64,000 nucleotides of DNA from Herbidospora daliensis. GTDB lineage: Bacteria > Actinomycetota > Actinomycetes > Streptosporangiales > Streptosporangiaceae. Location: assembly GCF_001570585.1 (NCBI RefSeq), contig NZ_BBXF01000005.1, positions 496,001 through 560,000 of the forward strand, given 5' to 3'. Position 1 is the stretch's first letter. The number at the start of each line of letters is the position of its first letter. The translations under genes were made by a program, and so were the position numbers. The notes under the pieces were generated by a model, which saw nothing but the letters and a program-made list of their open reading frames with translations, was not told the DNA's origin and searched no databases. Positions 1 to 64,000 of the stretch are shown piece by piece.

Positions 1-63
1 CTGATCGATTGACCGCAATCGGCCGCATGTCCGGCAAGGTCGGCAGCTCCTACGTTGGGGCGC

Positions 64-456
64 ATGCCGTATTCCTACGGGGTCACCGCACACTCCCAGG
101 CCCCTCCTGACGCCGTCTTCGCGGCATTGGTCCACGCGGCCACCTGGCCCCGTTGGTCGCCGATCGACTCCGCCGACGTGGAGAACGGCGACCCCGGCGA
201 CACCTGGACCTTCCCCAGCAGCCGGAACGTCTCCCGGAAGCGGATCGTCGCGCTGATCGACGACCGGCGGTTACCTCGGCGCCCCTTCCGCTCGTACCGG
301 GGCACCGTCGATCTCTCCCCCGCGCCCGGCGGGGGCACCCCCATCACGTGGTCGGCCACTTTCTGGACCTGGTACCTGACCCGCTTCATGCAGCGCATGG
401 TCGACGGCCTCGCCGCGTACCCCGACCACCCACGACACGAGAAGGACACCCGATGA
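64..456 (+). CDS. SRPBCC-family protein, shortened
   Basis: A small START/SRPBCC (polyketide cyclase/dehydrase-like) protein of about 130 residues. The N-terminal APPDAVFAAL...WPRWSPID stretch and the later SYRGTVDLSPAPGGGTPITWSATF and FMQRMVDGLAAY stretches are typical of the fold. Family members are usually about 145 residues. Here the segment between the two halves (IDDRRLPRRPFRSYRG) and the loop after SATF look shortened, so the ligand cavity may be altered. I chose the ATG at 64; a TTG nine bases upstream is also in frame. Its stop overlaps the start of the DUF2306 gene (ATGA), so the two are probably cotranscribed. No ligand can be assigned. Confidence 0.75.
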   Translation: MPYSYGVTAHSQAPPDAVFAALVHAATWPRWSPIDSADVENGDPGDTWTFPSSRNVSRKRIVALIDDRRLPRRPFRSYRGTVDLSPAPGGGTPITWSATFWTWYLTRFMQRMVDGLAAYPDHPRHEKDTR

Positions 457-1127
457 GGAACCGCAGCCGCAGATGGTGGGTCTTATGGGGGCTGATGGCG
501 CTGTCGGCGGTCGGCTTCGCCGTAGGGTCGGTGCCGCCCTATCTGACCGGGAACGCCGAGAGCGCTCCCCTGCCGCTCAACCCCGACGTGGCGCTGCACT
601 ACCTGTCCCTGGCGGTGCACGCCCTGCCGGGCGGGCTGGCCCTGGCGCTCGGCCCGCTGCAGTTCGTCACCCGCCTCCGCATCAGCCGGCCCAAGCTGCA
701 CCGGGTTATCGGCCGGGTGTACATGATCTCGATCGTGGTCGCCTCGATCGCGGCCGCGGTCAACGCGGCGATCACGATCAGCGGCTTCGCCGTCCAGGTC
801 GCGTTCTACATCCTGGTGGCGGCCTGGTTGTACACCGTGGCCATGGCCTACCGGTGCATCCTCCGCGGCGAGGTGCAGCTGCACCGGATCTGGATGATCC
901 GCAACTACACGCTGACGTTCGCCGCCGTCACGCTGCGTGTCTACTTCCTGCTCGGCCTCCAGGTCGCCCCCTCGCTGGGGTTCGAGGCGATCTACACCGC
1001 CTCCGTGTGGGCGTCGATTTTGGGCAACGTCCTGGTGGCGGAATATTTCATCGTCCAGCGTCTGCTGGCCCCCTTGGCTCGCCGCGAACAGCGCCGGGAA
1101 GCGCCGACTTTCGCGGCGACGCGCTGA
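453..1127 (+). CDS. DUF2306 integral membrane protein
   Basis: A predicted membrane protein of 224 residues starting MRNRSRRWW and overlapping the upstream SRPBCC gene by four bases. Hydrophobic segments occur near residues 9-27, 47-70, 85-110, 112-130, 145-165 and 175-200. The HRVIGRVYM and HRIWMIRNYTLTFAAV stretches, with paired histidines next to membrane helices, are typical of the DUF2306 (YozB-like) family. The family has no established reaction; the conserved histidines suggest possible haem or metal binding, which is inference. The overlap implies coupled translation with the SRPBCC partner. Confidence 0.85.
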   Translation: MRNRSRRWWVLWGLMALSAVGFAVGSVPPYLTGNAESAPLPLNPDVALHYLSLAVHALPGGLALALGPLQFVTRLRISRPKLHRVIGRVYMISIVVASIAAAVNAAITISGFAVQVAFYILVAAWLYTVAMAYRCILRGEVQLHRIWMIRNYTLTFAAVTLRVYFLLGLQVAPSLGFEAIYTASVWASILGNVLVAEYFIVQRLLAPLARREQRREAPTFAATR

Positions 1128-1223
1128 GGTAAACGATCCGCCCTCCCCGCGAGCTTTACCTGCTGACGGGAAGTTTTGGCTGGTCAACGGGGTTCCTTGA
1201 CCTGTGGAGGGAGGGGAGGATCG

Positions 1224-2729
1224 ATGGGAAGATGGAAACGGGCGTCGTACCGCGCCCGCAGAACGGTAGCCACAGGTGTGGTCATGGCATTCATGTGCCT
1301 GGGGCTCAGTTTGCTCTTCTTGATGTACGTCGGCGGCAAGGAAAGCGACAGCGCCCTCCAGCAGGGCCTCTCCGCCTGGAACGACGTCGAACCCCTGATC
1401 CAGCAGGAGCGACTGCCCCCCGTCCTGCCGCATGACTTCAACGAGGCGATCCAGGTCGTGGACCCCCGCGGCAACGTCGCCGCGGCCAGCAGCCAGCTGA
1501 CCGGCGCGCCGCCGATGGCGACCTTCCACCCCACCCACGGCAAACTGAGCACCACCAAGATCCTCTGCCCGCCGGCCGGACTGGCGGGCTGCAGCACCGT
1601 CGCGTCGATCAACGTCGACCAGCCCGACGGCCTCTGGTCCCTGTACGTGGCGACCCCCACGGTCCCCTGGTACGGCAGCACCACCGCCGTGTTGCTGGCG
1701 ATCGGCACGTCCCTGCTGATGACGGCTGCCGTCACCGCCTGGGTGTTCCGCGACATCTCCAAGGCCGTCGAGCCGGTCTCCGCGATCCAGCGGCAACTCG
1801 CCGACATCACCGCCGCCCACCTCGAACACCGGGTCCCCGTCCCCGACGCGTACAAGACCTACGAAGAGGTGACGGTCCTGGCCAAGACGGTGAACGCCAC
1901 CCTCGACCGCCTGGAAGCGGCCTACGAGCGCCTGCGGCGCTTCACCTCCGACGCCTCCCACGACCTGCGCAGCCCGATCACCGCCATGCGGCTCCACCTG
2001 GACGAGGCCCTCGCCTACCCCAAGGAGTCCGACTGGCCCGAGGTCGCCACGAAGGTCATGGCCGGCGTGGAACGCCTCCAGGCGATCGTCACCGACCTGC
2101 TGGCCCTGGCCCGCCTCGACGCCGGCGCCCCCCTCAACGGCGAACCCACCGACCTGAGCGCGCTCGCCGCCGCCGAACTCGACCAGCGCACCCACGGCAC
2201 GACGATCGTCCGCCGCCTCCAGAAGGGCGTGTGCGTCGACTGCGACCGCCTGCGCATCTCCCGCGTCCTGGTCAACCTCCTCGACAACGCCGAACGCCAC
2301 ACCACCTCCCGCATCACCGTCACCGTCCGCGCCGAGAACGGCACCGCGATCCTCGAGGTCCTGGACGACGGAGACGGCGTGGCCGCCGCCGACCGCGAAC
2401 GCGTCTTCGAACGCTTCACCCGCCTGGACGCCGCCCGCGACCGCGACTCGGGCGGCACCGGCCTCGGCCTGGCCATCGCCAGGGAGATCGCCCACGCCCA
2501 CGGAGGCACCCTGACCATCGAGGACAGCCCCCGGGGGGCCCGTTTCGTCCTCCGCCTCCCCCAGTGCCCCGGCACCCGCGAGACGCGCAGCCAGACCGTG
2601 CCGACACCGGCGGACGGCCCGAACCGTCACCCATGGCCCGACTGGCTGAGAAGGGCGGTCATCATGAACGACCGGGGCCAGATCACCAAGGGCATGCTGA
2701 ACCCGGCCCGGCAGCAGTCGCGCTGGTGA
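1224..2729 (+). CDS. Sensor histidine kinase (orphan)
   Basis: A 501-residue membrane sensor kinase. The start at 1224 is preceded by a strong GAGGGGAGGA ribosome site; an in-frame start 48 bases upstream lacks one. Order: TM1 (about 16-36), extracytoplasmic sensor region to about 150, TM2 (about 154-176), HAMP linker, HisKA with the phosphorylated His near residue 246 (SDASHDLRSPITAMRL), and HATPase_c with N box (NLLDNAERH), DDGDGV, FERFTR and the GTGLGLA glycine lid. After the ATPase domain there is an unusual charged tail of about 50 residues with no family match that I recognise. No response-regulator gene is adjacent on either side within the window, so its partner is unknown. Confidence 0.93.
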   Translation: MGRWKRASYRARRTVATGVVMAFMCLGLSLLFLMYVGGKESDSALQQGLSAWNDVEPLIQQERLPPVLPHDFNEAIQVVDPRGNVAAASSQLTGAPPMATFHPTHGKLSTTKILCPPAGLAGCSTVASINVDQPDGLWSLYVATPTVPWYGSTTAVLLAIGTSLLMTAAVTAWVFRDISKAVEPVSAIQRQLADITAAHLEHRVPVPDAYKTYEEVTVLAKTVNATLDRLEAAYERLRRFTSDASHDLRSPITAMRLHLDEALAYPKESDWPEVATKVMAGVERLQAIVTDLLALARLDAGAPLNGEPTDLSALAAAELDQRTHGTTIVRRLQKGVCVDCDRLRISRVLVNLLDNAERHTTSRITVTVRAENGTAILEVLDDGDGVAAADRERVFERFTRLDAARDRDSGGTGLGLAIAREIAHAHGGTLTIEDSPRGARFVLRLPQCPGTRETRSQTVPTPADGPNRHPWPDWLRRAVIMNDRGQITKGMLNPARQQSRW

Positions 2730-2733
2730 ACCT

Positions 2734-4257
2734 TCAAGCGACGAGCAGACGCAGCCCCAGCTCGGCCACGTCGAGACCGGCGAGGTGGCCGTTGCGTTCG
2801 GCCCATCGACCGGATGCGAGATCTGCACGGAGGTCGTTCACCACCCGGTTCTCGACTTCGGGGCCGACACGGGCCCAGATCGACATGCCACTGCGGATGT
2901 GCTCGTCGAGGTAGGCCTCGGGGCGGCGCCAGAAGGCGTGGTAGAACCCGTCGACGCAGTCCCAGGGGACGAGCACCGGCTCGGTTCTCGCCCCGATCGC
3001 CTCGGCCAAATCACTGAGGGAGGGGCGGTCTGCCCAGAGGGCGGCGAACTCAGGTAGGTAGTCGCGATTGAGCCAGAACAGGTCGGCGGCACTGGGGTCG
3101 CAGGTGAACACGACCACGCGGCGAGCGACCCGCCGCATCTCACGGAGACCCGCGATCGGATCCGGCCAGTGGTCGATGGTGGCGAACGCCATCGCCGCGT
3201 CGAACGAGTGGTCCGCGAAGGGGAGGTTCTCCGCGGTGGCGTCGATGCACGGCGCTGCACCGGCGGGGCGCTGGGCCCGCATGACCGCCGACGGCTCGAC
3301 TGCGGTCACCTCGAAATCATGGGGTCCGGTGTCAATTTGCTTTATGGCCGCGCGAATCGCCTGCTCAGCGGGGGCTGACGGCTTGCAAGGCCCGGTTTCT
3401 GCTGACGTAAGGGCGGGGCGAGATGCCCGCTCAGCGGGGCCTGGCGGCTCGTGAGGCCCGGTGCCTGCTGACGTGAGAGCGGGGCGAGATGCCCGCTCAG
3501 CGGGGCCTGGCGGCTCGTGAGGCCCGGTGCCTGCTGACGTGAGAGCGGGGCGAGATGCCCGCTCAGCGGGACCCGGCGGCTCGTGAGGCCCGGTGCCTGC
3601 TGACGTGAGAGCGGGGCGAGATGCCCGCTCAGCGGGACCCGGCGGCTCGTGAGGCCCGGTGCCTGCTGACGTGAGAGCGGGGCGAGATGCCCGCTCAGCG
3701 GGACCCGGCGGCTCGTGAGGCCCGGTGCTGGACGGCCTCGGGGTGAGGTGAGGTGCCTGCTCAGCGGAGCTTGGAGCCTCGTAAGAGGCGGCACCGGCTG
3801 GCTTCAGTACCGCGCGAAGTGTTTTGTCCTCTGGGTGCAGCGGCTTGGAGGATCGAGTGTCCGCTGACTTCGGGGATGCGGGAAGAGTCTGCTTGGTGGA
3901 GCCCTCGAACTGGTGAGGCACAGTGTCGGCTGGCTTCAGGACCTCGCGAAGTGCCGGCTGCCCAGCAGAGCCTGGAGGTTCGTGAGGGCCGGTACCTTTT
4001 GGCTTCAGGGCCGGGGAAAGTGCCTGATCAGCGGGGCCGGGGGGCTCGCGGGAGTCGATGCCGGCCAGCTTCAGCGCCGCGCGAGATCTCTGCTCAGCGG
4101 AGCTTGGAGGCTCGTAGGACCCGGTGCCCGCCCCAACGTTCAGAACCGTTCGTGCATCGCCGAGTGCGGCCCAGACCTGCCGGGCGATGCGCGGCTCGGT
4201 GCGCCGGGTCAGGTTGTAGGTGGTGCCGATGGCGTCGTACAAGTGTCTACTGGACAT
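2734..4257 (-). CDS. Class I SAM methyltransferase with internal repeat insertion
   Basis: A 507-residue protein starting MSSRHLYDAIG after an AAAGGCGG ribosome site. Residues 37-50 hold SAM motif I (VLNVGAGTGSYEP). After about 266 residues of tandem repeats the fold resumes with VTAVEPSAVM (motif II acid, about residue 320), DATAENLPFADHSFD and AFATIDHW, ending at residue 507. Without the insertion the protein would be about 241 residues, the usual size of methyltransferase_11 enzymes. The repeats (residues 44-309) sit exactly between beta-strand 1's glycine loop and beta-strand 2, so they would loop out of the cofactor site. The gene converges on the histidine kinase, with four bases between stops. 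The methyl acceptor is unknown. Whether the enzyme still binds SAM is uncertain. Confidence 0.85.
   Translation of the reverse strand: MSSRHLYDAIGTTYNLTRRTEPRIARQVWAALGDARTVLNVGAGTGSYEPPSSAEQRSRAALKLAGIDSREPPGPADQALSPALKPKGTGPHEPPGSAGQPALREVLKPADTVPHQFEGSTKQTLPASPKSADTRSSKPLHPEDKTLRAVLKPAGAASYEAPSSAEQAPHLTPRPSSTGPHEPPGPAERASRPALTSAGTGPHEPPGPAERASRPALTSAGTGPHEPPGPAERASRPALTSAGTGPHEPPGPAERASRPALTSAGTGPHEPPGPAERASRPALTSAETGPCKPSAPAEQAIRAAIKQIDTGPHDFEVTAVEPSAVMRAQRPAGAAPCIDATAENLPFADHSFDAAMAFATIDHWPDPIAGLREMRRVARRVVVFTCDPSAADLFWLNRDYLPEFAALWADRPSLSDLAEAIGARTEPVLVPWDCVDGFYHAFWRRPEAYLDEHIRSGMSIWARVGPEVENRVVNDLRADLASGRWAERNGHLAGLDVAELGLRLLVA
3331..4128 (-). repeat. In-frame 66-bp minisatellite inside methyltransferase
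   Basis: Twelve units of 22 (twice 23) residues in tandem. Five (3397-3726) are nearly identical at DNA level with an exact 66-bp period; the other seven (3727-4128 and 3331-3396) are diverged. The consensus begins TGPHEPPGPAE and ends RPALTSAG. Each unit starts with a copy of the host motif-I tail (GTGSYEP-like), and the last partial copy TGPHD runs directly into the next host strand. The DNA unit contains the hairpin CCCGCT-C-AGCGGG. Because 66 is divisible by three and no stops arise, copy-number change would keep the frame. Confidence 0.95.
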
Positions 4258-4911
4258 CAGACCGCCTTTGTCCGGGCGGCAGATCATGCGGCAGCCGCCA
4301 CCTTGGCATATGCGGGTCGAAGCTCCTGTTGCCAGGTTCTCCCAAGGCCACCGACAAGTCATGTGGCCGTCGCTCGGACCAGGATCATCCTCGACCATCA
4401 GACCTGAGCGCCCATGGCCATCCTCTGGTCCGCTGAGCGTTGTCGCGCACCGTCTCGAATAGCAGCGGATCTGCCCCCTGTCGGTGCGGCGATGTGCGAC
4501 AGGGCTCTTGGCGACGGCAAGGAACCGAAGATCTCAACTCGAGCTCCAGCGAGTTACCCCCTTCCGATGTTCACATCACCCCGCCGAATGGCACTGCGCC
4601 TGCACCCCGTACCTGCCGGGCGGCGTACCTGCCGGGCGGCGATCTTGATGGGTTCGCACCCAAGCCTCGCCGCATGCGCCAGGCGTTGCGGCTGCGTTGG
4701 AGTTTGGTCCGGGTGGCGGCGAGCTGCGTCTGTGCCGGGCCGGTTCGTTGGCGGACAGCGGCGTGCCCGTACGGGGTCGGCGTCCGCTGCGTTCGTGGCT
4801 GCATGTCATCAACGATTACCCACTCATCTGTATGAGGTCACGCTGCTCTGAGCGGATCCGCCGCAGGCGGATTAGGTCATGTCGCAGCAGGCGGCCTCAC
4901 ATGATGGACGC
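4258..4911. other. Gene-free stretch upstream of clpP operon
   Basis: About 650 bases with no convincing gene; the open frames here have no recognisable protein character. It contains a perfect 16-base direct repeat (CGTACCTGCCGGGCGG twice in tandem, about 4608-4639) and, near its right end, the palindrome described separately. It should contain the promoters of the methyltransferase (leftward) and the clpP operon (rightward), but no clear -35/-10 pair could be fixed by eye. Confidence 0.5.
4856..4872. promoter_or_regulatory. Candidate PopR/ClgR-type operator
   Basis: ATCCGCCGCAGGCGGAT is a perfect 7-3-7 palindrome ending 39 bases before the first clpP start codon. As I recall the literature, the Streptomyces clpP3 clpP4 activator PopR binds palindromes of the form TCTGCC-N3-GGCAGA. 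The site here, TCCGCC-N3-GGCGGA, has the same length and spacing with one symmetric change. A PopR/ClgR-like gene lies just past the operon. Binding is inferred. Confidence 0.55.
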
Positions 4912-5538
4912 ATGAGCGATGAATCGAAATCCCCTTTGTTCGACGTGCAGGTGCGGCGTAGGCTTTACGAGCAGCGGACGCTCGTTCTCGACGGTCCTCT
5001 CGACGACGACAACGGCACTCTTCTCACCACGCAATTGATAACCCTCGCGATGGAGGATCCGTCGGCCGACATCGCATTGTGGATCCATTCGCCGGGTGGT
5101 TCCGTGCCGTCGATGCTGGCGATCCGTGACGTCATGCGGCTGATTCCGTGTGACGTCGCGACGCTGGTGCTGGGCATCGCCTACAGCGCCGGCCAGTTCC
5201 TGCTCTCCTCGGGCGCCCGGGGCAAACGTCGCGCTCTGCCGCACGCCCGGGTGCTGATGCACCAGGGGTCGGCCGGCATCGGCGGCACCGCCGTCGACAT
5301 CGAACTGCAGGCCAGCGACCTGCGCCACACCCGCGACACGGTGCTCGGCCTCATCGCCGAAGACACCGGCCAGCCCGTGGAGCGCATCTTCGACGACTCC
5401 CTGCACGACCGCTGGTATACGGCGCAGGAGGCCCTCGACTACGGCTTCATCGATTCGATCGTCAGCGATTTCGGCGAGATCGCGCCACTCGCCCAGCATC
5501 GGCTCGGTTTCGGCGTCACCGAAGGAGCGGCCCGATGA
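4912..5538 (+). CDS. clpP: ATP-dependent Clp protease proteolytic subunit (active-type)
   Basis: A 208-residue ClpP serine protease subunit that would form a tetradecameric chamber with a Clp ATPase (ClpX/ClpC). The triad is intact by alignment to the family: Ser92 in GIAYSAGQ, His117 in VLMHQ and Asp166 in LHDRWYT. The oxyanion/substrate strand SPGGS is at 60-64. The sequence around the serine (YSAG) departs from the common AASMGA. I chose ATG 4912 (MSDESK); an upstream in-frame ATG at 4879 overlaps the palindromic region. The next gene starts within its stop (ATGA). The pairing with a second clpP and a PopR-like gene suggests the conditional clpP3-clpP4-type system of actinomycetes rather than the housekeeping clpP1P2 pair. 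Confidence 0.93.
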   Translation: MSDESKSPLFDVQVRRRLYEQRTLVLDGPLDDDNGTLLTTQLITLAMEDPSADIALWIHSPGGSVPSMLAIRDVMRLIPCDVATLVLGIAYSAGQFLLSSGARGKRRALPHARVLMHQGSAGIGGTAVDIELQASDLRHTRDTVLGLIAEDTGQPVERIFDDSLHDRWYTAQEALDYGFIDSIVSDFGEIAPLAQHRLGFGVTEGAAR

Positions 5539-6131
5539 GCACGTACACCATCCCCAACGTCATCGCCCGCAATTCACGTGGCGAGCGCATTCTCGACGTC
5601 TATTCGCATCTACTCACGGAGCGAATCGTCTATCTGGGCACGGCCATTGACGCGGGCGTCGCGAACGCCCTCATCGCGCAATTGATTTTCCTGGAGTCCG
5701 ACAATCCCGACGCCGAAATCCAGTTCTACATCAACTGCGAGGGCGGCGATCCGAGCGCGATGCTCGCGATCTACGACACGATGCGGTACATCCGCCCGAA
5801 GGTCGCCACCACCTGTGTCGGCCAGGCCATCGCGGTGGGCGCGGTGCTCTTGGCGGCGGGCGCGGAGGGGAAACGTTCGGCCCTTCCGCACGCACGGGTG
5901 GTCCTGCACCAGCCGGCCGCCCAGGGTCGCGGCGCGATCCCCGACCTGATCCTGCAGGCCGACGAGGTCGTGCGGGTCCGGGCCGACATCGAGCGCATCT
6001 TGTCGCGGCACACGGGCCAGACCGTCGAGACACTCCGTGCCGACACCGACCGCGACCGGGTGTTCACCGCGACTGCGGCGATGGAGTATGGGCTCCTCGA
6101 CCAGATCATCGAGGAGCACTCACGCAAGTGA
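5535..6131 (+). CDS. ClpP paralogue lacking the catalytic serine (ClpR-like)
   Basis: A 198-residue ClpP-fold protein translationally coupled to the preceding clpP. Strong ClpP features include ERIVYLGTAID, LIAQLIFLES, ALPHARVVLHQP (His125) and TDRDRVFTA (Asp174). At the position of the nucleophile the usual GQAASMGA reads GQAIAVGA, so the serine is Ala100. If the reading is right, this subunit cannot form an acyl-enzyme and would act as a structural or regulatory ring partner, as ClpR does in plastids and cyanobacteria. The rest of the gene looks under normal constraint: no stops, normal length, and His and Asp retained. Confidence 0.9.
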   Translation: MSTYTIPNVIARNSRGERILDVYSHLLTERIVYLGTAIDAGVANALIAQLIFLESDNPDAEIQFYINCEGGDPSAMLAIYDTMRYIRPKVATTCVGQAIAVGAVLLAAGAEGKRSALPHARVVLHQPAAQGRGAIPDLILQADEVVRVRADIERILSRHTGQTVETLRADTDRDRVFTATAAMEYGLLDQIIEEHSRK

Positions 6132-6207
6132 TGTCGCGGCCCTCGTGGCGGACTGCGGGCGCTCGACCTGGCGGGGCCCTCCGCAGCAGGCGGCGCCGGC
6201 GGTCTGG

Positions 6208-6540
6208 TTAGGCGGCAAGCAGCGTGACTCCCAAGGAGCCGCTCTGCGCCGCCCGCAGATTCTCGGTCACGGCGGAGGTCAGCTCGATCAACGTGATCTC
6301 CAGCGCCCCGGCGACCGCGGCGATCATCTCGCTCGACGGCTCTTTGAGGCCCCGTTCCATCTCGGAGAGGTACTGCGGCGAGACCCCGGCGCGCTGGGCC
6401 GTCTCGGCCAGCTTCTCACCACGCTCGTGGCGGATCTCCCGGAGGCACTCACCGAGCGCCTCCCGCCACAGCGGCTCCCGGGCGGGCTCCGGCTCGCTTC
6501 GATCGCTCACCCGCCGCAGCGGCGTAACAGAGGAGGCCAT
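6208..6540 (-). CDS. ClgR/PopR-like XRE regulator with C-terminal LAA
   Basis: A 110-residue XRE-family regulator. The helix-turn-helix at about residues 33-80 reads LREIRHERGEKLAETAQ..VSPQYLSEMERGLKEPSSE, very like ClgR/PopR, which control clp genes in actinomycetes. The protein ends VTLLAA; a Leu-Ala-Ala tail resembles the ssrA-type degron, and ClgR and PopR are known ClpP substrates degraded through alanine-ended C-termini. It lies tail-to-tail with the clpP pair, 76 bases apart. The likely circuit is activation of the clpP operon and destruction of the activator by Clp protease; this is inference. A generic XRE repressor is the alternative. Confidence 0.8.
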   Translation of the reverse strand: MASSVTPLRRVSDRSEPEPAREPLWREALGECLREIRHERGEKLAETAQRAGVSPQYLSEMERGLKEPSSEMIAAVAGALEITLIELTSAVTENLRAAQSGSLGVTLLAA

Positions 6541-6975
6541 GCCTCACCATAAACAGCCACCGAGCCGCCGTCGCGGCCTCTTCGCGCACAGCACAACCGG
6601 AACCACACCGCCCAGGTGCCGGGTGGGTGGAGCAGAGAAAGCAGCACGTAGTGGTCCGCAACCTCATCTGCGACCTCCCGGAGCGCCTCCTCGGCCCACT
6701 CGACCGCCTCGGATAGCAGCACGTGCTGGTCCGCAACTTCATCCGCGCTTAGGCCGGCGACACGGTGCGCAAGACGCTCCTGACAAATACGGGATCCGCG
6801 GTTGTCGAGGCCAAGGACCTCGACAACCGGATCATCTGCGGCGACCTGCACGTCGACATCGTCCACACTGCTGTGCAGCCTGCCGCCTTCGGTAGCTCAG
6901 GCCTCGGTCGAAGAGCGATTTACACACTGCCCAACACGTTGAAGAGCTTCAGGCGATCCGAGTTTGGTCGCGTGA
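6541..6975. other. Gene-free stretch with diverged direct repeat
   Basis: About 435 bases without a recognisable gene. Two imperfect copies of a roughly 35-base sequence (around 6640-6678 and 6715-6750, sharing GGTCCGCAAC and AGCAGCACGT) lie about 75 bases apart, and a strong hairpin follows (separate entry). The minus strand translates a short open frame with a duplicated ADEVAD..VLLS phrase, which looks like a decayed coding fragment. Confidence 0.4.
6793..6833. repeat. Long near-perfect inverted repeat
   Basis: Arms GGTTGTCGAGG (6800-6810) and CCTCGACAACC (6818-6828) pair perfectly around a seven-base loop (CCAAGGA). They extend through GATCC (6793-6797) and GGATC (6829-6833) with a two-base bulge, giving 16 pairs in 41 bases. 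No T-run follows on either strand, so a Rho-independent terminator is not supported. It lies between the PopR-like gene and the hydrolase gene and is not explained by either. Confidence 0.7.
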
Positions 6976-7920
6976 CTAGGAGGCGTCCTGCTGTTCCAGC
7001 CATTTGAGAATCGCCTGGTTGGTTTCTTCCGGCCTTTCCTGCTGGATCCAGTGGCCGCAGTCCAGGTTCATCACTTCCACATTGGGCACGAACTCGGTCA
7101 GCCTTTCGGACTTCGCGACCGTGTCGCGGTCGCCGTAGATCATGAGTGCGGGCTGGTGGATGATCGGGTCCACGTCTGCCAGCAGGTTCCAGTTGCGATC
7201 CAGGTTTCTGTACCAGTTGATGCTCGCCGTGAATCCGGTCGATTCGAAGGCGGAGACGAAAACCGCCAGTTCGTCGTCGCTCATGATGGGATCGCCGAGC
7301 GGCGTTTCCGCTCGGGCGAGGTCGAGCAATGCCATGCCCGGCCGAGGCTCTCTGGGGGGCTCGTTCTTCCGGAAGAGGTTGCGGAGGAACTGGAAGGTGT
7401 TCTTGTCGAACACGGCGTCGGCGACGCCTGGCCGTCGGTTGAAGTGGACGATGTGGATGTCGTCGCCGAACAGCTCGTCCAGGAACTCGACCCAGGGGCG
7501 TTCTCCGCGCTCCAGGTAAGGCACGCTCAGGTTGATCAATTTGTTCACGCGGGTCGGATGCAACTGGGTCAGATTCCAGACGACGTTCGCGCCCCAATCG
7601 TGACCGACGAAGGTGGCGTCTTCGTATCCGTAGTGATCCAGGAGTGCGATGAGGTCACCCGACAGGTGTTCGATGTCATAGTCGGTCACCTCGGTCGGGC
7701 GGGATGAATTTCCATAACCCCGCTGGTTCGGGACGATGACGTGGTAGCCCGCTGCGGCGAGGACGGGCATCTGGTGACGCCAGGAGAAGGCGTGCTCCGG
7801 CCAGCCGTGGCAGAGCACGATGGGTTTTCCCGCGTTTTCTCGGCCTGCCTCGAACACTTCGAGTTCCACCCCGTTCACCTGAATGAGGGTGGGCTTGGGA
7901 AAGTCGACGGGATTGGACAT
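6976..7920 (-). CDS. Alpha/beta hydrolase, epoxide hydrolase-like
   Basis: A 314-residue cytosolic alpha/beta-hydrolase. It shows the oxyanion motif HGWPEH, the nucleophile elbow GHDWGA (Asp nucleophile, as in epoxide hydrolases and haloalkane dehalogenases), the phrase RGYGNSS typical of epoxide hydrolases, an acid in IYGDRDTVAK and the base in CGHWIQQERPEE. A cap domain lies at about residues 140-220. It would open an epoxide to a diol through an alkyl-enzyme ester. It is divergent from a WYL regulator across a perfect inverted repeat, suggesting induction by its substrate. Substrate unknown; dehalogenase activity is the alternative. Confidence 0.88.
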   Translation of the reverse strand: MSNPVDFPKPTLIQVNGVELEVFEAGRENAGKPIVLCHGWPEHAFSWRHQMPVLAAAGYHVIVPNQRGYGNSSRPTEVTDYDIEHLSGDLIALLDHYGYEDATFVGHDWGANVVWNLTQLHPTRVNKLINLSVPYLERGERPWVEFLDELFGDDIHIVHFNRRPGVADAVFDKNTFQFLRNLFRKNEPPREPRPGMALLDLARAETPLGDPIMSDDELAVFVSAFESTGFTASINWYRNLDRNWNLLADVDPIIHQPALMIYGDRDTVAKSERLTEFVPNVEVMNLDCGHWIQQERPEETNQAILKWLEQQDAS

Positions 7921-8016
7921 TGCATTTCCTCGCTGTCTTTCGGGGTGATCGGGCGACGAAGGTCCCGAAGGGCGGTCGACCTCATCGGTGAGGTCAGGTA
8001 GTCATCTTGCCGACCT

Positions 8017-8041
8017 AAACCGGTCACCCCATGACCGGTTT
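8017..8041. promoter_or_regulatory. Operator between hydrolase and WYL regulator
   Basis: A perfect 10-5-10 inverted repeat, AAACCGGTCA-N5-TGACCGGTTT, sits in the divergent spacer, ending 20 bases before the regulator start at 8062 and about 95 bases from the hydrolase start. The position fits autoregulation plus control of the hydrolase. Confidence 0.65.
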
Positions 8042-8061
8042 CATGTGGAAACGTGGGCGGT

Positions 8062-9009
8062 GTGCGTACCGACCGGCTGGTGGCCATCCTCCTTTTGCTC
8101 CAGCGTCGCGAGCAGGTGACGGCGGCGGAGGTCTCCCGAGAGCTGGAGATCTCCGAGCGCACCGCGCGCCGCGACCTCGACGCCCTGGCCATGGCCGGGG
8201 TGCCCGTCTACTCCACGCAGGGCCGGGGTGGTGGTTGGCGCCTCATCGGGGGTGCTCGCACCGACTTGTCTGGCTTGACCGAGAGTGAGGTCCGCGCCTT
8301 GTTCATGGTCGCTGGGCCCGCTTCGGCTGCGACGCCGACTGTGAAGGCGGCTCTGCGCAAGCTCGTCCATGCGCTGCCGGAGCCCTTCCGGGGGCAGGCC
8401 GAGGCGGCGGCTTCGTCGTTCGTCATGGACCCGCGACGGTGGGGGGCGAGCCGGGTCGAGCCCCGGCCGCCTCGTTTCCTCGACGAGCTGCAGAATGCGG
8501 TGATTCGTGGTGTTCAGGTGCGGCTCGGTTACGTCGACGGCAAGGGTGTCGAAACGGAGAGGATCGTTCATCCGCTGGGCATCGTGGCCAAAGGTCCGTC
8601 GTGGTATCTCGTCGCCGGCACCGAGGCTGGACGGCGGACCTTCCGGATCGACCGGGTGTCGTCCACTGACCTGACCGGTGAGCCTGTGCAGCGGCCCGAC
8701 GACTTCGACCTGGCCGAGAGCTGGCGCGAGATCGCTGACGAGGTCGATCGCCGGCGAACGCCCCTTGAGATGCGGGCGCTCTGCAGGCCCGACGGGATAA
8801 GCCTGCTCCGGATGGTGCTCGGGCCTCGGCTCGAGGTGGGAGGTTCCTCGGCCGACGGGCGCATCGAGGTGGTGATCCGTGGCTACAACGAGTACGCGCT
8901 CGCGGGCGAACTCGCCGGGCTGGTCGAATGGCTGGAGGTGACCGACCCTCCTGGGGTACGGGACCATTTGGCCGCGATCGGCAACGCGCTCGTCGAGCGA
9001 TACGGCTGA
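8062..9009 (+). CDS. WYL-domain transcriptional regulator
   Basis: A 315-residue regulator with an N-terminal DeoR/HTH_11 winged helix (TDRLVAILLLLQRREQVTAAEVSRELEISERTARRDL, about 3-50), a basic wing (YSTQGRGGGWRL), a central WYL ligand domain (IVHPLGIVAKGPSWYLVAG, about 170-195) and the conserved C-terminal WCX region. WYL proteins sense small ligands. I prefer GTG 8062 (MRTDRL); GTG 8053 is in frame. No strong ribosome site precedes either, so a short or leaderless transcript is possible. It probably controls the divergent epoxide hydrolase-like gene and itself. Confidence 0.9.
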   Translation: MRTDRLVAILLLLQRREQVTAAEVSRELEISERTARRDLDALAMAGVPVYSTQGRGGGWRLIGGARTDLSGLTESEVRALFMVAGPASAATPTVKAALRKLVHALPEPFRGQAEAAASSFVMDPRRWGASRVEPRPPRFLDELQNAVIRGVQVRLGYVDGKGVETERIVHPLGIVAKGPSWYLVAGTEAGRRTFRIDRVSSTDLTGEPVQRPDDFDLAESWREIADEVDRRRTPLEMRALCRPDGISLLRMVLGPRLEVGGSSADGRIEVVIRGYNEYALAGELAGLVEWLEVTDPPGVRDHLAAIGNALVERYG

Positions 9010-11162
<2,153 letters not shown>

Positions 11163-11559
11163 CAGACCTCATCTGGATCGTCCCGACAAGGACCTAATCA
11201 CAGGCTCAGGCTGGTCGTCGGGGCGATCCTCACGGGTGAGGCTCTTGAGCGTGACCGCATCTGACGAGTTCAAGGCCATTGGTGCGCACACCATCGCGAA
11301 GCTCGAAGTCGGCCCCTACGACCAGGCCCGCCGTCTTCTTCGTCGGAGGGTTCCTCGGGTCTCCCTAGGCGGTCTGTTCGCGCACGCCGGCGCCAGCGTG
11401 GTAGAGAACGGCGCTGACGGTTTCAGGTCGTGTTCGCCGTGTCGCTTGGCCGCGAGGTCGTGAACGAGCGGGTTGCAGCCCGCGCTGGTTGGACAAAGGC
11501 CGGCGCGCATGATGAGCTCACCCGCACCACGGCCACAGGCGACGACAGCGCGAGCCACG
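11163..11559. other. Gene-free stretch after xylanase
   Basis: About 400 bases between the xylanase stop and the convergent MarR-type gene. Short open frames here have no start context or family character. No clear terminator hairpin, repeat or RNA gene was found. Confidence 0.4.
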
Positions 11560-11976
11560 TCATCGAGACAAAGTGCTGCGGACGATTCGCAGCATCCGGG
11601 TCAGCTCGGCGGCGTCCTCCCCAGACAGGCCGATGTTCTCCGGCGTGTTGAAAGCCGCCACCGCAGGCAGCACACGTTCAAGGAGTTCCCGCCCGGCCGG
11701 AGTGATCCGCAGGGCCGAGCGGCGACCGCGTCCGCCCGGACCGTCGCGGTCGACGAGGCCACGCTCCATGAGCGACACGGCCACCTCGCCGAGGCTCTGC
11801 GGGCGCACCATGATCACGCGGGCGAGTTCGGCCTGGCTCAGATCGTCGCCGTCGGCGAGTGAGGCCAGCACGCCGAACTGGATCGGCGTCAGCCCCACTG
11901 TGCCGAAGACGTCGGTGAAGCCCCGGGCGACGACGTAGGAGGTCTGGATCAATTCCCACAGCGGTAGATCAGACAT
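11560..11976 (-). CDS. MarR-family transcriptional regulator
   Basis: A 138-residue MarR winged-helix protein. The helix-turn-helix and wing are visible: LTPIQFGVLASLADGDDLSQAELARVIMVRPQSLGEVAVSLMERGLVDRDGPGGRGRRSALRITPAGRELL. It starts eight bases inside the end of the upstream FAD monooxygenase gene, so the two are one operon. MarR proteins bind phenolic or other small ligands and derepress nearby genes; control of its partner monooxygenase is the simplest reading. Confidence 0.92.
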   Translation of the reverse strand: MSDLPLWELIQTSYVVARGFTDVFGTVGLTPIQFGVLASLADGDDLSQAELARVIMVRPQSLGEVAVSLMERGLVDRDGPGGRGRRSALRITPAGRELLERVLPAVAAFNTPENIGLSGEDAAELTRMLRIVRSTLSR

Positions 11977-13231
11977 CGCGGCTCCGGGTGAAGACGCGGC
12001 CGAGCTGGGCGGCGGCGGCGAACGCCGGCAGGGCGATCCGGGCGGCGCGGGTTCCCGTCGGGGTGGCGAGCCGTTCGATCCATCGCAGCGGCTGGATCGA
12101 CGTGCGCACCGCCTCTCCCGCGTAGGCGGCCATCCGTTGCTGGTAGCGGTGCACCGCCGACGGGATCGTGCACTGCCCGTCCTGGACTAGCGCCAGCTCC
12201 TCGGCGAGCAGATCGGCGTCCCGGATCGCCGTGGCCGCGGCCATGCCTCCCGTGGGAGGCATCGCATGAACGGCGTCACCCAAAGCGGTGACGGCACCAC
12301 CCGGCCACGGCGTGAGGTCGGCGTCGGGGTCGGCCGCGTGGAAACCGAAGAACGCCACCGAACCGGGATCGGCCGCATCCACCAGCGCGCGGACGTCCGG
12401 ACACCACCCGCGCAACAGGGCGCCGGTCAGCTCGATCAGCGCGGCGGCGTCGAGCTCCCGAGGGCGACCCGGGTAAGCCGCGTCGGGAGCCAGCACACCC
12501 CAGACCAGCGAGGGCGGCTCGATGATCGCCGCAACCTCGGTGCACGACGCGGGGTCGGCAGCGGTACCGGATTCGGGGTCGTGAACGGTCAGGAACAAGC
12601 CCACGCCGCCGGGACCGAACGCCAGCGCGGGGCCGGGCGTCAGCAACGCGGGGACCAGGGGCCGAGTGCCGGCGGTCAAGGGGGTGCGGCCGGCGATGCC
12701 GCTCACCCCGGCCAGGGAGGAGGTCGGCCGTCCGGCCAGCGCCTGCGCCACGCGCGACCCGACTCCGTCGGCGCCGACCAGCAGGTCGCCGCGTTCGGTG
12801 CCGCCGTCGGCGAAGTGGGCGGTGACGGTGCCGTCGGGATGGGTCTCGTGCCCGGTGAACTCCGACCCGAGCCGCAACGAGTCACCCAGGCCGTGGGCCA
12901 GCAGCCGCCGCAGGGTTACCCGCCCGATCATGAGGGTCTCCACCGTCAGGTCCTGCGGTTCCGCGAACAGCAGCCGCATCCGGTGGTCGGCGACGGCGAA
13001 CCGGGTGAACGCCCGCCGCCCGGCGGAGCTGGCCAGCAGCGCCTGATAGTGCTGCGGCGCGAGATGACGCCGCAGCGCGGCGCAGGCCAGATGGTCGAGA
13101 TGCAGGCGATATCCCCCGGTGGCCTCCACCGCCCGGTCACGCTCGTGGACGACCACCTCGATCCCCCTGCGGGACAACGCCTGAGCCAGCGCCAGCCCAC
13201 CCATCCCCGCCCCAATCACCACAACCTTCAT
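11969..13231 (-). CDS. FAD-dependent aromatic-type monooxygenase
   Basis: A 420-residue class A flavoprotein monooxygenase-like enzyme. It starts MKVVVIGAGMGGLALA (GxGxxG for the FAD ADP moiety), has the second FAD motif VGADGVGSRVAQAL (about 160) and the GD motif AVTALGDAVHAMPPTGGMAAATAIRDADLL (about 300). The start follows GGGAGGCGG; the frame is open about 140 bases further upstream without a ribosome site. Such enzymes hydroxylate or epoxidise small hydrophobic substrates with NAD(P)H and oxygen. Cotranscribed with a MarR regulator. Substrate unknown. Confidence 0.9.
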   Translation of the reverse strand: MKVVVIGAGMGGLALAQALSRRGIEVVVHERDRAVEATGGYRLHLDHLACAALRRHLAPQHYQALLASSAGRRAFTRFAVADHRMRLLFAEPQDLTVETLMIGRVTLRRLLAHGLGDSLRLGSEFTGHETHPDGTVTAHFADGGTERGDLLVGADGVGSRVAQALAGRPTSSLAGVSGIAGRTPLTAGTRPLVPALLTPGPALAFGPGGVGLFLTVHDPESGTAADPASCTEVAAIIEPPSLVWGVLAPDAAYPGRPRELDAAALIELTGALLRGWCPDVRALVDAADPGSVAFFGFHAADPDADLTPWPGGAVTALGDAVHAMPPTGGMAAATAIRDADLLAEELALVQDGQCTIPSAVHRYQQRMAAYAGEAVRTSIQPLRWIERLATPTGTRAARIALPAFAAAAQLGRVFTRSRDV

Positions 13232-13785
13232 GATCCCGCCTCCCGGTATCAGGTTCTTGATGGTCAACCCATCGATGGGCATCCCGGCCTCGGGCTCGAA
13301 GACCTCGACCATGTGCACAAACTTGCGATTCCCATTGTCTTCCATGGCCCCGGTCAATGCCGAGGACAAGACCTGTTACCGCCTAATTTTCAGCGCAGGA
13401 GCGAGCAACAACGAACCGGCTCCGAATTCGACTGACTTTTGTCTTCGAAACGCTCCGACGAAGCGCCCGCTTCCCCCGCCATCGACCCCTTCACAACGAA
13501 AGTTTCATCTTGTGCGTCAGGACCCGGCGCGAGCCTCCCCTGGCCAGCCCACCCGCCGCCACGCCGAAGCCCTCCGCCGCCCACCCCGACGTATCAAGTA
13601 ACTTGACATCCTTGATCAGGTCGTATGTGCTCCCCTGCATTGCTCCCATACAGCCTGTAAGCGGCACACCGAAAAGTCTCGACTCCGGTGTCGCGGCTGA
13701 GGGCATTCGATGCCCCTAAATGGAGAGGAACGCGAAACGATGTCTTTATCGTCGGCCCGGCCCCTGCAGCCGGAGGGAGTCGCGA
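13232..13785. other. Intergenic stretch between monooxygenase and esterase genes
   Basis: About 550 bases in the divergent spacer, of moderate G+C and with no convincing gene. Near its centre TCAAGTAACTTGA (13594-13606) is a perfect 13-base palindrome of the length and AT-rich type bound by MarR dimers. It is about 360 bases from the monooxygenase start and 180 from the esterase start, so its target is uncertain. The esterase gene follows a CGGAGGGAG ribosome site. Confidence 0.45.
13594..13606. promoter_or_regulatory. Candidate MarR-type palindrome
   Basis: TCAAGT-A-ACTTGA, perfect 6-1-6 symmetry. It is the only strong palindrome in the spacer upstream of the monooxygenase-MarR operon. Assignment to that MarR protein rests on proximity only. 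Confidence 0.4.
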
Positions 13786-15135
13786 ATGTCGAAGCATAAG
13801 TCCATCCGCGGGGTTGCGGCGGTCGCGGCGGCCCTGGTCCTGCTCGCGGCGCACCTGGCGATGAACAGCAGCAGCGCCGCCGCGGCCGGAACGTCCGGAT
13901 GCGGAAAGTCGCCGACGCTGAGCAGCGGTACGCACACCATTCAGTCGAGCGGAAAGAACCGGCAGTTCATTCTGCGGATTCCGGCGAACTACAACAACAA
14001 CACCCCCTACCGCCTGATGTTCGGCATCCACTGGCTGAACGGCACCATGAACGACGTCGACTCGGGCGGCAGCAGCGGGTCGTCGTGGTCCTACTACGGG
14101 CAGCGGCAGCTGTCGAACAACACCGCGATCTTCATCGCGCCGCAGGGCCTCAACAACGGCTGGGCCAACTCCAACGGCGAGGACGTCACGCTCTTCGACG
14201 ACATCATGGCGCGGGTCGAGGCCGACCTCTGCGTCGACACCTCGTTGCGGTTCGCCATGGGCTTCAGCTACGGCGGCGCCATGAGCTACTCCCTGGCGTG
14301 CAGCCGCGCGAACGTCTTCCGCGCGGTCGCGGTGTTCGCCGGCGGGCAGCTCAGCGGATGCAACGGCGGCAGCCAGCCCATCGCCTACATGGGCCTGCAC
14401 GGCATCACCGACAGCGTGCTCAACATCTCGCAGGGACGGACGATGCGGGACCGGTTCGTCCGCAACAACGGGTGCACCTCCCAGAACCCGCCCGAGCCGG
14501 GCTCCGGCAGCCGCAGCCACGTCGTGACCGCCTACTCGGGGTGCCGGGCCGGATATCCGGTCGTCTGGGCCGCCTACGACAACGGTCACACGCCCGCGCC
14601 CGTCGACGGGACCTACACCGAGAACGGCGCGCAGACCTGGACCAAGAACGAGGTCTGGAAGTTCATCTCCCAGTTCCAGAGCACGTCCGACCCGAACCCG
14701 TCGCCCAGCCCTTCCCCGTCGCCGAGCGCCACCCCGACGCCCACGCCGACGCCGACCCCCTCGACCAGCTTCCGCCTGCGCAACGAGGCGGCCGGGCGCT
14801 GCGTCGACTCGCCGAACAGCGCCAGCGCCAACGGCACCCTGCTGCAGATCTACGACTGCCACGGCAACCCCAACCAGCAGTTCAGCTACGGTTCCAGCAG
14901 GCTGCAGACCCTCGGCAAGTGCCTCGACTCCCCCACGAACGCCGGCTCGGGCACCCGCGTCCAGCTGTGGGACTGTCACGGCAACAGCAACCAGCAGTGG
15001 ACGTTCAACTCCAACGGCACCGTCACCAGCAACGCCAACAACCTGTGCCTGAACGTCACGGGCACCGGCAACACCGCCACGGTGACCGTGGCCTCGTGCA
15101 ACGGCCAGGCCACCCAGCGATGGACCAGAGCCTGA
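13786..15135 (+). CDS. Secreted PHB-depolymerase/feruloyl-esterase-like protein with ricin-type lectin domain
   Basis: A 449-residue secreted protein. A signal peptide (about 1-35, ending SSSAAAAG) precedes an alpha/beta-hydrolase domain of the LpqC/PHB depolymerase-feruloyl esterase group (about 38-310): serine elbow GFSYGGAMSY, acid in GLHGITDSV, histidine in YDNGHTPAP, several disulphide cysteines. A Pro-Ser/Pro-Thr linker leads to a ricin-B/CBM13 domain of about 125 residues with repeated CVD/CLD...QxWDCHGNxNQQ units. It likely cleaves feruloyl or acetyl esters on xylan, with the lectin domain binding xylan. The ATG at 13786 has CGGAGGGAG in front. It belongs with the neighbouring xylanase and cellulase genes. 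Confidence 0.88.
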   Translation: MSKHKSIRGVAAVAAALVLLAAHLAMNSSSAAAAGTSGCGKSPTLSSGTHTIQSSGKNRQFILRIPANYNNNTPYRLMFGIHWLNGTMNDVDSGGSSGSSWSYYGQRQLSNNTAIFIAPQGLNNGWANSNGEDVTLFDDIMARVEADLCVDTSLRFAMGFSYGGAMSYSLACSRANVFRAVAVFAGGQLSGCNGGSQPIAYMGLHGITDSVLNISQGRTMRDRFVRNNGCTSQNPPEPGSGSRSHVVTAYSGCRAGYPVVWAAYDNGHTPAPVDGTYTENGAQTWTKNEVWKFISQFQSTSDPNPSPSPSPSPSATPTPTPTPTPSTSFRLRNEAAGRCVDSPNSASANGTLLQIYDCHGNPNQQFSYGSSRLQTLGKCLDSPTNAGSGTRVQLWDCHGNSNQQWTFNSNGTVTSNANNLCLNVTGTGNTATVTVASCNGQATQRWTRA

Positions 15136-15151
15136 CCACCTGACTGACCGA

Positions 15152-15185
15152 CGTCGGGTCCGGGCGATCTCGCCCGGACCCGACG
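15152..15185. terminator. Strong hairpin terminator after esterase gene
   Basis: CGTCGGGTCCGGGCG (15152-15166) pairs perfectly over 15 bases with its complement at 15171-15185 around an ATCT loop, 17 bases past the stop. No long T-run, as is common in high-GC actinobacteria. The remaining bases to 15458 hold no gene I can support. Confidence 0.8.
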
Positions 15186-15458
15186 CGCTTTCCGGCGAGC
15201 GTGCCGGGGGCGGCGGTGACCTCACAGAGCACGGGGTAGATCTGGGCCGGCACCCGCAGCCGCCGCTCCAAGTCCCACCCTGCGTGGTTCGAAGGTGTAC
15301 GCGGCGACGATGTGCTTGTGCTGGGCCAGAACATCCGGGGCCGGCCGAAGTGGTCGGGGCGAAGAAGCGCCCCGAGAAGCGGGAGAACCGCCGACGGCGC
15401 ACCTGACCTCGCCCTGCTAGAGATCGAGGCCAGGAGCGCCGGGTTCCTGCCGCTGCGC

Positions 15459-17780
15459 CTACCGAGCGGTACAGGTCATCACGGTGGGGCTCGTGTTGGC
15501 GCCGCTCCAGGCGCCGTTGAACCCGAAGGACGTGGTGCCGCTGGGGGTCAGCGCGCCGTTCCAGGACAGGTTCGCCACGGTGACGGTCGAGCCGCTGGTG
15601 GTGTGCGCGCCGTTCCACAACTGCGTGATGGTCTGGCCGTTGGGGAACGTCCAGGCGACGGTCCAGCCGGTCAGCGCGACGGTGCCGGTGTTCTTGACCT
15701 CGACGGAGGCTCCGAAGCCGGTCGGCCACTGGTTGACGAGGGTGTAGGTCGCGGCACAGGCCCTACCGGAACTGGGCGACGGACTGGGCGACGGACTCGG
15801 TGACGGTGACGGACTCGGTGACGGGGAAGGGCTCGGGGAAGGGCTCGGCGAGGGCGACGGGGACGGACTGGGGGAAGGGCTCGGCGAGGGTGACGGAGAC
15901 GGGCTCGGCGAGGGTGACGGGGACGGGCTCGGGCTCGGGCTCGGGGTGGCGGGGCCGGCCTTCTCCGCCGTCCACGCACTCACCCAGGCCAGGACGGCGT
16001 TCCAGTTGATGGCGACCTCGTTCACCGACCAGGCGTCGATGTCGTCCAGATAGCACTTCTGCGGCCGGCAGCCGCTGAGGCGCTGCTGGGCGACGGGGTC
16101 CTGCAGGCCGCTGTTGGGGCCGCCCGCCAGCGAACCGGGCGGTGCGATCGGCAGGGAGGAGTCGAGCTGGTTGGCCCAGAACCGGTGGTGCACGTTGCGG
16201 GAGGGCTTGTCGCCGTATCCGGTGACGTAGGAGTAGCCCATCGGGTTACGGCCGAACTCGTAGGCCATCGTCTCGAACACCCCGGCGCGGAACCGCTCGG
16301 CGCCGGTGAAGTCGTGGGCCAGGGCGAGCAGCACCGCGTTGTTGAGGATGAGGTTGTTGGACCCCCAGATGTACCCGCCGCCGCCGGGCTGGAAGGGCAC
16401 CGGGTAACCCTGGCCGCGCATCACGTTCAGCAGGCCGTCGGCCGCCGAGACGAAGGAGGCGCGCAGCTGCTGGCCGATGGAGGAGGTGAGCCCGTTGGGC
16501 ACCAGCGCCAGGGTGATGTCGCCCAGGCTGCCGACCTCCGACCACTGGGCGCCCTCGTTGGTGAAGCTGCGCCCGTAGTAGGACGAGGAGGAGGTCAGGT
16601 CGTTGCGGTAGGTCTGCTTCCCGGTCGTGGTGTACAACTCGGCGGCGGCCCAGTAGAACTCGTCGCTCACCTTGTTGTCGACGTACGAGCCGCCGCCGAC
16701 GTCATCGGAGGTGGGGGCGAACCGGGAGGGGTTGGCCTTGGCCGCGGTGTACGCCTTCTCCGCGGCGGTCAGGCAGCGCGCGGCGAAGGCGGAGTCGATG
16801 GCGGCCCAGACCCGGGCGCACTGGGCGGCGGCGGCCGCCAGGTTCAGGGTGGCGGCGGTGGAGGGGGCCGACAGCACCCGGGGCTGCGGGTCCTGGGCGG
16901 GCAGCAGGGGCAGCCCGGTCCAGTTCGTGTCGTGGATCTTGTGGTGCGCCATGCCGGCCAGCGGCCGGCCGTCGGGGACCTGCATCTTCAGCAGGAAGTC
17001 GATCTCCCAGCGGGCCTCGTCGAGGATGTCGGGCACCCCGTTGCCGCGCTCGGGCACGGACATGGTGCCGTCGGCGAAGGCCGTGGGGTCGGCGCCGGAG
17101 ACGTTCCTGGCCCGTTCGTAGGCGTTGACCAGCTGCCAGGCCGACATGCCGCCGTTGACCACGTACTTGCCGTGGTCGCCGGCGTCGTACCAGCCGCCGC
17201 GCACGTCCAGCCGGTAGCCGCAGTCGCTGCGGCACGGCACGTTGGCGTCGCCCTGGTTGGGGGCGACGTTCAGGTGGCCGGCGGCGCGGGCGTACTGGCC
17301 GCCGCCGGCGAGCTGGGAGGTGATCGCGATGCCGCTGCGCTGGTGGTAGAAGAACGCCAGCGCGTCGTAGGGCAGCTTCTTCCAGGCGGCCGTGCCGATG
17401 TCGAAGGGGTGGCTGGACTCGTTGTTCACCGTCAGCACGAAGTTGCCGCCGGTCCCGGTGTACGACGAGAAGTCGATCTTGTGGACGTTGTCTCCCGACG
17501 GAGAGTCGGCGCCGAAGACGGTGGTGGTGCCGCTGGCCACCACCTGGTCGGAGCCGTTCAGCAGGTTCCAGGTCAGCGGCGATCCCGAACCGCTGACGAC
17601 GGTCGCGTGCTTGGCGACGCCGGGCGCGTAGGCGACCTGGTTGACCTTGATGTTCTGACCGAGCGCCGGGCGGGCGAGCGCGTTGGCGGTCTCGGTGGTG
17701 ACGATCGCGGTGATCGATGCCGCGGCCAGCGCGACGGCCAGTGCCGCCGCCGATAGCCGCATCCGGCCTGAGGTGTTCAC
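15459..17780 (-). CDS. Secreted GH9 cellulase with N-terminal Ig-like domain and CBM2
   Basis: A 773-residue secreted endo/processive cellulase. Order: signal peptide (about 1-35), CelD_N-type Ig-like domain (about 38-125, IKVNQVAYAPGVAKHATVV), GH9 catalytic domain (about 135-590) with the GGWYDAGDHGKYVV aspartates, HHRFWA and the C-terminal general-acid Glu in DAWSVNEVAINWNA, a very long Pro-Ser linker, and a C-terminal CBM2 with spaced tryptophans. The start is GTG 17780 after GAGAGGACTCC; the frame is open upstream but without a ribosome site. It is divergent from a LacI regulator with a LacI-type half-symmetric box between them, the classic cellulase-control layout. Confidence 0.95.
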   Translation of the reverse strand: MNTSGRMRLSAAALAVALAAASITAIVTTETANALARPALGQNIKVNQVAYAPGVAKHATVVSGSGSPLTWNLLNGSDQVVASGTTTVFGADSPSGDNVHKIDFSSYTGTGGNFVLTVNNESSHPFDIGTAAWKKLPYDALAFFYHQRSGIAITSQLAGGGQYARAAGHLNVAPNQGDANVPCRSDCGYRLDVRGGWYDAGDHGKYVVNGGMSAWQLVNAYERARNVSGADPTAFADGTMSVPERGNGVPDILDEARWEIDFLLKMQVPDGRPLAGMAHHKIHDTNWTGLPLLPAQDPQPRVLSAPSTAATLNLAAAAAQCARVWAAIDSAFAARCLTAAEKAYTAAKANPSRFAPTSDDVGGGSYVDNKVSDEFYWAAAELYTTTGKQTYRNDLTSSSSYYGRSFTNEGAQWSEVGSLGDITLALVPNGLTSSIGQQLRASFVSAADGLLNVMRGQGYPVPFQPGGGGYIWGSNNLILNNAVLLALAHDFTGAERFRAGVFETMAYEFGRNPMGYSYVTGYGDKPSRNVHHRFWANQLDSSLPIAPPGSLAGGPNSGLQDPVAQQRLSGCRPQKCYLDDIDAWSVNEVAINWNAVLAWVSAWTAEKAGPATPSPSPSPSPSPSPSPSPSPSPSPSPSPSPSPSPSPSPSPSPSPSPSPSPSPSPSPSPSSGRACAATYTLVNQWPTGFGASVEVKNTGTVALTGWTVAWTFPNGQTITQLWNGAHTTSGSTVTVANLSWNGALTPSGTTSFGFNGAWSGANTSPTVMTCTAR
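15768..15948 (-). repeat. Pro-Ser linker repeat in GH9 gene
   Basis: About 180 bases of low-complexity DNA (variants of GGGCTCGGCGAGGG and GACGGACTCGG) encode roughly 30 Pro-Ser dipeptides between the GH9 and CBM2 domains. The linker is unusually long and of the type prone to replication slippage. Confidence 0.85.
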
Positions 17781-17854
17781 GTGGAGTCCTCTCAACCTGT
17801 GGGCTTCGCATCCTGTGACCCCCGGGCCGGAAGAAGACAGTCGCCAGGATGAAA

Positions 17855-17865
17855 GAAAGCGTTTC
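17855..17865. promoter_or_regulatory. LacI-type operator between GH9 and lacI-family gene
   Basis: GAAAGCGTTTC, near-palindromic with the central CG and AAA/TTT flanks of LacI-family operators, lies midway between the divergent GH9 (start 17780) and LacI-family (start 17945) genes. Autoregulation and control of the cellulase by the adjacent regulator is the natural inference. Confidence 0.6.
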
Positions 17866-17907
17866 GTGCAGCTAGCAGCGATGTGCCCGGCGAATGATTC
17901 TGTATAT

Positions 17908-17938
17908 TTCACGACACTTTCCGCCCGGTTCGTAGAAT
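17908..17938 (+). promoter_or_regulatory. Candidate promoter of lacI-family gene (leaderless)
   Basis: A TAGAAT -10 (17933-17938) ends six bases before the GTG start at 17945, with a weak TTCACG -35 at 17908. Transcription would begin at or next to the start codon, giving a leaderless mRNA. This agrees with the absence of a ribosome site and is common in actinobacteria. Confidence 0.45.
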
Positions 17939-17944
17939 CACCGC

Positions 17945-18988
17945 GTGACCGATCAGCACGCGGCGTCCCGTCCCCGTCAGGAGGTCACGCTCGCGCACAT
18001 CGCGAAGCTGGCCGGCGTGTCCGCCCCCACCGTCTCCAAGGTGATCAACGGCCATCCCGGGGTGGCCAGCAGCACCCGTCGCCGGATCGAGGACCTGGTC
18101 AGGGAGCACGGCTGGCGCCGCCGGCCCGACACCGGCGAATCGAGCGCGGTCGTCGAGGTCGTCTTCGAGTCGCTCGACAGCCTGTGGGCGCTGGAACTCA
18201 TCCGGGGGATGGACGAGGTCACCCAGGCGGACGGCCTGGTCCTGGGGCTGATCGACATGCGCGGGCGGCGCACCCCGCACGAGGGCTGGACGGACCAGGC
18301 CCTCGCCCGCCGCCCGCTCGGCATCATCGCGGTCTCGGCCGACATCGCCGAGCGGCAGCGCGACCGCCTGGCCAGCCGTTCGATCCCGCTGGTCGCCCTC
18401 GATCCGCGCGGCGAGCCCGAGCACGGCGTCCCCTCCGTGGGGGCGACGAACTGGAACGGCGGCCTGTCGGCCACCCGCCACCTGCTGGAGCTGGGCCACC
18501 GCCGCATCGCCATGGTCAACGGCCCCGACACGCTGATGTGCTGCCGGGCCCGCCTCGACGGCTACCGCGCGGCGCTGGACGCGGCCGGCGTTCCCCCGGA
18601 TCCAAGCCTGGTGCGCACCGCCCCGCTGTACGTGGAGGGCGGCCGGACCGAGGCCGCGGCGCTCCTGGCGTCGCCCGATCGGCCGACCGCCGTCTTCGCC
18701 GCCAACGACCTGCAGGCGCTGGGGGTCTATCAGGCGGCGCACCGGGCGGGGCTGCGCGTCCCGGAGGACCTGAGCGTCGTCGGATTCGACGACCTGCCGC
18801 TGGCGCAGTGGGCCGATCCGCCGATGACCACCGTGCGTCAGCCGCTGCGGAAGATGGGCGCCGCCGCCGCGCGGATGGTGCTGGCCCTGGCCGCCGGCGC
18901 GGCTCCTGGCGAAGACCGGGTGGAGCTGGCCACCCGGCTGGAGGTGCGCGCCAGCACCGCTCCGCCGACCCATTTGCCCATGAGATGA
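17945..18988 (+). CDS. LacI-family (CebR/CelR-like) regulator
   Basis: A 347-residue LacI/GalR regulator. The N-terminal helix-turn-helix (VTLAHIAKLAGVSAPTVSKVINGHPGVASSTRRRIEDLV, about 15-50) is followed by a periplasmic-binding-like sugar domain (AVFAANDLQALGVYQAAHRAGLRVPEDLSVVGFDD, about 245-285). It is divergent from the GH9 cellulase and 90 bases before the GH55-like gene. Relatives such as CebR/CelR are released by cello-oligosaccharides. GTG start, no ribosome site, possibly leaderless. Confidence 0.92.
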   Translation: MTDQHAASRPRQEVTLAHIAKLAGVSAPTVSKVINGHPGVASSTRRRIEDLVREHGWRRRPDTGESSAVVEVVFESLDSLWALELIRGMDEVTQADGLVLGLIDMRGRRTPHEGWTDQALARRPLGIIAVSADIAERQRDRLASRSIPLVALDPRGEPEHGVPSVGATNWNGGLSATRHLLELGHRRIAMVNGPDTLMCCRARLDGYRAALDAAGVPPDPSLVRTAPLYVEGGRTEAAALLASPDRPTAVFAANDLQALGVYQAAHRAGLRVPEDLSVVGFDDLPLAQWADPPMTTVRQPLRKMGAAAARMVLALAAGAAPGEDRVELATRLEVRASTAPPTHLPMR

Positions 18989-19031
18989 AAAAAGACGTGA
19001 CATTAGTTGGCCGCAACCTCTTGACCTAGAA

Positions 19032-19043
19032 GAGAGCGCTCTC
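19032..19043. promoter_or_regulatory. CebR/CelR-like palindrome upstream of GH55-like gene
   Basis: GAGAGCGCTCTC is a perfect 12-base palindrome 36 bases before the ATG at 19080. The cellulose regulators CebR/CelR of actinomycetes are known to bind TGGGAGCGCTCCCA; this site keeps the GAGCGCTC core. It differs in sequence from the GAAAGCGTTTC site, so two regulators may act in this region. Confidence 0.65.
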
Positions 19044-19079
19044 AAAGATCGGTGGTGCCCCCCAAGGAAGGAACGAACC

Positions 19080-20912
19080 ATGACGACCACCCGCCGGCCG
19101 TACCTCGGCAGGTTGATCGCATTAGGGCTGTTACTGGCGGCCTCCGTCGTGACGACCGGCCCGGCCGCCACCGCGGCGGCGCCGGTGACCGACCTCGGCT
19201 CGAACGTCACCGTCTTCGACCCCGGCATGCCCCTCAGCACGATCCAGGCGACCCTGGACGCGGCGCACACCGCGCAGGTCGACAACGAGATGGGCACCAC
19301 CCGGCACGCCTACCTCTTCAAGCCGGGCACCTACGGGACCGCCGAGCAGCCGCTGCACTTCAAGGTCGGCTACTACACCGAGATCGCCGGTCTGGGGGCC
19401 TCGCCCACCGACGTCGTCATCAACGGCAAGGTCGAGGTCTACAACCGCTGCCTGACGCCCACCAACTGCATCGCCCTGACCAACTTCTGGCGGACCATCT
19501 CCAACCTGTCGATCAACATCACCGGTAAGGGCTCGGAGGGCTGCCGTACCGGAACGAACTTCTGGGCCGTCTCCCAGGCGGTCTCCATGCGCCGGCTCAA
19601 CGTCAGCGGCGGCACCCTGTCGCTGATGGACTACTGCACCGCCGGCCCGCAGTACGCGAGCGGCGGCTTCATCGCCGACTCGAAGCTGCCGGCCGTCGTC
19701 AACGGATCGCAGCAGCAGTGGCTGACCCGCAACAGCGAGGTCGCCAGCTGGTCGAACGCCGTGTGGAACCAGGTGTTCGCGGGCACCGTCGGCGCCCCCG
19801 ACGACTCCACCTTCCCGAGCCCGCCGTACACCACGCTCGACACCAACCCGATCAGCCGGGAGAAGCCCTACCTGTTCGTGGACGCCCAGGGCGACTACAA
19901 CGTCCGGGTGCCCTCGGCGCACACGGGTTCCCGCGGCATCACGTGGGCGAACGGCCTGACCCCCGGGTACACGCTGCCGCTCAGCGACTTCTTCGTCGCC
20001 AAGCCGTCGGACTCGGTGAAGGACATCAACAAGGCGCTCGCCGCCGGCAAGCACCTGCTCCTCACCCCCGGCGTGTACGACGTCGAGCGCAGCATCGACA
20101 TCAAGCGCGCCAACACGGTCGTGCTCGGCATCGGGCACGCCACGCTCACCGCCGTGAACGCCGCCACCCCGGTCGAGATCGCCGACGTACCGAGCGTGAT
20201 CTTCGCCGGTGTGACCATCGACGCGGGCCTGAAGAAGTCGCAGGTCCTGCTGAAGGTGGGCAAGAAGGACAAGCGGAGCAACAACCCGGCCGACAACCCG
20301 ACCACCCTGTCCGACGTGTACTTCCGCGTCGGCGGACCTCACATCGGCCGCACCAACACCGCCCTTGAGGTCAACACCGACAACGTGCTCATCGACCACA
20401 CCTGGGTGTGGCGCGCCGACCACGGGGTCGAGGGCTTCACCGACACCGAACGGTGGAACACCAACGACGGCCGCAACGGCGCCATCATCAACGGCGACAA
20501 CGTGACCGCGACCGGCCTGTTCGTCGAGCACTTCCAGCGCTACAACACGATCTGGAACGGCGAGAACGGCACCACGATCCTCTACCAGAACGAGCTGCCC
20601 TACGACCCGCCGACGCAGGCCGACTGGATGAACGGCGACGTCGAGGGCTACGCCGGCTACAAGGTCGGCAACGGCGTCCAGAAACACCAGCTCTACGGCG
20701 GCGGCGTGTACGTCTTCAACCAGAACAACCCGTCGATCCACACCGAGAACGGCTTCGAGGTGCCGGACCGTCCGGGCATCAAGCTGCACCACATCATGAC
20801 CGTCAACCTCAGCGCCGGCATCATCGACCACGTCGTCAACGGCGTGGGCGAGGCGGCCGACCTGACGAAGGTCGGCGCGCCGGTGTACATCACCGACTAC
20901 CCGGCCCCGTAG
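19080..20912 (+). CDS. Secreted GH55-like double beta-helix protein
   Basis: A 610-residue secreted protein with a signal peptide to about residue 34 (PAATAAAP). The body is rich in beta-helix features: TIQATLDAAH, YLFKPGTYG, YTEIAGLGASPTDVVING, then a second helix from about 300 (DINKALAAGKHLLLTPGVYDVE, VVLGIGHATL, NVLIDHTWVWRADHG). This two-helix plan fits GH55 exo-beta-1,3-glucanases of streptomycetes, often misannotated as coagulation factor 5/8 or adenylyl cyclase. It would attack laminarin or fungal beta-1,3-glucan. The ATG has AAGGAAGG in front and a CebR-like palindrome upstream. A pectate-lyase-like enzyme is the alternative. Confidence 0.75.
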   Translation: MTTTRRPYLGRLIALGLLLAASVVTTGPAATAAAPVTDLGSNVTVFDPGMPLSTIQATLDAAHTAQVDNEMGTTRHAYLFKPGTYGTAEQPLHFKVGYYTEIAGLGASPTDVVINGKVEVYNRCLTPTNCIALTNFWRTISNLSINITGKGSEGCRTGTNFWAVSQAVSMRRLNVSGGTLSLMDYCTAGPQYASGGFIADSKLPAVVNGSQQQWLTRNSEVASWSNAVWNQVFAGTVGAPDDSTFPSPPYTTLDTNPISREKPYLFVDAQGDYNVRVPSAHTGSRGITWANGLTPGYTLPLSDFFVAKPSDSVKDINKALAAGKHLLLTPGVYDVERSIDIKRANTVVLGIGHATLTAVNAATPVEIADVPSVIFAGVTIDAGLKKSQVLLKVGKKDKRSNNPADNPTTLSDVYFRVGGPHIGRTNTALEVNTDNVLIDHTWVWRADHGVEGFTDTERWNTNDGRNGAIINGDNVTATGLFVEHFQRYNTIWNGENGTTILYQNELPYDPPTQADWMNGDVEGYAGYKVGNGVQKHQLYGGGVYVFNQNNPSIHTENGFEVPDRPGIKLHHIMTVNLSAGIIDHVVNGVGEAADLTKVGAPVYITDYPAP

Positions 20913-20920
20913 CCCCACCC

Positions 20921-20952
20921 GCTCGGGTGGGCCGGAAGCGGCCCACCCGAGC
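20921..20952. terminator. Bidirectional terminator between convergent genes
   Basis: GCTCGGGTGGGCC (20921-20933) pairs perfectly with its complement (20940-20952) around a GGAAGC loop, between the GH55-like stop and the convergent secreted-protein stop at 20960. It can serve both directions. Confidence 0.8.
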
Positions 20953-20959
20953 CCCCTCG

Positions 20960-21727
20960 CTACGACGTCTTGGTGGTCACCTGGTTCGCGGCCGGCGCCT
21001 TGATCGAGACCTTGCCGCCCCAGCCCCTGTACCGGGTCTCGGTCTTGAAGGTCCGCCCCTCCCAGCTGGGGCTGTCCCAGATGCCGGTGGCCGGGAACGA
21101 GGTCGCCAGCTTCTGCGGCAGCCCGTTGCCGCCGACGGTCAGCTTGTACGTCAGCACGGTCTTGTCCCACCGGATGGGCAGGGTCGCCTTGAACCAGGGC
21201 GAGACCTTGGCCAGCCGGGCGAAGGTGATCGTGCCGGAGTAGTTGTTACCCGACCGCTTGCCGGCCTTCACGAGCGCCGCGAGCGTGGCGGGCTCGGCGA
21301 CGTTCACGACCTGGCTGAACCAGCCGTTCGCGTCACCCGTCATGCCGTTCTTGGCCTGCTTGAACCAGCGCTTGCCCTTGGGCAGCTTGCCCTTGAACTC
21401 GCCGCCGGAGCTGTAGACGACGGTGCCGATCCGGATCGTCCGGCCGTCGTTGTGGGAGTCGCCCAGCGGCCCCTTCTCCCAGGTGGCGGTGATGTCGGAG
21501 GCGGCGATCTTGCCCCGGCCGAACATGAGCGCCCCGGTGCGCCGCTGAACGGCGACACCGCCGTCGTCGAGGGTCACCAGGTCGGTGACGTCGGTGAACG
21601 TGACCCCCTTGCCCGGGAGGAGCATGGCCCGGACCGCCTTGACGGGGTCCTTGGGTGCGGCGGCCTGCGCGGGGGCGGCGACGAGCAGCAGCGCGGCGGC
21701 GGAGACGACGGGGATGAGTGATCGCAT
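20960..21727 (-). CDS. Secreted protein, paralogous family member 1
   Basis: A 255-residue secreted protein of unknown function. The Sec signal ends AAPAQAAAPK. The mature part has KDPVKAVRAMLLPGKGVTFTDV, LPKGKRWFKQA, QVVNVAEPATLAALVKAG, FARLAKVSPWF and a beta-rich C-terminus, consistent with an LppX/LprG-like half-barrel, though that is only a structural guess. The phrases DPVxAxxxLL, LPxGKxW, VNVxEPxTLxxL and LAxVSPxF recur in the proteins at 36.3-37.3 and 40.0-40.8 kb, so all three are paralogues. No lipobox. Monocistronic, convergent with the GH55-like gene. Confidence 0.85.
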   Translation of the reverse strand: MRSLIPVVSAAALLLVAAPAQAAAPKDPVKAVRAMLLPGKGVTFTDVTDLVTLDDGGVAVQRRTGALMFGRGKIAASDITATWEKGPLGDSHNDGRTIRIGTVVYSSGGEFKGKLPKGKRWFKQAKNGMTGDANGWFSQVVNVAEPATLAALVKAGKRSGNNYSGTITFARLAKVSPWFKATLPIRWDKTVLTYKLTVGGNGLPQKLATSFPATGIWDSPSWEGRTFKTETRYRGWGGKVSIKAPAANQVTTKTS

Positions 21728-21795
21728 CGGCCGATCTTGGCACGAAGTGATCTATCTGCGGCGTTCTCTGACAAGCTGCCAGGAACACGGTCGAC

Positions 21796-23034
21796 TCAGC
21801 CGAGGTCGTCCAAGACCGCGTCGGCCGCTCGCCGTCCCGACACCAGTGCCCCCTGGATCGACCCGGTGTCGCGGTGGTCGCCGCAGACGTACAGGCCCTC
21901 CCCCAGTCTGACCCGGCGGCGCAGCGGCATGGGCGGCGGCATCGCCGGCAGCGCCTCGGCGATCGGGTAGGTGGCCAGGTGACGCCAGCCCCGGACCTCC
22001 GGGCCGTAGATCTCCTCCAACCGGTCGCGCACGCCCGGTTCGTCGTCGTCGCCCGCCGTGCCCAGCACCGACGTGGCGATCAACGCCTCGCCCGTGGTGC
22101 TGTATTCGGGGGCGGCGTCGGTCATGACCAGGGTGTCGGCGAGCACGCCGTCGCCGTCGATCACCTGCGTCGCCTCGCCGAGCGGGGACCGGGAGGCCGC
22201 GTGGTAGAAGGTGGTGACCGACCGCATGGCGGGGGCCTGCACGTCCGGGAGCAGCGTCGCGGCGGTGCTCGGGTCGGCGGCCACCACGACGGCGGCGGCG
22301 GGCAGTTCCGCGCCGTCGTCGAGGACCACGCCCGTGCCGTCGACCGATCGCACGGGCGAGCGCAGGCGCACGGCCTCCGGGGGCAGGCGGCTCGCCAGTT
22401 GGGCGGGGGCCTCGCCCATGCCCAGGGCCGGCACGCCGATGGTGCCGCGGGCGAACGACCGCCAGATCAGGTGGAAGACCCGGCTGGACGTCTCCAGCTC
22501 CCGTTCGAGCAGCACGCCCGCCAGGAACGGGCGGATCAGCCGTTCGACCATCACCGGTGACATGCCCCAGTGGCGGAGCTCGTCGAGCACGGTGCGTTCG
22601 GTGCCCGCCCGCAGCGCCGAGGCGGGGAAGGCCAGGTCGCGGCCGGTCATCGCGGCCAGGACCGCCTTGTCGACCAGGGTGCCGAGGTCGGCGGTCAGGC
22701 CGGTGAGGGCGTGCTGCGGGTGTTTCCACGGCAGCATGACCCGCTCCCTGCCGCCCTCGGAGCGGTAGACCAGCATGCCGGAGTTGAAGGCGCGCAGCTT
22801 CAGGGCGGCGACGTCCAGGACCCTGGGCACCTCGGGGTAGCCGGTGTTGAGCACCTGGAAACCCCGGTCGAGGCGGAAGCCGTCGACGACGTCGGTGCGC
22901 ATCCGGCCGCCCACCCCGTCGGAGGCTTCCAGGACGGTGACCGGGACGCCCGACCGGTGCAGCCGCAGCCCGCAGGCCAGCCCGGCCAGCCCCGCGCCGA
23001 CGATGATCACCGTTTGCCGTTGTCGATGTGCCAT
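21796..23034 (-). CDS. FAD-dependent amine-oxidase-type oxidoreductase
   Basis: A 412-residue NAD(P)-binding Rossmann flavoprotein of the amine oxidase/phytoene desaturase superfamily. It starts VIIVGAGLAGLACGLRLHRSGVPVTVLEASDGVGGRMRTD (dinucleotide fold plus the GG motif) and ends with the C-terminal FAD motif GLYVCGDHRDTGSIQGALVSGRRAADAVL. It resembles protoporphyrinogen-oxidase-like FAD proteins found widely in actinobacteria. Substrate unknown. PadR and FAD-monooxygenase genes lie just upstream; the PadR gene ends 26 bases before it on the same strand, so they may be cotranscribed. Confidence 0.9.
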   Translation of the reverse strand: MAHRQRQTVIIVGAGLAGLACGLRLHRSGVPVTVLEASDGVGGRMRTDVVDGFRLDRGFQVLNTGYPEVPRVLDVAALKLRAFNSGMLVYRSEGGRERVMLPWKHPQHALTGLTADLGTLVDKAVLAAMTGRDLAFPASALRAGTERTVLDELRHWGMSPVMVERLIRPFLAGVLLERELETSSRVFHLIWRSFARGTIGVPALGMGEAPAQLASRLPPEAVRLRSPVRSVDGTGVVLDDGAELPAAAVVVAADPSTAATLLPDVQAPAMRSVTTFYHAASRSPLGEATQVIDGDGVLADTLVMTDAAPEYSTTGEALIATSVLGTAGDDDEPGVRDRLEEIYGPEVRGWRHLATYPIAEALPAMPPPMPLRRRVRLGEGLYVCGDHRDTGSIQGALVSGRRAADAVLDDLG

Positions 23035-23060
23035 GTGCCAGCCCTACCCGGCGGGGCCGG

Positions 23061-23630
23061 TCAGTACCAGGTGACGTCGCCCGTGCCGATGTCGGCGAGC
23101 AGCCGCCGCACGAATCCGGCCTCGGCCGCCACCACCGCCCGCTGGTATTCGGTCTCCACCAGGAACACCCGGGGCAGGAAGGCCGCCCCGTCGGCGAGTT
23201 CGGCGTCGAGGGCGGCCACCCGGGTCTCCAGGGCGGTGAGCCGTTCGGTCAGCGCCTCGACGGCCTCGGGGATCGTCAGCACCGGGAGGAAGGCGAGGGC
23301 GGCCGGGAACTCCGGGAACTCGCGGCGGGGATCGGCGAGCATGGCCCGCATCCACTCCCTGAGCGTGTCGCGGCCGGCGGCGGTGGGTTCATAGACGGTG
23401 CGCTCGGGGCGGTTCTCGTCGCGGGTCGTGGTCTGGACGGCGATCAGGCCGTCGCGGCGCAGGCGGTCGATCGTCTGGTAGACGCTGTTGCGCTGCGCGA
23501 CGTTGACGACGTCGTCCTTGTGGCGCTCCTTGATCAGTTGCTGCATCCGGTAGGCGTGCATGGGCGTCTCCACGACGAGTGAGAGCACCGCCATCGCCAG
23601 AGGTGATCGCCGCGATGTCATGACGGCCAT
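23061..23630 (-). CDS. PadR-family transcriptional regulator
   Basis: A 189-residue PadR regulator. The N-terminal winged helix (SPLAMAVLSLVVETPMHAYRMQQLIKERHKDDVVNVAQRNSVYQTIDRLRRDGLIAV, with a basic wing DENRPERTVYEPT) is followed by a helical dimerisation domain with ETRVAALDAEL and EYQRAVVAAEAGFVRRLL. The start is ATG 23630 or the in-frame ATG 23621; neither has a ribosome site. It is divergent from an FAD monooxygenase across 34 bases holding TAGTCAT repeats, so it very likely controls that gene. Confidence 0.9.
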   Translation of the reverse strand: MAVMTSRRSPLAMAVLSLVVETPMHAYRMQQLIKERHKDDVVNVAQRNSVYQTIDRLRRDGLIAVQTTTRDENRPERTVYEPTAAGRDTLREWMRAMLADPRREFPEFPAALAFLPVLTIPEAVEALTERLTALETRVAALDAELADGAAFLPRVFLVETEYQRAVVAAEAGFVRRLLADIGTGDVTWY

Positions 23631-23639
23631 CGTATTTGT

Positions 23640-23669
23640 TAGTCATTTTATGTATAGTCATAGTATGAC
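23640..23669. promoter_or_regulatory. PadR-type operator overlapping start codon
   Basis: Two TAGTCAT direct repeats (23640-23646 and 23655-23661) lead into the perfect 6-1-6 palindrome GTCATA-G-TATGAC (23657-23669). The palindrome includes the monooxygenase ATG at 23665. A TATAGT -10 (23653-23658) ends six bases before that ATG, so the mRNA is probably leaderless and bound regulator would cover the promoter and start site. Confidence 0.6.
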
Positions 23670-24825
23670 CAAGGATGTATTGATCATCGGTGGCGGTATC
23701 GCGGGGCCGGTCACGGCCATGGCACTCAGGAAGGCCGGGCTCGGCGTCCGGCTCTTCGAGGCGTACGACCGGGGCTCCGACGGCGTCGGGGCGTTCCTGA
23801 CCCTCGCCAAGAACGGGCTGGAGGCGCTGAAGGTCCTCGACCTGCACGGGCTCGTGGCCGGGCTCGGCATGGACACCCCCGAGGGGGTGATGGTCAACAC
23901 CAAGGGCCGCGAACTGGCCGTCATCCCGCAACCGAGCCGCACGCTCCGGCGCGGCGACCTCTACCGGGCCCTGCGCGACGAGGCGGTGCGCAGGGGCGTG
24001 ACCGTCGAATACGGCAAACGGCTGATCGACGCGGGGGTCGCCGGAGGGGGCGTACAGGCGCGGTTCGAAGACGGGACCACGGCCGGCGGCGCGCTGCTCG
24101 TCGGCGCCGACGGCCTGTGGTCGCGGACCCGCACGATCATCGACCCGGGCGCGCCCCGGCCCCGGCACCTGGGGCTGCTCAACACGGGCGGCTTCGCCGA
24201 GGGCATACGCGTGCCGGGACGGCCCGGCGTCAGCCACTTCGTCTTCGGCCGCCGGTGCTTCTTCGGCTATCTCGTCCACCCCGACGGCGGGGTCTGGTGG
24301 TTCGCCAACCCCGCCAGCCCGAAGGAGCCCACGGCCGACGACCTGGCCGCCGTCACGCCCTCGGCGCTCATGGACCTGTTCCGCGACGACGTCGGGCCGA
24401 TGCGCGACATCATCGCGGCCACGCCCCACGTGATGCCGGCTTGGAACACCTACGACCTGCCGACCGTGCCGCGGTGGTCGAACTCGCACATGGTGATCGT
24501 CGGCGACGCCGCCCACGCGACCTCGCCGTCGTCGGGGCAGGGGGCGTCGATGGCGATCGAGGACGCGGTCGTGCTGGCCCAGTGCCTGCGCGACCACGAG
24601 ACGCCCGAGGCGTTCGCCGCCTACGAACGGCTGCGCCGGGCGCGGGTGGAGCGCATCGTCGCCCAGGGCAAGCGCAACGGCGACGGCAAGGCGCCCGGCC
24701 CGGTCGGCGCCTACCTCCGCGATCTTTTCCTGCCGGTGGTGCTGCGGCAGGTCGCCAGGCGCGGGTCGCTCAACTGGATGTACGACCACCGCATCGCCTG
24801 GGAGGACTCGGTGAAAGGTTCATAG
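23665..24825 (+). CDS. FAD-dependent monooxygenase (TetX/PHBH type)
   Basis: A 386-residue class A flavin monooxygenase. MTKDVLIIGGGIAGPVTAMALRKAG gives the FAD dinucleotide fold, LLVGADGLWSRTR the DG motif (about 150) and MVIVGDAAHATSPSSGQGASMAIEDAVVLAQCL the GD motif (about 280). Such enzymes hydroxylate aromatics or antibiotics using NAD(P)H and oxygen. The ATG at 23665 is embedded in an operator palindrome, next to a divergent PadR repressor. This points to inducible detoxification, possibly of a xenobiotic or antibiotic. Substrate unknown. Confidence 0.9.
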   Translation: MTKDVLIIGGGIAGPVTAMALRKAGLGVRLFEAYDRGSDGVGAFLTLAKNGLEALKVLDLHGLVAGLGMDTPEGVMVNTKGRELAVIPQPSRTLRRGDLYRALRDEAVRRGVTVEYGKRLIDAGVAGGGVQARFEDGTTAGGALLVGADGLWSRTRTIIDPGAPRPRHLGLLNTGGFAEGIRVPGRPGVSHFVFGRRCFFGYLVHPDGGVWWFANPASPKEPTADDLAAVTPSALMDLFRDDVGPMRDIIAATPHVMPAWNTYDLPTVPRWSNSHMVIVGDAAHATSPSSGQGASMAIEDAVVLAQCLRDHETPEAFAAYERLRRARVERIVAQGKRNGDGKAPGPVGAYLRDLFLPVVLRQVARRGSLNWMYDHRIAWEDSVKGS

Positions 24826-24913
24826 CTGACCTGCGGTTTCATCGGGTCCGCTTGCCGGGGCGGGGGCTTCTGAGGTGACGTTCAGGGGTCGGTCTCCACG
24901 TCCGGGGGGTGCC

Positions 24914-26611
24914 ATGAGGCTCCTGCGCGTGCTTGTCGGGGTCCTGCTCGTGTTCGTCGTGCTGCCGGGGGTGGCCTGGGCCGCTCCGGGCTGCGTGGTG
25001 ACGTACACGGCGAATTCGTGGCCGGGTGGGTTCACCGCGGGCCTCACCCTCAAGAACACCGGCGACCGGGTCGACGGCTGGACGCTGCGCTTCGACTTCG
25101 CCGCCGGGCAGACGCTCACGCACGGCTGGTCGGCGCGGTGGAGCCAGACCGGGACGCGGGTCCAGGCGGTGAACGAGCCGTACAACCGGGTGCTCGCGCC
25201 CGGCGCGACGGTGACGCTCGGCTTCAACGGCAACCTGGTCGCCGGCAACCCCGCGCCGGCGCAGTTCACCCTCAACGGCACCGTCTGCGGCGGCACCCCA
25301 TCCCCGAGCCCGAGCCCGTCGCCGAGCCCCAGCCCCAGTCCCAGTCCGTCACCGTCGCCGGCTCCCTCGCGGGCCGACAACCCCTACCTCGGCTCGCGCG
25401 GTTACCTGAACCCCGAGTACGTCGCGAACGTCGAGGCCGCCGCGACCGCCACGGGCGGCGACGTCGGCACCGCGATGCGCAAGGTCGCGTTCCAGCCGAC
25501 CGCCCTGTGGCTCGACTCCGTCGCGGCGATCGGGTCGATCAGGGGCGGCATGGGGTTGCGGCAGCACCTGGAGCGGGCCCGCGTCCAGGCGTTGTCGCAG
25601 GGGAACAATGATCCCGTCGTGGTGACGCTCGTGCTGAACGACCTGCCGGGCAAGGACTGCGCGTCGTGGTGGCCCACGGCGGAGTTCGAGCTGACGGCCG
25701 ACGGGCTGGCGGCGTACCGGAACCAGTTCCTCGGACCCGTCGCGGCCATCCTGGCCGACCCGCGCTACGCCGCGCTCAGGATCGTCACGCTCGTCGAGCC
25801 GGAGACCGTCGGCAGCATGCTCAGCTGGCCCCAGGAGCCCCCGTGCGTGGCGGCGCGCACGTCGGGCGTGTACGTCGCGGGACTCAAGCAGGCCGTCACG
25901 ACCCTCGGGGCGATCCCCAACGTGTACGTCTACCTCGACGCCGGCCGCTCGTCGGTGGCCGGGTGGACCGAGGTCTCGGCGCCGCTGGTCGAGACGCTCG
26001 CCGAGATCGTCGAGGGCACCCCGGGGGTGCACGGGTTCGTCACCAACGTCGCCAACTACGTGCCGGTGGACGAGGTCTTCCTCCCCGACACGAACAAGCT
26101 GGTCTCCGGCGTGCCGCTGCTGTGGAGCCGGTGGGTCGACTGGAACCCGCACATCGACGAGGACGACTACACCCGCTTCCTGCGCACCGCCCTCATCGCG
26201 GCGGGCCTGCCGTCGGACATCGGCATGCTGATCGACACCTCGCGCAACGGCTGGGGCGGCAGCGCCCGGCCGGCCGCCGTGAGCGTCTCGACCGACGTCA
26301 CGACCTACGTCGACCAGTCGCGGCTCGACCGGCGCATCAACCGCTACAACTGGTGCAACCAGCTCAACGCGGGCATCGGCGAACGCCCCGCCGCCGCGCC
26401 GAGAGCAGGCGTCGACGCCTTCATCTGGGCCCGGCCGCCCGGCGAGTCCGACGGCGCGAGCGACGGCGTCAACCGGTGGTGCGACCCCACCTACACGCCG
26501 CCGAGCGGGAACTACCGGCCGTCGGGGGCGACCCCGGGCGGTCCGGCCTACGGGACCTTCTGGCCGTCGTACTTCGGCACGCTGGTCAGGAACGCCTATC
26601 CGCCGCTCTGA
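24914..26611 (+). CDS. Secreted CBM2-GH6 cellulase-like protein with altered acid residue
   Basis: A 565-residue secreted protein. Signal peptide (1-23, GVAWAAP), N-terminal CBM2 (about 26-125), Pro-Ser linker (about 129-152) and GH6 domain (about 153-565). GH6 features include VLNDLPGKDCASW (Asp248), HGFVTNVANY, MLIDTSRNGWGG, WCNQLNAGIGERP and WARPPGESDG (Asp513, candidate base). Where GH6 enzymes usually read E-x-D-S-L-P with the catalytic acid Asp, this protein reads EPETVG, giving Glu297 instead of Asp. It may be a cellobiohydrolase with changed kinetics, or a cellulose-binding protein of low activity. Its stop overlaps the convergent HxlR gene by 16 bases. Confidence 0.88.
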   Translation: MRLLRVLVGVLLVFVVLPGVAWAAPGCVVTYTANSWPGGFTAGLTLKNTGDRVDGWTLRFDFAAGQTLTHGWSARWSQTGTRVQAVNEPYNRVLAPGATVTLGFNGNLVAGNPAPAQFTLNGTVCGGTPSPSPSPSPSPSPSPSPSPSPAPSRADNPYLGSRGYLNPEYVANVEAAATATGGDVGTAMRKVAFQPTALWLDSVAAIGSIRGGMGLRQHLERARVQALSQGNNDPVVVTLVLNDLPGKDCASWWPTAEFELTADGLAAYRNQFLGPVAAILADPRYAALRIVTLVEPETVGSMLSWPQEPPCVAARTSGVYVAGLKQAVTTLGAIPNVYVYLDAGRSSVAGWTEVSAPLVETLAEIVEGTPGVHGFVTNVANYVPVDEVFLPDTNKLVSGVPLLWSRWVDWNPHIDEDDYTRFLRTALIAAGLPSDIGMLIDTSRNGWGGSARPAAVSVSTDVTTYVDQSRLDRRINRYNWCNQLNAGIGERPAAAPRAGVDAFIWARPPGESDGASDGVNRWCDPTYTPPSGNYRPSGATPGGPAYGTFWPSYFGTLVRNAYPPL

Positions 26612-26976
26612 CCGTCGTAGGCGATCTGGCTGCGCTCGATGGCGGGGTTGTGCTCCACCGCCCACTCGGCCAGCGTGATCGCCGGGGCGATCAGGGTCTG
26701 GCCCATGGGCGTGAGCTCGTACTCCACCCGGGGCGGCACCTCGGCGTGGGCCGTGCGGGAGACGAGGCCGTCGCGTTCGAGCCGGCGCAGGCTCAGCGAC
26801 AACATGCGCTGCGAGATCTCGGGGATGTGCTGCTGCAGCTCGGTGAAGCGCAGCCGCCGGCCGTGCAGGGTCGCGACGATCAGCAGGGTCCACCTGGTGC
26901 CGATCCGGTCGAGGATGGCCCGCACGGTCCGGCCGGCGTCTCCCCTGATCAGGCAGGTCTTCTCGTTCTGTGACAC
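26596..26976 (-). CDS. HxlR-family regulator
   Basis: A 126-residue HxlR (MarR-like winged helix) regulator. Typical phrases: IGTRWTLLIVATLHGRRLRFTELQQHIPEISQRMLSLSLRRLERDGLVSR and VEYELTPMGQTL. An N-terminal CLIRGDAG retains the conserved cysteine near the helix-turn-helix that senses oxidants or electrophiles in some members. It is divergent from a DoxX gene with a 94-base spacer, a common actinobacterial pairing, so it likely represses doxX. Confidence 0.9.
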   Translation of the reverse strand: MSQNEKTCLIRGDAGRTVRAILDRIGTRWTLLIVATLHGRRLRFTELQQHIPEISQRMLSLSLRRLERDGLVSRTAHAEVPPRVEYELTPMGQTLIAPAITLAEWAVEHNPAIERSQIAYDGQSGG

Positions 26977-27070
26977 GGCGACTCCCGGTTACCACGCACA
27001 CGGATGTTCCTTTTGTACGCCATCCGGCGCTCCCCCATCATGAGCGGGCGCGACCAACGAGAGGAACACC

Positions 27071-27436
27071 ATGACCGTCGCCTATTGGATCATCGCCGGC
27101 CTGCTGGGCCTGTTCTACCTCTACGCCGGTGGTAAGAAGGTCTTCCAGAGCCAGGAGCGGCTGCGGCCCATGATGGGCTGGGTCGACACCGTCCCGATGC
27201 CGATGGTCCGGGTCATCGGGGTGCTGGAGGTGCTGGGCGCGGCCGGGCTGGTGCTGCCGCCCGCAACCGGCATTCTGCCCGGCCTGGCGCTGGCCGCCGC
27301 GATCGCGTTCACGGTGCTCCAGGTGCTCGCGACCGGGCTGCACCTGTCACGCGGCGAGGTCAAGGAGACCGGGCTGAACGTCACCCTGATCGTGCTCGCG
27401 GCGGCCGAGGTCTGGCTCGCGACGATTTGGCTCTGA
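27071..27436 (+). CDS. DoxX-family membrane protein
   Basis: A 121-residue DoxX/DoxD-like protein with four predicted membrane helices (about 4-20, 45-62, 68-88, 99-119). Typical phrases are GLFYLYAGGKKVF and RVIGVLEVLGAAGLVLPP. The ATG follows GAGAGGAACACC. DoxX proteins take part in thiosulfate or quinol-linked redox stress functions in some bacteria; the precise role here is unknown. Divergent from the HxlR regulator and abutting, stop to stop, the convergent membrane glycosyltransferase-like gene. Confidence 0.88.
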   Translation: MTVAYWIIAGLLGLFYLYAGGKKVFQSQERLRPMMGWVDTVPMPMVRVIGVLEVLGAAGLVLPPATGILPGLALAAAIAFTVLQVLATGLHLSRGEVKETGLNVTLIVLAAAEVWLATIWL

Positions 27437-28804
27437 TCAGGGGGTCGCGCCGAACCGGGCCCGCCACGGCCCGGCCAGGTCCTGCCGGTCCCAGCCGTCG
27501 GTGTAGGCCGGGGGCCGGACGCCCCGGTGGGTCACGATGACGTCGTGGCCGCGTTCGCGGAACCCCTCGACGCGCCGGGGCATGGTGTCGCCGAACCGCT
27601 GGGCGATGGCCTGCGACTCGCATCCCAGCAGGTAGCCGAGCTGGGCGCCGCCCTGTCCGTAGATCACGCAGGGCCCGTCGATCCGGGGGCGGAGCTCCTC
27701 GGCGGCGGCGTTCATGACGTCGCGGTCGGCGCGCACGCCCGACGACAGGCCGACGGCGACCACGGTCTGGAGGACCAGGTGGGCCGTCACCCCGGCCAGG
27801 CCGAGCCGGGGGGCGTGCAGGGCGGCGGTCGCGACGGGGAGGGCCAGCAGGGCGTACGCCGGAAGCAGGAACCGGGGGGCGGCGTAGTCGACGTAGAAGA
27901 AGTAGGGCAGCGCCATTGCCACGGCCGTCGCCGTCGTCAGCACGAGCGGGCGGAACCATTCGGTGCGCCTGGCCGCCCAGAGCCCGGCGCCCGCCGCCAG
28001 CGGGATCGCGATCCACCAGACGAGCAGCACCGGCGGCACGCCGCCGCACTCGACCCCGAAGCGGCACAACGCCGGGCCGTCGAGCGCTCGGGCCTGGTCG
28101 CCCAGGGTGCTGGTCAGCCCGGTGTCGTTGTGCTCCCCCGCCGCGCCGAGACGTTCGGCGACCCCGCCGAACCGGGCGACCGCCTCGACCGCCCACTGGC
28201 CCCAGCCGACGGCCAGCCCCGCGGCCAGCGCCGCCGTCTCCCGGAACCTCCGCTGCCACAGGGCGTACGCGACCAGCGGCGCCGCCAGCACCAGCGCGTC
28301 GGTGGGCCGCATGAGCGAGACGAGCACCATCGACGCGCCCAGGCCGAGCGGGCTCCCGGTCAGCAGGAAGCCGGTGGCGGCGACCGCGCCGAGGGCGACG
28401 TACAGGTTGGGCATCGCCTGGTTGCCGTAGAAGAGCGACAACCAGCACCCGGCCAGCAGCAGGGCGGCCAGCGGCACGACCCAGTGGTTCCTGACCCGCA
28501 ACCAGACGGCGAAGGCGCCGAAGAGGGCGACGGAGGAGACCAGGGTCAGCCAGATCCGCAGGACGACCACCTCGTCGGTGATCGCCACGATCGGCGCGAC
28601 GAGCAGCGGCACCCCTTGGGCGCGGGGGGCGGAGTAGACGGCGGGCGGGGCGTGGGCGGCGTACTGGGAGGCGTAGACCGCCTCGTCCCAGCCGATCCCC
28701 ATGCCGAGAGTGGGGACGAGGAGCTGGGCGGTGAAGTAGAGCGCCGCCACCCCCGCGAGCAGGACTGCGGGGGACGCGGTGACCTCTCGCCGGACGATGA
28801 CCAT
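27437..28804 (-). CDS. Polytopic membrane protein, GT-C glycosyltransferase-like
   Basis: A 455-residue integral membrane protein with about ten hydrophobic segments and an early extracytoplasmic loop with acidic residues (GIGWDEAVYASQYAAHAP, about residue 40). The Asp-Glu in the first loop and the overall plan resemble GT-C transferases (ArnT/PMT-like) that use lipid-linked sugars. A C-terminal soluble part (about 365-455) carries VIYGQGGAQLGYLLGCES. The start MVIVRRE at 28804 follows AGGGGG. The donor and acceptor are unknown. Divergent from the MerR gene. Confidence 0.75.
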   Translation of the reverse strand: MVIVRREVTASPAVLLAGVAALYFTAQLLVPTLGMGIGWDEAVYASQYAAHAPPAVYSAPRAQGVPLLVAPIVAITDEVVVLRIWLTLVSSVALFGAFAVWLRVRNHWVVPLAALLLAGCWLSLFYGNQAMPNLYVALGAVAATGFLLTGSPLGLGASMVLVSLMRPTDALVLAAPLVAYALWQRRFRETAALAAGLAVGWGQWAVEAVARFGGVAERLGAAGEHNDTGLTSTLGDQARALDGPALCRFGVECGGVPPVLLVWWIAIPLAAGAGLWAARRTEWFRPLVLTTATAVAMALPYFFYVDYAAPRFLLPAYALLALPVATAALHAPRLGLAGVTAHLVLQTVVAVGLSSGVRADRDVMNAAAEELRPRIDGPCVIYGQGGAQLGYLLGCESQAIAQRFGDTMPRRVEGFRERGHDVIVTHRGVRPPAYTDGWDRQDLAGPWRARFGATP

Positions 28805-28842
28805 GACGTCCCCCTGACCTCCAGGCGGCCGGGTACACCCGT

Positions 28843-28873
28843 TTGACCTGTAGTGCGCTACAGGTGGCACTGT
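28843..28873 (+). promoter_or_regulatory. MerR-type promoter with 19-bp spacer and palindrome
   Basis: The -35 TTGACC (28843-28848) and a weak -10 CACTGT (28868-28873) are 19 bases apart. The perfect inverted repeat ACCTGTAG-TGCG-CTACAGGT (28846-28865) fills the spacer. This is the classic architecture of MerR-activated promoters, where the regulator untwists an over-long spacer. The ATG at 28880 starts six bases past the -10, suggesting a leaderless message. Confidence 0.75.
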
Positions 28874-28879
28874 GGACGC

Positions 28880-29284
28880 ATGAGCGAGGTTCTGCTTCCC
28901 GAGGTCACCGTGGAGGTTCCGCCCGAGGGCCTGTCGATCACCGAGGTGTCCCGGGCGACCGGGATCGGCGTCGAGGCGCTGCGTTACTACGAGCGCGAAG
29001 GGCTGCTCCTGGACCCCACGCCGCGTGACGCCGGCGGCCGCCGGCGCTACCGCGAGGGCGACCTGGCCTGGATCGGCGGCCTGGTCATGCTCCGCGAGAC
29101 CGGCATGTCGATCGCCGACATCCGGCTCATGGCCGACCTGTGCCGCCGCGAGGGCACCGAGAGAGAACGCCTGGAGCTGCTGACCCGGCACCGGGAACGC
29201 GTGCTCGCCGAGCTCCGGCGCACCCAGCGCCACCTGCACGCCATCGAAGCGAAGATCACCAGTTACGAGGCAGTCACCACATGA
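28880..29284 (+). CDS. MerR-family regulator
   Basis: A 134-residue MerR regulator with an N-terminal winged helix (SITEVSRATGIGVEALRYYEREGLLLDPTPRDAGGRRRYREGDLAWIGGLVMLRETGMSIADI, about 18-80) and a long dimerisation helix (about 95-130). No cysteines suited to metal binding are present, so an organic or redox signal is likelier than a metal. The stop overlaps the aldo/keto reductase start (ATGA). It should activate its own operon through the upstream palindrome. Confidence 0.93.
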   Translation: MSEVLLPEVTVEVPPEGLSITEVSRATGIGVEALRYYEREGLLLDPTPRDAGGRRRYREGDLAWIGGLVMLRETGMSIADIRLMADLCRREGTERERLELLTRHRERVLAELRRTQRHLHAIEAKITSYEAVTT

Positions 29285-30249
29285 ACGACGTCAGTCTCGG
29301 CGCACTCCGCGTCTCCCGCCAGGGCCTCGGGGCCATGGGCATGAGCGCCTTCTACGGCGCCCGCGACGAGGCCGAGGCCATCGCCACCCTGAACCGGGCC
29401 GTCGACCTCGGGGTCACCCACATCGACACCGCCGAGGCCTACGGCCCCTACGAGAACGAGAAGCTGATCACCAGGGCGCTGGGGGCGCGCCGCGACGAGA
29501 TCACCATCGCCACCAAGTTCGCCCTCGATTTCGAGAACGGCGCGGTCATGGACGGCGGCCCCGCCCACGTGCGCCGCGCGGTGGAACGTTCCCTCCGCCA
29601 CCTGGACGTCGACGTGATCGACCTCTACTACCTGCACCGCGTCGACCCGGACGTGCCCATCGAGGAGACCGTCGGCGCGATGGCCGAGCTCGTCACGGCC
29701 GGGAAGGTGCGCCACCTGGGCCTGTCGGAGGCCGCGCCGGCCACCATCCGCCGGGCCCACGCCACCCACCCCATCGCGGCGGTGCAGTCGGAGTTGTCGC
29801 TGTTCGCCCCCGACGTGCTGCACAACGGGGTGAAGGACGTCCTCGACGAGCTGGGCGTCGGCCTGGTGGCCTTCTCCCCCATCGGCCGCGGCCTGCTGGG
29901 CGGCGCGATCGGCAAGGTGGACGACCTCGACGCCGACGACGCCCGCCGCACCCTCCCCTGGTTCAGCCCGGAGAACATCGCCGCCAACCGGCACCTGGTC
30001 GAGCGGGTCACCGCCGTGGCGGCCGGCCGGGGCGCGACGCCCGCGCAGATCTCGCTGGCCTGGGTCGCCGCGCAGGGCGCGGTCGCCATCCCCGGCACCA
30101 AGCGGCGGCGCTACCTGGAGGAGAACGCGGCCGCGATGGCGATCACCCTCACCCCCGAGGAGCTCACGGCGCTCGACGAGGCGGTCCCGGCCGGGGCGGT
30201 CACGGGAGCGCGGGACACCCCCGCGGGTCTGGCCAGGAACCATCTGTGA
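29281..30249 (+). CDS. Aldo/keto reductase
   Basis: A 322-residue NADPH-dependent aldo/keto reductase of the AKR13/YakC-like group. It shows the LGAMGMSAFYG start, HIDTAEAYGPYENE (catalytic Asp and Tyr), the conserved Lys in ATKFALDF, YYLHRVDPDVPIEETVGAM (His) and the NADP-binding GTKRRRYLEENAAA near the C-terminus. It reduces aldehydes or ketones in the cytosol. Translationally coupled to the MerR regulator, so it is probably induced by carbonyl compounds. Its 3' end overlaps the convergent sigma-factor gene by 50 bases. Confidence 0.93.
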   Translation: MNDVSLGALRVSRQGLGAMGMSAFYGARDEAEAIATLNRAVDLGVTHIDTAEAYGPYENEKLITRALGARRDEITIATKFALDFENGAVMDGGPAHVRRAVERSLRHLDVDVIDLYYLHRVDPDVPIEETVGAMAELVTAGKVRHLGLSEAAPATIRRAHATHPIAAVQSELSLFAPDVLHNGVKDVLDELGVGLVAFSPIGRGLLGGAIGKVDDLDADDARRTLPWFSPENIAANRHLVERVTAVAAGRGATPAQISLAWVAAQGAVAIPGTKRRRYLEENAAAMAITLTPEELTALDEAVPAGAVTGARDTPAGLARNHL

Positions 30250-31168
30250 CGAACAGCGGAAGCAGCCGTTCGGCGTCGAGGAAGGTCACGATGTCGGTGA
30301 TCGCGCCGTCGGCGACCTCCAGCACGACCAGGGCGAACGGGTGATGGACGCCGTCGGCGTCCGGGCGGGTCTGCCAGAAGGCGGCTGACCCGTTCGCCTC
30401 GGCCGGCCGCAACCGGGCCCCCGCGCACGACGCTCCGGGGGCCGACAGGGCCAGCCGGATCTGGTCGCGGCCGCGCAACCACCAGGCGAACGGCGGCATC
30501 GACATCGTGACGTCCTCGTGCAGCAGCGACACCAGGGTGTCGACGTCGTGGCGTTCGAACGCGGCGCAGTAGCGGTCGAGCAGGTCCCGATGGGCGGCGT
30601 CGCGAGGCCGGGCCTCCTCTGGGGCCCTGGCCCTCAGCGTCGCGCGGGCCCGCTGCAACGCGCTGTTGACCGAGGCGACGGTGGTGTCGAGCAGGTCGGC
30701 GGTCTCCCTGGCCGTCCAGCACAGGACGTCGCACAGGATCAGCGCCGCGCGCTGGCGGGCCGGCAGGTGCTGGAGGGCGGCGACGAACGCCAGGCGGATC
30801 GTCTCGCGCCGGACCGCCAGTTCGCCGGGGTCGTCGGTCGCCGGGAGGGCGCGGGCGTCGGGGATCGGGTGGATCCACCGGTCACCGGCGATCGGCGGCC
30901 CCAGCGGCGCGCCCGCCCGCGCGGCCGGGCCGAGGTCGATCGCCAGGGCCCGGCGCTGCGCGCCGCGCAGCATGTCGAGGCAGACGTTGGTGGCGATGCG
31001 GTAGAGCCAGGCACGCAACGAACCGCGCCGCTCGTCGTAGCTGTCGTAGGCCCGCCAGGCCCTGACGAGGGTCTCCTGGACGGCGTCCTCGGCCTCGAAG
31101 CCGGACCCCAGCATCCGGTAGCAGTAGCCGGTGAGCTCGGTCCGGTGCCGCTCCAGACGTTCCACCAT
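30200..31168 (-). CDS. ECF-type sigma factor with C-terminal SnoaL-like domain
   Basis: A 322-residue extracytoplasmic-function sigma factor. Region 2 (about 8-75: YRMLGSGFEAEDAVQETLVRAWRAYDSYDERRGSLRAWLYRIATNVCLDMLR) and region 4 (about 125-180: LQHLPARQRAALILCDVLCWTARETADLLDTTVASVNSALQRAR) are followed by a SnoaL/NTF2-like domain (about 190-320). This is the SigG/TIGR02960-type layout, in which the SnoaL domain regulates the sigma factor in place of a separate anti-sigma factor. No anti-sigma gene is adjacent, as expected. Divergent from the mycothiol-type isomerase gene. Confidence 0.9.
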   Translation of the reverse strand: MVERLERHRTELTGYCYRMLGSGFEAEDAVQETLVRAWRAYDSYDERRGSLRAWLYRIATNVCLDMLRGAQRRALAIDLGPAARAGAPLGPPIAGDRWIHPIPDARALPATDDPGELAVRRETIRLAFVAALQHLPARQRAALILCDVLCWTARETADLLDTTVASVNSALQRARATLRARAPEEARPRDAAHRDLLDRYCAAFERHDVDTLVSLLHEDVTMSMPPFAWWLRGRDQIRLALSAPGASCAGARLRPAEANGSAAFWQTRPDADGVHHPFALVVLEVADGAITDIVTFLDAERLLPLFVTDGSWPDPRGCPALP

Positions 31169-31214
31169 GCGTCGACTTTAGGGCCGGCCGATGAGTTCGC
31201 GGCCTCCGGTCCGT

Positions 31215-31877
31215 ATGTCCGGTGTGACGAATGCAGACACGACAGAAGAGACGGTACGCGCGGCGATCCGCGCCGAACGCCGCGAGCAGGCCGAGACGCT
31301 GGCCGCACTCCGGCCCGACCAGTGGGACGCCCCGACCCTGTGCGACGGGTGGCGGGTCAGGGACGTGGTGGCCCACACGACGCTGCCGTTCCGGCAGTCG
31401 GCCGGGCGCATGCTCCTGGAACTGGCACGATCGGGCGGAAGCTTCAACCGGATGGCCGACCGGCTGGCCCGCCGCGACGGCGACCGCATGAGCGCCGCCG
31501 ACCTCCTCGCCCTGCTCCGGGCCAACCTCGCCCATCCCTGGACGCCGCCCGGCGGCGGCCCGGCCGGGGCGTTGTCGCACGACGTCATCCACGGCCTCGA
31601 CATCACGGTCGCCCTCGGGCTGGGCCGGATCGTGCCGCCCGACCGGATCGCGATGGTCTTCGCCGGGATGACACCGAGGAACGTCGCCTTCTTCGGCGCC
31701 GACCTCACCGGCGTGCGGCTGCGGGCGACCGACCTCGACTGGACGCTCGGGGAGGGATCGCCGGTCACCGGCCGGGCCCAGGACCTGCTGCTGGTGGTCT
31801 GCGGGCGGCGCCTGCCGCCGGGTCACCTCGAAGGGGACGCCGCCGGCCGGTTCACCGCGCGCCGGGCCCCGGCATGA
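31215..31877 (+). CDS. Maleylpyruvate isomerase-family (mycothiol-dependent type) protein
   Basis: A 220-residue DinB-like/MDMPI_N protein. LAALRPDQWDAPTLCDGWRVRDVVAHTT is the family's hallmark, with the metal-binding His in VVAHT and a further histidine in GALSHDVIHGLDITVALG. The C-terminal part has the TDLDWTLGEGSPVTGRAQDLLLVVCGR phrase seen in these proteins. Some members use mycothiol as cofactor in isomerisation or detoxification; most have no known substrate. ATG 31215 is chosen; ATG 31191 is in frame. The 3' end overlaps the convergent HxlR gene by 26 bases. Confidence 0.88.
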   Translation: MSGVTNADTTEETVRAAIRAERREQAETLAALRPDQWDAPTLCDGWRVRDVVAHTTLPFRQSAGRMLLELARSGGSFNRMADRLARRDGDRMSAADLLALLRANLAHPWTPPGGGPAGALSHDVIHGLDITVALGLGRIVPPDRIAMVFAGMTPRNVAFFGADLTGVRLRATDLDWTLGEGSPVTGRAQDLLLVVCGRRLPPGHLEGDAAGRFTARRAPA

Positions 31878-32301
31878 GGTCGACGTCGCCGGCGTGCATC
31901 GGCTCGCCGCAGTGGGCGCAGCGCAGGTCGACGCCGCTGATCTCGCCGCACGCGTGGTGGCGGTAGAGCACCGGCGGGCCCGCCTCACCCGCGAGCCACC
32001 GGTCGCCCCACGCGGTCATGACCATGAGCAGGTCGACCAGCTCGGTCCCCTTGGCGGTCAGGCGGTACTCGTAGCGCGGCCGGTTGTCGTAGGGGTGGCG
32101 GTCGAGCACGCCCTGCTCGACGAGGTGGCCGAGCCGTTCGGTCAGCACCTTGCGGGAGATGCCGAGGTCGGCCTGGAGCTGGTCGAAGCGGTTCAGGCCG
32201 ACCCAGACGTCGCGCAGGATCAGCGGTGACCACGGTTCTCCGATGACGTCGAGGGTGCGCGCGATGGAGCAGGCCATCTCACCGAACTGGGTGCGTTGCA
32301 T
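31852..32301 (-). CDS. HxlR-family regulator with C-terminal zinc-ribbon-like tail
   Basis: A 149-residue HxlR regulator. MACSIARTLDVIGEPWSPLILRDVWVGLNRFDQLQADLGISRKVLTERLGHLVEQGVLDR is the winged helix, followed by YRLTAKGTELVDLLMVMTAWGDRW. The tail YRHHACGEISGVDLRCAHCGEPM has the C-x(n)-CxxC arrangement of a small zinc ribbon, common in this subgroup. Divergent from a PPOX oxidoreductase across nested GTTCC/GGAAC repeats. Confidence 0.9.
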   Translation of the reverse strand: MQRTQFGEMACSIARTLDVIGEPWSPLILRDVWVGLNRFDQLQADLGISRKVLTERLGHLVEQGVLDRHPYDNRPRYEYRLTAKGTELVDLLMVMTAWGDRWLAGEAGPPVLYRHHACGEISGVDLRCAHCGEPMHAGDVDLMPGPGAR

Positions 32302-32318
32302 GCCGCCATCCTAGCCAT

Positions 32319-32377
32319 CGGGGTTCCCTGAAGGAACTTAAGCTGTTACGGTTACAGAGTCTCCTCAAGGAACCCCG
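32319..32377. promoter_or_regulatory. HxlR operator region with nested repeats
   Basis: GTTCC-N5-GGAAC (32323-32337) is a short palindrome. A wider inverted repeat, CGGGGTTCC (32319-32327) and GGAACCCCG (32369-32377), brackets the divergent promoter region, and TGAAGGAAC/TCAAGGAAC form direct repeats 36 bases apart. This fits two dimer sites of the HxlR protein controlling itself and the PPOX gene. Confidence 0.55.
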
Positions 32378-32392
32378 AAAGGACGTGGACAG

Positions 32393-32824
32393 ATGACCGG
32401 ACGCGACCAGCCTGAGCCACCTGCGCTACGAGGTGACCCGATGATCGACCCCGACGTCCGCCGCGTCCTCGACGGCACCTCGATCGCCCACCTCGCCACC
32501 CTCCTGGCCGACGGCTCGCCGCACAACGTGCCGGTCTTCATCGGCGCCCACGGCGACCACGTCGTCGTCTTCACCGGCCCGGGGTCCCGCAAGGCGCGCA
32601 ACCTGCGCCGCGACCCCCGGCTGGCGATCTCGATCGCGCCCGCCGACAACCCGTTCGAGCCCGTCGTCATCCGCGGGCGGGTCGTCGAGTGGATCGACGG
32701 CGACGCCGGGTGGGAGATCATCGACCGGCTGGCCCTGAAGTACACCGGGCAGCCCTACGGCCGTGACCAGGACCGCGTGGTGGCCGTGATCGAGCCCGAG
32801 CTACAGCGGATCGGCGTCGGCTAA
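32393..32824 (+). CDS. PPOX-class (F420-type) oxidoreductase
   Basis: A 143-residue split-barrel protein of the pyridoxamine-phosphate-oxidase-like family. IAHLATLLADGSPHNVPVFIGAHGDHVVVFTGPGSRKARNLRRDPRLAISIAPADNPFEPVVIRGRV is typical of F420- or FMN-binding members that reduce enones or act in detoxification. Start ATG 32393 after AAAGGA; an internal ATG at 32441 is possible. Divergent from the HxlR regulator, which likely controls it. Its end overlaps the convergent serine hydrolase by 24 bases. Confidence 0.9.
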   Translation: MTGRDQPEPPALRGDPMIDPDVRRVLDGTSIAHLATLLADGSPHNVPVFIGAHGDHVVVFTGPGSRKARNLRRDPRLAISIAPADNPFEPVVIRGRVVEWIDGDAGWEIIDRLALKYTGQPYGRDQDRVVAVIEPELQRIGVG

Positions 32825-33877
32825 GCGGAGCAGACCCTTCGTGAGGGCGCCGTTGAGGTCCTCCAGGTTCCACCTCCCCTTCCGGTAGGCGTGGTTGGTG
32901 ATCCAAAAGACCATCGTTCCCTTGTCGAGAGAGCGGGCGAGGTCGCCGTACGACCAGTCGTTGCCGCCGTCGTGCTCGACGACCCGGCCGAACTCGGTGC
33001 GCGGGAACACACCCCAGCCGTAGCCGTAGGAGAGCTTCGCCGTCCGGTCGACGAGCACCCGCGCCCGGAACATCTCCGCCTTGGCCCGGCGCGACAGGAT
33101 CACGTCCCCGTTCAGCGCGCGGTGCCAGCGGTAGAGGTCGCGGGCGGTGGAGAGCATGCCGCCATTGCCCCTCAGGTACCAGTGGGGGCCGTCGGCCGCC
33201 CACGGGTGATCAGTGGGCCGTCCCTGTCGCCTGCCCTGGCGGTCGTACTCGACCGCGATCTGGCCCGGCGCCCAGCGGGGCAGCACGTAGCCGGTGCTCC
33301 TCATGCCGGCGGGGGCGAACAGGTGGTCGTCCAGGAACCGTTCGTAGGACGAGCCGGAGACCCGCTCCACGACGGCGGCGAGCAGGCTGTAGCCCAGATT
33401 GGAGTAGTGGAACGCGGCGCCGGGCGCCGACCGCAACGGAGAGGCCAGGGCGCGCCGGACCATGGTGTCGCGGCCGACCGGGTCGTAGTCGTCGCCGAGG
33501 TCGGTCAGGCCGGAGGTGTGGGTCAGCAGATGGCGCAGGGTGATACGCCGTTTGTCGGCCGGCACCCGGCCGAGGTGGACGGAGATCGGGTCGGTGGTGC
33601 GCAGCTTTCCCGCCATCTGCAGCTTCATGATCGCGGCGGCGGTGAACTGCTTGGTGATCGACATGACGTCGTAGGCCGTGTCGCACCCGGCCGGGGTCTT
33701 CTTCTCACGGTCGGCCAGGCCGAATCCGGCGCAGTGCACGAGCGTGCCGTGCCGGGCCACCGCGACGGTGCCGCCGGGGCCGTGCGGCACCGTCCGGTCG
33801 AGGAACGCGTCGATTCCCGGATGGACCGGAGACAGCAGGACGCCGGCGAGGGCGGCGGGCAACCAGGGAGAGATCAT
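32801..33877 (-). CDS. Serine hydrolase, class C beta-lactamase/D-alanyl-D-alanine carboxypeptidase fold
   Basis: A 358-residue protein of the beta-lactamase/transpeptidase-like family. The N-terminus (MISPWLPAALAGVLLSPVHP) looks like a weak signal or anchor. SxxK is in VMSITKQFTAA, the YxN motif in FHYSNLGYSLLAAVVERVSG, and the third motif region in VEHDGGNDWSYG (His-x-Gly type). It probably acts outside the membrane as an esterase or peptidase; true beta-lactamase activity is unlikely to be predictable. No clear ribosome site. Divergent from the XRE-like gene. Confidence 0.87.
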   Translation of the reverse strand: MISPWLPAALAGVLLSPVHPGIDAFLDRTVPHGPGGTVAVARHGTLVHCAGFGLADREKKTPAGCDTAYDVMSITKQFTAAAIMKLQMAGKLRTTDPISVHLGRVPADKRRITLRHLLTHTSGLTDLGDDYDPVGRDTMVRRALASPLRSAPGAAFHYSNLGYSLLAAVVERVSGSSYERFLDDHLFAPAGMRSTGYVLPRWAPGQIAVEYDRQGRRQGRPTDHPWAADGPHWYLRGNGGMLSTARDLYRWHRALNGDVILSRRAKAEMFRARVLVDRTAKLSYGYGWGVFPRTEFGRVVEHDGGNDWSYGDLARSLDKGTMVFWITNHAYRKGRWNLEDLNGALTKGLLRLADADPL

Positions 33878-33970
33878 GCGATCGACGCTGGCCGATCCCG
33901 CTCGCCGGGGGCAACGATTGTGCTGTTCCGGCTTGTGCGGATCCGTGCGAGTCCGTTGTACTGCCGGGTT

Positions 33971-34366
33971 ATGAGCCCCGATGGACAGTCGGCCCGTCCC
34001 GACCCGGCCGCCGCGCGCACCGACGCCGAGTTCGCAGCCCAGCTGCGACGACTCAAGGTCTGGTCGGGACGCAGCTACCGCGACATCCAGCTGCACGCGC
34101 AGCGGGCCGGTCACCATCTGCCCTATTCGACCGCCGCGGGCATGCTCAAGCGCGACACGCTGCCCCGCCGGGAGGCGCTCACCGCGTTCGTCCTCGGGTG
34201 CGGCCTCGACCTGCAGGCGGCCGAGGCGTGGAACGCCGCGCGGACCCGGCTCGACCTGGGCGGCCTGCCGCCGGAACCGCCACGCCGCCCCTGGTGGGCG
34301 GTGGTCGCCGCCGCCCTGGTGGCCGTCGTCCAGGACGAGGAGGAGGTCGTGGAGGTGCTCGGCTAG
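33971..34366 (+). CDS. Truncated XRE-like protein with one membrane segment
   Basis: A 131-residue protein. Residues 20-75 (FAAQLRRLKVWSGRSYRDIQLHAQ..GHHLPYSTAAGMLKRDTLPRREALTAFVLGCG) match the N-terminal helix-turn-helix domain of a large actinobacterial family. A single hydrophobic segment (PWWAVVAAALVAVV, about 107-120) precedes an acidic tail. Family members usually carry a longer extracytoplasmic or repeat-containing C-terminus, so this is a short form. ATG 33971. Overlaps the convergent MBL gene by four bases. Confidence 0.75.
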   Translation: MSPDGQSARPDPAAARTDAEFAAQLRRLKVWSGRSYRDIQLHAQRAGHHLPYSTAAGMLKRDTLPRREALTAFVLGCGLDLQAAEAWNAARTRLDLGGLPPEPPRRPWWAVVAAALVAVVQDEEEVVEVLG

Positions 34367-35154
34367 AACTGCCGGAACTGCCCTTCGTGGACGTCGCCCA
34401 CCCACTCCCAGCCCGGCTTGGCCGACGGGCCGATCCGGGGGTCGGCGGGCGCCCGGCCGTCGCGCAGCGCGAGCACGTAGGCGCGGTCCAGGTCGATCCG
34501 CTCCCGCGCCTGACCCGGTCCGCCGACCGACCCGTGGCCCGGGATGACCACGCCGGCCTGGCCCGCGACGTCCTCGATCAGGTCGAGCGCGGCGAGGTAG
34601 TCGGCGACGCCGCCGGACTCCAGCATCGGGATCAGGACGTCGGACAGCATGTCCCCCGCGATCAGCACACCACGGTCCTCGATCAGCAGCGCGGCGTGGC
34701 CGGGCGCGTGCGCCTGATGCTCGACGATCCGGACGGCGGGACCGTCCCAGGGGATTCGCGTGGCGCCGGGAGGAAGGCCGGTGACGAGGCCGAGGAGGTC
34801 GAGCGGCACCTGCCCGGCGATCTCCGTCTCCAGGAGGTGGTCGGCGATGTCGTCCTTCGCGCCCGCGTGCGACAGCTCCTCTTCCATGGCGGCCGCGCAG
34901 CGGGCGGTGCCGTAACGGGGAACGTCGCCGAACCGGGCGTCCCAGAGCACGTGGTCCCAGTGGGGATGGGTCGAGAAGCCCGCCACCACGGGCTGCCCCA
35001 GCTCGGCGAGGTCGCCCGCGAGACAGTCGAGCTCGGCGCGGGTCAGCCCCGGGTCGACGAGCAGCACGCCGCCGTCCCCCCGCACCACGATCGTGTTGGT
35101 CTGCACGAACACGCTCTCGTGGACCCACACCCCCTCGGCGGCCTGGGTCAGCAT
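34363..35154 (-). CDS. MBL-fold metallohydrolase
   Basis: A 263-residue metallo-beta-lactamase-fold hydrolase. The metal motif HxHxDH is present as STHPHWDHVLW, with later ligands in APGHAALLIEDRGVLIAGDMLSD and VVIPGHGSVG. Two metal ions, likely zinc, would activate water for ester, thioester or lactone hydrolysis. Its ATG overlaps the stop of the upstream DHFR-like gene by a single base (TGATG), so they are an operon controlled by the divergent HxlR gene. Confidence 0.9.
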   Translation of the reverse strand: MLTQAAEGVWVHESVFVQTNTIVVRGDGGVLLVDPGLTRAELDCLAGDLAELGQPVVAGFSTHPHWDHVLWDARFGDVPRYGTARCAAAMEEELSHAGAKDDIADHLLETEIAGQVPLDLLGLVTGLPPGATRIPWDGPAVRIVEHQAHAPGHAALLIEDRGVLIAGDMLSDVLIPMLESGGVADYLAALDLIEDVAGQAGVVIPGHGSVGGPGQARERIDLDRAYVLALRDGRAPADPRIGPSAKPGWEWVGDVHEGQFRQF

Positions 35155-35744
35155 CAGCCCGCCTCCTTGGCGTCCACGACCGCGTAGTGGTGCAGGGTGA
35201 CGCCCTGCTGGAACGACCGCTGCTCGATCAGGTCGAGGTCGACCGGCCGGTCGTAGTCGTCGAACAACGACCGGCCGAAGCCGAGGATCGAGGGGTGGGT
35301 GAAGAGCAGCAGCTCGTCGAGCAGCCCCGCGCGGAGCAGCTGGGTCGCCAGCGCCGCGCCGCCCACCCCGATGGCGCCGTCGGTCTCGGCCCGCAGCGCG
35401 GCGAGCCGCTCGATCGCGTCGTCGCCGCCGATGATCCGGGTGTTGTGGCCAGCACCACGCCGGGTGCGGGAGACCAGCACTTTGGGCTTGGACGTCCAGA
35501 TCTCGCCGTATTCGCGCAGGTAGTCGGGCAGGGAGGCGTCGGCGTGCGCGTGCGGCCAGAACTCCTCCATGACCTCGTAGTAGACGCGGCCGTGGACCAG
35601 CAGCGCGAGCTCCCGCGTGCGCTCGTTGGCCTCGCGGTGCAGCTCCTCGTGGATGCGCAGCCACTCCCCGGCGCCGTTGTCGCCGGGAACCTGCTCGATC
35701 CGCAGGTCGAGGGAGACCTGCATCGCGTAGACGAAACGCCCCAT
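35154..35744 (-). CDS. Dihydrofolate reductase-family (RibD C-terminal-like) protein
   Basis: A 196-residue DHFR/RibD_C-like reductase. MGRFVYAMQVSLDLRIE, the LLVHGRVYYEVMEEFWP and the NADPH-binding IGVGGAALATQLLRAGLLDELLLFTHPSILGFGRSLF match the family of actinobacterial 'dihydrofolate reductase family' proteins. The start at 35744 follows GGAGGAACC. These proteins are NADPH reductases of largely unknown substrate. First gene of an operon with the MBL hydrolase; divergent from an HxlR regulator. Confidence 0.9.
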   Translation of the reverse strand: MGRFVYAMQVSLDLRIEQVPGDNGAGEWLRIHEELHREANERTRELALLVHGRVYYEVMEEFWPHAHADASLPDYLREYGEIWTSKPKVLVSRTRRGAGHNTRIIGGDDAIERLAALRAETDGAIGVGGAALATQLLRAGLLDELLLFTHPSILGFGRSLFDDYDRPVDLDLIEQRSFQQGVTLHHYAVVDAKEAG

Positions 35745-35820
35745 CGGTTCCTCCTCTCCGAAAGTGCTTGTATTCTGCAACTACTATCGGGACGGCGAAA
35801 CGCCTGTCAAGGAGGGAAAC

Positions 35821-36306
35821 GTGGACCCACGGTCGGGGTGCCCGATCAACGCCGCCGTCGAGGTGCTCGGCGACCGGTGGTCGCTGCTGGTGCTGCGCGA
35901 CGTCATGTTCGGCGACCGCCGCCACTTCCGCGCGCTGCTCCTCGGCTCGTCCGAGGGCATCGCCTCGAACATCCTCAGCGACCGCCTCGTCCGCCTCGTC
36001 GAGGCCGGCCTCCTCACCCGCGGCACGGCGGCCCGGGGCCAGCGCGCCCGCTACAGCCTGACCGAAGCGGGCATCCGGACGCTGCCGATCATCTGCGCCC
36101 TGGGCGACTGGGGCCTCGACTGGCGACCGGGCGACGACACGCTCCGGGACCGCCAGCGGCTCATCCGGGAGGGCGGCCCGGCGTTCGTCGAGGAGCTGAT
36201 GGACGAACTCCGCGTCCGCCACCTCGACGCCCCGCCGAAACCCCACGACGGTCCAGGCGCGTTCGACCGCCTGGAGGCCGTCACCGAGGGCGCCGCCCCC
36301 GGATGA
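35821..36306 (+). CDS. HxlR-family regulator
   Basis: A 161-residue HxlR regulator: SGCPINAAVEVLGDRWSLLVLRDVMFGDRRHFRALLLGSSEGIASNILSDRLVRLVEAGLLTRG, then RARYSLTEAGIRTLPII. The conserved cysteine (GCPI) near the N-terminus is retained. GTG start at 35821 after AAGGAGGGAAAC. It is divergent from the DHFR-like/MBL operon. The spacer contains GTATTCTGCAACTAC (about 35771-35785), a GTA/TAC-ended candidate site for HxlR dimers. Its 3' end overlaps the convergent secreted-protein gene by 26 bases. Confidence 0.9.
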   Translation: MDPRSGCPINAAVEVLGDRWSLLVLRDVMFGDRRHFRALLLGSSEGIASNILSDRLVRLVEAGLLTRGTAARGQRARYSLTEAGIRTLPIICALGDWGLDWRPGDDTLRDRQRLIREGGPAFVEELMDELRVRHLDAPPKPHDGPGAFDRLEAVTEGAAPG

Positions 36307-37261
36307 CCTCCATGACGTCGTCGAACTCCGGCAACCCGGCGGCCGGAGCCGGCAGCGCCGCCACCGTCGTGGAGTGGGGCGGCTTGACGGGAAGGCCCGA
36401 CCGCCAGCCGACGAAGTCGGTGATCGTGCTGCCCTCGGCGCGCTCCTTCAGCGAGTAGTAGCCCTGGTAGGCGGTGTCCCACATGATGTTGAACCGCACC
36501 GGCACCCCGGCCCGGTCGGTCAGCAGGTCCCACCACACCAGCGCCGGGCCGTAGGACTCGTCGGGCTTGGCCTGGGCGAGCGCCCGGAAGGTCGGCGAGA
36601 CCGCGTAGAGGTCGGCGAAGGTGAGCTTGCCCCGCCACGAATAGAGGTTCGTCTGTGAGCGGCCCAGCGGGTCGATGAACACCGGGCCGGAGATGTACTT
36701 CTTCTCGTAGGTGTCGGAGAGCAGCCGCTGCAGCGTCGTCGGCTCGAAGATGTTCACGATCTGGTCGGAGAACGCACCGCCGCTCACCGCCTTGCCTCGG
36801 TAGGCCCACGGCCGCCCCTTGGGCAGGCCCGGGGAGTAGAGCCTCCCGGCCGAATAGTGGCGCCCGTTCGCCGCGACCGACCGGTGCAGCGAGGTCTGCG
36901 CCAGCAGGCTCTTCGCCTGGAGGTCGCCGCCGGCCGCGTCCTCCTTGGCGATGGCGAGCGTGCCGTCGCGCTTGAACATGACCTTGCGGGTCAGGTGGGA
37001 GCCGACCACCCCGGCCGGGCCCAGCTGAAGCCAGCCCTTGCGCTCGAAGTGGTAGTCGAACAGGTGCATCATGCTGTTGATCTTGCGGCCCCGGCCGCCC
37101 AGCATGACCGTGCCCCATTCGACGACCTTCGCCGTCCGCTTCTGCGCCAGCAGCCGCTTCACGGCCACGACGGGATTGGGGGCGGCGGCCTGGGCGGGTA
37201 AGGGTACGACCACGACGGAGGCAAGGACGGCGACGCCGATCCCCGCGATCTTTGATTTCAC
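36281..37261 (-). CDS. Secreted protein, paralogous family member 2
   Basis: A 326-residue secreted protein of unknown function. GTG start at 37261 (VKSKIAGIGVAVL), with the signal ending LPAQAAAPNP. The mature part has NPVVAVKRLLAQKRTAKVVEWGTV, LPKGRPWAYRG, QIVNIFEPTTLQRLLSD, FADLYAVSPTFRALA, the family phrases shared with the proteins at 21.0-21.7 and 40.0-40.8 kb. It is longer than the other two, with an extra C-terminal region rich in aromatic residues. No lipobox. Confidence 0.85.
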   Translation of the reverse strand: MKSKIAGIGVAVLASVVVVPLPAQAAAPNPVVAVKRLLAQKRTAKVVEWGTVMLGGRGRKINSMMHLFDYHFERKGWLQLGPAGVVGSHLTRKVMFKRDGTLAIAKEDAAGGDLQAKSLLAQTSLHRSVAANGRHYSAGRLYSPGLPKGRPWAYRGKAVSGGAFSDQIVNIFEPTTLQRLLSDTYEKKYISGPVFIDPLGRSQTNLYSWRGKLTFADLYAVSPTFRALAQAKPDESYGPALVWWDLLTDRAGVPVRFNIMWDTAYQGYYSLKERAEGSTITDFVGWRSGLPVKPPHSTTVAALPAPAAGLPEFDDVMEVIRGRRPR

Positions 37262-37437
37262 GGGTCCGCATCTTCCCACAGAGCGCTGGCCCGCCGGCGC
37301 GTACGGACGGTCCTGCACTCCTGACGTGGGCGTGGATGTCGCCGCCGGCGAAACCGTCTCAGCGGGAGCCCGCCTGTCCGGAATGTCAGGGGATTTCCCC
37401 GAGGCGGCCGGGCAGGGCTCACGGTCATCGTGCTGGT

Positions 37438-39030
37438 ATGCAGCTGGTCGCACTGGCCCTGACGATCTCCGGATTCCTCAGCCCGGGACCGTCGGCTCAT
37501 CTGGAGGTGACCCCGCCACGAGGACAGGCGGGCGACGTCATCACACTCACCATGCACGATGCCGGCGAGTACTGCGGCGATCCCGGCCGGGCGATGCTCG
37601 GGGAAACGGAGCTACCCGGGGAGTGGCGGCACGAGTATCGGGCCGCTGACGAGACCCACGTCGTGATCACCACCTTCGAGGTGCCCGCGAACGTTCCCAG
37701 CGGGGATCTATCGGTGTCCGTCCGGCACGATCCGACGAATGAGCTGTGTCCGCAGGTTGAGGCGGTCGTCTTCAACGTCACGGATCCCCCGGACAGCCCG
37801 GATCCACCAGACAGCCCGGATCCACCGGACGGCCCGGATCCACCAGAGGGCCCGGATCCACCAGACGGCTCCGTTCCGCCGGGCCAGGTGGATCCGGAGC
37901 CGGTGACCACGACGCCCGCGCCACCCGCGGGCACCGTGACGATCACCCAGAGTCCGCCGGTTTCCGAACCCGCCGACGATCAGGTGTCGACCGGCCAGCC
38001 CATGACCGAGCGCCCGGCCCTCTCCCCCAGCCCGTCGCCCGGCCCTGAGATCTCCTCGCCCCCTCCCCCGCAAACGGTCACCTCACCGCTGCCGAGGGCT
38101 CCGTTGCCCGCCGGGCTGCGGCCGGTGGCCGATTACACCTGGGCCGCCTTGGCCCAGGCTGTGGTGCTGGCCGTTCTGCTGGCGCTGGGCATGGTGCTCA
38201 TCGGGTTCCCCGCGGAGTACTTCAACAAGCTGTACGAGACGCACCGTGACCGGCTGCGGTCGAAGCGGTGGAGCCTGCCGCCCCTGCGGTTGCCGCGGCC
38301 GCTGCTCCTGCTCGGGTCGGTGACCGCCGCCGGGGTGCTGTTCACCCTGGCCGGCGACGTCAGGCAGCCTGATCAGCTGTTCGGGTCGGTCGCCGCCTAC
38401 GCGGTCGCCTTCCTCGTCACCACGCTCGCCTACGAGGTGCCGATCGAGTTGCGTCACCGCGAGAAGGGCAACGGCGCGGGCGTGCTCAAGGCGGTGCCGG
38501 GGGCGTTGTTCGTCGCACTGGTCTGCGCGGGGTTGTCATGGTGGCTGGCGTTCTCACCCGCCTACCTGTACGGCGTGTTCGCCGTCTTCCTCGCGTCGGG
38601 GCGCACGGAACTCGACCGCGACGACGCGGGCCGGGCGGTGCTGACCGGCTGTGTGTCCCTGCTCGTCGTCAGCGGCGGAGCGTTCGTGATCTGGTCGTCC
38701 ATCGACGTGGGCACCCCTGCCACGATCGGCCTGTACGTCACGGATCTCGTGGTGGCGACGGTGTGGACCGCCGGAGTCCAGGCGGTGCTGTTCCTGATGA
38801 CGCCGCTCGCCTTCATGGACGGCCCGAAGCTGCTTCGCTGGCGTAAGGCGGCGTACGCCGGGGTGGTCGTCGTGGCGGGCTGCGGGTTCGCGTTCAGCGC
38901 GCTGACCAGGGATCCCCAGCCGTTCAACGGCGCCGAACTGGCCAGAGCCTGCTGGTTGTTCGGGGCCTTCCTGCTGTTCACCGGGCTGTTCTGGGCGGTC
39001 TGCGCCGTCCTGGCCCGTCGTGCACGGTGA
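37438..39030 (+). CDS. Membrane protein with Ig-like ectodomain and proline-rich stalk
   Basis: A 530-residue protein, not recognised by name. Signal-like start (MQLVALALTISGFLSPGPSAH), a beta-rich extracytoplasmic domain (about 21-115; VTPPRGQAGDVITLTM...GDLSVSVRHD, IPT/Ig-like), a Pro-rich stalk including five 6-residue DPPDSP-type repeats (about 116-220), then about eight membrane helices. After the first helix comes FPAEYFNKLYETHRDRLRSK, which recalls the F-x-x-x-F/Y-N-x-x-x-E-x-x-x-x cytoplasmic phrase of several streptomycete membrane proteins. It may couple a cell-surface sensor to a membrane module. No operon partner. Confidence 0.75.
   Translation: MQLVALALTISGFLSPGPSAHLEVTPPRGQAGDVITLTMHDAGEYCGDPGRAMLGETELPGEWRHEYRAADETHVVITTFEVPANVPSGDLSVSVRHDPTNELCPQVEAVVFNVTDPPDSPDPPDSPDPPDGPDPPEGPDPPDGSVPPGQVDPEPVTTTPAPPAGTVTITQSPPVSEPADDQVSTGQPMTERPALSPSPSPGPEISSPPPPQTVTSPLPRAPLPAGLRPVADYTWAALAQAVVLAVLLALGMVLIGFPAEYFNKLYETHRDRLRSKRWSLPPLRLPRPLLLLGSVTAAGVLFTLAGDVRQPDQLFGSVAAYAVAFLVTTLAYEVPIELRHREKGNGAGVLKAVPGALFVALVCAGLSWWLAFSPAYLYGVFAVFLASGRTELDRDDAGRAVLTGCVSLLVVSGGAFVIWSSIDVGTPATIGLYVTDLVVATVWTAGVQAVLFLMTPLAFMDGPKLLRWRKAAYAGVVVVAGCGFAFSALTRDPQPFNGAELARACWLFGAFLLFTGLFWAVCAVLARRAR
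37783..37872 (+). repeat. 18-bp tandem repeat encoding DPPDSP/DPPDGP stalk
   Basis: Five copies of an 18-base unit (GATCCACCAGACAGCCCG and variants) encode a hydrophilic Pro-Asp stalk. The unit stays in frame on change of copy number. Confidence 0.9.
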
Positions 39031-39041
39031 GACGCGTGTCG

Positions 39042-39076
39042 GTCGGGGCCACGCACTGGCAGGTGCGCGGCCCGAC
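39042..39076. terminator. Bidirectional hairpin between convergent genes
   Basis: GTCGGGGCCACGCAC (39042-39056) and GTGCGCGGCCCGAC (39063-39076) pair with one bulge and one mismatch around a six-base loop. The hairpin lies in the 60-base gap between the stops of the membrane-protein gene and the small secreted-protein gene. Confidence 0.6.
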
Positions 39077-39090
39077 TGTGGCGCCCGGGG

Positions 39091-39294
39091 CTACGCGTAG
39101 AGGAACCAGTAGCCGTGTTCCGGGACGCACTGGTAGGACGTCCACCAGCCCTCGGTGATGCCGAGGTTGCCGACCCGGTTGCAGTCCCAGTTGTAGTAGT
39201 AGACGTTGCGGAGTGTGGCCGCCTGCGCGGGCGCGGCGCCCACGGACAGCACGAAGCCGAATGCGAGCAGTGCGGAGACCATCAGTTTGCGCAT
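39091..39294 (-). CDS. Small secreted aromatic-rich protein
   Basis: A 67-residue precursor with a clear Sec signal (MRKLMVSALLAFGFVLSVGAAPAQA) and a mature peptide of about 42 residues. The mature peptide is rich in Tyr/Trp with two cysteines (NVYYYNWDCNRVGNLG and TSYQCVPEHGYW), suggesting one disulphide. Such small secreted proteins of unknown role are frequent in Streptosporangiales. Function unknown. Well-defined start, stop and composition support a real gene. Confidence 0.8.
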   Translation of the reverse strand: MRKLMVSALLAFGFVLSVGAAPAQAATLRNVYYYNWDCNRVGNLGITEGWWTSYQCVPEHGYWFLYA

Positions 39295-39406
39295 GGCGCG
39301 AGAGTCGCATCCCGGCGTCGGCTCGACCAGCGTGCCGATCTCCTTTGTACGGTGACCTGGACCGGTCCCCCGTCGTGGCTGAAAGGTTCACCGCTAGCCT
39401 GAAGGC

Positions 39407-39988
39407 ATGATGCGAGCAGCGGGCGCCCTGGTCGGCCTGACGCTGCTCGTGGCCGCGACGGGCTGCGGCGACGACCCGCCCGTCGCCCGGCCGGCCGTCA
39501 CCCCGGCCCCGACCGTCGAGGCGCTGCCCGTCGAGGCGCTGCCCGAACGGCCCTCGGAGGAGTTGGCGCTGCCCGACGGGCGCCGGGTCGCGATGCGCTA
39601 CGAGAGCGGCCGGGGGCTGTTCGAGCAGCACTTCGATCCGAAGACGGGCGCGTGGTCGCGATCACGTCTCGTCTACAAGACCAAAACCGATCCCTGTCAG
39701 AGCATCAAGCTCCAGGAGAAGAGCGGCACGGTCACGGCGATCGCGAACTTCGGGCGTTACTGCTCCGACGGCGAGCCGCCGACCGAGTCGATCGCCGCGG
39801 TGGCCGTCGAGGACCTCTCCGAGTGGCGGCACCACCTGACCCGGAAGTTCGACGGCTGGGCGCGGGCCGCCGTCTCCGACGGCGGGCGGAAGGTGACCTT
39901 CGTCCGCAACGCCACGCATGTCCGGGCCAGGCTAGTCTGGACCGCGTCGGAGGGGTTCTCCGACACGGTCTTCACGTTCACCTCTTGA
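39407..39988 (+). CDS. Putative lipoprotein
   Basis: A 193-residue predicted lipoprotein. The signal MMRAAGALVGLTLLVAATGC has a lipobox (Ala-Ala-Thr-Gly-Cys region), followed by a Pro/Ala-rich tether and a beta-rich domain (about 55-193). No family recognised. Two cysteines (DPCQS, RYCSDG) could form a disulphide. Its 3' end overlaps the convergent secreted-family gene by 11 bases. Confidence 0.8.
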   Translation: MMRAAGALVGLTLLVAATGCGDDPPVARPAVTPAPTVEALPVEALPERPSEELALPDGRRVAMRYESGRGLFEQHFDPKTGAWSRSRLVYKTKTDPCQSIKLQEKSGTVTAIANFGRYCSDGEPPTESIAAVAVEDLSEWRHHLTRKFDGWARAAVSDGGRKVTFVRNATHVRARLVWTASEGFSDTVFTFTS

Positions 39989-40799
39989 CGTCCTTCTCGT
40001 CGATCACCGCTTCGGCGCGGGGGGCGACGACGGCGACCTTCGTGCCCCAGTTGTAGAGGCGGGTGTCGGAGGTGTAGTCGACGACGGTTCCGCCGCCGAC
40101 GGGCGTGCGCATCTTGACGCTGAGGCGGGTGATCAGGCCGTCCTTGCCGAAGGAGAACGTGTAGGCGATCGTGGAGATCCGGCCGCTCTCGCTTTTGCCG
40201 CCGGGGCCGAACTGCTTGCGGAACACCGGGGAGAGCGCCGCCATCTTCGCGCTCGTGGTGGTGCCCTTCACCACGCCGCCGCGGTTGGAGCTCGCCTTGG
40301 CGATCAGCGTCTTGACCGTGTTCGGCTCGAACACGTCGACGATGACGCCGGCCGGGACCGGCGGGAGGGGGCGCTTGCGCACCCAGTACTTGCCCTCCGG
40401 CAGCCCCTGTCCGGCGCGCGGTCCCTGCACGTAGGTGGCCTTCGGCAGGGAGATCACCCGGCCGGGGGTCTCGGCGGCCTTGCGGACGCCGCGTTCGTCG
40501 TTGTCGGCGTCGTCGAAGAAGCCCTTGTCGTAGCGCGTCTTCTCGTTGAGGTCGGACGCGATCGGGCCCTTCGGGCCGAACTGGATCGAGCCCAGCTCCT
40601 GGGTGACGCTCCCCTTGCCGCCCTTCGGCCGCACCTGCAGCACCGTCTTGAGCTTGACGCCCTTGCCGGTGACGAACTGCGCCGTCAGCGCCCTGATCGG
40701 ATCGACATTCGCCGCCGACGCCGGCTGCGCGGGCGCCACCAGGGCACCCGCCGCCACCAGCGTCACGGCCATCACTCGCTTCACCCGGGGAAGTCTCAC
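39978..40799 (-). CDS. Secreted protein, paralogous family member 3
   Basis: A 273-residue secreted protein. Signal ends AQPASAANVD; the mature part has VDPIRALTAQFVTGKGVKLKTVLQV, LPEGKYWVRKR, VIVDVFEPNTVKTLIAKASS, TTTSAKMAALSPVFRKQFG and a beta-rich C-terminus with DTRLYNWG. These phrases line up with the two other family members in this window. The order of beta-strand and helix motifs recalls LppX/LprG-like carriers, but no lipobox is present. Function unknown. Confidence 0.85.
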   Translation of the reverse strand: MRLPRVKRVMAVTLVAAGALVAPAQPASAANVDPIRALTAQFVTGKGVKLKTVLQVRPKGGKGSVTQELGSIQFGPKGPIASDLNEKTRYDKGFFDDADNDERGVRKAAETPGRVISLPKATYVQGPRAGQGLPEGKYWVRKRPLPPVPAGVIVDVFEPNTVKTLIAKASSNRGGVVKGTTTSAKMAALSPVFRKQFGPGGKSESGRISTIAYTFSFGKDGLITRLSVKMRTPVGGGTVVDYTSDTRLYNWGTKVAVVAPRAEAVIDEKDVKR

Positions 40800-40840
40800 A
40801 AGCCCAGGTCACAGCATGATCACATAGCCGACCTTCGTAT

Positions 40841-40859
40841 TGTTCGATACCATCGAACA
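40841..40859. promoter_or_regulatory. Operator upstream of first XRE-cupin gene
   Basis: TGTTCGAT-ACC-ATCGAACA is a perfect 8-3-8 palindrome ending 28 bases before the GTG at 40888. It probably serves autoregulation by the XRE-cupin protein. The same sequence was not found at the 63-kb regulator. Confidence 0.65.
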
Positions 40860-40887
40860 GTTCCGTCGTGAGTCATGGGGAGTTCAG

Positions 40888-41499
40888 GTGGCCAGGAGTG
40901 AGCGGCGTGCCGACGACGACGGCCAGCAGGTGCTGGTCGGCGCGCGGGTGCGGCAGTTCCGCACCGAGCGGGGGCTGACCCTGCGCGGGCTGTCCGCCCA
41001 GTCGGGGCTGTCGATCGGGTTTCTGTCGCAGGTCGAGCGGGGTGTCTCCTCCATCGGGCTGACCGCGCTCAACAGCCTGGCCAAGGCGCTCGACCGGCCG
41101 GTGCCGGAGTTCTTCAGCGCCGACGATCCGGAGCCCCGGTCGGAGCCGGCCGCGCCGCCGCTGCACTTCACGCTGACCCGCCGCGACGACGGCGCGACGC
41201 AGTACGTCTCGGGCCAGACCACCTACCGCATGCTCTCCGACCGGGGTCCTGACCTGGTGCTGGAGCCGATGCTGGTGCACATCGCGCCGGGCGGGAAGCG
41301 CGAGGAGTCCTACGGCCACCGGGGCGAGGAGTTCGCCTACGTGGTGCACGGCGAGCTGCTCTACGAGGTCGACGGGGTCGAGCACCGGCTGCTGCCGGGA
41401 GACAGCGTGCACCTGCGGTCGAGCGTGCCGCACCGGCTCTACAACGACACCGACGAGGTGACCACGGTGGTGTCCGTGGTCACCCCCCGGCTGTTCTGA
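40888..41499 (+). CDS. XRE-cupin transcriptional regulator (left boundary of cluster)
   Basis: A 203-residue regulator: N-terminal XRE helix-turn-helix (VGARVRQFRTERGLTLRGLSAQSGLSIGFLSQVERGVSSIGLTALNSLAKAL) and a C-terminal cupin_2 (HIAPGGKREESYGHRGEEFAYVVHGELLYEVDGVEHRLLPGDSVHLRSSVPHRLYND). XRE-cupin proteins such as PuuR and DdaR sense metabolites of the pathway they control. GTG 40888 chosen; the frame is open upstream through the palindrome. It is convergent with the 16-gene minus-strand cluster, 11 bases from its last stop. Confidence 0.92.
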   Translation: MARSERRADDDGQQVLVGARVRQFRTERGLTLRGLSAQSGLSIGFLSQVERGVSSIGLTALNSLAKALDRPVPEFFSADDPEPRSEPAAPPLHFTLTRRDDGATQYVSGQTTYRMLSDRGPDLVLEPMLVHIAPGGKREESYGHRGEEFAYVVHGELLYEVDGVEHRLLPGDSVHLRSSVPHRLYNDTDEVTTVVSVVTPRLF

Positions 41500-41510
41500 C
41501 GAGGCCCTGT

Positions 41511-41933
41511 TCACTCCCACGTAACATCGCGGACGAGTTCCGCGTGGTGGTGCACGATGGCCCAGCCCGCGGCCGTGCGGCGCAGCACGTCGGTGACCCG
41601 GGTGTGCTCCGGCGGGCCGCCCGGCGCGACCGCGACGAGCACGTAACGGGCCACGGCGGTGTCGCCCCACACGTCCACCCGCATCTCCCTGGCGCGCAGC
41701 GAGTCGAGCGACGGGCGGGCTCCGGCGGCGTCCCGTTCGGCGCGGTAGGCGTCGAGTTCGGCGCGGGTGCGCAGCGGGCCGGGCAGGTGGCTCTCCCAGG
41801 TGGTCACCTCGGGGTGGAGGTGGCTGTCGAACCGGGGGCGGTCGCCCGCCAGGAAGGCGTCGTACATGTCGTCGATGGCGGCGGCGACGTCGGCCGCCGA
41901 GGTGCCGCGGGTGGTGACGTCGAAGCCGGTCAC
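41511..41933 (-). CDS. SnoaL-like/NTF2-family protein
   Basis: A 140-residue NTF2/SnoaL-like protein (DMYDAFLAGDRPRFDSHLHPEVTTWESHLPGPLRTRAELDAY...VDVWGDTAVARYVLVAV...RVTDVLRRTAAGWAIVHHHAELV). It is the last gene of the long cluster, with a GTG start overlapping the amidohydrolase stop (GTGA). The fold binds small polar ring compounds or catalyses isomerisation, dehydration or aldol steps. It is related in fold to the middle domain of the fusion protein at 55.2-57.5 kb. Role in the pathway unknown. Confidence 0.85.
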   Translation of the reverse strand: MTGFDVTTRGTSAADVAAAIDDMYDAFLAGDRPRFDSHLHPEVTTWESHLPGPLRTRAELDAYRAERDAAGARPSLDSLRAREMRVDVWGDTAVARYVLVAVAPGGPPEHTRVTDVLRRTAAGWAIVHHHAELVRDVTWE

Positions 41934-43168
41934 AGGGCCGACCCGCCGTTCCGGTCGTCGCGCACGATCCGGCCGCCGGACATCACCCAGCGCACGCCGC
42001 GGAACGCCGACGCCGACTCCAGCGGGTCGGCGTCCATGGCGACGAGGTCGGCGTACTTGCCGGTCTCGACGGTGCCGAGGTCGGCCTCGGCGTCGAGCCA
42101 GCGGATCGGGCCGAGGGTGCCGGCGTAGAGGGCGCGGGCGGGGCCGAGGCCGGCGTCCGACATGTGCTCCAGTTCGCGGACCGTGGCGTTGGTGCCCTCG
42201 AAGTCCCAGAACGGGGGCATGTCGCTGCCGAGCAGCACCTCCACGCCCGCCGCCAGGGCCAGGGCGTAGCTCTCCAGGTGGCGGGGGCCCGCGCCGAGCG
42301 AGCGCTGCTGCATCCACTCCGGTACGCCGAGCTCGTCGAAGAACGCCTTGCAGCGGGTGACCAGCAGGGTCGGCACCAGCGCGGTGCCCTGGGCGGCCAT
42401 CGCGGCGACCACCTCGGGGGTGAGCTGGTAGCCGTGCTCGACGCAGTCGAGGCCCAGCTCGACGGCCTCGGCGATGACGGGGGCGGGGCCCGCGTGGGCG
42501 GTGACCTTGCGGCCCCAGGCGTGCGCGGTCTCGATGACGGCGGTCAGCTCGTCGGTGAAGAGCTGGCGGGTGTGGATGTCCTCGTGCTCGCCGGCGATGC
42601 CGCCTGAGATCATCACCTTGATGAGGTCGGCCCCGGCCTTGACCTGGCTGCGCACCCCCTGGCGGAAGCCGTCGGCGCCGTCGCACTCCAGGGTGTCGGT
42701 GCCCTCGTGGCCGTGGCCGCCGGTGGAGACCAGCGCGCGTCCGGCGGTGAAGATGCGCGGGCCGGTCGCGCGGCCGGCGGTGACGGCGCGGCGCAGCGCG
42801 AAGTCGGCGTGGTCCTTCTCGGCGACGCAGCGGACGGTGGTGACCCCGCACATGAGGGTGCGGCGGGCGCCGTCGGCCATGTAGAAGGCCAGGTCGTGGG
42901 GGCTCAGGCCCTTGACCGCGTCGCCGCCCTGGCCGGGCAGCGACAGGGACAGGTGGGTGTGCATGTTGGCCAGGCCGGGCGTCAGGTAGGCGCCGCCCAG
43001 GTCGACGCGGCGGTGGTCTCGCCCGGCCTCGGCCAGGACGTCGCCGGCGGGGCCGACGGCGGCGATGCGGTCGCCGCGCACCCACACCGCCGCGTCGCGC
43101 AGGGGGCCGACGCCGTCGAGCACGCGGGCGTCGACCACCGTGCAGCCGGTCAGCACGGTCGAGTTCAT
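41930..43168 (-). CDS. Amidohydrolase, imidazolonepropionase-like
   Basis: A 412-residue metal-dependent amidohydrolase. NMHTHLSLSL gives the HxH pair; the bridging Lys is in ADLIKVMISGG; further metal ligands are TAHAGP and EHGYQL; the Asp is in LLGSDMPPFWDF; the composite beta-domain closes the C-terminus (GKYADLVAMDADPL). This is the HutI/prolidase-type subgroup that opens cyclic amides or cleaves acyl-amino acids. Overlaps hyuB2 (ATGA). In context it probably opens or trims a cyclic or N-acyl intermediate. Confidence 0.92.
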   Translation of the reverse strand: MNSTVLTGCTVVDARVLDGVGPLRDAAVWVRGDRIAAVGPAGDVLAEAGRDHRRVDLGGAYLTPGLANMHTHLSLSLPGQGGDAVKGLSPHDLAFYMADGARRTLMCGVTTVRCVAEKDHADFALRRAVTAGRATGPRIFTAGRALVSTGGHGHEGTDTLECDGADGFRQGVRSQVKAGADLIKVMISGGIAGEHEDIHTRQLFTDELTAVIETAHAWGRKVTAHAGPAPVIAEAVELGLDCVEHGYQLTPEVVAAMAAQGTALVPTLLVTRCKAFFDELGVPEWMQQRSLGAGPRHLESYALALAAGVEVLLGSDMPPFWDFEGTNATVRELEHMSDAGLGPARALYAGTLGPIRWLDAEADLGTVETGKYADLVAMDADPLESASAFRGVRWVMSGGRIVRDDRNGGSAL

Positions 43169-44820
43169 GAAGGGTTCTTCCTTTCGTACAGGTCACGGGC
43201 CGCCTGCGGGGAGACGTACCCCTCGGCGAGGTCGTCGCGGACGGCGGCCGGGTCGCGGTCGCGGGGGTCGCCGTGGCCGCCGCCGCCGGCCGTCAGCACG
43301 GTGACGCGATCACCGGGCGAGACGGCGGTGCGGCGGGTGCTCACCCGCTCCTCCCGGTCGGTGCCGGGGAAGACGATCACCTGGTTGGGCTCGGGCTCGT
43401 GCCCGCCGTCGAGCGCCCACGGGCGCGATCGGGTCTTCTTGACGACCGACAGGAACTCGCCCCCGGTGACGAAGCGGATGTCCCGGCGCAGGCCGGGGCC
43501 GCCCCGGTGCCGTCCGGGCCCGCCGGAGTCGGTGCGGATCTCCAGGCGCTCGACGAACATCCCGGTCCGGGCCTCCAGCACCTCGATCGGGGTGATGCGG
43601 GCCTGGGTCTGGGCGAGGTGGTTGGCCGGGCCGATGCCGTCGTGGTGCGGGGCGCCGCCCCAGCCGACCGGCTCGTTGTTGCTGACCGCGAACAACCTCC
43701 CGGTGTCGGGGTGGACGCCCACCATCATGAAACCCGGCACGTCGCCGCCCGAGGAGGCGGGCAGCCGGTCGGGCATGCCCTGCGCGAGGGCCTTGTAGAT
43801 GAGTTCGAGCGCGACCGTGCCGGTCCACTGGGTGAAGGTGGCCGCCGGGTAGACCGCGTGGAAGAGCGTGCCGGGCTCGGCCCGCACGGTCAGGGCGGTG
43901 AAGTGGCCCGCGTTCGCGGCCTCGCCCGGCGTGGTGATCGCCTTGAACGCGACCCGCGCGGTGGCGATGGTCGCCCCGAGCGGCAGGTTCACCGGGCCGG
44001 CGACGGCGGGCGAGGAACCGGCGAAGTCGACGACGCAGGTCCCGTCGGCGATGGTCACGGTGACCCGCATCTTCACGGGGTCGTCGGTGACGCCGTCGTC
44101 GTCGAGCAGGTCCTCGGCCGTCCACGACCCCTGCGGCAGCGCGGCCAGGGCGTCGGCGGTGGACGCCTCGGCCACCGCGATCACGGTGTCGATCGCCCCG
44201 GCGACGGTGGCACGGCCGTAACGCCGGTCGAGCTCGACCAGGCGGCGCTCACCGGTGCGCAGGGCGGCGATCTGGGCGTGCAGGTCGCCGAGCACCTCGT
44301 CGGGCATGCGCGAGTTGAACCTGATCAGCTCGTGGATCTCGTGCACCGGCTCGCCGCGCGAGACGACCTTCGTCCCGGGGAAGATGACGCCTTCCTGGTG
44401 CATGTCGGTCGAGTCGAGCACGTAGCCCGGGTCCTTCGCGCCCAGGTCCATCCAGTGGGCGCGCACGCACACGAAGCCGATCAGCTCGCCGTCGAAGACG
44501 GGGGCGAACAGGGTCGCGTCGTAGGAGTGGGCGGCGTTCCAGTACGGATAGTTGAGCAGCACCACGTCGCCGGGGTGCAGGTTGTCGCGGCCGACGTACT
44601 CGACGCCCTTGCGGATCGAGTAGTCGTTGGCGCCCAGGAACCGGCTCAGGCCGGTCGACTCGGCGACCAGGCGCAACGCGGGGTCGTAGATCGAGATGCC
44701 GAAGTCGTGCACCTCGTAGATGACGGGGTTGAACGAGGTGCGCACCAGCGTGGCGCGCATCTCCTCGGCGACCGAGACCAGGTGGCTGCGCACGACCTCG
44801 ACGGTGGTGCCGTCAGTCAT
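43165..44820 (-). CDS. hyuB: Hydantoinase B/oxoprolinase family subunit (copy 2)
   Basis: A 551-residue HyuB-family protein. It has the conserved MRATLVRTSFNPVIYEVHDFGISIYD, DVVLLNYPYWNAAHSYDATLFAPVF, AHWMDLGAKDPGYV and C-terminal GPGRHRGGPGLRRDI...LTAGGGGHGDPRDRDP. HyuB acts with the HyuA ATPase in ATP-dependent ring opening of hydantoins, 5-oxoproline or related cyclic amides, or in carboxylation in related enzymes. Very similar to the next gene upstream; identity is highest in the last 120 residues. Overlaps hyuB copy 1 by eight bases. Confidence 0.93.
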   Translation of the reverse strand: MTDGTTVEVVRSHLVSVAEEMRATLVRTSFNPVIYEVHDFGISIYDPALRLVAESTGLSRFLGANDYSIRKGVEYVGRDNLHPGDVVLLNYPYWNAAHSYDATLFAPVFDGELIGFVCVRAHWMDLGAKDPGYVLDSTDMHQEGVIFPGTKVVSRGEPVHEIHELIRFNSRMPDEVLGDLHAQIAALRTGERRLVELDRRYGRATVAGAIDTVIAVAEASTADALAALPQGSWTAEDLLDDDGVTDDPVKMRVTVTIADGTCVVDFAGSSPAVAGPVNLPLGATIATARVAFKAITTPGEAANAGHFTALTVRAEPGTLFHAVYPAATFTQWTGTVALELIYKALAQGMPDRLPASSGGDVPGFMMVGVHPDTGRLFAVSNNEPVGWGGAPHHDGIGPANHLAQTQARITPIEVLEARTGMFVERLEIRTDSGGPGRHRGGPGLRRDIRFVTGGEFLSVVKKTRSRPWALDGGHEPEPNQVIVFPGTDREERVSTRRTAVSPGDRVTVLTAGGGGHGDPRDRDPAAVRDDLAEGYVSPQAARDLYERKNPS

Positions 44821-46480
44821 CGGCGTCCACTCCGTAGAGGTCGCGGGCCGCCTGCGGGGAGACGTACCCCTCGGCGACGTCGTCGCGGACGGCTTCGGGG
44901 TCGCGGTCGCGCGGGTCGCCGTGGCCGCCGCCGCCCGCGGTGAGCAGGGTGACGCGGTCGCCCGGCGACACGGCGGTGCGGCGGGTGCTGACGCGCTCCT
45001 CCCGGTCGGTGCCCGGGAAGACGATCACCTGGTTGGGGTCGGGCTCGTGCCCGCCGTCGAGCGCCCACGGGCGGGATCGGGTCTTCTTGATCACCGACAG
45101 GAACTCGCCCTCGGTGACGAAGCGGATGTCCCGCCGCAGGCCCGCGCCGCCCCGGTGCCGGCCCGCGCCGCCGGAGTCGGTGCGGATCTCGACCCGCTCG
45201 AAGAACATGCCGGTCTTGGCCTCCAGCACCTCGATCGGGGTGGTGCGGCCGGTGCTGCCGGAGACGTGGGTGGCGGCGTGCATGCCGTCGTGGCCGGGGG
45301 TCGCGCCCCAGCCGACCGGGTCGTTGTTGCTGACCGCGAACAACTTCCCGGTGTCGGGGTGGACGCCGACCATCATGAAGCCCGGCACGTCGCCGCCCGA
45401 GGAGGCCGCCAGCCGGTCGGGCATGCCCTGGGCCAGCGCCTTGAGGATCAGCTCGACGGCGACGATGCCGGTCCACAGGGTGAACGTCGGCTGCGGGTAG
45501 ACGGCGTGGAACAGCGTGCCCGGCTCGGCCTTCACCGTCAGCGGCGCGACGGTGCCCTCGTTCGACGGCTGGTCGGCCGAGGTGAGCGACTTGAGCACGA
45601 CCTTGCAGATCGCCTCGGTCGCGCCGTAGGGCATGTTGATCGGCCCGGCCGTCGCCGGGGCCGACCCGGCGAAGTCGACGGTGAAGCCGCCGTCGTCGAT
45701 CGTGACGGTGACCTGCATCTTCACCGGGTCGTCGGTGATGCCGTCGTCGTCGACCCAGTCGACCGCCGTCCACGACCCCTGCGGCAGCGCGGCCAGCGCC
45801 GCGCGGGTGCGCGCCTCCCCGTCGGCGATGATGCGCTCGACGGCGGCCTCGACGGTCGGGCGGCCGAACTTGGCGAGGATCTCCAGGAACCGCCGTTCGC
45901 CGGTACGCAGGGCGGCGATCTGGGCGTGCAGGTCGCCGAGCACCTCGTTCGGCATGCGCGAGTTGAACCGGATCAGCTCGTGGATCTCGTGCACCGGCTC
46001 GCCCCGGGAGACGACCTTCGTCCCGGGGAAGATGAGCCCTTCCTGGTGCATGTCGGTCGAGTCGAGCACGTAGCCGGGGTCTTTCGCGCCCAGGTCCATC
46101 CAGTGGGCCCGCACGCACAGGAAGCCGACCAGGTCGGCGCCCTCGAAGACCGGCGCGAACAGGGTCGCGTCGTAGGCGTGCGCGGAGTTCCAGTACGGAT
46201 AGTTCATCAGCACCACGTCGCCGGGGTGCAGGTTGTCGCGGCCGACGTACTCGACGCCCTTGCGGAGGGCGAAGTCGTTCGCGCCGAGGAAGAAGGTGAG
46301 GCCGGTGGCCTCGGCGATCAGGCGCAGGCCGGCGTCGTACATCGACATGCCGAAGTCGTGCACCTCGTAGATCACCGGGTTGAACGAGGTGCGCACCAGC
46401 GTGGCGCGCATCTCCTCGGCCGCCGACAGCAGGTAGCTGCGCACGACCTCCACGGTCGCGCCGTCGAGCGTGGTCATCAC
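44813..46480 (-). CDS. hyuB: Hydantoinase B/oxoprolinase family subunit (copy 1)
   Basis: A 555-residue HyuB-family protein, adjacent paralogue of the following gene. The N- and C-terminal thirds match copy 2 almost residue for residue. The middle (about 200-410: RFLEILAKFGRPTVEAAVERIIADGEA, PYGATEAICKVVLKSLTSADQPSNEG) and the segment GATPGHDGMHAATHVSGSTG have diverged, suggesting different substrate or partner contacts. GTG 46480 (or ATG 46477) overlaps the hyuA stop. Probably cytosolic, complexed with HyuA. Confidence 0.93.
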   Translation of the reverse strand: MMTTLDGATVEVVRSYLLSAAEEMRATLVRTSFNPVIYEVHDFGMSMYDAGLRLIAEATGLTFFLGANDFALRKGVEYVGRDNLHPGDVVLMNYPYWNSAHAYDATLFAPVFEGADLVGFLCVRAHWMDLGAKDPGYVLDSTDMHQEGLIFPGTKVVSRGEPVHEIHELIRFNSRMPNEVLGDLHAQIAALRTGERRFLEILAKFGRPTVEAAVERIIADGEARTRAALAALPQGSWTAVDWVDDDGITDDPVKMQVTVTIDDGGFTVDFAGSAPATAGPINMPYGATEAICKVVLKSLTSADQPSNEGTVAPLTVKAEPGTLFHAVYPQPTFTLWTGIVAVELILKALAQGMPDRLAASSGGDVPGFMMVGVHPDTGKLFAVSNNDPVGWGATPGHDGMHAATHVSGSTGRTTPIEVLEAKTGMFFERVEIRTDSGGAGRHRGGAGLRRDIRFVTEGEFLSVIKKTRSRPWALDGGHEPDPNQVIVFPGTDREERVSTRRTAVSPGDRVTLLTAGGGGHGDPRDRDPEAVRDDVAEGYVSPQAARDLYGVDADD

Positions 46481-48519
46481 GCCTCCCCGTCGAGGGTCAC
46501 CAGCAGGTGGCCGTATTCGTCGACCTCGACCCGCTGGCCGCTGGGCACCACGGTCGTGGACGTGCCCTCGTCGACCAGGGCCGGACCGGCGAAGGCGTCG
46601 CCGGGCGCGAGGTCGGCCCGGTCGTAGACCGCGAACGAGGTCAGCGCCCGGGTGCCGAAGTCGTAGGCCCGCCGGTACGTCGGCACGGGGGCCTTCTCAC
46701 CGCGCGGCGGGCGGGTCAGTTCGGGGCGGTCGGCCCGGCCGACGCCGCGGACCCGCAGGTTGAGGATCTGGAGCCGGTTGTCCATCGCGTGGCCGTAGCG
46801 GGCGCGGTGCAGCTCCTCGAACGCGACCCGGACGGTCTCCGCGTCGAGGTCGCGGCCGACCGGGACGGTGAGTGTGTGTTCCTGGCCCAGGTAGCGCAGT
46901 TCGAGCTGCCGCTCCAGGATCGCCAGCTCGGCGGGGATGCCCTGCTCCGTCAGCGAGGCCACCGCCTCGGCCTCGACCTCGCGGAAACGGTCGTCCAGGT
47001 CGGCGAGGTCGAGGTCGTCGAGGGTCGCCATGACGGTCCGGGAGAAGTCGCCGACGATGTCGGCCGACAACATGCCCCAGGCCGAGAAGCCCGAGGGCGC
47101 GAACGGCACCACGACCTCGCGGATGCCCATCTCCCTGGCCAGCAGCGGGGCCAGCAGCGGCCCGGCCCCGCCGAACGCGAGCAGCGAGAAGACGCGCGGG
47201 TCGTGGCCGCGCTCCACGGTGATCTGCCGGACCGCGCCGACCGTCTTGGCCAGCAGCACGTCGAACACCCCGGCGGCGGCCGACTCGACCGGCAAACCGA
47301 GCGGCCCGGCGATCTGCTCCGCCAGCGCCGCGCGGGCGGCGTCGGCGTGCAGGCCCATCTCGCCGCCGAGGAACCGGTCGGGGTCGACGTAGCCGAGCAC
47401 GACGGCGGCGTCGGTGACCGTGGGCCGGGTGCCGCCCCGGCCGTAGGAGACCGGGCCGGGGTCGGCCCCGGCGCTCTCGGGGCCGACCTTGAGCAGGCCC
47501 CGGTCGAGCCAGGCGATCGAGCCGCCGCCCGCGCCGATGGTGCGGATGTCGTACGTCGGGATGAGCAGCGGGAAGTGTTCGAGCTGGGCCTCGTACGCGG
47601 CCACCGCCGAGCCGCGCTCGATGACGCACGCGTCGAGCGAGGTGCCGCCGATGTCGAAGGTCAGCAGGTAGTCGCGCTTGAGGGCGTCGGCCAGGTAGGC
47701 CGCGCCGACGATGCCCCCGGCCGGGCCGGACAACACCGTGTGCGTGGGCGAGGTCTTGGCCACCGCCGACGTCATCGAGCCGCCGCCCGAGCGCATGATG
47801 AGGAACCGGCCGCCGAAGCCGCGCGCGGCCAGCCCGGCCTCCAACTCGTCGACGTAGCTCTCGAAGATGGGCCGGATGTAGGCCTCCAGCACCGTGGTGC
47901 TGGTGCGTTCGTACTCGCGGTACTCGCGCACGATGTCGGTCGAGAGTGACAGGCTGACCTGCGGATACGCCTCGCGGATGAGGTCGGCCGCCTGCCGCTC
48001 GTGGGCCGGGTTGAGGTAGGAGTGCAGGAAGCAGACGGCGATGCCGTGCACGCCGTGCTCCTCGACCAGGGTGCGGGCCGCCGCGCGCACGCTGTCGGGG
48101 TCGAGGTCCTCCACCACGCGGCCCCGGTAGTCGAGCCGGCCCTTCACGCCCGCCGTGTGGCGGCGCTTGACCAGGCTCCGCGGGCGTTCGTACTGGAAGT
48201 CGTACATGTGGTCGGGCGGCACGTTGCCCCGGCCGATGAGGAAGACGTCGCGGAAGCCCTCGTTGGTGATGATGCCGGTCGGACCGCCCCGGCGCTCCAG
48301 CACGGCGTTCAGGCCGAGGGTGGTGCCGTGGATGAACAGCTCCACCCGGGACAGGTCGGTGCCGAGCGCCTCGATCGCGTTGAGCACCCCCTCCCACGGC
48401 CGCGCCGGGGTGGTGGACGCCTTGCGGAACCTGACCCGGCCGGTGCGCGAGTCGAGCTCCATCGCGTCGACGAAGGTGCCCCCGATGTCGACGGCCAGCC
48501 GGATGGTGCGATCAGACAC
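46477..48519 (-). CDS. hyuA: Hydantoinase A/oxoprolinase family subunit
   Basis: A 680-residue HyuA-family protein of the ASKHA ATPase fold. IRLAVDIGGTFVDAMELD is phosphate-binding loop 1, GTTLGLNAVLERRGGPTGIITNEGF the N-terminal domain, TVLSGPAGGIVGAAYLADALKRDYLLTFDIGGTSLDACVI the second nucleotide-binding half, and VFSLLAFGGAGPLLAPLLAREMGIREVVVP the C-terminal motif. I prefer GTG 48519, ten bases after an AAAGG site; GTG 48528 is possible. It couples ATP hydrolysis to ring opening with HyuB. Overlaps the ABC ATPase gene upstream. Confidence 0.93.
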   Translation of the reverse strand: MSDRTIRLAVDIGGTFVDAMELDSRTGRVRFRKASTTPARPWEGVLNAIEALGTDLSRVELFIHGTTLGLNAVLERRGGPTGIITNEGFRDVFLIGRGNVPPDHMYDFQYERPRSLVKRRHTAGVKGRLDYRGRVVEDLDPDSVRAAARTLVEEHGVHGIAVCFLHSYLNPAHERQAADLIREAYPQVSLSLSTDIVREYREYERTSTTVLEAYIRPIFESYVDELEAGLAARGFGGRFLIMRSGGGSMTSAVAKTSPTHTVLSGPAGGIVGAAYLADALKRDYLLTFDIGGTSLDACVIERGSAVAAYEAQLEHFPLLIPTYDIRTIGAGGGSIAWLDRGLLKVGPESAGADPGPVSYGRGGTRPTVTDAAVVLGYVDPDRFLGGEMGLHADAARAALAEQIAGPLGLPVESAAAGVFDVLLAKTVGAVRQITVERGHDPRVFSLLAFGGAGPLLAPLLAREMGIREVVVPFAPSGFSAWGMLSADIVGDFSRTVMATLDDLDLADLDDRFREVEAEAVASLTEQGIPAELAILERQLELRYLGQEHTLTVPVGRDLDAETVRVAFEELHRARYGHAMDNRLQILNLRVRGVGRADRPELTRPPRGEKAPVPTYRRAYDFGTRALTSFAVYDRADLAPGDAFAGPALVDEGTSTTVVPSGQRVEVDEYGHLLVTLDGEA

Positions 48520-50524
48520 GGATGTCACTACCTTTCAGCAGATCGGGGATCTCGGGCACCCGGCGGCAGGCCGCGCGGGCGGCCCCGTAGGACCGCAGCT
48601 CCTGCTCCTCGGCCCGGCAGCGGTCGTCGGCGAACGGGCAGCGCGCGGCCAGCGGGCACCCCGTGGCGTCGGCCTCGGTGTCGTCGAGGTCGTCGGTGAG
48701 CGTCACCTTCGGGCCGGCGAAGCCGGCGCCGAGGCTGGGCGCGCTCGCCAGCAGCGCCCGGGTGTAGGGGTGGCGGGGGTTGCCGAAGACCTCCTCGACC
48801 GGGCCCTCCTCGACGATGCGGCCGAGGTAGAGCACGATCACGCGGTCGGCGAAGCCGCGCACGGTGGCCAGGTCGTGGGAGATGAAGACCGAGCCCCGCG
48901 TCGGGTCGCGCACCACGCCGGCGATCACTTCGAGGATCTGCGCCTGCACGGTGACGTCGAGCGCCGAGGTCGGTTCGTCGAAGACGAGCACGTCGGGTTC
49001 GCCGGCCAGCGCGCGGGCGATGCACACCCGCTGCGCCTGCCCGCCGGAGAGTTCGTGGGGGTGGCGGGTGAGCATCGAGCGGTCGAGCTCCAGCCGGTCG
49101 ACCACGGCCTCGACGCGCTCGGCCCGCTGGGCCGCCGGCAGGCCGAGGGCGCGCAGCGGTTCGCCGATGGCGTCGGCGACGGTGCGGCGCGGGCTGAGAG
49201 AGCCGATCGGGTCCTGGAACACCATCTGGACGCGGGTCCGCAACTGGCGCAGCTCACGCCCGCGCAGGTCGGACATGCGCGCCCCGGCGACCTTCACGTC
49301 GCCGCGCGCGGGCGGCACCAGGCCGAGCAGCAGCTTGGCGAGGGTGCTCTTGCCGCAGCCGCTCTCCCCCACGACGCCGAGCGTCTCGCCCGCCGCCACC
49401 CGCAGGCTGACCCCGCGCAGCGCGGCGTGACCGCCTTTGCCGAAGCGGCTGCGGTAGACCACGTGCGCGTCGTCGACCTCCAGCACGGTCTCGGCCGCCG
49501 CCGTCACCCGCTCGGGCGTCTCGGCGGGTTCCGAAACGGCGAGTTCGTCGGTACGGGGGTGGAAACAGGCCAGCGTCCAGTCGTCGGCGGCCCCGGGCAC
49601 CGGACGCGAAGAGGGCCGGTCGGCGGTGCACTCGGCGGTGGCGTGCGCGCAGCGCGGCGCGAACGGGCACTCGCGCGGGGCCGCCGTCAGCAGCGGCATC
49701 GCGCCCGGGGTGGCGACGACCGCGCGGCCGTCGACGTCGGGCACCGACCGCAACAACGCCCGCGTGTACGGATGGGCGGGCCGCCCCAGCACCCGCGCGG
49801 CCGGGCCGCTCTCCACCACGGTGCCCGCGTAGAGCACCACGACCCGGTCGCACACCCCGGCGACGGAGGCCAGATCGTGGGAGATGAGCAGCACGCCCCG
49901 GCCGTCGGCGTCGGCGGCGTGCCGGAACTGGCGCAGGATCTCCTTGGTCAGCGTCACGTCGAGGCCGGTGGTGGGCTCGTCGGCGATGAGCAGGCCGGGG
50001 GCGCAGCCGGTGGCCAGCGAGATCATCACCCGCTGCGCCATGCCGCCCGACAGTTCGTGCGGGTAGGCGCCCAGCCGCCGCCGCGGCGAGCGGATGCCGA
50101 CCGCCGCGAACTGCTCCTCGGCCGCCTGCCGCGCCTCGGCCTCGGTGAGCCGCCGGTGGGTGGTCAGCCGGTCGGTGAGCTGGCGGCCCACGGTCCGGGT
50201 CGGGCTCAGCGCGCCGCGCGGGTTCTGGAAGCAGATGGCCGCGCCGTGCCCCCGGTGGCGGCGCAGCGCGCCGGCGTCCATGCGGAGCACGTCGTCGCCC
50301 TCGAAGCGGACCGCGCCGGTGGCGTGCGACCCGCCGGGGAGCAGCCCGACGATCGAGCGGGCGACCATGCTCTTGCCGCCGCCGCTCTCCCCCACCAGGC
50401 CGACCACCTCGCCCCGGCCGACCCGCAGCGAGACGCCGCTGAGCGCGGCCACCTCGCGGCCGGGCCGGCGGATGACGACCGACAGATCCTCGATCGAGAG
50501 CAGGTCTGGATCCACGGGGCTCAC
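48512..50524 (-). CDS. Peptide-type ABC transporter, fused dual ATPase (DppD-DppF-like)
   Basis: A 670-residue double ATPase. NBD1 (about 6-330): GESGGGKS, LSGGMAQR, GLLIADEPTTGLD and the oligopeptide-type C-terminal Cys region CPFAPRCAHATAEC. NBD2 (about 345-670): [28 protein letters not shown] and CPLAARCPFADDRC. GTG 50524 overlaps the permease stop (GTGA). The Cys-rich tails of Dpp/Opp ATPases bind an iron-sulfur cluster in known relatives. The partner of the two permeases and TAT-lipoprotein binding protein upstream. In the second importer of the cluster the two ATPases are separate genes. Confidence 0.93.
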   Translation of the reverse strand: MSPVDPDLLSIEDLSVVIRRPGREVAALSGVSLRVGRGEVVGLVGESGGGKSMVARSIVGLLPGGSHATGAVRFEGDDVLRMDAGALRRHRGHGAAICFQNPRGALSPTRTVGRQLTDRLTTHRRLTEAEARQAAEEQFAAVGIRSPRRRLGAYPHELSGGMAQRVMISLATGCAPGLLIADEPTTGLDVTLTKEILRQFRHAADADGRGVLLISHDLASVAGVCDRVVVLYAGTVVESGPAARVLGRPAHPYTRALLRSVPDVDGRAVVATPGAMPLLTAAPRECPFAPRCAHATAECTADRPSSRPVPGAADDWTLACFHPRTDELAVSEPAETPERVTAAAETVLEVDDAHVVYRSRFGKGGHAALRGVSLRVAAGETLGVVGESGCGKSTLAKLLLGLVPPARGDVKVAGARMSDLRGRELRQLRTRVQMVFQDPIGSLSPRRTVADAIGEPLRALGLPAAQRAERVEAVVDRLELDRSMLTRHPHELSGGQAQRVCIARALAGEPDVLVFDEPTSALDVTVQAQILEVIAGVVRDPTRGSVFISHDLATVRGFADRVIVLYLGRIVEEGPVEEVFGNPRHPYTRALLASAPSLGAGFAGPKVTLTDDLDDTEADATGCPLAARCPFADDRCRAEEQELRSYGAARAACRRVPEIPDLLKGSDIRV

Positions 50525-51369
50525 CGCCGCTTCGCTTCGGCGCGCTCCTGGAGGCCCTCGCCGAGGAGGCTGAAGCCGAGCACGCAAATGAGCAGGACAA
50601 GGCCGGGCGGGACCGAGGTCCACCAGCGCCCGGCCACCACGTCGGGGCTGCCGAGGCTGATCATCGCGCCCCACTCGGCGGCCGGGACGGTCACGCCCAG
50701 CCCGAGGAACGAGAGCCCGGCGAGGGTGAGCATCGCCCACCCGGCGTTCAGCGGCGCGATCACCCTGACCGGGGTCAGGCTGTTGGGCAGCACGTGCCGC
50801 CACACCACCCCGAAGGTCGAGGCGCCCGAGGTGACGGCCGCGGCCACGAACGCCGACTCGCGCACGGTGCGCACCTCGGCCCGGACCAGCCGGGCGTAGG
50901 CGGGCGCGTTCACCGCCGCGATCACCGCGATCAGGTTGCCGGTGCCGTTGCCGACCAGCGCCGCGACCGCCAGCGCGAGGATGAAGGTGGGGAACGCCTG
51001 GAAGACGTCGACCACGCGCATCAGCACGTCGTCGACCCAGCCGCCGAGGTAACCGGCGACCAGGCCGAGCGCGGTCCCGGCGACGACGGCCACGGCGACC
51101 CCGGCGACCGCGATCCCGAGGTCGAGGCGGCCGGCGTGCAGGAGCCTGCTCCAGACGTCCATGCCGTTGGCGTCGGTGCCGAGCGGGTGGCCGGGGCCGG
51201 GCGGCACGAGCGTGCCGAGGGGGTCGATCTCGGTCGGCCCCCAGCCGGTGAGCAGCGGCGCGAGGATCGCCGCCAGCGCGACGACGGCCAGGATCACCGA
51301 GCCGGTGACGATGAGGACGGTGGCGAAGCGGCCCGGACGGGCCGTGCCGACGACGACGGTCTCAGCCAT
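50521..51369 (-). CDS. Peptide-type ABC permease (DppC-like)
   Basis: A 282-residue permease with an N-terminal helix (VTGSVILAVVALAAILAPLL), the HPLGTDANGMDVWSRLLHAGR extracytoplasmic phrase of DppC/OppC, and the BPD_transp_1 core with the EAA-like loop (AAVTSGASTFGVVWRHVLPNSLTP). Start ATG 51369 with GAGAGGTGG in front; GTG 51378 is in frame. Second inner-membrane subunit of importer 2. Confidence 0.93.
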   Translation of the reverse strand: MAETVVVGTARPGRFATVLIVTGSVILAVVALAAILAPLLTGWGPTEIDPLGTLVPPGPGHPLGTDANGMDVWSRLLHAGRLDLGIAVAGVAVAVVAGTALGLVAGYLGGWVDDVLMRVVDVFQAFPTFILALAVAALVGNGTGNLIAVIAAVNAPAYARLVRAEVRTVRESAFVAAAVTSGASTFGVVWRHVLPNSLTPVRVIAPLNAGWAMLTLAGLSFLGLGVTVPAAEWGAMISLGSPDVVAGRWWTSVPPGLVLLICVLGFSLLGEGLQERAEAKRR

Positions 51370-51381
51370 GACGACCACCTC

Positions 51382-52392
51382 TCAGATCTGCACGCGCGGG
51401 TCGAGGGCGGCCTGCGCCACGTCGGCGATGAGGAAGACCACGACGTAGCAGAACGCGATCACCAGGACCGACGCCTGCACGACCGGGTAGTCGCGGTAGA
51501 GCAGGCCGCGCAGCGCCCACTGGCCGAAGCCCTGCCACGAGAACACGTACTCGACCAGCACGGTCGAGCCGATCGAGGTGCCGAACACCAGCGCGGCCAG
51601 CGACGGCAGCCGGGCCAGCGTCGCCCGCAGCAGGTAGCCGCGCAGCAGCGTGCGCCCGCCCAGGCCGTGGGCGGTGGCCGCGATGTACGGCTCGGAGTGC
51701 AGCACCTCCAGCGCCGAGGCCCGCACGCTGCGCAGCAGCGGCGCGACGACCACGATCGCCAGCGTCGCCACCGGCAGGATCAGGTGCGCCAGCGCCGACC
51801 CGAACGCCGGGCCGTTGAGCGTCAGCGCGGCGTCGAGCAGGTCGGCCCCGGTGAGCGGGGTCAGGTTCGTGTCGGGGTCGACCCGCCCGCTGGGGGCGGG
51901 GAACCAGCCGAGCACGCTGTAGCCGACCAGGATCAGCACCAGCCCGAGCCAGAACTCCGGCATCGAGTTGCCGACCAGGGCCAGCAGCCGCACCCCGTGG
52001 TCGCCCGCCCGGTCGGCGCGGCGCGCCGACCAGACGCCCAGCAGCACGGCGACCACCAGGGCCACCGCGAGCGCCAGCACGACCAGTTCGAAGGTCGGGC
52101 CGATGCGCAGCCCGATCTCCGCGCCGACCGAGGTGCCGCTCTGGATGGAGGTGCCGAGGTCGCCGGTGACCAGCCCGCCGAGGTAGTCGAGGAACTGCTT
52201 CACGACGGGCTGGTCGAGGCCGTAGCGGGCCCGCGCGGCGGCGGCGTCCTCGGGTGTGGCGTTCGGGCCGAGGATGGTCCGGATCGGGTCGCCGGGCAGC
52301 ACCCGGACCAGCAGGAAGGTCAGGACGACCACTCCGAGCAGCACCGGGATGAGCTGGAGCAGCCGCCTGACGAGGAAGCGGACGATCCTCAT
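51382..52392 (-). CDS. Peptide-type ABC permease (DppB-like)
   Basis: A 336-residue permease. IVRFLVRRLLQLIPVLLGVVVLTFLLVRVLPGDPI is the DppB/OppB N-terminus, with YGLDQPVVKQFLDYLGGLVTGDLGTSI and the cytoplasmic EAA loop (AHGLGGRTLLRGYLLRATLARLPSL). Five or six membrane helices. One base separates it from the binding-protein stop at 52394. First permease of importer 2. Confidence 0.94.
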   Translation of the reverse strand: MRIVRFLVRRLLQLIPVLLGVVVLTFLLVRVLPGDPIRTILGPNATPEDAAAARARYGLDQPVVKQFLDYLGGLVTGDLGTSIQSGTSVGAEIGLRIGPTFELVVLALAVALVVAVLLGVWSARRADRAGDHGVRLLALVGNSMPEFWLGLVLILVGYSVLGWFPAPSGRVDPDTNLTPLTGADLLDAALTLNGPAFGSALAHLILPVATLAIVVVAPLLRSVRASALEVLHSEPYIAATAHGLGGRTLLRGYLLRATLARLPSLAALVFGTSIGSTVLVEYVFSWQGFGQWALRGLLYRDYPVVQASVLVIAFCYVVVFLIADVAQAALDPRVQI

Positions 52393-52393
52393 G

Positions 52394-54022
52394 TCACGCC
52401 AGGAACCGCAGGCGGGCCAGGCCGTCCATCGGCTGCACCCAGCCGGCCACGTCCTCGCGCACGGGCAGGTTGAAGTTGGGCTGGCAGACGACCACCCACG
52501 GCACGTCGGCGGCCAGGACGTCCTGCACCTTGGCCCACAACTCGCCGCGCGCGGCGGCGTCGACCGTGGTGTGCGACTCCTCGTAGATCTTCTCGATCTC
52601 CGGGTTGGAGTAGTTGGAGTAGTTGAGGTTCGCGCCCTTCACCAGGCTGGTGGCGAGCATGTACTCGACGTCGTTGACCCAGAGCTGGCCCGAGGTGATC
52701 TGGAGCGGCACGCTGCGCTTCTGGCGGCGTTCGGCCAGCGTGGCCGGGTCGAGCGGGGCGAGCGTGAGCTCGATGCCGGCCTTGCGGGCCTCGCTCTGCA
52801 CCAGCACGGCGAGCTGCTGCTGCTCCTCGTTGTCGGCCTCGAAGACCAGCTCGGAGGCGACCGACGTCTTCCCGGCGGCGGCCAGCGCGGCCTTGGCCTT
52901 CTCCAGGTCGTAGGCGTAGGGGTAGCCGCGCTCGTCGTAGCCGGGCATGTCGAGCGGCACCGGGCTCTTGGCCGGCCGGGCGTCGCCGCCGTAGATGTTG
53001 GCGATGATCTGCTCGTACGGCACCGCGTACGCCAGCGCCTTGCGCACGTTCACGTCGTCGAACGGGGCGGTGGTCACCGACATCTGGAGGGTGACCTGCT
53101 GGTTGCTCGGCGCGGAGATGACCTTGACGCCCGGGACCTTCTTCAGGTCGGCGACGTCGCGCTTGCTCACGCCGAGGGCGATGTCGATGTCGCCGTTCTG
53201 GAGCTGGAGCCGCTGGTTGGAGGCGGCCGGCACGACCGAGACGCGGATCGTCGGGGTCCTGGCCGGGTCGGGGCCGGGGTAGCCGGCGTTGGCCGCCAGC
53301 ACGATCTCCTGGCCCTGGGTGGCCTTCTCGACGTTGAAGTAACCGCCGGTGGGCGGGTTCTTGGCGAACCACTCCTTGGCCCACGGGTCGGCGTCGGTGG
53401 CGTGCTTCTTGGCTTCGACGGAGTCGAAGACGTACAGGGAGATGGCCTGGATCTGCGGGGTGAGCGCGCTGGGGAAGGCCTGGGTGAACTCGACGGTGTA
53501 GTCGTCGACGACCTTGACCTGGTCGGGCTCGGTGAGGCCGATGACGCGGTAGATGCCGGCCACGTTGGCCTGGGCGGCGAAGGCGCGGTCCTTCGACCAC
53601 TTGACGTCGGCGGCCTTCATCTCGTTGCCGCTCGCGAACGTCACGCCCTTGCGCAGCTTGAGGGTCCAGACCTTCTGGTCGGCACTGGGGGTGAAGGACT
53701 CGGCGAACGTGGGCGTGATGTTCGTGGTGTCGAGGATCTGCGCCCCGTTCACGTCGGTCACGCCGTAGTCGATCAGGTAGGGGTAGACGTTCTTGTAGAG
53801 CATCAGCGCGGTGAGGTCGAAACCGACGAAGTCCTGGTCCCAGCTGCTGAGGTAGCTGGAGACGGCGATGCGCAGCGACGACGCGGCGGCGGGGGCGGTG
53901 CCGGAAGGGGCGGTCGCGCCCTGGGGCTTCGAGCCGGCGGCGCAGCCGGTGGCCAGCAGCAGGGCGACGCCGCCGCCGAGCTGGAGCACCGACCGACGAG
54001 AGAAAGCGGGAGAACCAGCCAT
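52394..54022 (-). CDS. Peptide-type ABC substrate-binding lipoprotein (TAT signal)
   Basis: A 542-residue SBP_bac_5-type binding protein. The signal has a twin-arginine motif (FSRRSVLQLGGG) and a lipobox (LLLATGC), so it is exported folded and lipidated. The mature part includes IGLTEPDQVKVVDDYTVEFTQAFPSAL, WAKEWFAKNPPTGGYFNVEKA and VRKALAYAVPYEQII, typical of Dpp/Opp/Nik proteins. ATG 54022 chosen; a 48-base upstream extension is open. It binds a peptide, amide or other polar compound outside the cell. Confidence 0.93.
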   Translation of the reverse strand: MAGSPAFSRRSVLQLGGGVALLLATGCAAGSKPQGATAPSGTAPAAASSLRIAVSSYLSSWDQDFVGFDLTALMLYKNVYPYLIDYGVTDVNGAQILDTTNITPTFAESFTPSADQKVWTLKLRKGVTFASGNEMKAADVKWSKDRAFAAQANVAGIYRVIGLTEPDQVKVVDDYTVEFTQAFPSALTPQIQAISLYVFDSVEAKKHATDADPWAKEWFAKNPPTGGYFNVEKATQGQEIVLAANAGYPGPDPARTPTIRVSVVPAASNQRLQLQNGDIDIALGVSKRDVADLKKVPGVKVISAPSNQQVTLQMSVTTAPFDDVNVRKALAYAVPYEQIIANIYGGDARPAKSPVPLDMPGYDERGYPYAYDLEKAKAALAAAGKTSVASELVFEADNEEQQQLAVLVQSEARKAGIELTLAPLDPATLAERRQKRSVPLQITSGQLWVNDVEYMLATSLVKGANLNYSNYSNPEIEKIYEESHTTVDAAARGELWAKVQDVLAADVPWVVVCQPNFNLPVREDVAGWVQPMDGLARLRFLA

Positions 54023-54077
54023 AGCTCGCCTTCCACGAACAGGTGTGCGCGGGCTGGGGATCGCCCGCACTCACACC

Positions 54078-54107
54078 GTTCTACCAAGGCGAAACTTCCG
54101 TGAACAA
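54078..54107 (-). promoter_or_regulatory. Candidate promoter for second importer/hyu half
   Basis: On the minus strand a TTGTTC -35 (54102-54107) and a TAGAAC -10 (54078-54083) are 18 bases apart, in the 155-base gap between the LLM gene and the binding-protein gene. This is the only sizeable gap in the 16-gene run, so it may allow independent transcription of the hyu half. Confidence 0.4.
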
Positions 54108-54177
54108 GAGGGAAAGCTGTTTCATCTGAGTAAACATGTCCACGCTGACCTGCAGAAGCATGTTCATCGCTGTTCAG

Positions 54178-55167
54178 TTAACGCGAAATCGCGGGCAGGA
54201 CCTCGCTGCCGAGCTTCTCGACGGCCTCCCGCAGGTCGGGGCCGAGCGGGGGCCCGAACGACAGGTGGGCCGCCCCGGCCGCGCGCAGCGAGCGGCACCG
54301 CTCGACCACGTCGGCCGTGCCGCCGGTGATGCCGAGCGACAACATGCGGTCGTCGACCAGCCGCGCGGCGGCGTCCAGGCCGTCGCGCTCCAGCACGGCC
54401 GTGATCGGGGCGAAGTCCTCGACCGCGAGCCCGGCCCGGCTCAGCAGGTAGGGCGCGAACGACGGCCCGTAATAGGCGATCTTGGCGGCCATGGCGAGCC
54501 GGGCCTGCTCGTCGTCGCCGCCGGTCGAGACCCAGAAGCAGGCCGGGACGTCGAGCTCGTCGACCGAGCGCCCGGCCTCCTCGGCGCCCTTCGCCACCTC
54601 GGCCCGCGCGGTGGTGAAGTGTTCCGGCGGATAGAGCAGCGGCAGCACGCCGTCGGCCAGCCGCCCGGCCATCTGGAGCATCTTGGGGCTCATCGCGCCG
54701 ACGTACACCGGCACCGGATCGCCCGGCGGCAGGCGCAGCTCCGACAGCGGCCCGAACCACGCGGGCAACTCTCCCCTGACCTCCTCCGCGCCGAGCAGGG
54801 CGCGCAGCACCGTGACCGCCTCGGCGGTCCGCGACAGCGGGCGCGGGCGCTCGATCCCGGCCCAGCCGAGGAACTCGGCCGACCCGGCGGCGACCCCGAG
54901 CAGGAACCGGCCGCCGGTGGCCTCGCGCATGGTCGCGGCCATCATGGCGATCTCCGAGACGTGCACGGAGTAGGGGTTCATGATGCCGACGCCGAGCTTG
55001 ATGCGCTCGGTCTTGGCGGCCAGGTAGCCGAGCAGCACCGGGGCCGAGCGCAGGAACAGGTCGTTGGAGACCCACAACTGGTCGAAGCCGTGTTTCTCGG
55101 CCCGCTGCGCCAGGTCGACCAGGGTCGGGATGTCCAGGTCGTTGTTGACCCGCAGGGAGAACGTCAT
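54178..55167 (-). CDS. LLM-class flavin-dependent oxidoreductase
   Basis: A 329-residue luciferase-like monooxygenase/F420-dependent reductase-fold protein. FSLRVNNDLDIPTLVDLAQRAEKHGFDQLWVSNDLFLRSAPVLLGYLAAKTERIKLGVGIMNPYSVHVSEIAMMAATMREATGGRFLLGVAAGSAEFL shows the TIM-barrel start and cofactor site. It uses FMN or F420 to oxidise or reduce a small substrate. ATG overlaps the fusion-protein stop (ATGA). In this cluster it may oxidise the imported compound or its product. Confidence 0.92.
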   Translation of the reverse strand: MTFSLRVNNDLDIPTLVDLAQRAEKHGFDQLWVSNDLFLRSAPVLLGYLAAKTERIKLGVGIMNPYSVHVSEIAMMAATMREATGGRFLLGVAAGSAEFLGWAGIERPRPLSRTAEAVTVLRALLGAEEVRGELPAWFGPLSELRLPPGDPVPVYVGAMSPKMLQMAGRLADGVLPLLYPPEHFTTARAEVAKGAEEAGRSVDELDVPACFWVSTGGDDEQARLAMAAKIAYYGPSFAPYLLSRAGLAVEDFAPITAVLERDGLDAAARLVDDRMLSLGITGGTADVVERCRSLRAAGAAHLSFGPPLGPDLREAVEKLGSEVLPAISR

Positions 55168-57518
55168 GCCCGGACCGCCTTCGCGTCGATCTCGACCTCG
55201 ACCAGGAAACCCTCGCCGATGAGGGCGTTGACCACGTAGGTGCTGTTGGCGGGGGCCACGTCGCCGAGCACCTCGGCGTGGGCCCGCGCGGCCTGCTCCC
55301 AGTCGGCGTCGGGGGTCAGCAGCAGCCGGGTGCGGAACACGGTCTCCCGCCTGCCGCCCAGCGCCTCCACCGCCGCGACGCCCCGCCGGAGCGCGTCGAG
55401 GGTCTGGGCGTAGGCGTCGGGGCCGTCGGCCGTGGTGCCGCTCACCGCGATGAGGTCGCCCTGCCGGGCGGCGCGGGAGTAGCCGGCCTGCTCCTCCCAG
55501 CCGGAGCCGTCCTTGACCCGGGTGACCGACGGGACGCCGCCCTGCGCCGGGTCGGTGTACTCCTCGATCCGGGTGACCCGGCCGTCGCGCACCTCGACGC
55601 GCATCATCGCGTCGACCGCCATCTCGGTGCCCTCGTCGCGGTCGCGGCCCCGGTAGACGCAGCGCTGCACGTAGCCGCCGGGCACCGGGTCGACGCGCAC
55701 GTCGGTGGCGTGGAAGCCCTCGATCCCGGCGTCGATGAGGCGGATCGCGTCGAGGCTCTCGACCTTGTCGCGGTCGATGCCGTCGTAGTTGTGCCAGACG
55801 CGGATGTCGTCGGCGTACAGGCGGTCGAGCCGGGCGACGTCGCCGGAGGTGATGGCGTCGAGGAGCTCGGCCGCGAAGGCGCGCATGTCGCCCGCCAGGG
55901 CGTCGGCCTTCTCCAGTTCACTCGCGTCGCCCAGCAGTTGCAGGCGCTGCACGGCCAGCGGCACGTTGCCGTCGGCCCACAACGCGTCGTGGAAGGCGCG
56001 CAGGTCGAAGCCGTCGCGGTCGCGCCGGGCGGCGTCGGCCAGCAGCCGGGTCACCTGCACCTTGCCCACCTGGTACGACAACCCCTGGCCCGGGGTCGCG
56101 GCGAAGAACGCGGCCTCCTCGCGGGCGGTCTCCAGGTCGACCGGCACGAGCTCGTGCAGCATGCGGGCCGCGCCGTCGATGTCGATCTCGCCGAGCGCCA
56201 GGCGCACGTCGACCTCGACCCGGATCGCCCGCAGCCGCATGAAGTTGTAGACGATGGCCCGGCTGAGCGGCGCGTCCTCGAACAGGCCGGCCTGGAGCAT
56301 CATCTCCTCGTTGTAGAAGGCGATGCCCTCGTTGGGCACGGAGTCGTAGAACCGGCGGTGGGCCGGATCGGGGTGCCGCCAGGTCAGCGCGAGCTGCTGG
56401 TAGTGCACGCCCTCGTGGATGATCCCGGCGCGCGGGTCGGCCGCGTTGGCCTTGTAGAAGTAGGGCAGGTCGGGGCCGGGCACCGGGACGTAGCTGACGC
56501 CGTCCTGGTCGAGCCGGTGCTCGTCGGTGAGGTCGTCGCTGACGCCCAGCCAGCGCAGCGGCTCCAGGTAGTCGGGCCGGGGCAGGTTCCGGTAGTGCCG
56601 CAGCTCCGCCGGTTGCGACAGCAGGCCGCGCTCCTCGTAGAAGGCGCGCACCTCCAGCTCGGCGGCCCGCTCGGCCGCGCTCTGCGCCTCGGCGCTCTCC
56701 GGCGGCGCCGGCCACGCGGGCGGGCCCGACCTGGCCCGCTCGAACAGCTCGAACGCCTCGGCCCGGTCGCGCTCCTGGGCGGCCAGGGCGAGGATCTCGG
56801 CCGTCGACCAGGGCAGCAGGGCGACCCGGTGCAGGAAGAAGCCGAACGCCTCCGCGCCGACGGGCCGGTGCGGGGCGAAGCCCGGCAACCGCTCGGTCAG
56901 CCAGGCCAGCCAGCCGGCCAGCGCCTCGGCCGCCACCTCGGCCGCCTTCGCGGCGGCGTCGCGGCAGGCCGGGTCGAGGTGCGGCAGCAGCAGGGCGACG
57001 GCGGTCCTGAGCTGGTCGGCCACCTCGCGGCTGTCGTTCAGGGCGAGTTCGGCGAACTCGCGGGTGGCGGTGCCGTCGAGGTTGTCCCTGGCGGTGTCGA
57101 GGGTGCCGGGGATCCAGCGCAGCCGCTCGACCAGGTCGGCGCTGCGGGCCGCGTCGAACGGGCCGGGCGGCAGCAGCGCGTCGTAGACGTGGCCGACCGT
57201 CTGGTCGAGGTAGAACCAGGGGTCGCGCCGCCAGCTCCGCACGACGTCGAGCTCCCACCGCACCCGCGCGGTCGCCGAGGCGAGCAGCCGGCGCGGCACC
57301 TCGACCGCCGGGTCGGCCGACGGCGCGACGGCCGCCAGGTCGCTTTCGATCGCGGCCAGGAACCGCAGGTCCTCCTCGACCGTGAGGGCGTCCCACTCCG
57401 GCCGCCACCCGGCGGGCCGGACCACCCGGGGGATGTCGTCGCGCGTCCGCGGCGTGGTGGCCAGCCGCCAGGCCCAGAACCGCTCGGTCAGCTCCGCGAG
57501 CACCTCATGTCCTCTCAT
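55164..57518 (-). CDS. Three-domain fusion: DUF885 peptidase-like, SnoaL-like, RidA-like
   Basis: A 784-residue cytosolic protein. Residues 1-525 match the DUF885 family: HEGVHYQQLALTW (about 367, zinc-binding like) and VPNEGIAFYNEEMM (about 394) supply the metal site. About 530-660 is SnoaL/NTF2-like (AITSGDVARLDRLYADDIRVWHNYDG...MRVEVRDGRVTRIEEYTDP). About 665-784 is RidA/YjgF-like (QAGYSRAARQGDLIAVSGTTADGPDAYAQTLDALRRGVAAVEALGG...FLVEVEIDAKA). The arginine that binds 2-aminoacrylate in RidA is not obvious. The fusion puts hydrolysis next to clean-up of an imine or enamine product. It lies three bases after the ABC ATPase and overlaps the LLM gene. Confidence 0.85.
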   Translation of the reverse strand: MRGHEVLAELTERFWAWRLATTPRTRDDIPRVVRPAGWRPEWDALTVEEDLRFLAAIESDLAAVAPSADPAVEVPRRLLASATARVRWELDVVRSWRRDPWFYLDQTVGHVYDALLPPGPFDAARSADLVERLRWIPGTLDTARDNLDGTATREFAELALNDSREVADQLRTAVALLLPHLDPACRDAAAKAAEVAAEALAGWLAWLTERLPGFAPHRPVGAEAFGFFLHRVALLPWSTAEILALAAQERDRAEAFELFERARSGPPAWPAPPESAEAQSAAERAAELEVRAFYEERGLLSQPAELRHYRNLPRPDYLEPLRWLGVSDDLTDEHRLDQDGVSYVPVPGPDLPYFYKANAADPRAGIIHEGVHYQQLALTWRHPDPAHRRFYDSVPNEGIAFYNEEMMLQAGLFEDAPLSRAIVYNFMRLRAIRVEVDVRLALGEIDIDGAARMLHELVPVDLETAREEAAFFAATPGQGLSYQVGKVQVTRLLADAARRDRDGFDLRAFHDALWADGNVPLAVQRLQLLGDASELEKADALAGDMRAFAAELLDAITSGDVARLDRLYADDIRVWHNYDGIDRDKVESLDAIRLIDAGIEGFHATDVRVDPVPGGYVQRCVYRGRDRDEGTEMAVDAMMRVEVRDGRVTRIEEYTDPAQGGVPSVTRVKDGSGWEEQAGYSRAARQGDLIAVSGTTADGPDAYAQTLDALRRGVAAVEALGGRRETVFRTRLLLTPDADWEQAARAHAEVLGDVAPANSTYVVNALIGEGFLVEVEIDAKAVRA

Positions 57519-57521
57519 CAG

Positions 57522-58463
57522 TCATTCGGCCAGCACGCAGGCGGCCGAACGGCCGTCGCGCAGGATCGTCAGCGGCGGGTCGTCGTGCGCGCACGACGCC
57601 AGCGCCACCGGGCAGCGCGGATGGAACCGGCACCCCCCGGGCGGCCGCGACGGGTCGGGCACGTCTCCCGGCAGCTCGACCGGCAGCACACCCGCGCCGT
57701 CGGCCCGGGGCACCGCCGAGATGAGCGCCTTCGTGTACGGATGGGCGGGCTCCGACCACACCTGCCGGGTCGGCCCGACCTCGACGACCCGCCCCAGGTA
57801 CATGACCGCCGTGCGGTCGGCGATCTGCCGCACCACCGACAGGTCGTGCGAGATGAACACCAGGCCCATGTCGAGCTCGCGGACCAGCTCCACCAGCAGG
57901 TTCGCCACCGACGCCTGCGCCGAGGCGTCGAGCGCGCTGATCGGCTCGTCGGCGATGATGCAGCTCGGCTCGGCCGCCAGCGTGCGCGCGATGGCGATGC
58001 GCTGGCGCTGGCCGCCGCTGAACTCGTGCGGGTAGCGCTTCACCGCGTCGGCCGGGAGGCCGACGCGTTCGAGCAGCTCCCCGGCCCGGCGGCGGGCCTC
58101 CGTCTTGGACGTGCCGCCGAGCAGATACCCGTCGCCCACCTGGTCGCCGACCAGGCGGCGGGGGTTGAGGGAGGCGTACGGATCCTGGAAGACCATCTGC
58201 AGCCCGCGCAGCTCGGCCGGGCGGCGGCGCAGCCCCAGCGGCGCGACCGGGCGGCCGTCGAAGCGGATCTCGCCGGACGTGGTGCCCTGGAGGCCGACGA
58301 TCGCCCGGCCCAGCGTCGACTTGCCGCAGCCCGACTCGCCGACCAGCCCGAGGATCTCGCCCCGGGCGAGGGTCAGGTCGGCGTGGTCGACGGCGCGCAG
58401 CGGCGGCGCGCCCGTCCGGTGGTATTCGACGGCGACCCCGGTCGCCTCCAGCAGCGCGCTCAC
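57522..58463 (-). CDS. Peptide-type ABC ATPase (DppF-like)
   Basis: A 313-residue ABC ATPase: [63 protein letters not shown] and the oligopeptide-type C-terminus with [22 protein letters not shown] 58463 overlaps the upstream ATPase stop (GTGA). Second ATPase of importer 1. Confidence 0.94.
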
Positions 58464-59440
58464 GCGGCGCCTCCCAGCGGATCGGGCGGGCAGGCCGACA
58501 GGTGCCCGGTTTCGACGAGGACCGGCTCGGGGCGCCGCTCCCGGCAGGAGTCGACGGCGAACGCGCACCGGGGGTGGAACGGGCACCCGTCGGGCACCGC
58601 GCCCAGCGACGGCGGGCTGCCCGTGATCGGCCGCAGCGTCGCCGCCCCGCCCTCCGGGTGCGGCAGCGCGTCGAGCAGGCCCCGCGTGTAGGGGTGCCGG
58701 GGCCTGGTCAGCACGGTCTCGCGCGGGCCGACCTCGGCGGTGCGGCCGCCGTACATGACGCAGATGCGGTCGGCCACGGCCGACATCACGCCCAGGTCGT
58801 GGGTGATCACCACGACGGCCAGGTCGCGCTCGCGGCGCAGCCGGTCGAGCAGCCGCAGGATGCCCGCCTGCACGGTGACGTCGAGCGCGGTCGTCGGCTC
58901 GTCGGCCAGCAGCAGCCGGGGCTCGCACGCCAGCGCCACGGCGATGGCGATGCGCTGGCGCATGCCGCCGGAGAACTGCGCCGGGTGCGCCTTCAGCGCC
59001 CGCTCGGGGTCGGGGATGCGCACGGTCGACAGCAGCTCGACCGCCCGCCCGCGCGCCTCCGACTTGCCGATCCCCAGGTGGTGGCGCATGTGCTCGGTCA
59101 CCTGGGTCTCGATGCTGAGCATCGGGTGCAGGCTCGTCGACGGGTCCTGCGACACCATCGCGATGCTGCGCCCGCGCACGTCACGCAGGGCGCGCGGCTT
59201 CATGGCCAGCAGGTCGCGGCCCTCGAAGACGGCCCGGCCGCTGGTCTTGGCGGCGTGCGGCAGCAGGCCGAGCAGCGCCATCGCGGTCATGGTCTTGCCG
59301 CTGCCGCTCTCCCCCGCGATGCCGAACACCTCGCCGGAGTCGACCCGGAACGACAGGCCGTCGACGGCCTTGCGGGGGCCGTTCCTGGTGGCGAGCCACA
59401 CGGTGAGGTCCTCGACCTCCAGTAGCGTTGCCACGGTCAC
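58460..59440 (-). CDS. Peptide-type ABC ATPase (DppD-like)
   Basis: A 326-residue ABC ATPase: [82 protein letters not shown] and the C-terminal [17 protein letters not shown] 59440 overlaps the permease stop (GTGA). First ATPase of importer 1. Confidence 0.94.
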
Positions 59441-60273
59441 CCCCTGATCGCACGCGCGGTGCGCGGATCGAGGGCGTCCCGCAGCGTGTCTCCGACGAAG
59501 TTGAAGGCGAGCACGACGGTGAGGATCGACAGGCCCGGATAGAGCCACAACCACCACAGGTCGAAGTAGTCCATGCCGGACACCACCATCGAGCCCCACT
59601 CGGCCATGGGCGGCTGCGCGCCGAGGCCCAGGAACGACAGGCCCGACAGCAGCAGCACGGCGTTGCCGACGTCGAGCGCCGCCATGACCAGCACGGGCCC
59701 GGCGACGTTCGGCCGCAGGTCCACGATCATCGTGCGGACCGACGACGAGCCGAGCAGCCGGCCGGCGGCGACGTACTCGGAGTTGCGGGCCGACATGACC
59801 AGGCCGCGCACCAGCCGCGCGTACGACGGCCACGACACTACGACGACCGCGAGCACGGCGTTGCGCAGTTCGGGGCCGAGGGCGGCGGCGACCGCCATGG
59901 CCAGGATGATGCCGGGGAAGGCGAACACCAGGTCGGCCAGCCGCATGAGGGTGCCGTCGACCCAGCCGCCGAAGAAGCCGGCGACGGCGCCGACGATCGA
60001 GCCGATCACCGCCGAAAGGGCGACGAGCAGGAAGGCCAGCGGCAGCGACACCTGCGCGCCGTAGATGACGCGGCTGAGCACGTCGCGGCCGAGCTGGTCG
60101 GTGCCGAACAGGTGCTGCGCCGAGGGTTCGAGCAGCTTGTCGGCGATCTGGTCGACGGGGCCGTAGGGGGCCAGCACGGGGGCGAGCACCGCGACCAGCA
60201 CCCACAACACGACGAAGGCCGCGCCGACCAGGGCCAGGGGTTGCCGCCACGGGGTGCGGGATCCAGTCGTCAT
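59437..60273 (-). CDS. Peptide-type ABC permease (DppC-like)
   Basis: A 278-residue permease with HLFGTDQLGRDVLSRVIYGAQVSLPLAFLLVALS, FFGGWVDGTLMRLADLVFAFPGIILAM and the EAA loop (RLLGSSSVRTMIVDLRPNVAGP). ATG 60273 overlaps the DppB stop (ATGA). Second permease of importer 1. Confidence 0.94.
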   Translation of the reverse strand: MTTGSRTPWRQPLALVGAAFVVLWVLVAVLAPVLAPYGPVDQIADKLLEPSAQHLFGTDQLGRDVLSRVIYGAQVSLPLAFLLVALSAVIGSIVGAVAGFFGGWVDGTLMRLADLVFAFPGIILAMAVAAALGPELRNAVLAVVVVSWPSYARLVRGLVMSARNSEYVAAGRLLGSSSVRTMIVDLRPNVAGPVLVMAALDVGNAVLLLSGLSFLGLGAQPPMAEWGSMVVSGMDYFDLWWLWLYPGLSILTVVLAFNFVGDTLRDALDPRTARAIRG

Positions 60274-61352
60274 GTGAGCCTGATCCTCGGGTCGATGACC
60301 CCGTACAGCAGGTCCACGAGCAGGTTGATGAGGATGTACACGCCGGCCACGACGATGCTGACGCCCATGATGCCGGGCAGGTCGAGGTTGACGGCGCTGC
60401 GGTAGGCGTACTGGCCGACGCCGGGCCAGGAGAAGATCTTCTCCACCAGCACCGCGCCCGACAGCAGGCTGCCGAAGGCGACGCCCGCCACGGTGATGAT
60501 CGCGACCATCGCGGGGCGCAGCACGTGGCGCACGATGACGACCCGCTCGGGGAGGCCCTTGGCGCGGGCCGCGCGCACGTAGTCGTTGCCGAGGATCTCC
60601 AGCACCGAGGCGCGGCTGAAGCGCATCAGCATGCCGACCGTGTAGACGGCCAGCACCAGCGAGGGCAGCACCAGGTGGCCGAGCGCCGACCACATGACGT
60701 CCCACTGCCCGGCCAGCGCCGCGTCCACGGAGTAGAAGCCGGTCGTGTACGGCGGCGGGCTCAGCACCGGATCGAGTCGTCCCGTGCCGGGCAGCAGGTC
60801 GAACTTGAACGACAGCAGGTAGAAGGCGACCAGCGCGACCCAGAACGTGGGCATGGACACCCCGCCCAGGCTCACCACCCGGAGCACCTGGTCGGGCCAG
60901 CGGTCGCGGTTGACGGCCGCGATCACGCCGAGGGCGACGCCGACGACCAGCGACAACACGATCGCGAACAGCGCGAGCTCGATGGTGGCGGGCACGAACT
61001 CGGCCAGGTCCTCGGCCACCGGCCGGTGGCTCTGCTGCGAGACGCCCAGGTTCCCCTGGGCCACGTTGCCGATGTACGTCAGATACTGCACCGGAAGGGG
61101 CTGGTCGAGCCCGTACTTGGCGCGGAACGCGGCCACCGCCGCCGGGTCGCCGATCGCCGACTGCCCCAGGTTGGCGGCGGCGGGATCGCCCGGGACCAAT
61201 TGGGTCAGGGTGAAGGCCACGAGGGTGATGCCCACGCTCAGCAGCAGGGCGGCCGCCAGCCGCCGGGCCAGGAACCGCAGCAGCACCCCGCCGGGACGGG
61301 CCGCCCTGCGACCCGTCCCGGGGGCACCGCTCTTCGGCTTAGCCGAGCTCAC
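60270..61352 (-). CDS. Peptide-type ABC permease (DppB-like)
   Basis: A 360-residue permease: FLARRLAAALLLSVGITLVAFTLTQLVPGDPAAANLG, YGLDQPLPVQYLTYIGNVAQGNLGVS and the EAA loop (ARAKGLPERVVIVRHVLRPAMVAI). An N-terminal basic extension (about 1-24) is longer than usual. Its start lies 14 bases inside the binding-protein gene. First permease of importer 1. Confidence 0.94.
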   Translation of the reverse strand: MSSAKPKSGAPGTGRRAARPGGVLLRFLARRLAAALLLSVGITLVAFTLTQLVPGDPAAANLGQSAIGDPAAVAAFRAKYGLDQPLPVQYLTYIGNVAQGNLGVSQQSHRPVAEDLAEFVPATIELALFAIVLSLVVGVALGVIAAVNRDRWPDQVLRVVSLGGVSMPTFWVALVAFYLLSFKFDLLPGTGRLDPVLSPPPYTTGFYSVDAALAGQWDVMWSALGHLVLPSLVLAVYTVGMLMRFSRASVLEILGNDYVRAARAKGLPERVVIVRHVLRPAMVAIITVAGVAFGSLLSGAVLVEKIFSWPGVGQYAYRSAVNLDLPGIMGVSIVVAGVYILINLLVDLLYGVIDPRIRLT

Positions 61353-62925
61353 GGACGTTGACCAGCCAGAGGGCGTTCGACTGCAGGTTGGTCACCGACT
61401 TGGCGGCGACCAGGATCTGCGCCGGCTGGATCAGCGGCACGATCGGGCCGCCCTCGTTCATCTTGTGCTGGATGTCGACGTACAGCGCCGAGCGGGCGGC
61501 GTCGTCGACGGTGGTGCGGGCCTTGGCGCCCAGCTCCTCCAGTGCGGGGTTGGCGCCCTCGGCCCATCCGGCGCGCAGGCCGACGAGCTGGCCGGGCAGG
61601 AAGTTGAGGTAGTTGCTGGGGTCGGGGAAGTCGGGGCCCCACTGCCACAGGCCCATCTCCTCGGTGCCGCCCCGGTAGGACTCCAGCGCGGTCTGCACCG
61701 ACGCGGGGGCGAGCTCGACGTTGATGCCGACCTCCTTGAGGTTGGCCTGCACGCGGGCGGCGAGGTCGCCGAAGTTGAGGCCGTTGACCTGCACGTCGCT
61801 CGGGTAGTTCAGCTTGACGGTCGGGTTCTGCAGGCCCGACTCGGCGAGCGCGGCCTTGGCCTTGGCGACGTCGCGCTTGACGCCGTCGGCGGCCGGGAGC
61901 GCGCCGAGGAAGAGCGACGGGACGATGCCGGGCGCCTGGAGGGCTCCTTCGCCGGCCAGGTCGACGAGCCCCTGGTAGTCGACGCCGTAGCGCACGGCCT
62001 CCTGGAACTTGGGGTTGGAGGAGATCTTGGAGATCTCCGGGTTGTTGTTGCTGAACAGGAAGAACACGTTCGGCGAGGCGCCGTTGACGACCTGGAGGTC
62101 GCCCATGTTCTTGGCCTGCTCGGGCGACAGGTCGACCGCGATCTGCGACTCGCCCTTCTGGACGTTGAGCCGCTGCACGTTGGCCTGCGTGTTGCGGACG
62201 ACGACCTTGGAGTAGGCGGGCTTGGTGCCCCAGTACTTCTCGTTCACCTTCAGCACGACCTGCGAGGTGGTGCTGTAGCTCTCCAGGACGTACGGGCCGC
62301 TGCCGAGCGACTGCTTGTTGAAGAACGCCTCGGCGGTGTCGGTCTTGTCGGCGTCCTCGGCGTCGGTGGCGCCGTTCTGCTTGGCGACGGCCGAGTTGAC
62401 GACGCCCAGCGCGGGGTTGGGCAGGATGAACGGGATGGCGGTGTTCGGCTCCTCGCTGGCGATCACGACGGTGGCGGGGTCGGGCGCGGTGACCGTGAGG
62501 CCCGCCATCAGGAACGACGGGTTGCCCTTGACGTTCTTCACGCGGTTGAGCGAGAAGGCGACGTCGGCCGAGGTGAGCGGGGTGCCGTCGGAGAACTTCG
62601 CGTCCTGCCGCAGCTTGAACGTGTAGGTCTTGGCGTCGTCGGAGGCGGTGAACGACTCCGCGAGCGCCGGGATCGGCTTGGTGACGTCGCCGCCCTTGAA
62701 GGTGAGCAGCGTGTCGTAGATCGTCTGGTCGATCAGCAGCCCCGACGGCTCGTACATGCGGGCCGGGTCGGTGGTCTTGAGCTGGAACGCGGTGTCGATG
62801 ACCAGCGTCTTGCCGCCCTGCCCGCCGGGCGAGGACGGGGCGGCGGCGTTGCCACCGCCGCAGGCGGTGAGCAGGCTCAGCGCCACTGCGGCGGTGAGCG
62901 CACCGGCAGACCGGCGGATCTTCAT
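61339..62925 (-). CDS. Peptide-type ABC substrate-binding lipoprotein
   Basis: A 528-residue SBP_bac_5-type lipoprotein. Sec signal with lipobox (ALSLLTAC), then KFSDGTPLTSADVAFSLNRVKN, SGPYVLESYSTTSQVVLKVNEKYWG and FLFSNNNPEISKISSNPKFQEAVRYGVDYQGLV, standard for the family. ATG 62925 after GGAGTCCCTC. It is the first gene of the 16-gene run, 247 bases from the divergent XRE-cupin gene, with a good leftward promoter upstream. Confidence 0.94.
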   Translation of the reverse strand: MKIRRSAGALTAAVALSLLTACGGGNAAAPSSPGGQGGKTLVIDTAFQLKTTDPARMYEPSGLLIDQTIYDTLLTFKGGDVTKPIPALAESFTASDDAKTYTFKLRQDAKFSDGTPLTSADVAFSLNRVKNVKGNPSFLMAGLTVTAPDPATVVIASEEPNTAIPFILPNPALGVVNSAVAKQNGATDAEDADKTDTAEAFFNKQSLGSGPYVLESYSTTSQVVLKVNEKYWGTKPAYSKVVVRNTQANVQRLNVQKGESQIAVDLSPEQAKNMGDLQVVNGASPNVFFLFSNNNPEISKISSNPKFQEAVRYGVDYQGLVDLAGEGALQAPGIVPSLFLGALPAADGVKRDVAKAKAALAESGLQNPTVKLNYPSDVQVNGLNFGDLAARVQANLKEVGINVELAPASVQTALESYRGGTEEMGLWQWGPDFPDPSNYLNFLPGQLVGLRAGWAEGANPALEELGAKARTTVDDAARSALYVDIQHKMNEGGPIVPLIQPAQILVAAKSVTNLQSNALWLVNVRELG

Positions 62926-62999
62926 GAGGGACTCCAAGGCCGGGCTACGGGGGCCCGCTCAGAAATATGGGGCGATGTCATGACTCTCGTGCAGCCTTA

Positions 63000-63046
63000 C
63001 TGCACGTTGACCGCGCACGCTAGGCCGTGGGCAGGGACCACGTCAA
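63000..63046 (-). promoter_or_regulatory. Leftward promoter and operator of the transport/hyu cluster
   Basis: On the minus strand a TTGACG -35 (63041-63046) and a TAGCGT -10 (63017-63022) are 18 bases apart, with the start site expected near 63010. CTGCACGTTGAC (plus strand, 63000-63011) lies on that start site and resembles CTGCACGTGAC at 63135-63145 beside the divergent regulator gene. A regulator bound here would block initiation. Confidence 0.6.
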
Positions 63047-63083
63047 GAGTCGTCACCGCTGATCACCTGCTCACGACTGTCTG

Positions 63084-63145
63084 TTGACGGCGAATGCCCG
63101 CAGCCCTACGGTGCTGCCCACGCGTGTAGTTAACCTGCACGTGAC
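63084..63145 (+). promoter_or_regulatory. Rightward promoter and operator of second XRE-cupin gene
   Basis: TTGACG (63084-63089) and TACGGT (63107-63112) are 17 bases apart, so transcription should start near 63119. CTGCACGTGAC (63135-63145) lies downstream of the start, matching the sequence at the cluster promoter. The arrangement suggests that one protein controls both divergent units. Confidence 0.6.
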
Positions 63146-63172
63146 AGTGCGATGGTAGGAAGGACGGCGCGG

Positions 63173-63709
63173 GTGATCGGAGATCGCTTGCACGAGCTGC
63201 GCACCGAGCGGGGGATGAGCCTGCGGGCCCTGGCCGAGCAGGCCGGCGTCTCCCCCACGTTGCTCAGCCAGATCGAGCGGGGCGTCACCGAGCCCAGCCT
63301 GTCGACCCTGCGCCGCCTGGCCGGGGTGTTCGGCGCGTCCATCGCCTCGTTGTTCGAGGACCCCGCCGCGCCCGCGGTGTGGATCAGCAGGCCCGGTGAG
63401 CGCTCCACCCTCGGCGCGCCCAACGGCCAGATCCGCTACGAACGCCTGACGCCCGGCAACGGGCAACTTGAGGTCCTGCACGCCGTGCTGGCGCCCGGCG
63501 AGGTCTCCAGCGACGAGTTGTGGAGCCACCCGTCCCTGGAGTGCGTGTACGTCGTGTCCGGCACCCTGACCGTCCAGGTCGAGCGGTCGGTCTACACGGT
63601 CGCCGCCGGCGAGAGCCTGACGCTCGACTCCAACCGCCCCCACCGCTACCTGAACACCTCCGACACCGAGACGGAGATCGTTCTGGCCATAAACCCCCCG
63701 ACTCCTTGA
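63173..63709 (+). CDS. XRE-cupin transcriptional regulator (right boundary of cluster)
   Basis: A 178-residue regulator: XRE helix-turn-helix (IGDRLHELRTERGMSLRALAEQAGVSPTLLSQIERGVTEPSLSTLRRLAGVF) and cupin (VLAPGEVSSDELWSHPSLECVYVVSGTLTVQVERSVYTVAAGESLTLDSNRPHRYLNTS). GTG 63173 lies eight bases after GGAAGGA; ATG 63152 is in frame but lacks a site. Divergent from the first importer, so it is the prime candidate for cluster control. Followed 14 bases later by a TIGR04076-like gene. Confidence 0.92.
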   Translation: MIGDRLHELRTERGMSLRALAEQAGVSPTLLSQIERGVTEPSLSTLRRLAGVFGASIASLFEDPAAPAVWISRPGERSTLGAPNGQIRYERLTPGNGQLEVLHAVLAPGEVSSDELWSHPSLECVYVVSGTLTVQVERSVYTVAAGESLTLDSNRPHRYLNTSDTETEIVLAINPPTP

Positions 63710-63723
63710 AGGAGACCGGCCCC

Positions 63724-64000
63724 ATGGACGAAACCGACATGGAGATCTACGACCTCCGGGTCACCGTCGAACGCATCGAAGGCCGGTCGGTCTGCGGGAT
63801 GAACGTCGGCGACCACTTCGACCTGACCGACAGCGCCCACCTGAAGCTCCCCGACGGCAAGCACTTCTGCGTGTACGCCCTGGCCTCCGTGCTCCCCTTC
63901 CTCGCCGCCAAGCAGCGCGACCTGGCGGCGGGCGACTGGCTGGCCCAGGACACCCTGTTCGCCTGCCCCGACCCGGAGGAGCGCCTGATCATGCAGGTCT
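63724..64000 (+). CDS. TIGR04076-family protein (partial, cut by window end)
   Basis: The first 92 codons of a gene that runs off the window with no stop. MEIYDLRVTVERIEGRSVCGMNVGDHFDLTDSAHLKLPDGKHFCVYALASVLPFLAAKQR...CPDPEERLIMQV matches the small TIGR04076 family (about 95-120 residues, unknown function, conserved Cys and Gly-Asp). ATG 63724 after GAAGGAGA; probably cotranscribed with the XRE-cupin regulator. Confidence 0.75.
   Translation, partial: MDETDMEIYDLRVTVERIEGRSVCGMNVGDHFDLTDSAHLKLPDGKHFCVYALASVLPFLAAKQRDLAAGDWLAQDTLFACPDPEERLIMQV

Follow-up and report, generated by a model that had tools for sequence, protein, structure and literature searches.

A 66-bp in-frame minisatellite gained within a Herbidospora methyltransferase and probably tolerated by the enzyme

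What becomes of an enzyme when its gene gains a long tandem repeat between two motifs of the cofactor-binding core, and from where does such a repeat arise? This question is raised by a class I SAM-dependent methyltransferase gene of Herbidospora daliensis (Streptosporangiaceae), carried on a 64,000-nt stretch of the 8.5-Mb genome that we refer to as the window; the repeat array itself lies inside a 1.08-Mb contig. An earlier note on this DNA had described a 66-bp in-frame minisatellite that parts motif I from the strand carrying the motif-II acid. The explanation that we regard as probable is a coding minisatellite that was born inside the gene and is tolerated by the enzyme. The features of the locus are collected in Table 1.

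Table 1. Features of the methyltransferase gene and its repeat array, in window coordinates
Feature	Coordinates	Strand	Basis
Class I SAM-dependent methyltransferase gene	2734..4257	-	Pfam Methyltransf_11, homologues, nearest structure 3EGE
N-terminal segment through beta-1 to GAGTG (motif I)	4129..4257	-	43-homologue alignment; AlphaFold2 beta-1 at residues 37-41
Inserted DNA, 793 nt replacing 7 nt of the syntenic H. sakaeratensis gene	3313..4105	-	blastn against the H. sakaeratensis locus (L045)
Units 1-6, diverged (unit 3 = 69 bp)	3733..4131	-	Segmentation, identities, 27-mer matches
Units 7-11, near-identical, recent expansion	3403..3732	-	Tandem Repeats Finder, segmentation
Unit 12, diverged	3337..3402	-	Segmentation
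Partial 13th copy (IDTGPHDF), joined to host strand E-VTAVEPS	3313..3336	-	Segmentation
Beta-2 with motif-II acid (VTAVEPS) and remaining catalytic domain	2734..3312	-	Invariant residues; blastn 84% to L045 and L049

The methyltransferase product is 507 residues long, counted from the ATG at 4257, which was chosen within the longest open reading frame (2734-4398, minus strand) for its alignment with the start of the homologues. These homologues are 66-84% identical to it, and the Methyltransf_11 profile (PF08241) matches the window protein with an E value of 2e-11, compared with 1.1e-13 for a homologue. Both sequence hallmarks of the class, the GxGxG of motif I and the acid of motif II, are conserved (GAGTG and VTAVEPS), and a Rossmann-like fold is predicted for the core by AlphaFold2 and matched by Foldseek (E 1e-15) to 3EGE, a putative methyltransferase from Anabaena that is the closest solved structure. 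Elsewhere in the window, positions 4879-6131 of the plus strand hold two consecutive ClpP-type protease-like genes of 198 and 219 residues that overlap by 4 nt, the first assigned by a PF00574 match (6e-53) and the second by eye.

Tandem Repeats Finder reports a period of 66 bp with 5.6 copies and a 96% match at 3359-3728, and segmentation of the open reading frame extends the array to 12 minus-strand units spanning 3337-4131, all of 66 bp but for one of 69 bp. Each unit encodes 22-23 residues, and the array occupies the interval between motif I (GAGTGSYEPP) and beta-2, where the partial copy leads into VTAVEPS. A single reading frame runs through motif I, all units and beta-2 with neither a stop codon nor a frameshift, the sole change of length being +3, and the insert adds a net 262 codons. 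Tandem in-frame units in the 10-100 bp range are a hallmark of a coding minisatellite and are present here, and both the repeat and its position between the two motifs, the latter also seen in the homologue alignment, are thus as the earlier note had read them.

The units are of unequal age. Units 7-11, which together span about 330 bp, differ from one another at 0-3 positions, with no difference at all between units 8 and 9 and further deviations in the opening codons of unit 7, while units 1-6 and 12 share about 45-71% nucleotide identity. Five near-identical and seven diverged units had been taken as a sign of both old and recent growth, and the unit identities bear this out. Third-position GC is 0.50-0.77 in the units against 0.84 in the host gene, so the coding bias of the host is absent from the array. 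Three shorter tandem repeats occur elsewhere in the window. Those at 10780-10862 (plus strand) and 15771-15946 (minus strand) encode Pro-Ser/Pro-Thr linkers of putative secreted glycoside hydrolases with a C-terminal carbohydrate-binding module and are ordinary linker repeats; at 37781-37886 (plus strand) an 18-bp repeat (CGGATCCACCAGACAGCC) encodes a DPPDSP-type linker in a predicted membrane protein.

Assembly errors are known to arise at tandem repeats (PMC6868369), and a block of about 330 bp that includes two identical units exceeds many short reads, so that the array could in whole or in part be an artefact in which the copy number of the near-identical block is wrong. We consider this very improbable, given the seven diverged, unique units, the unbroken frame and the location of the array within a long contig. 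Doubt about the assembly applies only to the count of units 7-11.

The comparison with uninterrupted homologues, which the earlier note had proposed as a check, defines the array as an insertion. Among 100 relatives searched, 29 genomes carry the methyltransferase gene, and scanning GTDB contigs yielded 80 close homologues. GxGxG and the motif-II serine are spaced exactly 20 residues apart in all 100 matched homologue hits, a number that includes overlapping fetches of one gene, and none of these roughly 100 hits carries an insert at the position of the array, including the syntenic gene of H. sakaeratensis. The H. sakaeratensis locus shares the flanking DNA, with 84-90% identity over window positions 1-3312 and 4832-6600, and provides an empty site: the blastn alignment of the window stops and restarts at 3312/4106 across a gap at 3152-3160 of the subject. 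In the gene tree, the window and H. sakaeratensis genes are sisters with a support of 1.0. Given the fixed 20-residue spacing and the lack of an insert in the homologues, the array is a gain private to this Herbidospora lineage, made after its split from H. sakaeratensis. The methyltransferase gene itself is distributed patchily in the genus: three of six same-genus genomes are without a close homologue, two of them having no match and one only a 49% match. The copy in H. mongoliensis is much nearer to those of Acrocarpospora and Sphaerisporangium (dS about 0.15) than to that of H. sakaeratensis (0.39), a pattern of synonymous divergence that suggests horizontal exchange of the gene.

Did the repeat arrive as an element that also resides elsewhere? 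A profile of the unit, searched against the whole 8.5-Mb genome, recovers exactly these 12 units (E <= 2e-6), the next match having an E value of 0.18. Among 99 other relatives the profile found nothing convincing, with three single-unit matches at E 0.005-0.01 per genome; the array protein has no match in 296 other genomes of the class, nor the array DNA in plasmids, phages or viral contigs. The repeat unit is thus absent from the about 400 other genomes searched. Array DNA gives a few scattered matches of 23-50 nt in relatives (E about 1e-4 to 1e-3), which look like products of chance at high GC content; one of them simply corresponds to the conserved motif I of H. mongoliensis. Nothing significant was found for the array in Pfam or NCBIfam (two insignificant Pfam hits have E 0.4-0.9), and no match in Rfam. 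The suggestion of an unrecognised repeat element that recurs in other proteins or genomes was not sustained by these searches, and confinement of the unit to a single locus makes a moving repeat element unlikely.

The source of part of the unit lies in the host gene. Unit 1 opens with 27 nt that are the host's own motif-I tail, and 11 of the 12 units match this 27-mer at 18-27 positions; of the 126,193 other positions in the window only 2 score as high as 18 and none scores 19 or more. The earlier statement that a motif-I-tail copy stands at the start of every unit therefore holds for these 11; it fails for unit 4, decayed to 13 of 27, and applies to only 27 of the 66 nt. The remaining 39 nt have no match in the host gene or in the DNA flanking it. 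Six comparisons with flanking DNA on both strands and with the rest of the host protein gave no significant source, the lowest value being p = 0.06. Derivation from the segment just upstream of motif I was considered because of a resemblance seen by eye (LRAVLKP-AGTG against ARTVLNVGAGTG) and rejected, the DNA alignment being no better than those of shuffled sequences. The 27-nt homology and the unmatched 39 nt point to a start as a local duplication of the motif-I tail with filler.

A hairpin, CCCGCT-C-AGCGGG, had also been noted in the unit. Recent units do contain this string, but relative to shuffled sequences the unit has no folding advantage (z = -0.4 on the coding strand and -1.5 on the other), and the hairpin was rejected as a driver of growth; with no excess of folding it is not needed, and slippage or unequal recombination would be enough. 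These results bear on a further explanation, namely that the gene received a mobile or palindromic coding element comparable to the Rickettsia palindromic elements or to PARCELs. In-frame insertion and the partial palindrome of the unit are what such an element would leave. The single genomic locus, the absence of the unit from relatives, plasmids, phages and viral contigs, the lack of folding excess, the host sequence inside the units and the lack of a DUF285/TIGR02167 match all oppose it, and this explanation, to which we give hardly any credence, is largely refuted.

Whether the interrupted gene still encodes a working enzyme was addressed by examining selection on the host domain and on the array separately. 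All 89 residues that are invariant in 43 uninterrupted homologues are kept, as are 147 of 153 nearly invariant ones, in agreement with the earlier observation that the other core motifs are intact. In a codon model of the host domain, omega is 0.065 on the array-bearing branch and 0.107 in the background; a host omega of 0.3 imposed on that branch lowers the fit by 12.8 lnL. Models in which the final 25% or 50% of the branch evolves neutrally fall 13.4 or 22.4 lnL short of the one-ratio model. Within the array omega is 0.9-1.1, not different from 1, and no column is conserved across all units. The host domain is constrained and the array is unconstrained.

The relative timing of insertion and constraint can be approached through the old units, which have on average departed from their ancestor by about 1.0 neutral substitution per codon, or about half of the 1.9 accumulated over the whole branch, an estimate that assumes a star tree and equal mutation rates in the array and at host synonymous sites and that tandem turnover or gene conversion could mislead. 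From this proportion, the array was probably already present during much of the time over which the host was constrained and, on the equal-rate assumption, the enzyme has probably long been under selection with the array in place. The old units have accumulated about 150 substitutions with zero frameshifts and zero stops. Neutral simulations leave the array free of stops with a probability of 0.12-0.47, and the absence of stops alone is weak evidence of selection on the frame. In general, indels occur at roughly one-tenth the frequency of substitutions; if this ratio applies here, the absence of frameshifts is the stronger evidence.

Damage would ordinarily be expected when an enzyme receives a 262-residue insert 5 residues past GxGxG, and a neutral array can be stop-free by luck, so that the locus might be a pseudogene or a weakened gene that has merely not yet acquired stops. 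That history is improbable in view of the low host omega, the poor fit of a neutral final quarter of the branch and the intact invariant residues, and would be possible only if the array were much younger than its divergence suggests. On the same three grounds we infer that the enzyme is not dead and probably retains its activity.

How could a fold accommodate such an insert? In the AlphaFold2 model, residues 50-313 have pLDDT values below 50, and the array brings the mean over the full protein down to 52.8, a low value. Beta-1 (37-41), beta-2 (316-321) and most later core elements are nonetheless placed as in the model of an uninterrupted homologue, and Foldseek returns 3EGE first with either model. 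In the homologue, alphaA comprises residues 43-48 only and beta-2 begins at 54, which places the insert at the turn into beta-2. Alignment with 3EGE reveals four extra residues at this same alphaA-beta2 position, suggesting that this turn can accommodate insertions. The SAM of class I methyltransferases is bound at the C-terminal ends of the strands and the alphaA-beta2 turn faces away from the cofactor; by analogy, the array would exit on the face away from SAM. The description of the array as having invaded the SAM-binding core is accordingly correct in the linear sequence, whereas in the fold the array sits at the turn from a short alphaA to beta-2. The array is predicted to be a disordered loop, and disorder is a property with which tandem repeats in proteins are associated in general (PMC7230257).

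The coding minisatellite tolerated by its enzyme can be set out as follows. After the split from H. sakaeratensis, a founding segment consisting of the 27-nt motif-I tail and 39 unmatched nt would have been duplicated in the Herbidospora lineage, and the array would have grown in steps of 66 bp (22 codons) by replication slippage or unequal recombination, with a recent burst giving rise to units 7-11. With a period divisible by three and a chain that would exit and rejoin the fold at the tight turn between alphaA and beta-2, the product would be a methyltransferase with a Pro/Ala/Ser-rich disordered loop of about 262 residues and an otherwise intact catalytic domain. Tolerance would follow from this exit point and from the maintained frame; selection would act on the reading frame and on the host domain and leave the loop sequence free. 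A tolerated loop had been one of the possibilities raised in the earlier note, and it fits the selection analysis and is the best-supported mechanism. Its alternative there was a functional expandable loop. On one such reading the length of the array and not its exact sequence would be functional, through a role such as partner binding, solubility or tuning of activity, and the recent expansion would have been favoured. The long persistence of the frame, the expansion of units 7-11 and the strong constraint on the host are compatible with it, but the units drift at an omega of about 1 with no conserved column, and no relative has an insert there; we think it unlikely. That the loop is selected as length-tunable within the SAM-binding core, with copy number altering activity or partners, is if anything a shade less likely; were it true, a core enzyme would possess an expandable dial.

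How does this locus compare with known systems? The host domain is homologous over its full length to 3EGE (E 4e-34) and shares the fold of the PF08241 class I methyltransferases, but 3EGE has only a few extra residues at alphaA-beta2 and no 262-residue repeat. Rickettsia palindromic elements likewise leave open the conserved enzyme gene in which they are inserted in frame (PMC10969869). They are palindromic, about 150 bp long and dispersed in many genes, whereas the array described here is a single tandem locus, not strongly palindromic and partly of host sequence. PARCELs are tandem coding repeats with a similar unit length of 25 residues (PMC2996958); the array lacks their profile match, amphipathic pattern, dispersal and membrane-protein context. 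The array resembles bacterial in-frame coding minisatellites with units of 10-100 bp in its in-frame tandem units, the mixture of old and recent copies and the predicted disorder. In-frame minisatellites usually occur in surface proteins, linkers and tails. That tandem repeats can be in frame within coding regions is established (PMC6868369), and a literature search found, in the papers it covered, no precedent for an in-frame minisatellite within a bacterial enzyme core, although this does not prove that none exists. The coding minisatellite is therefore of a known kind and its position in a catalytic core is unusual. Unlike its counterparts in linkers, tails and surface proteins, it splits the SAM-binding core of an enzyme at a position where the spacing is invariant and homologues show no length variation, and it drifts neutrally inside a host domain under strong purifying selection. 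With dated growth, a syntenic empty site and a simple assay, it offers a natural experiment on the tolerance of a fold for insertion near its cofactor site.
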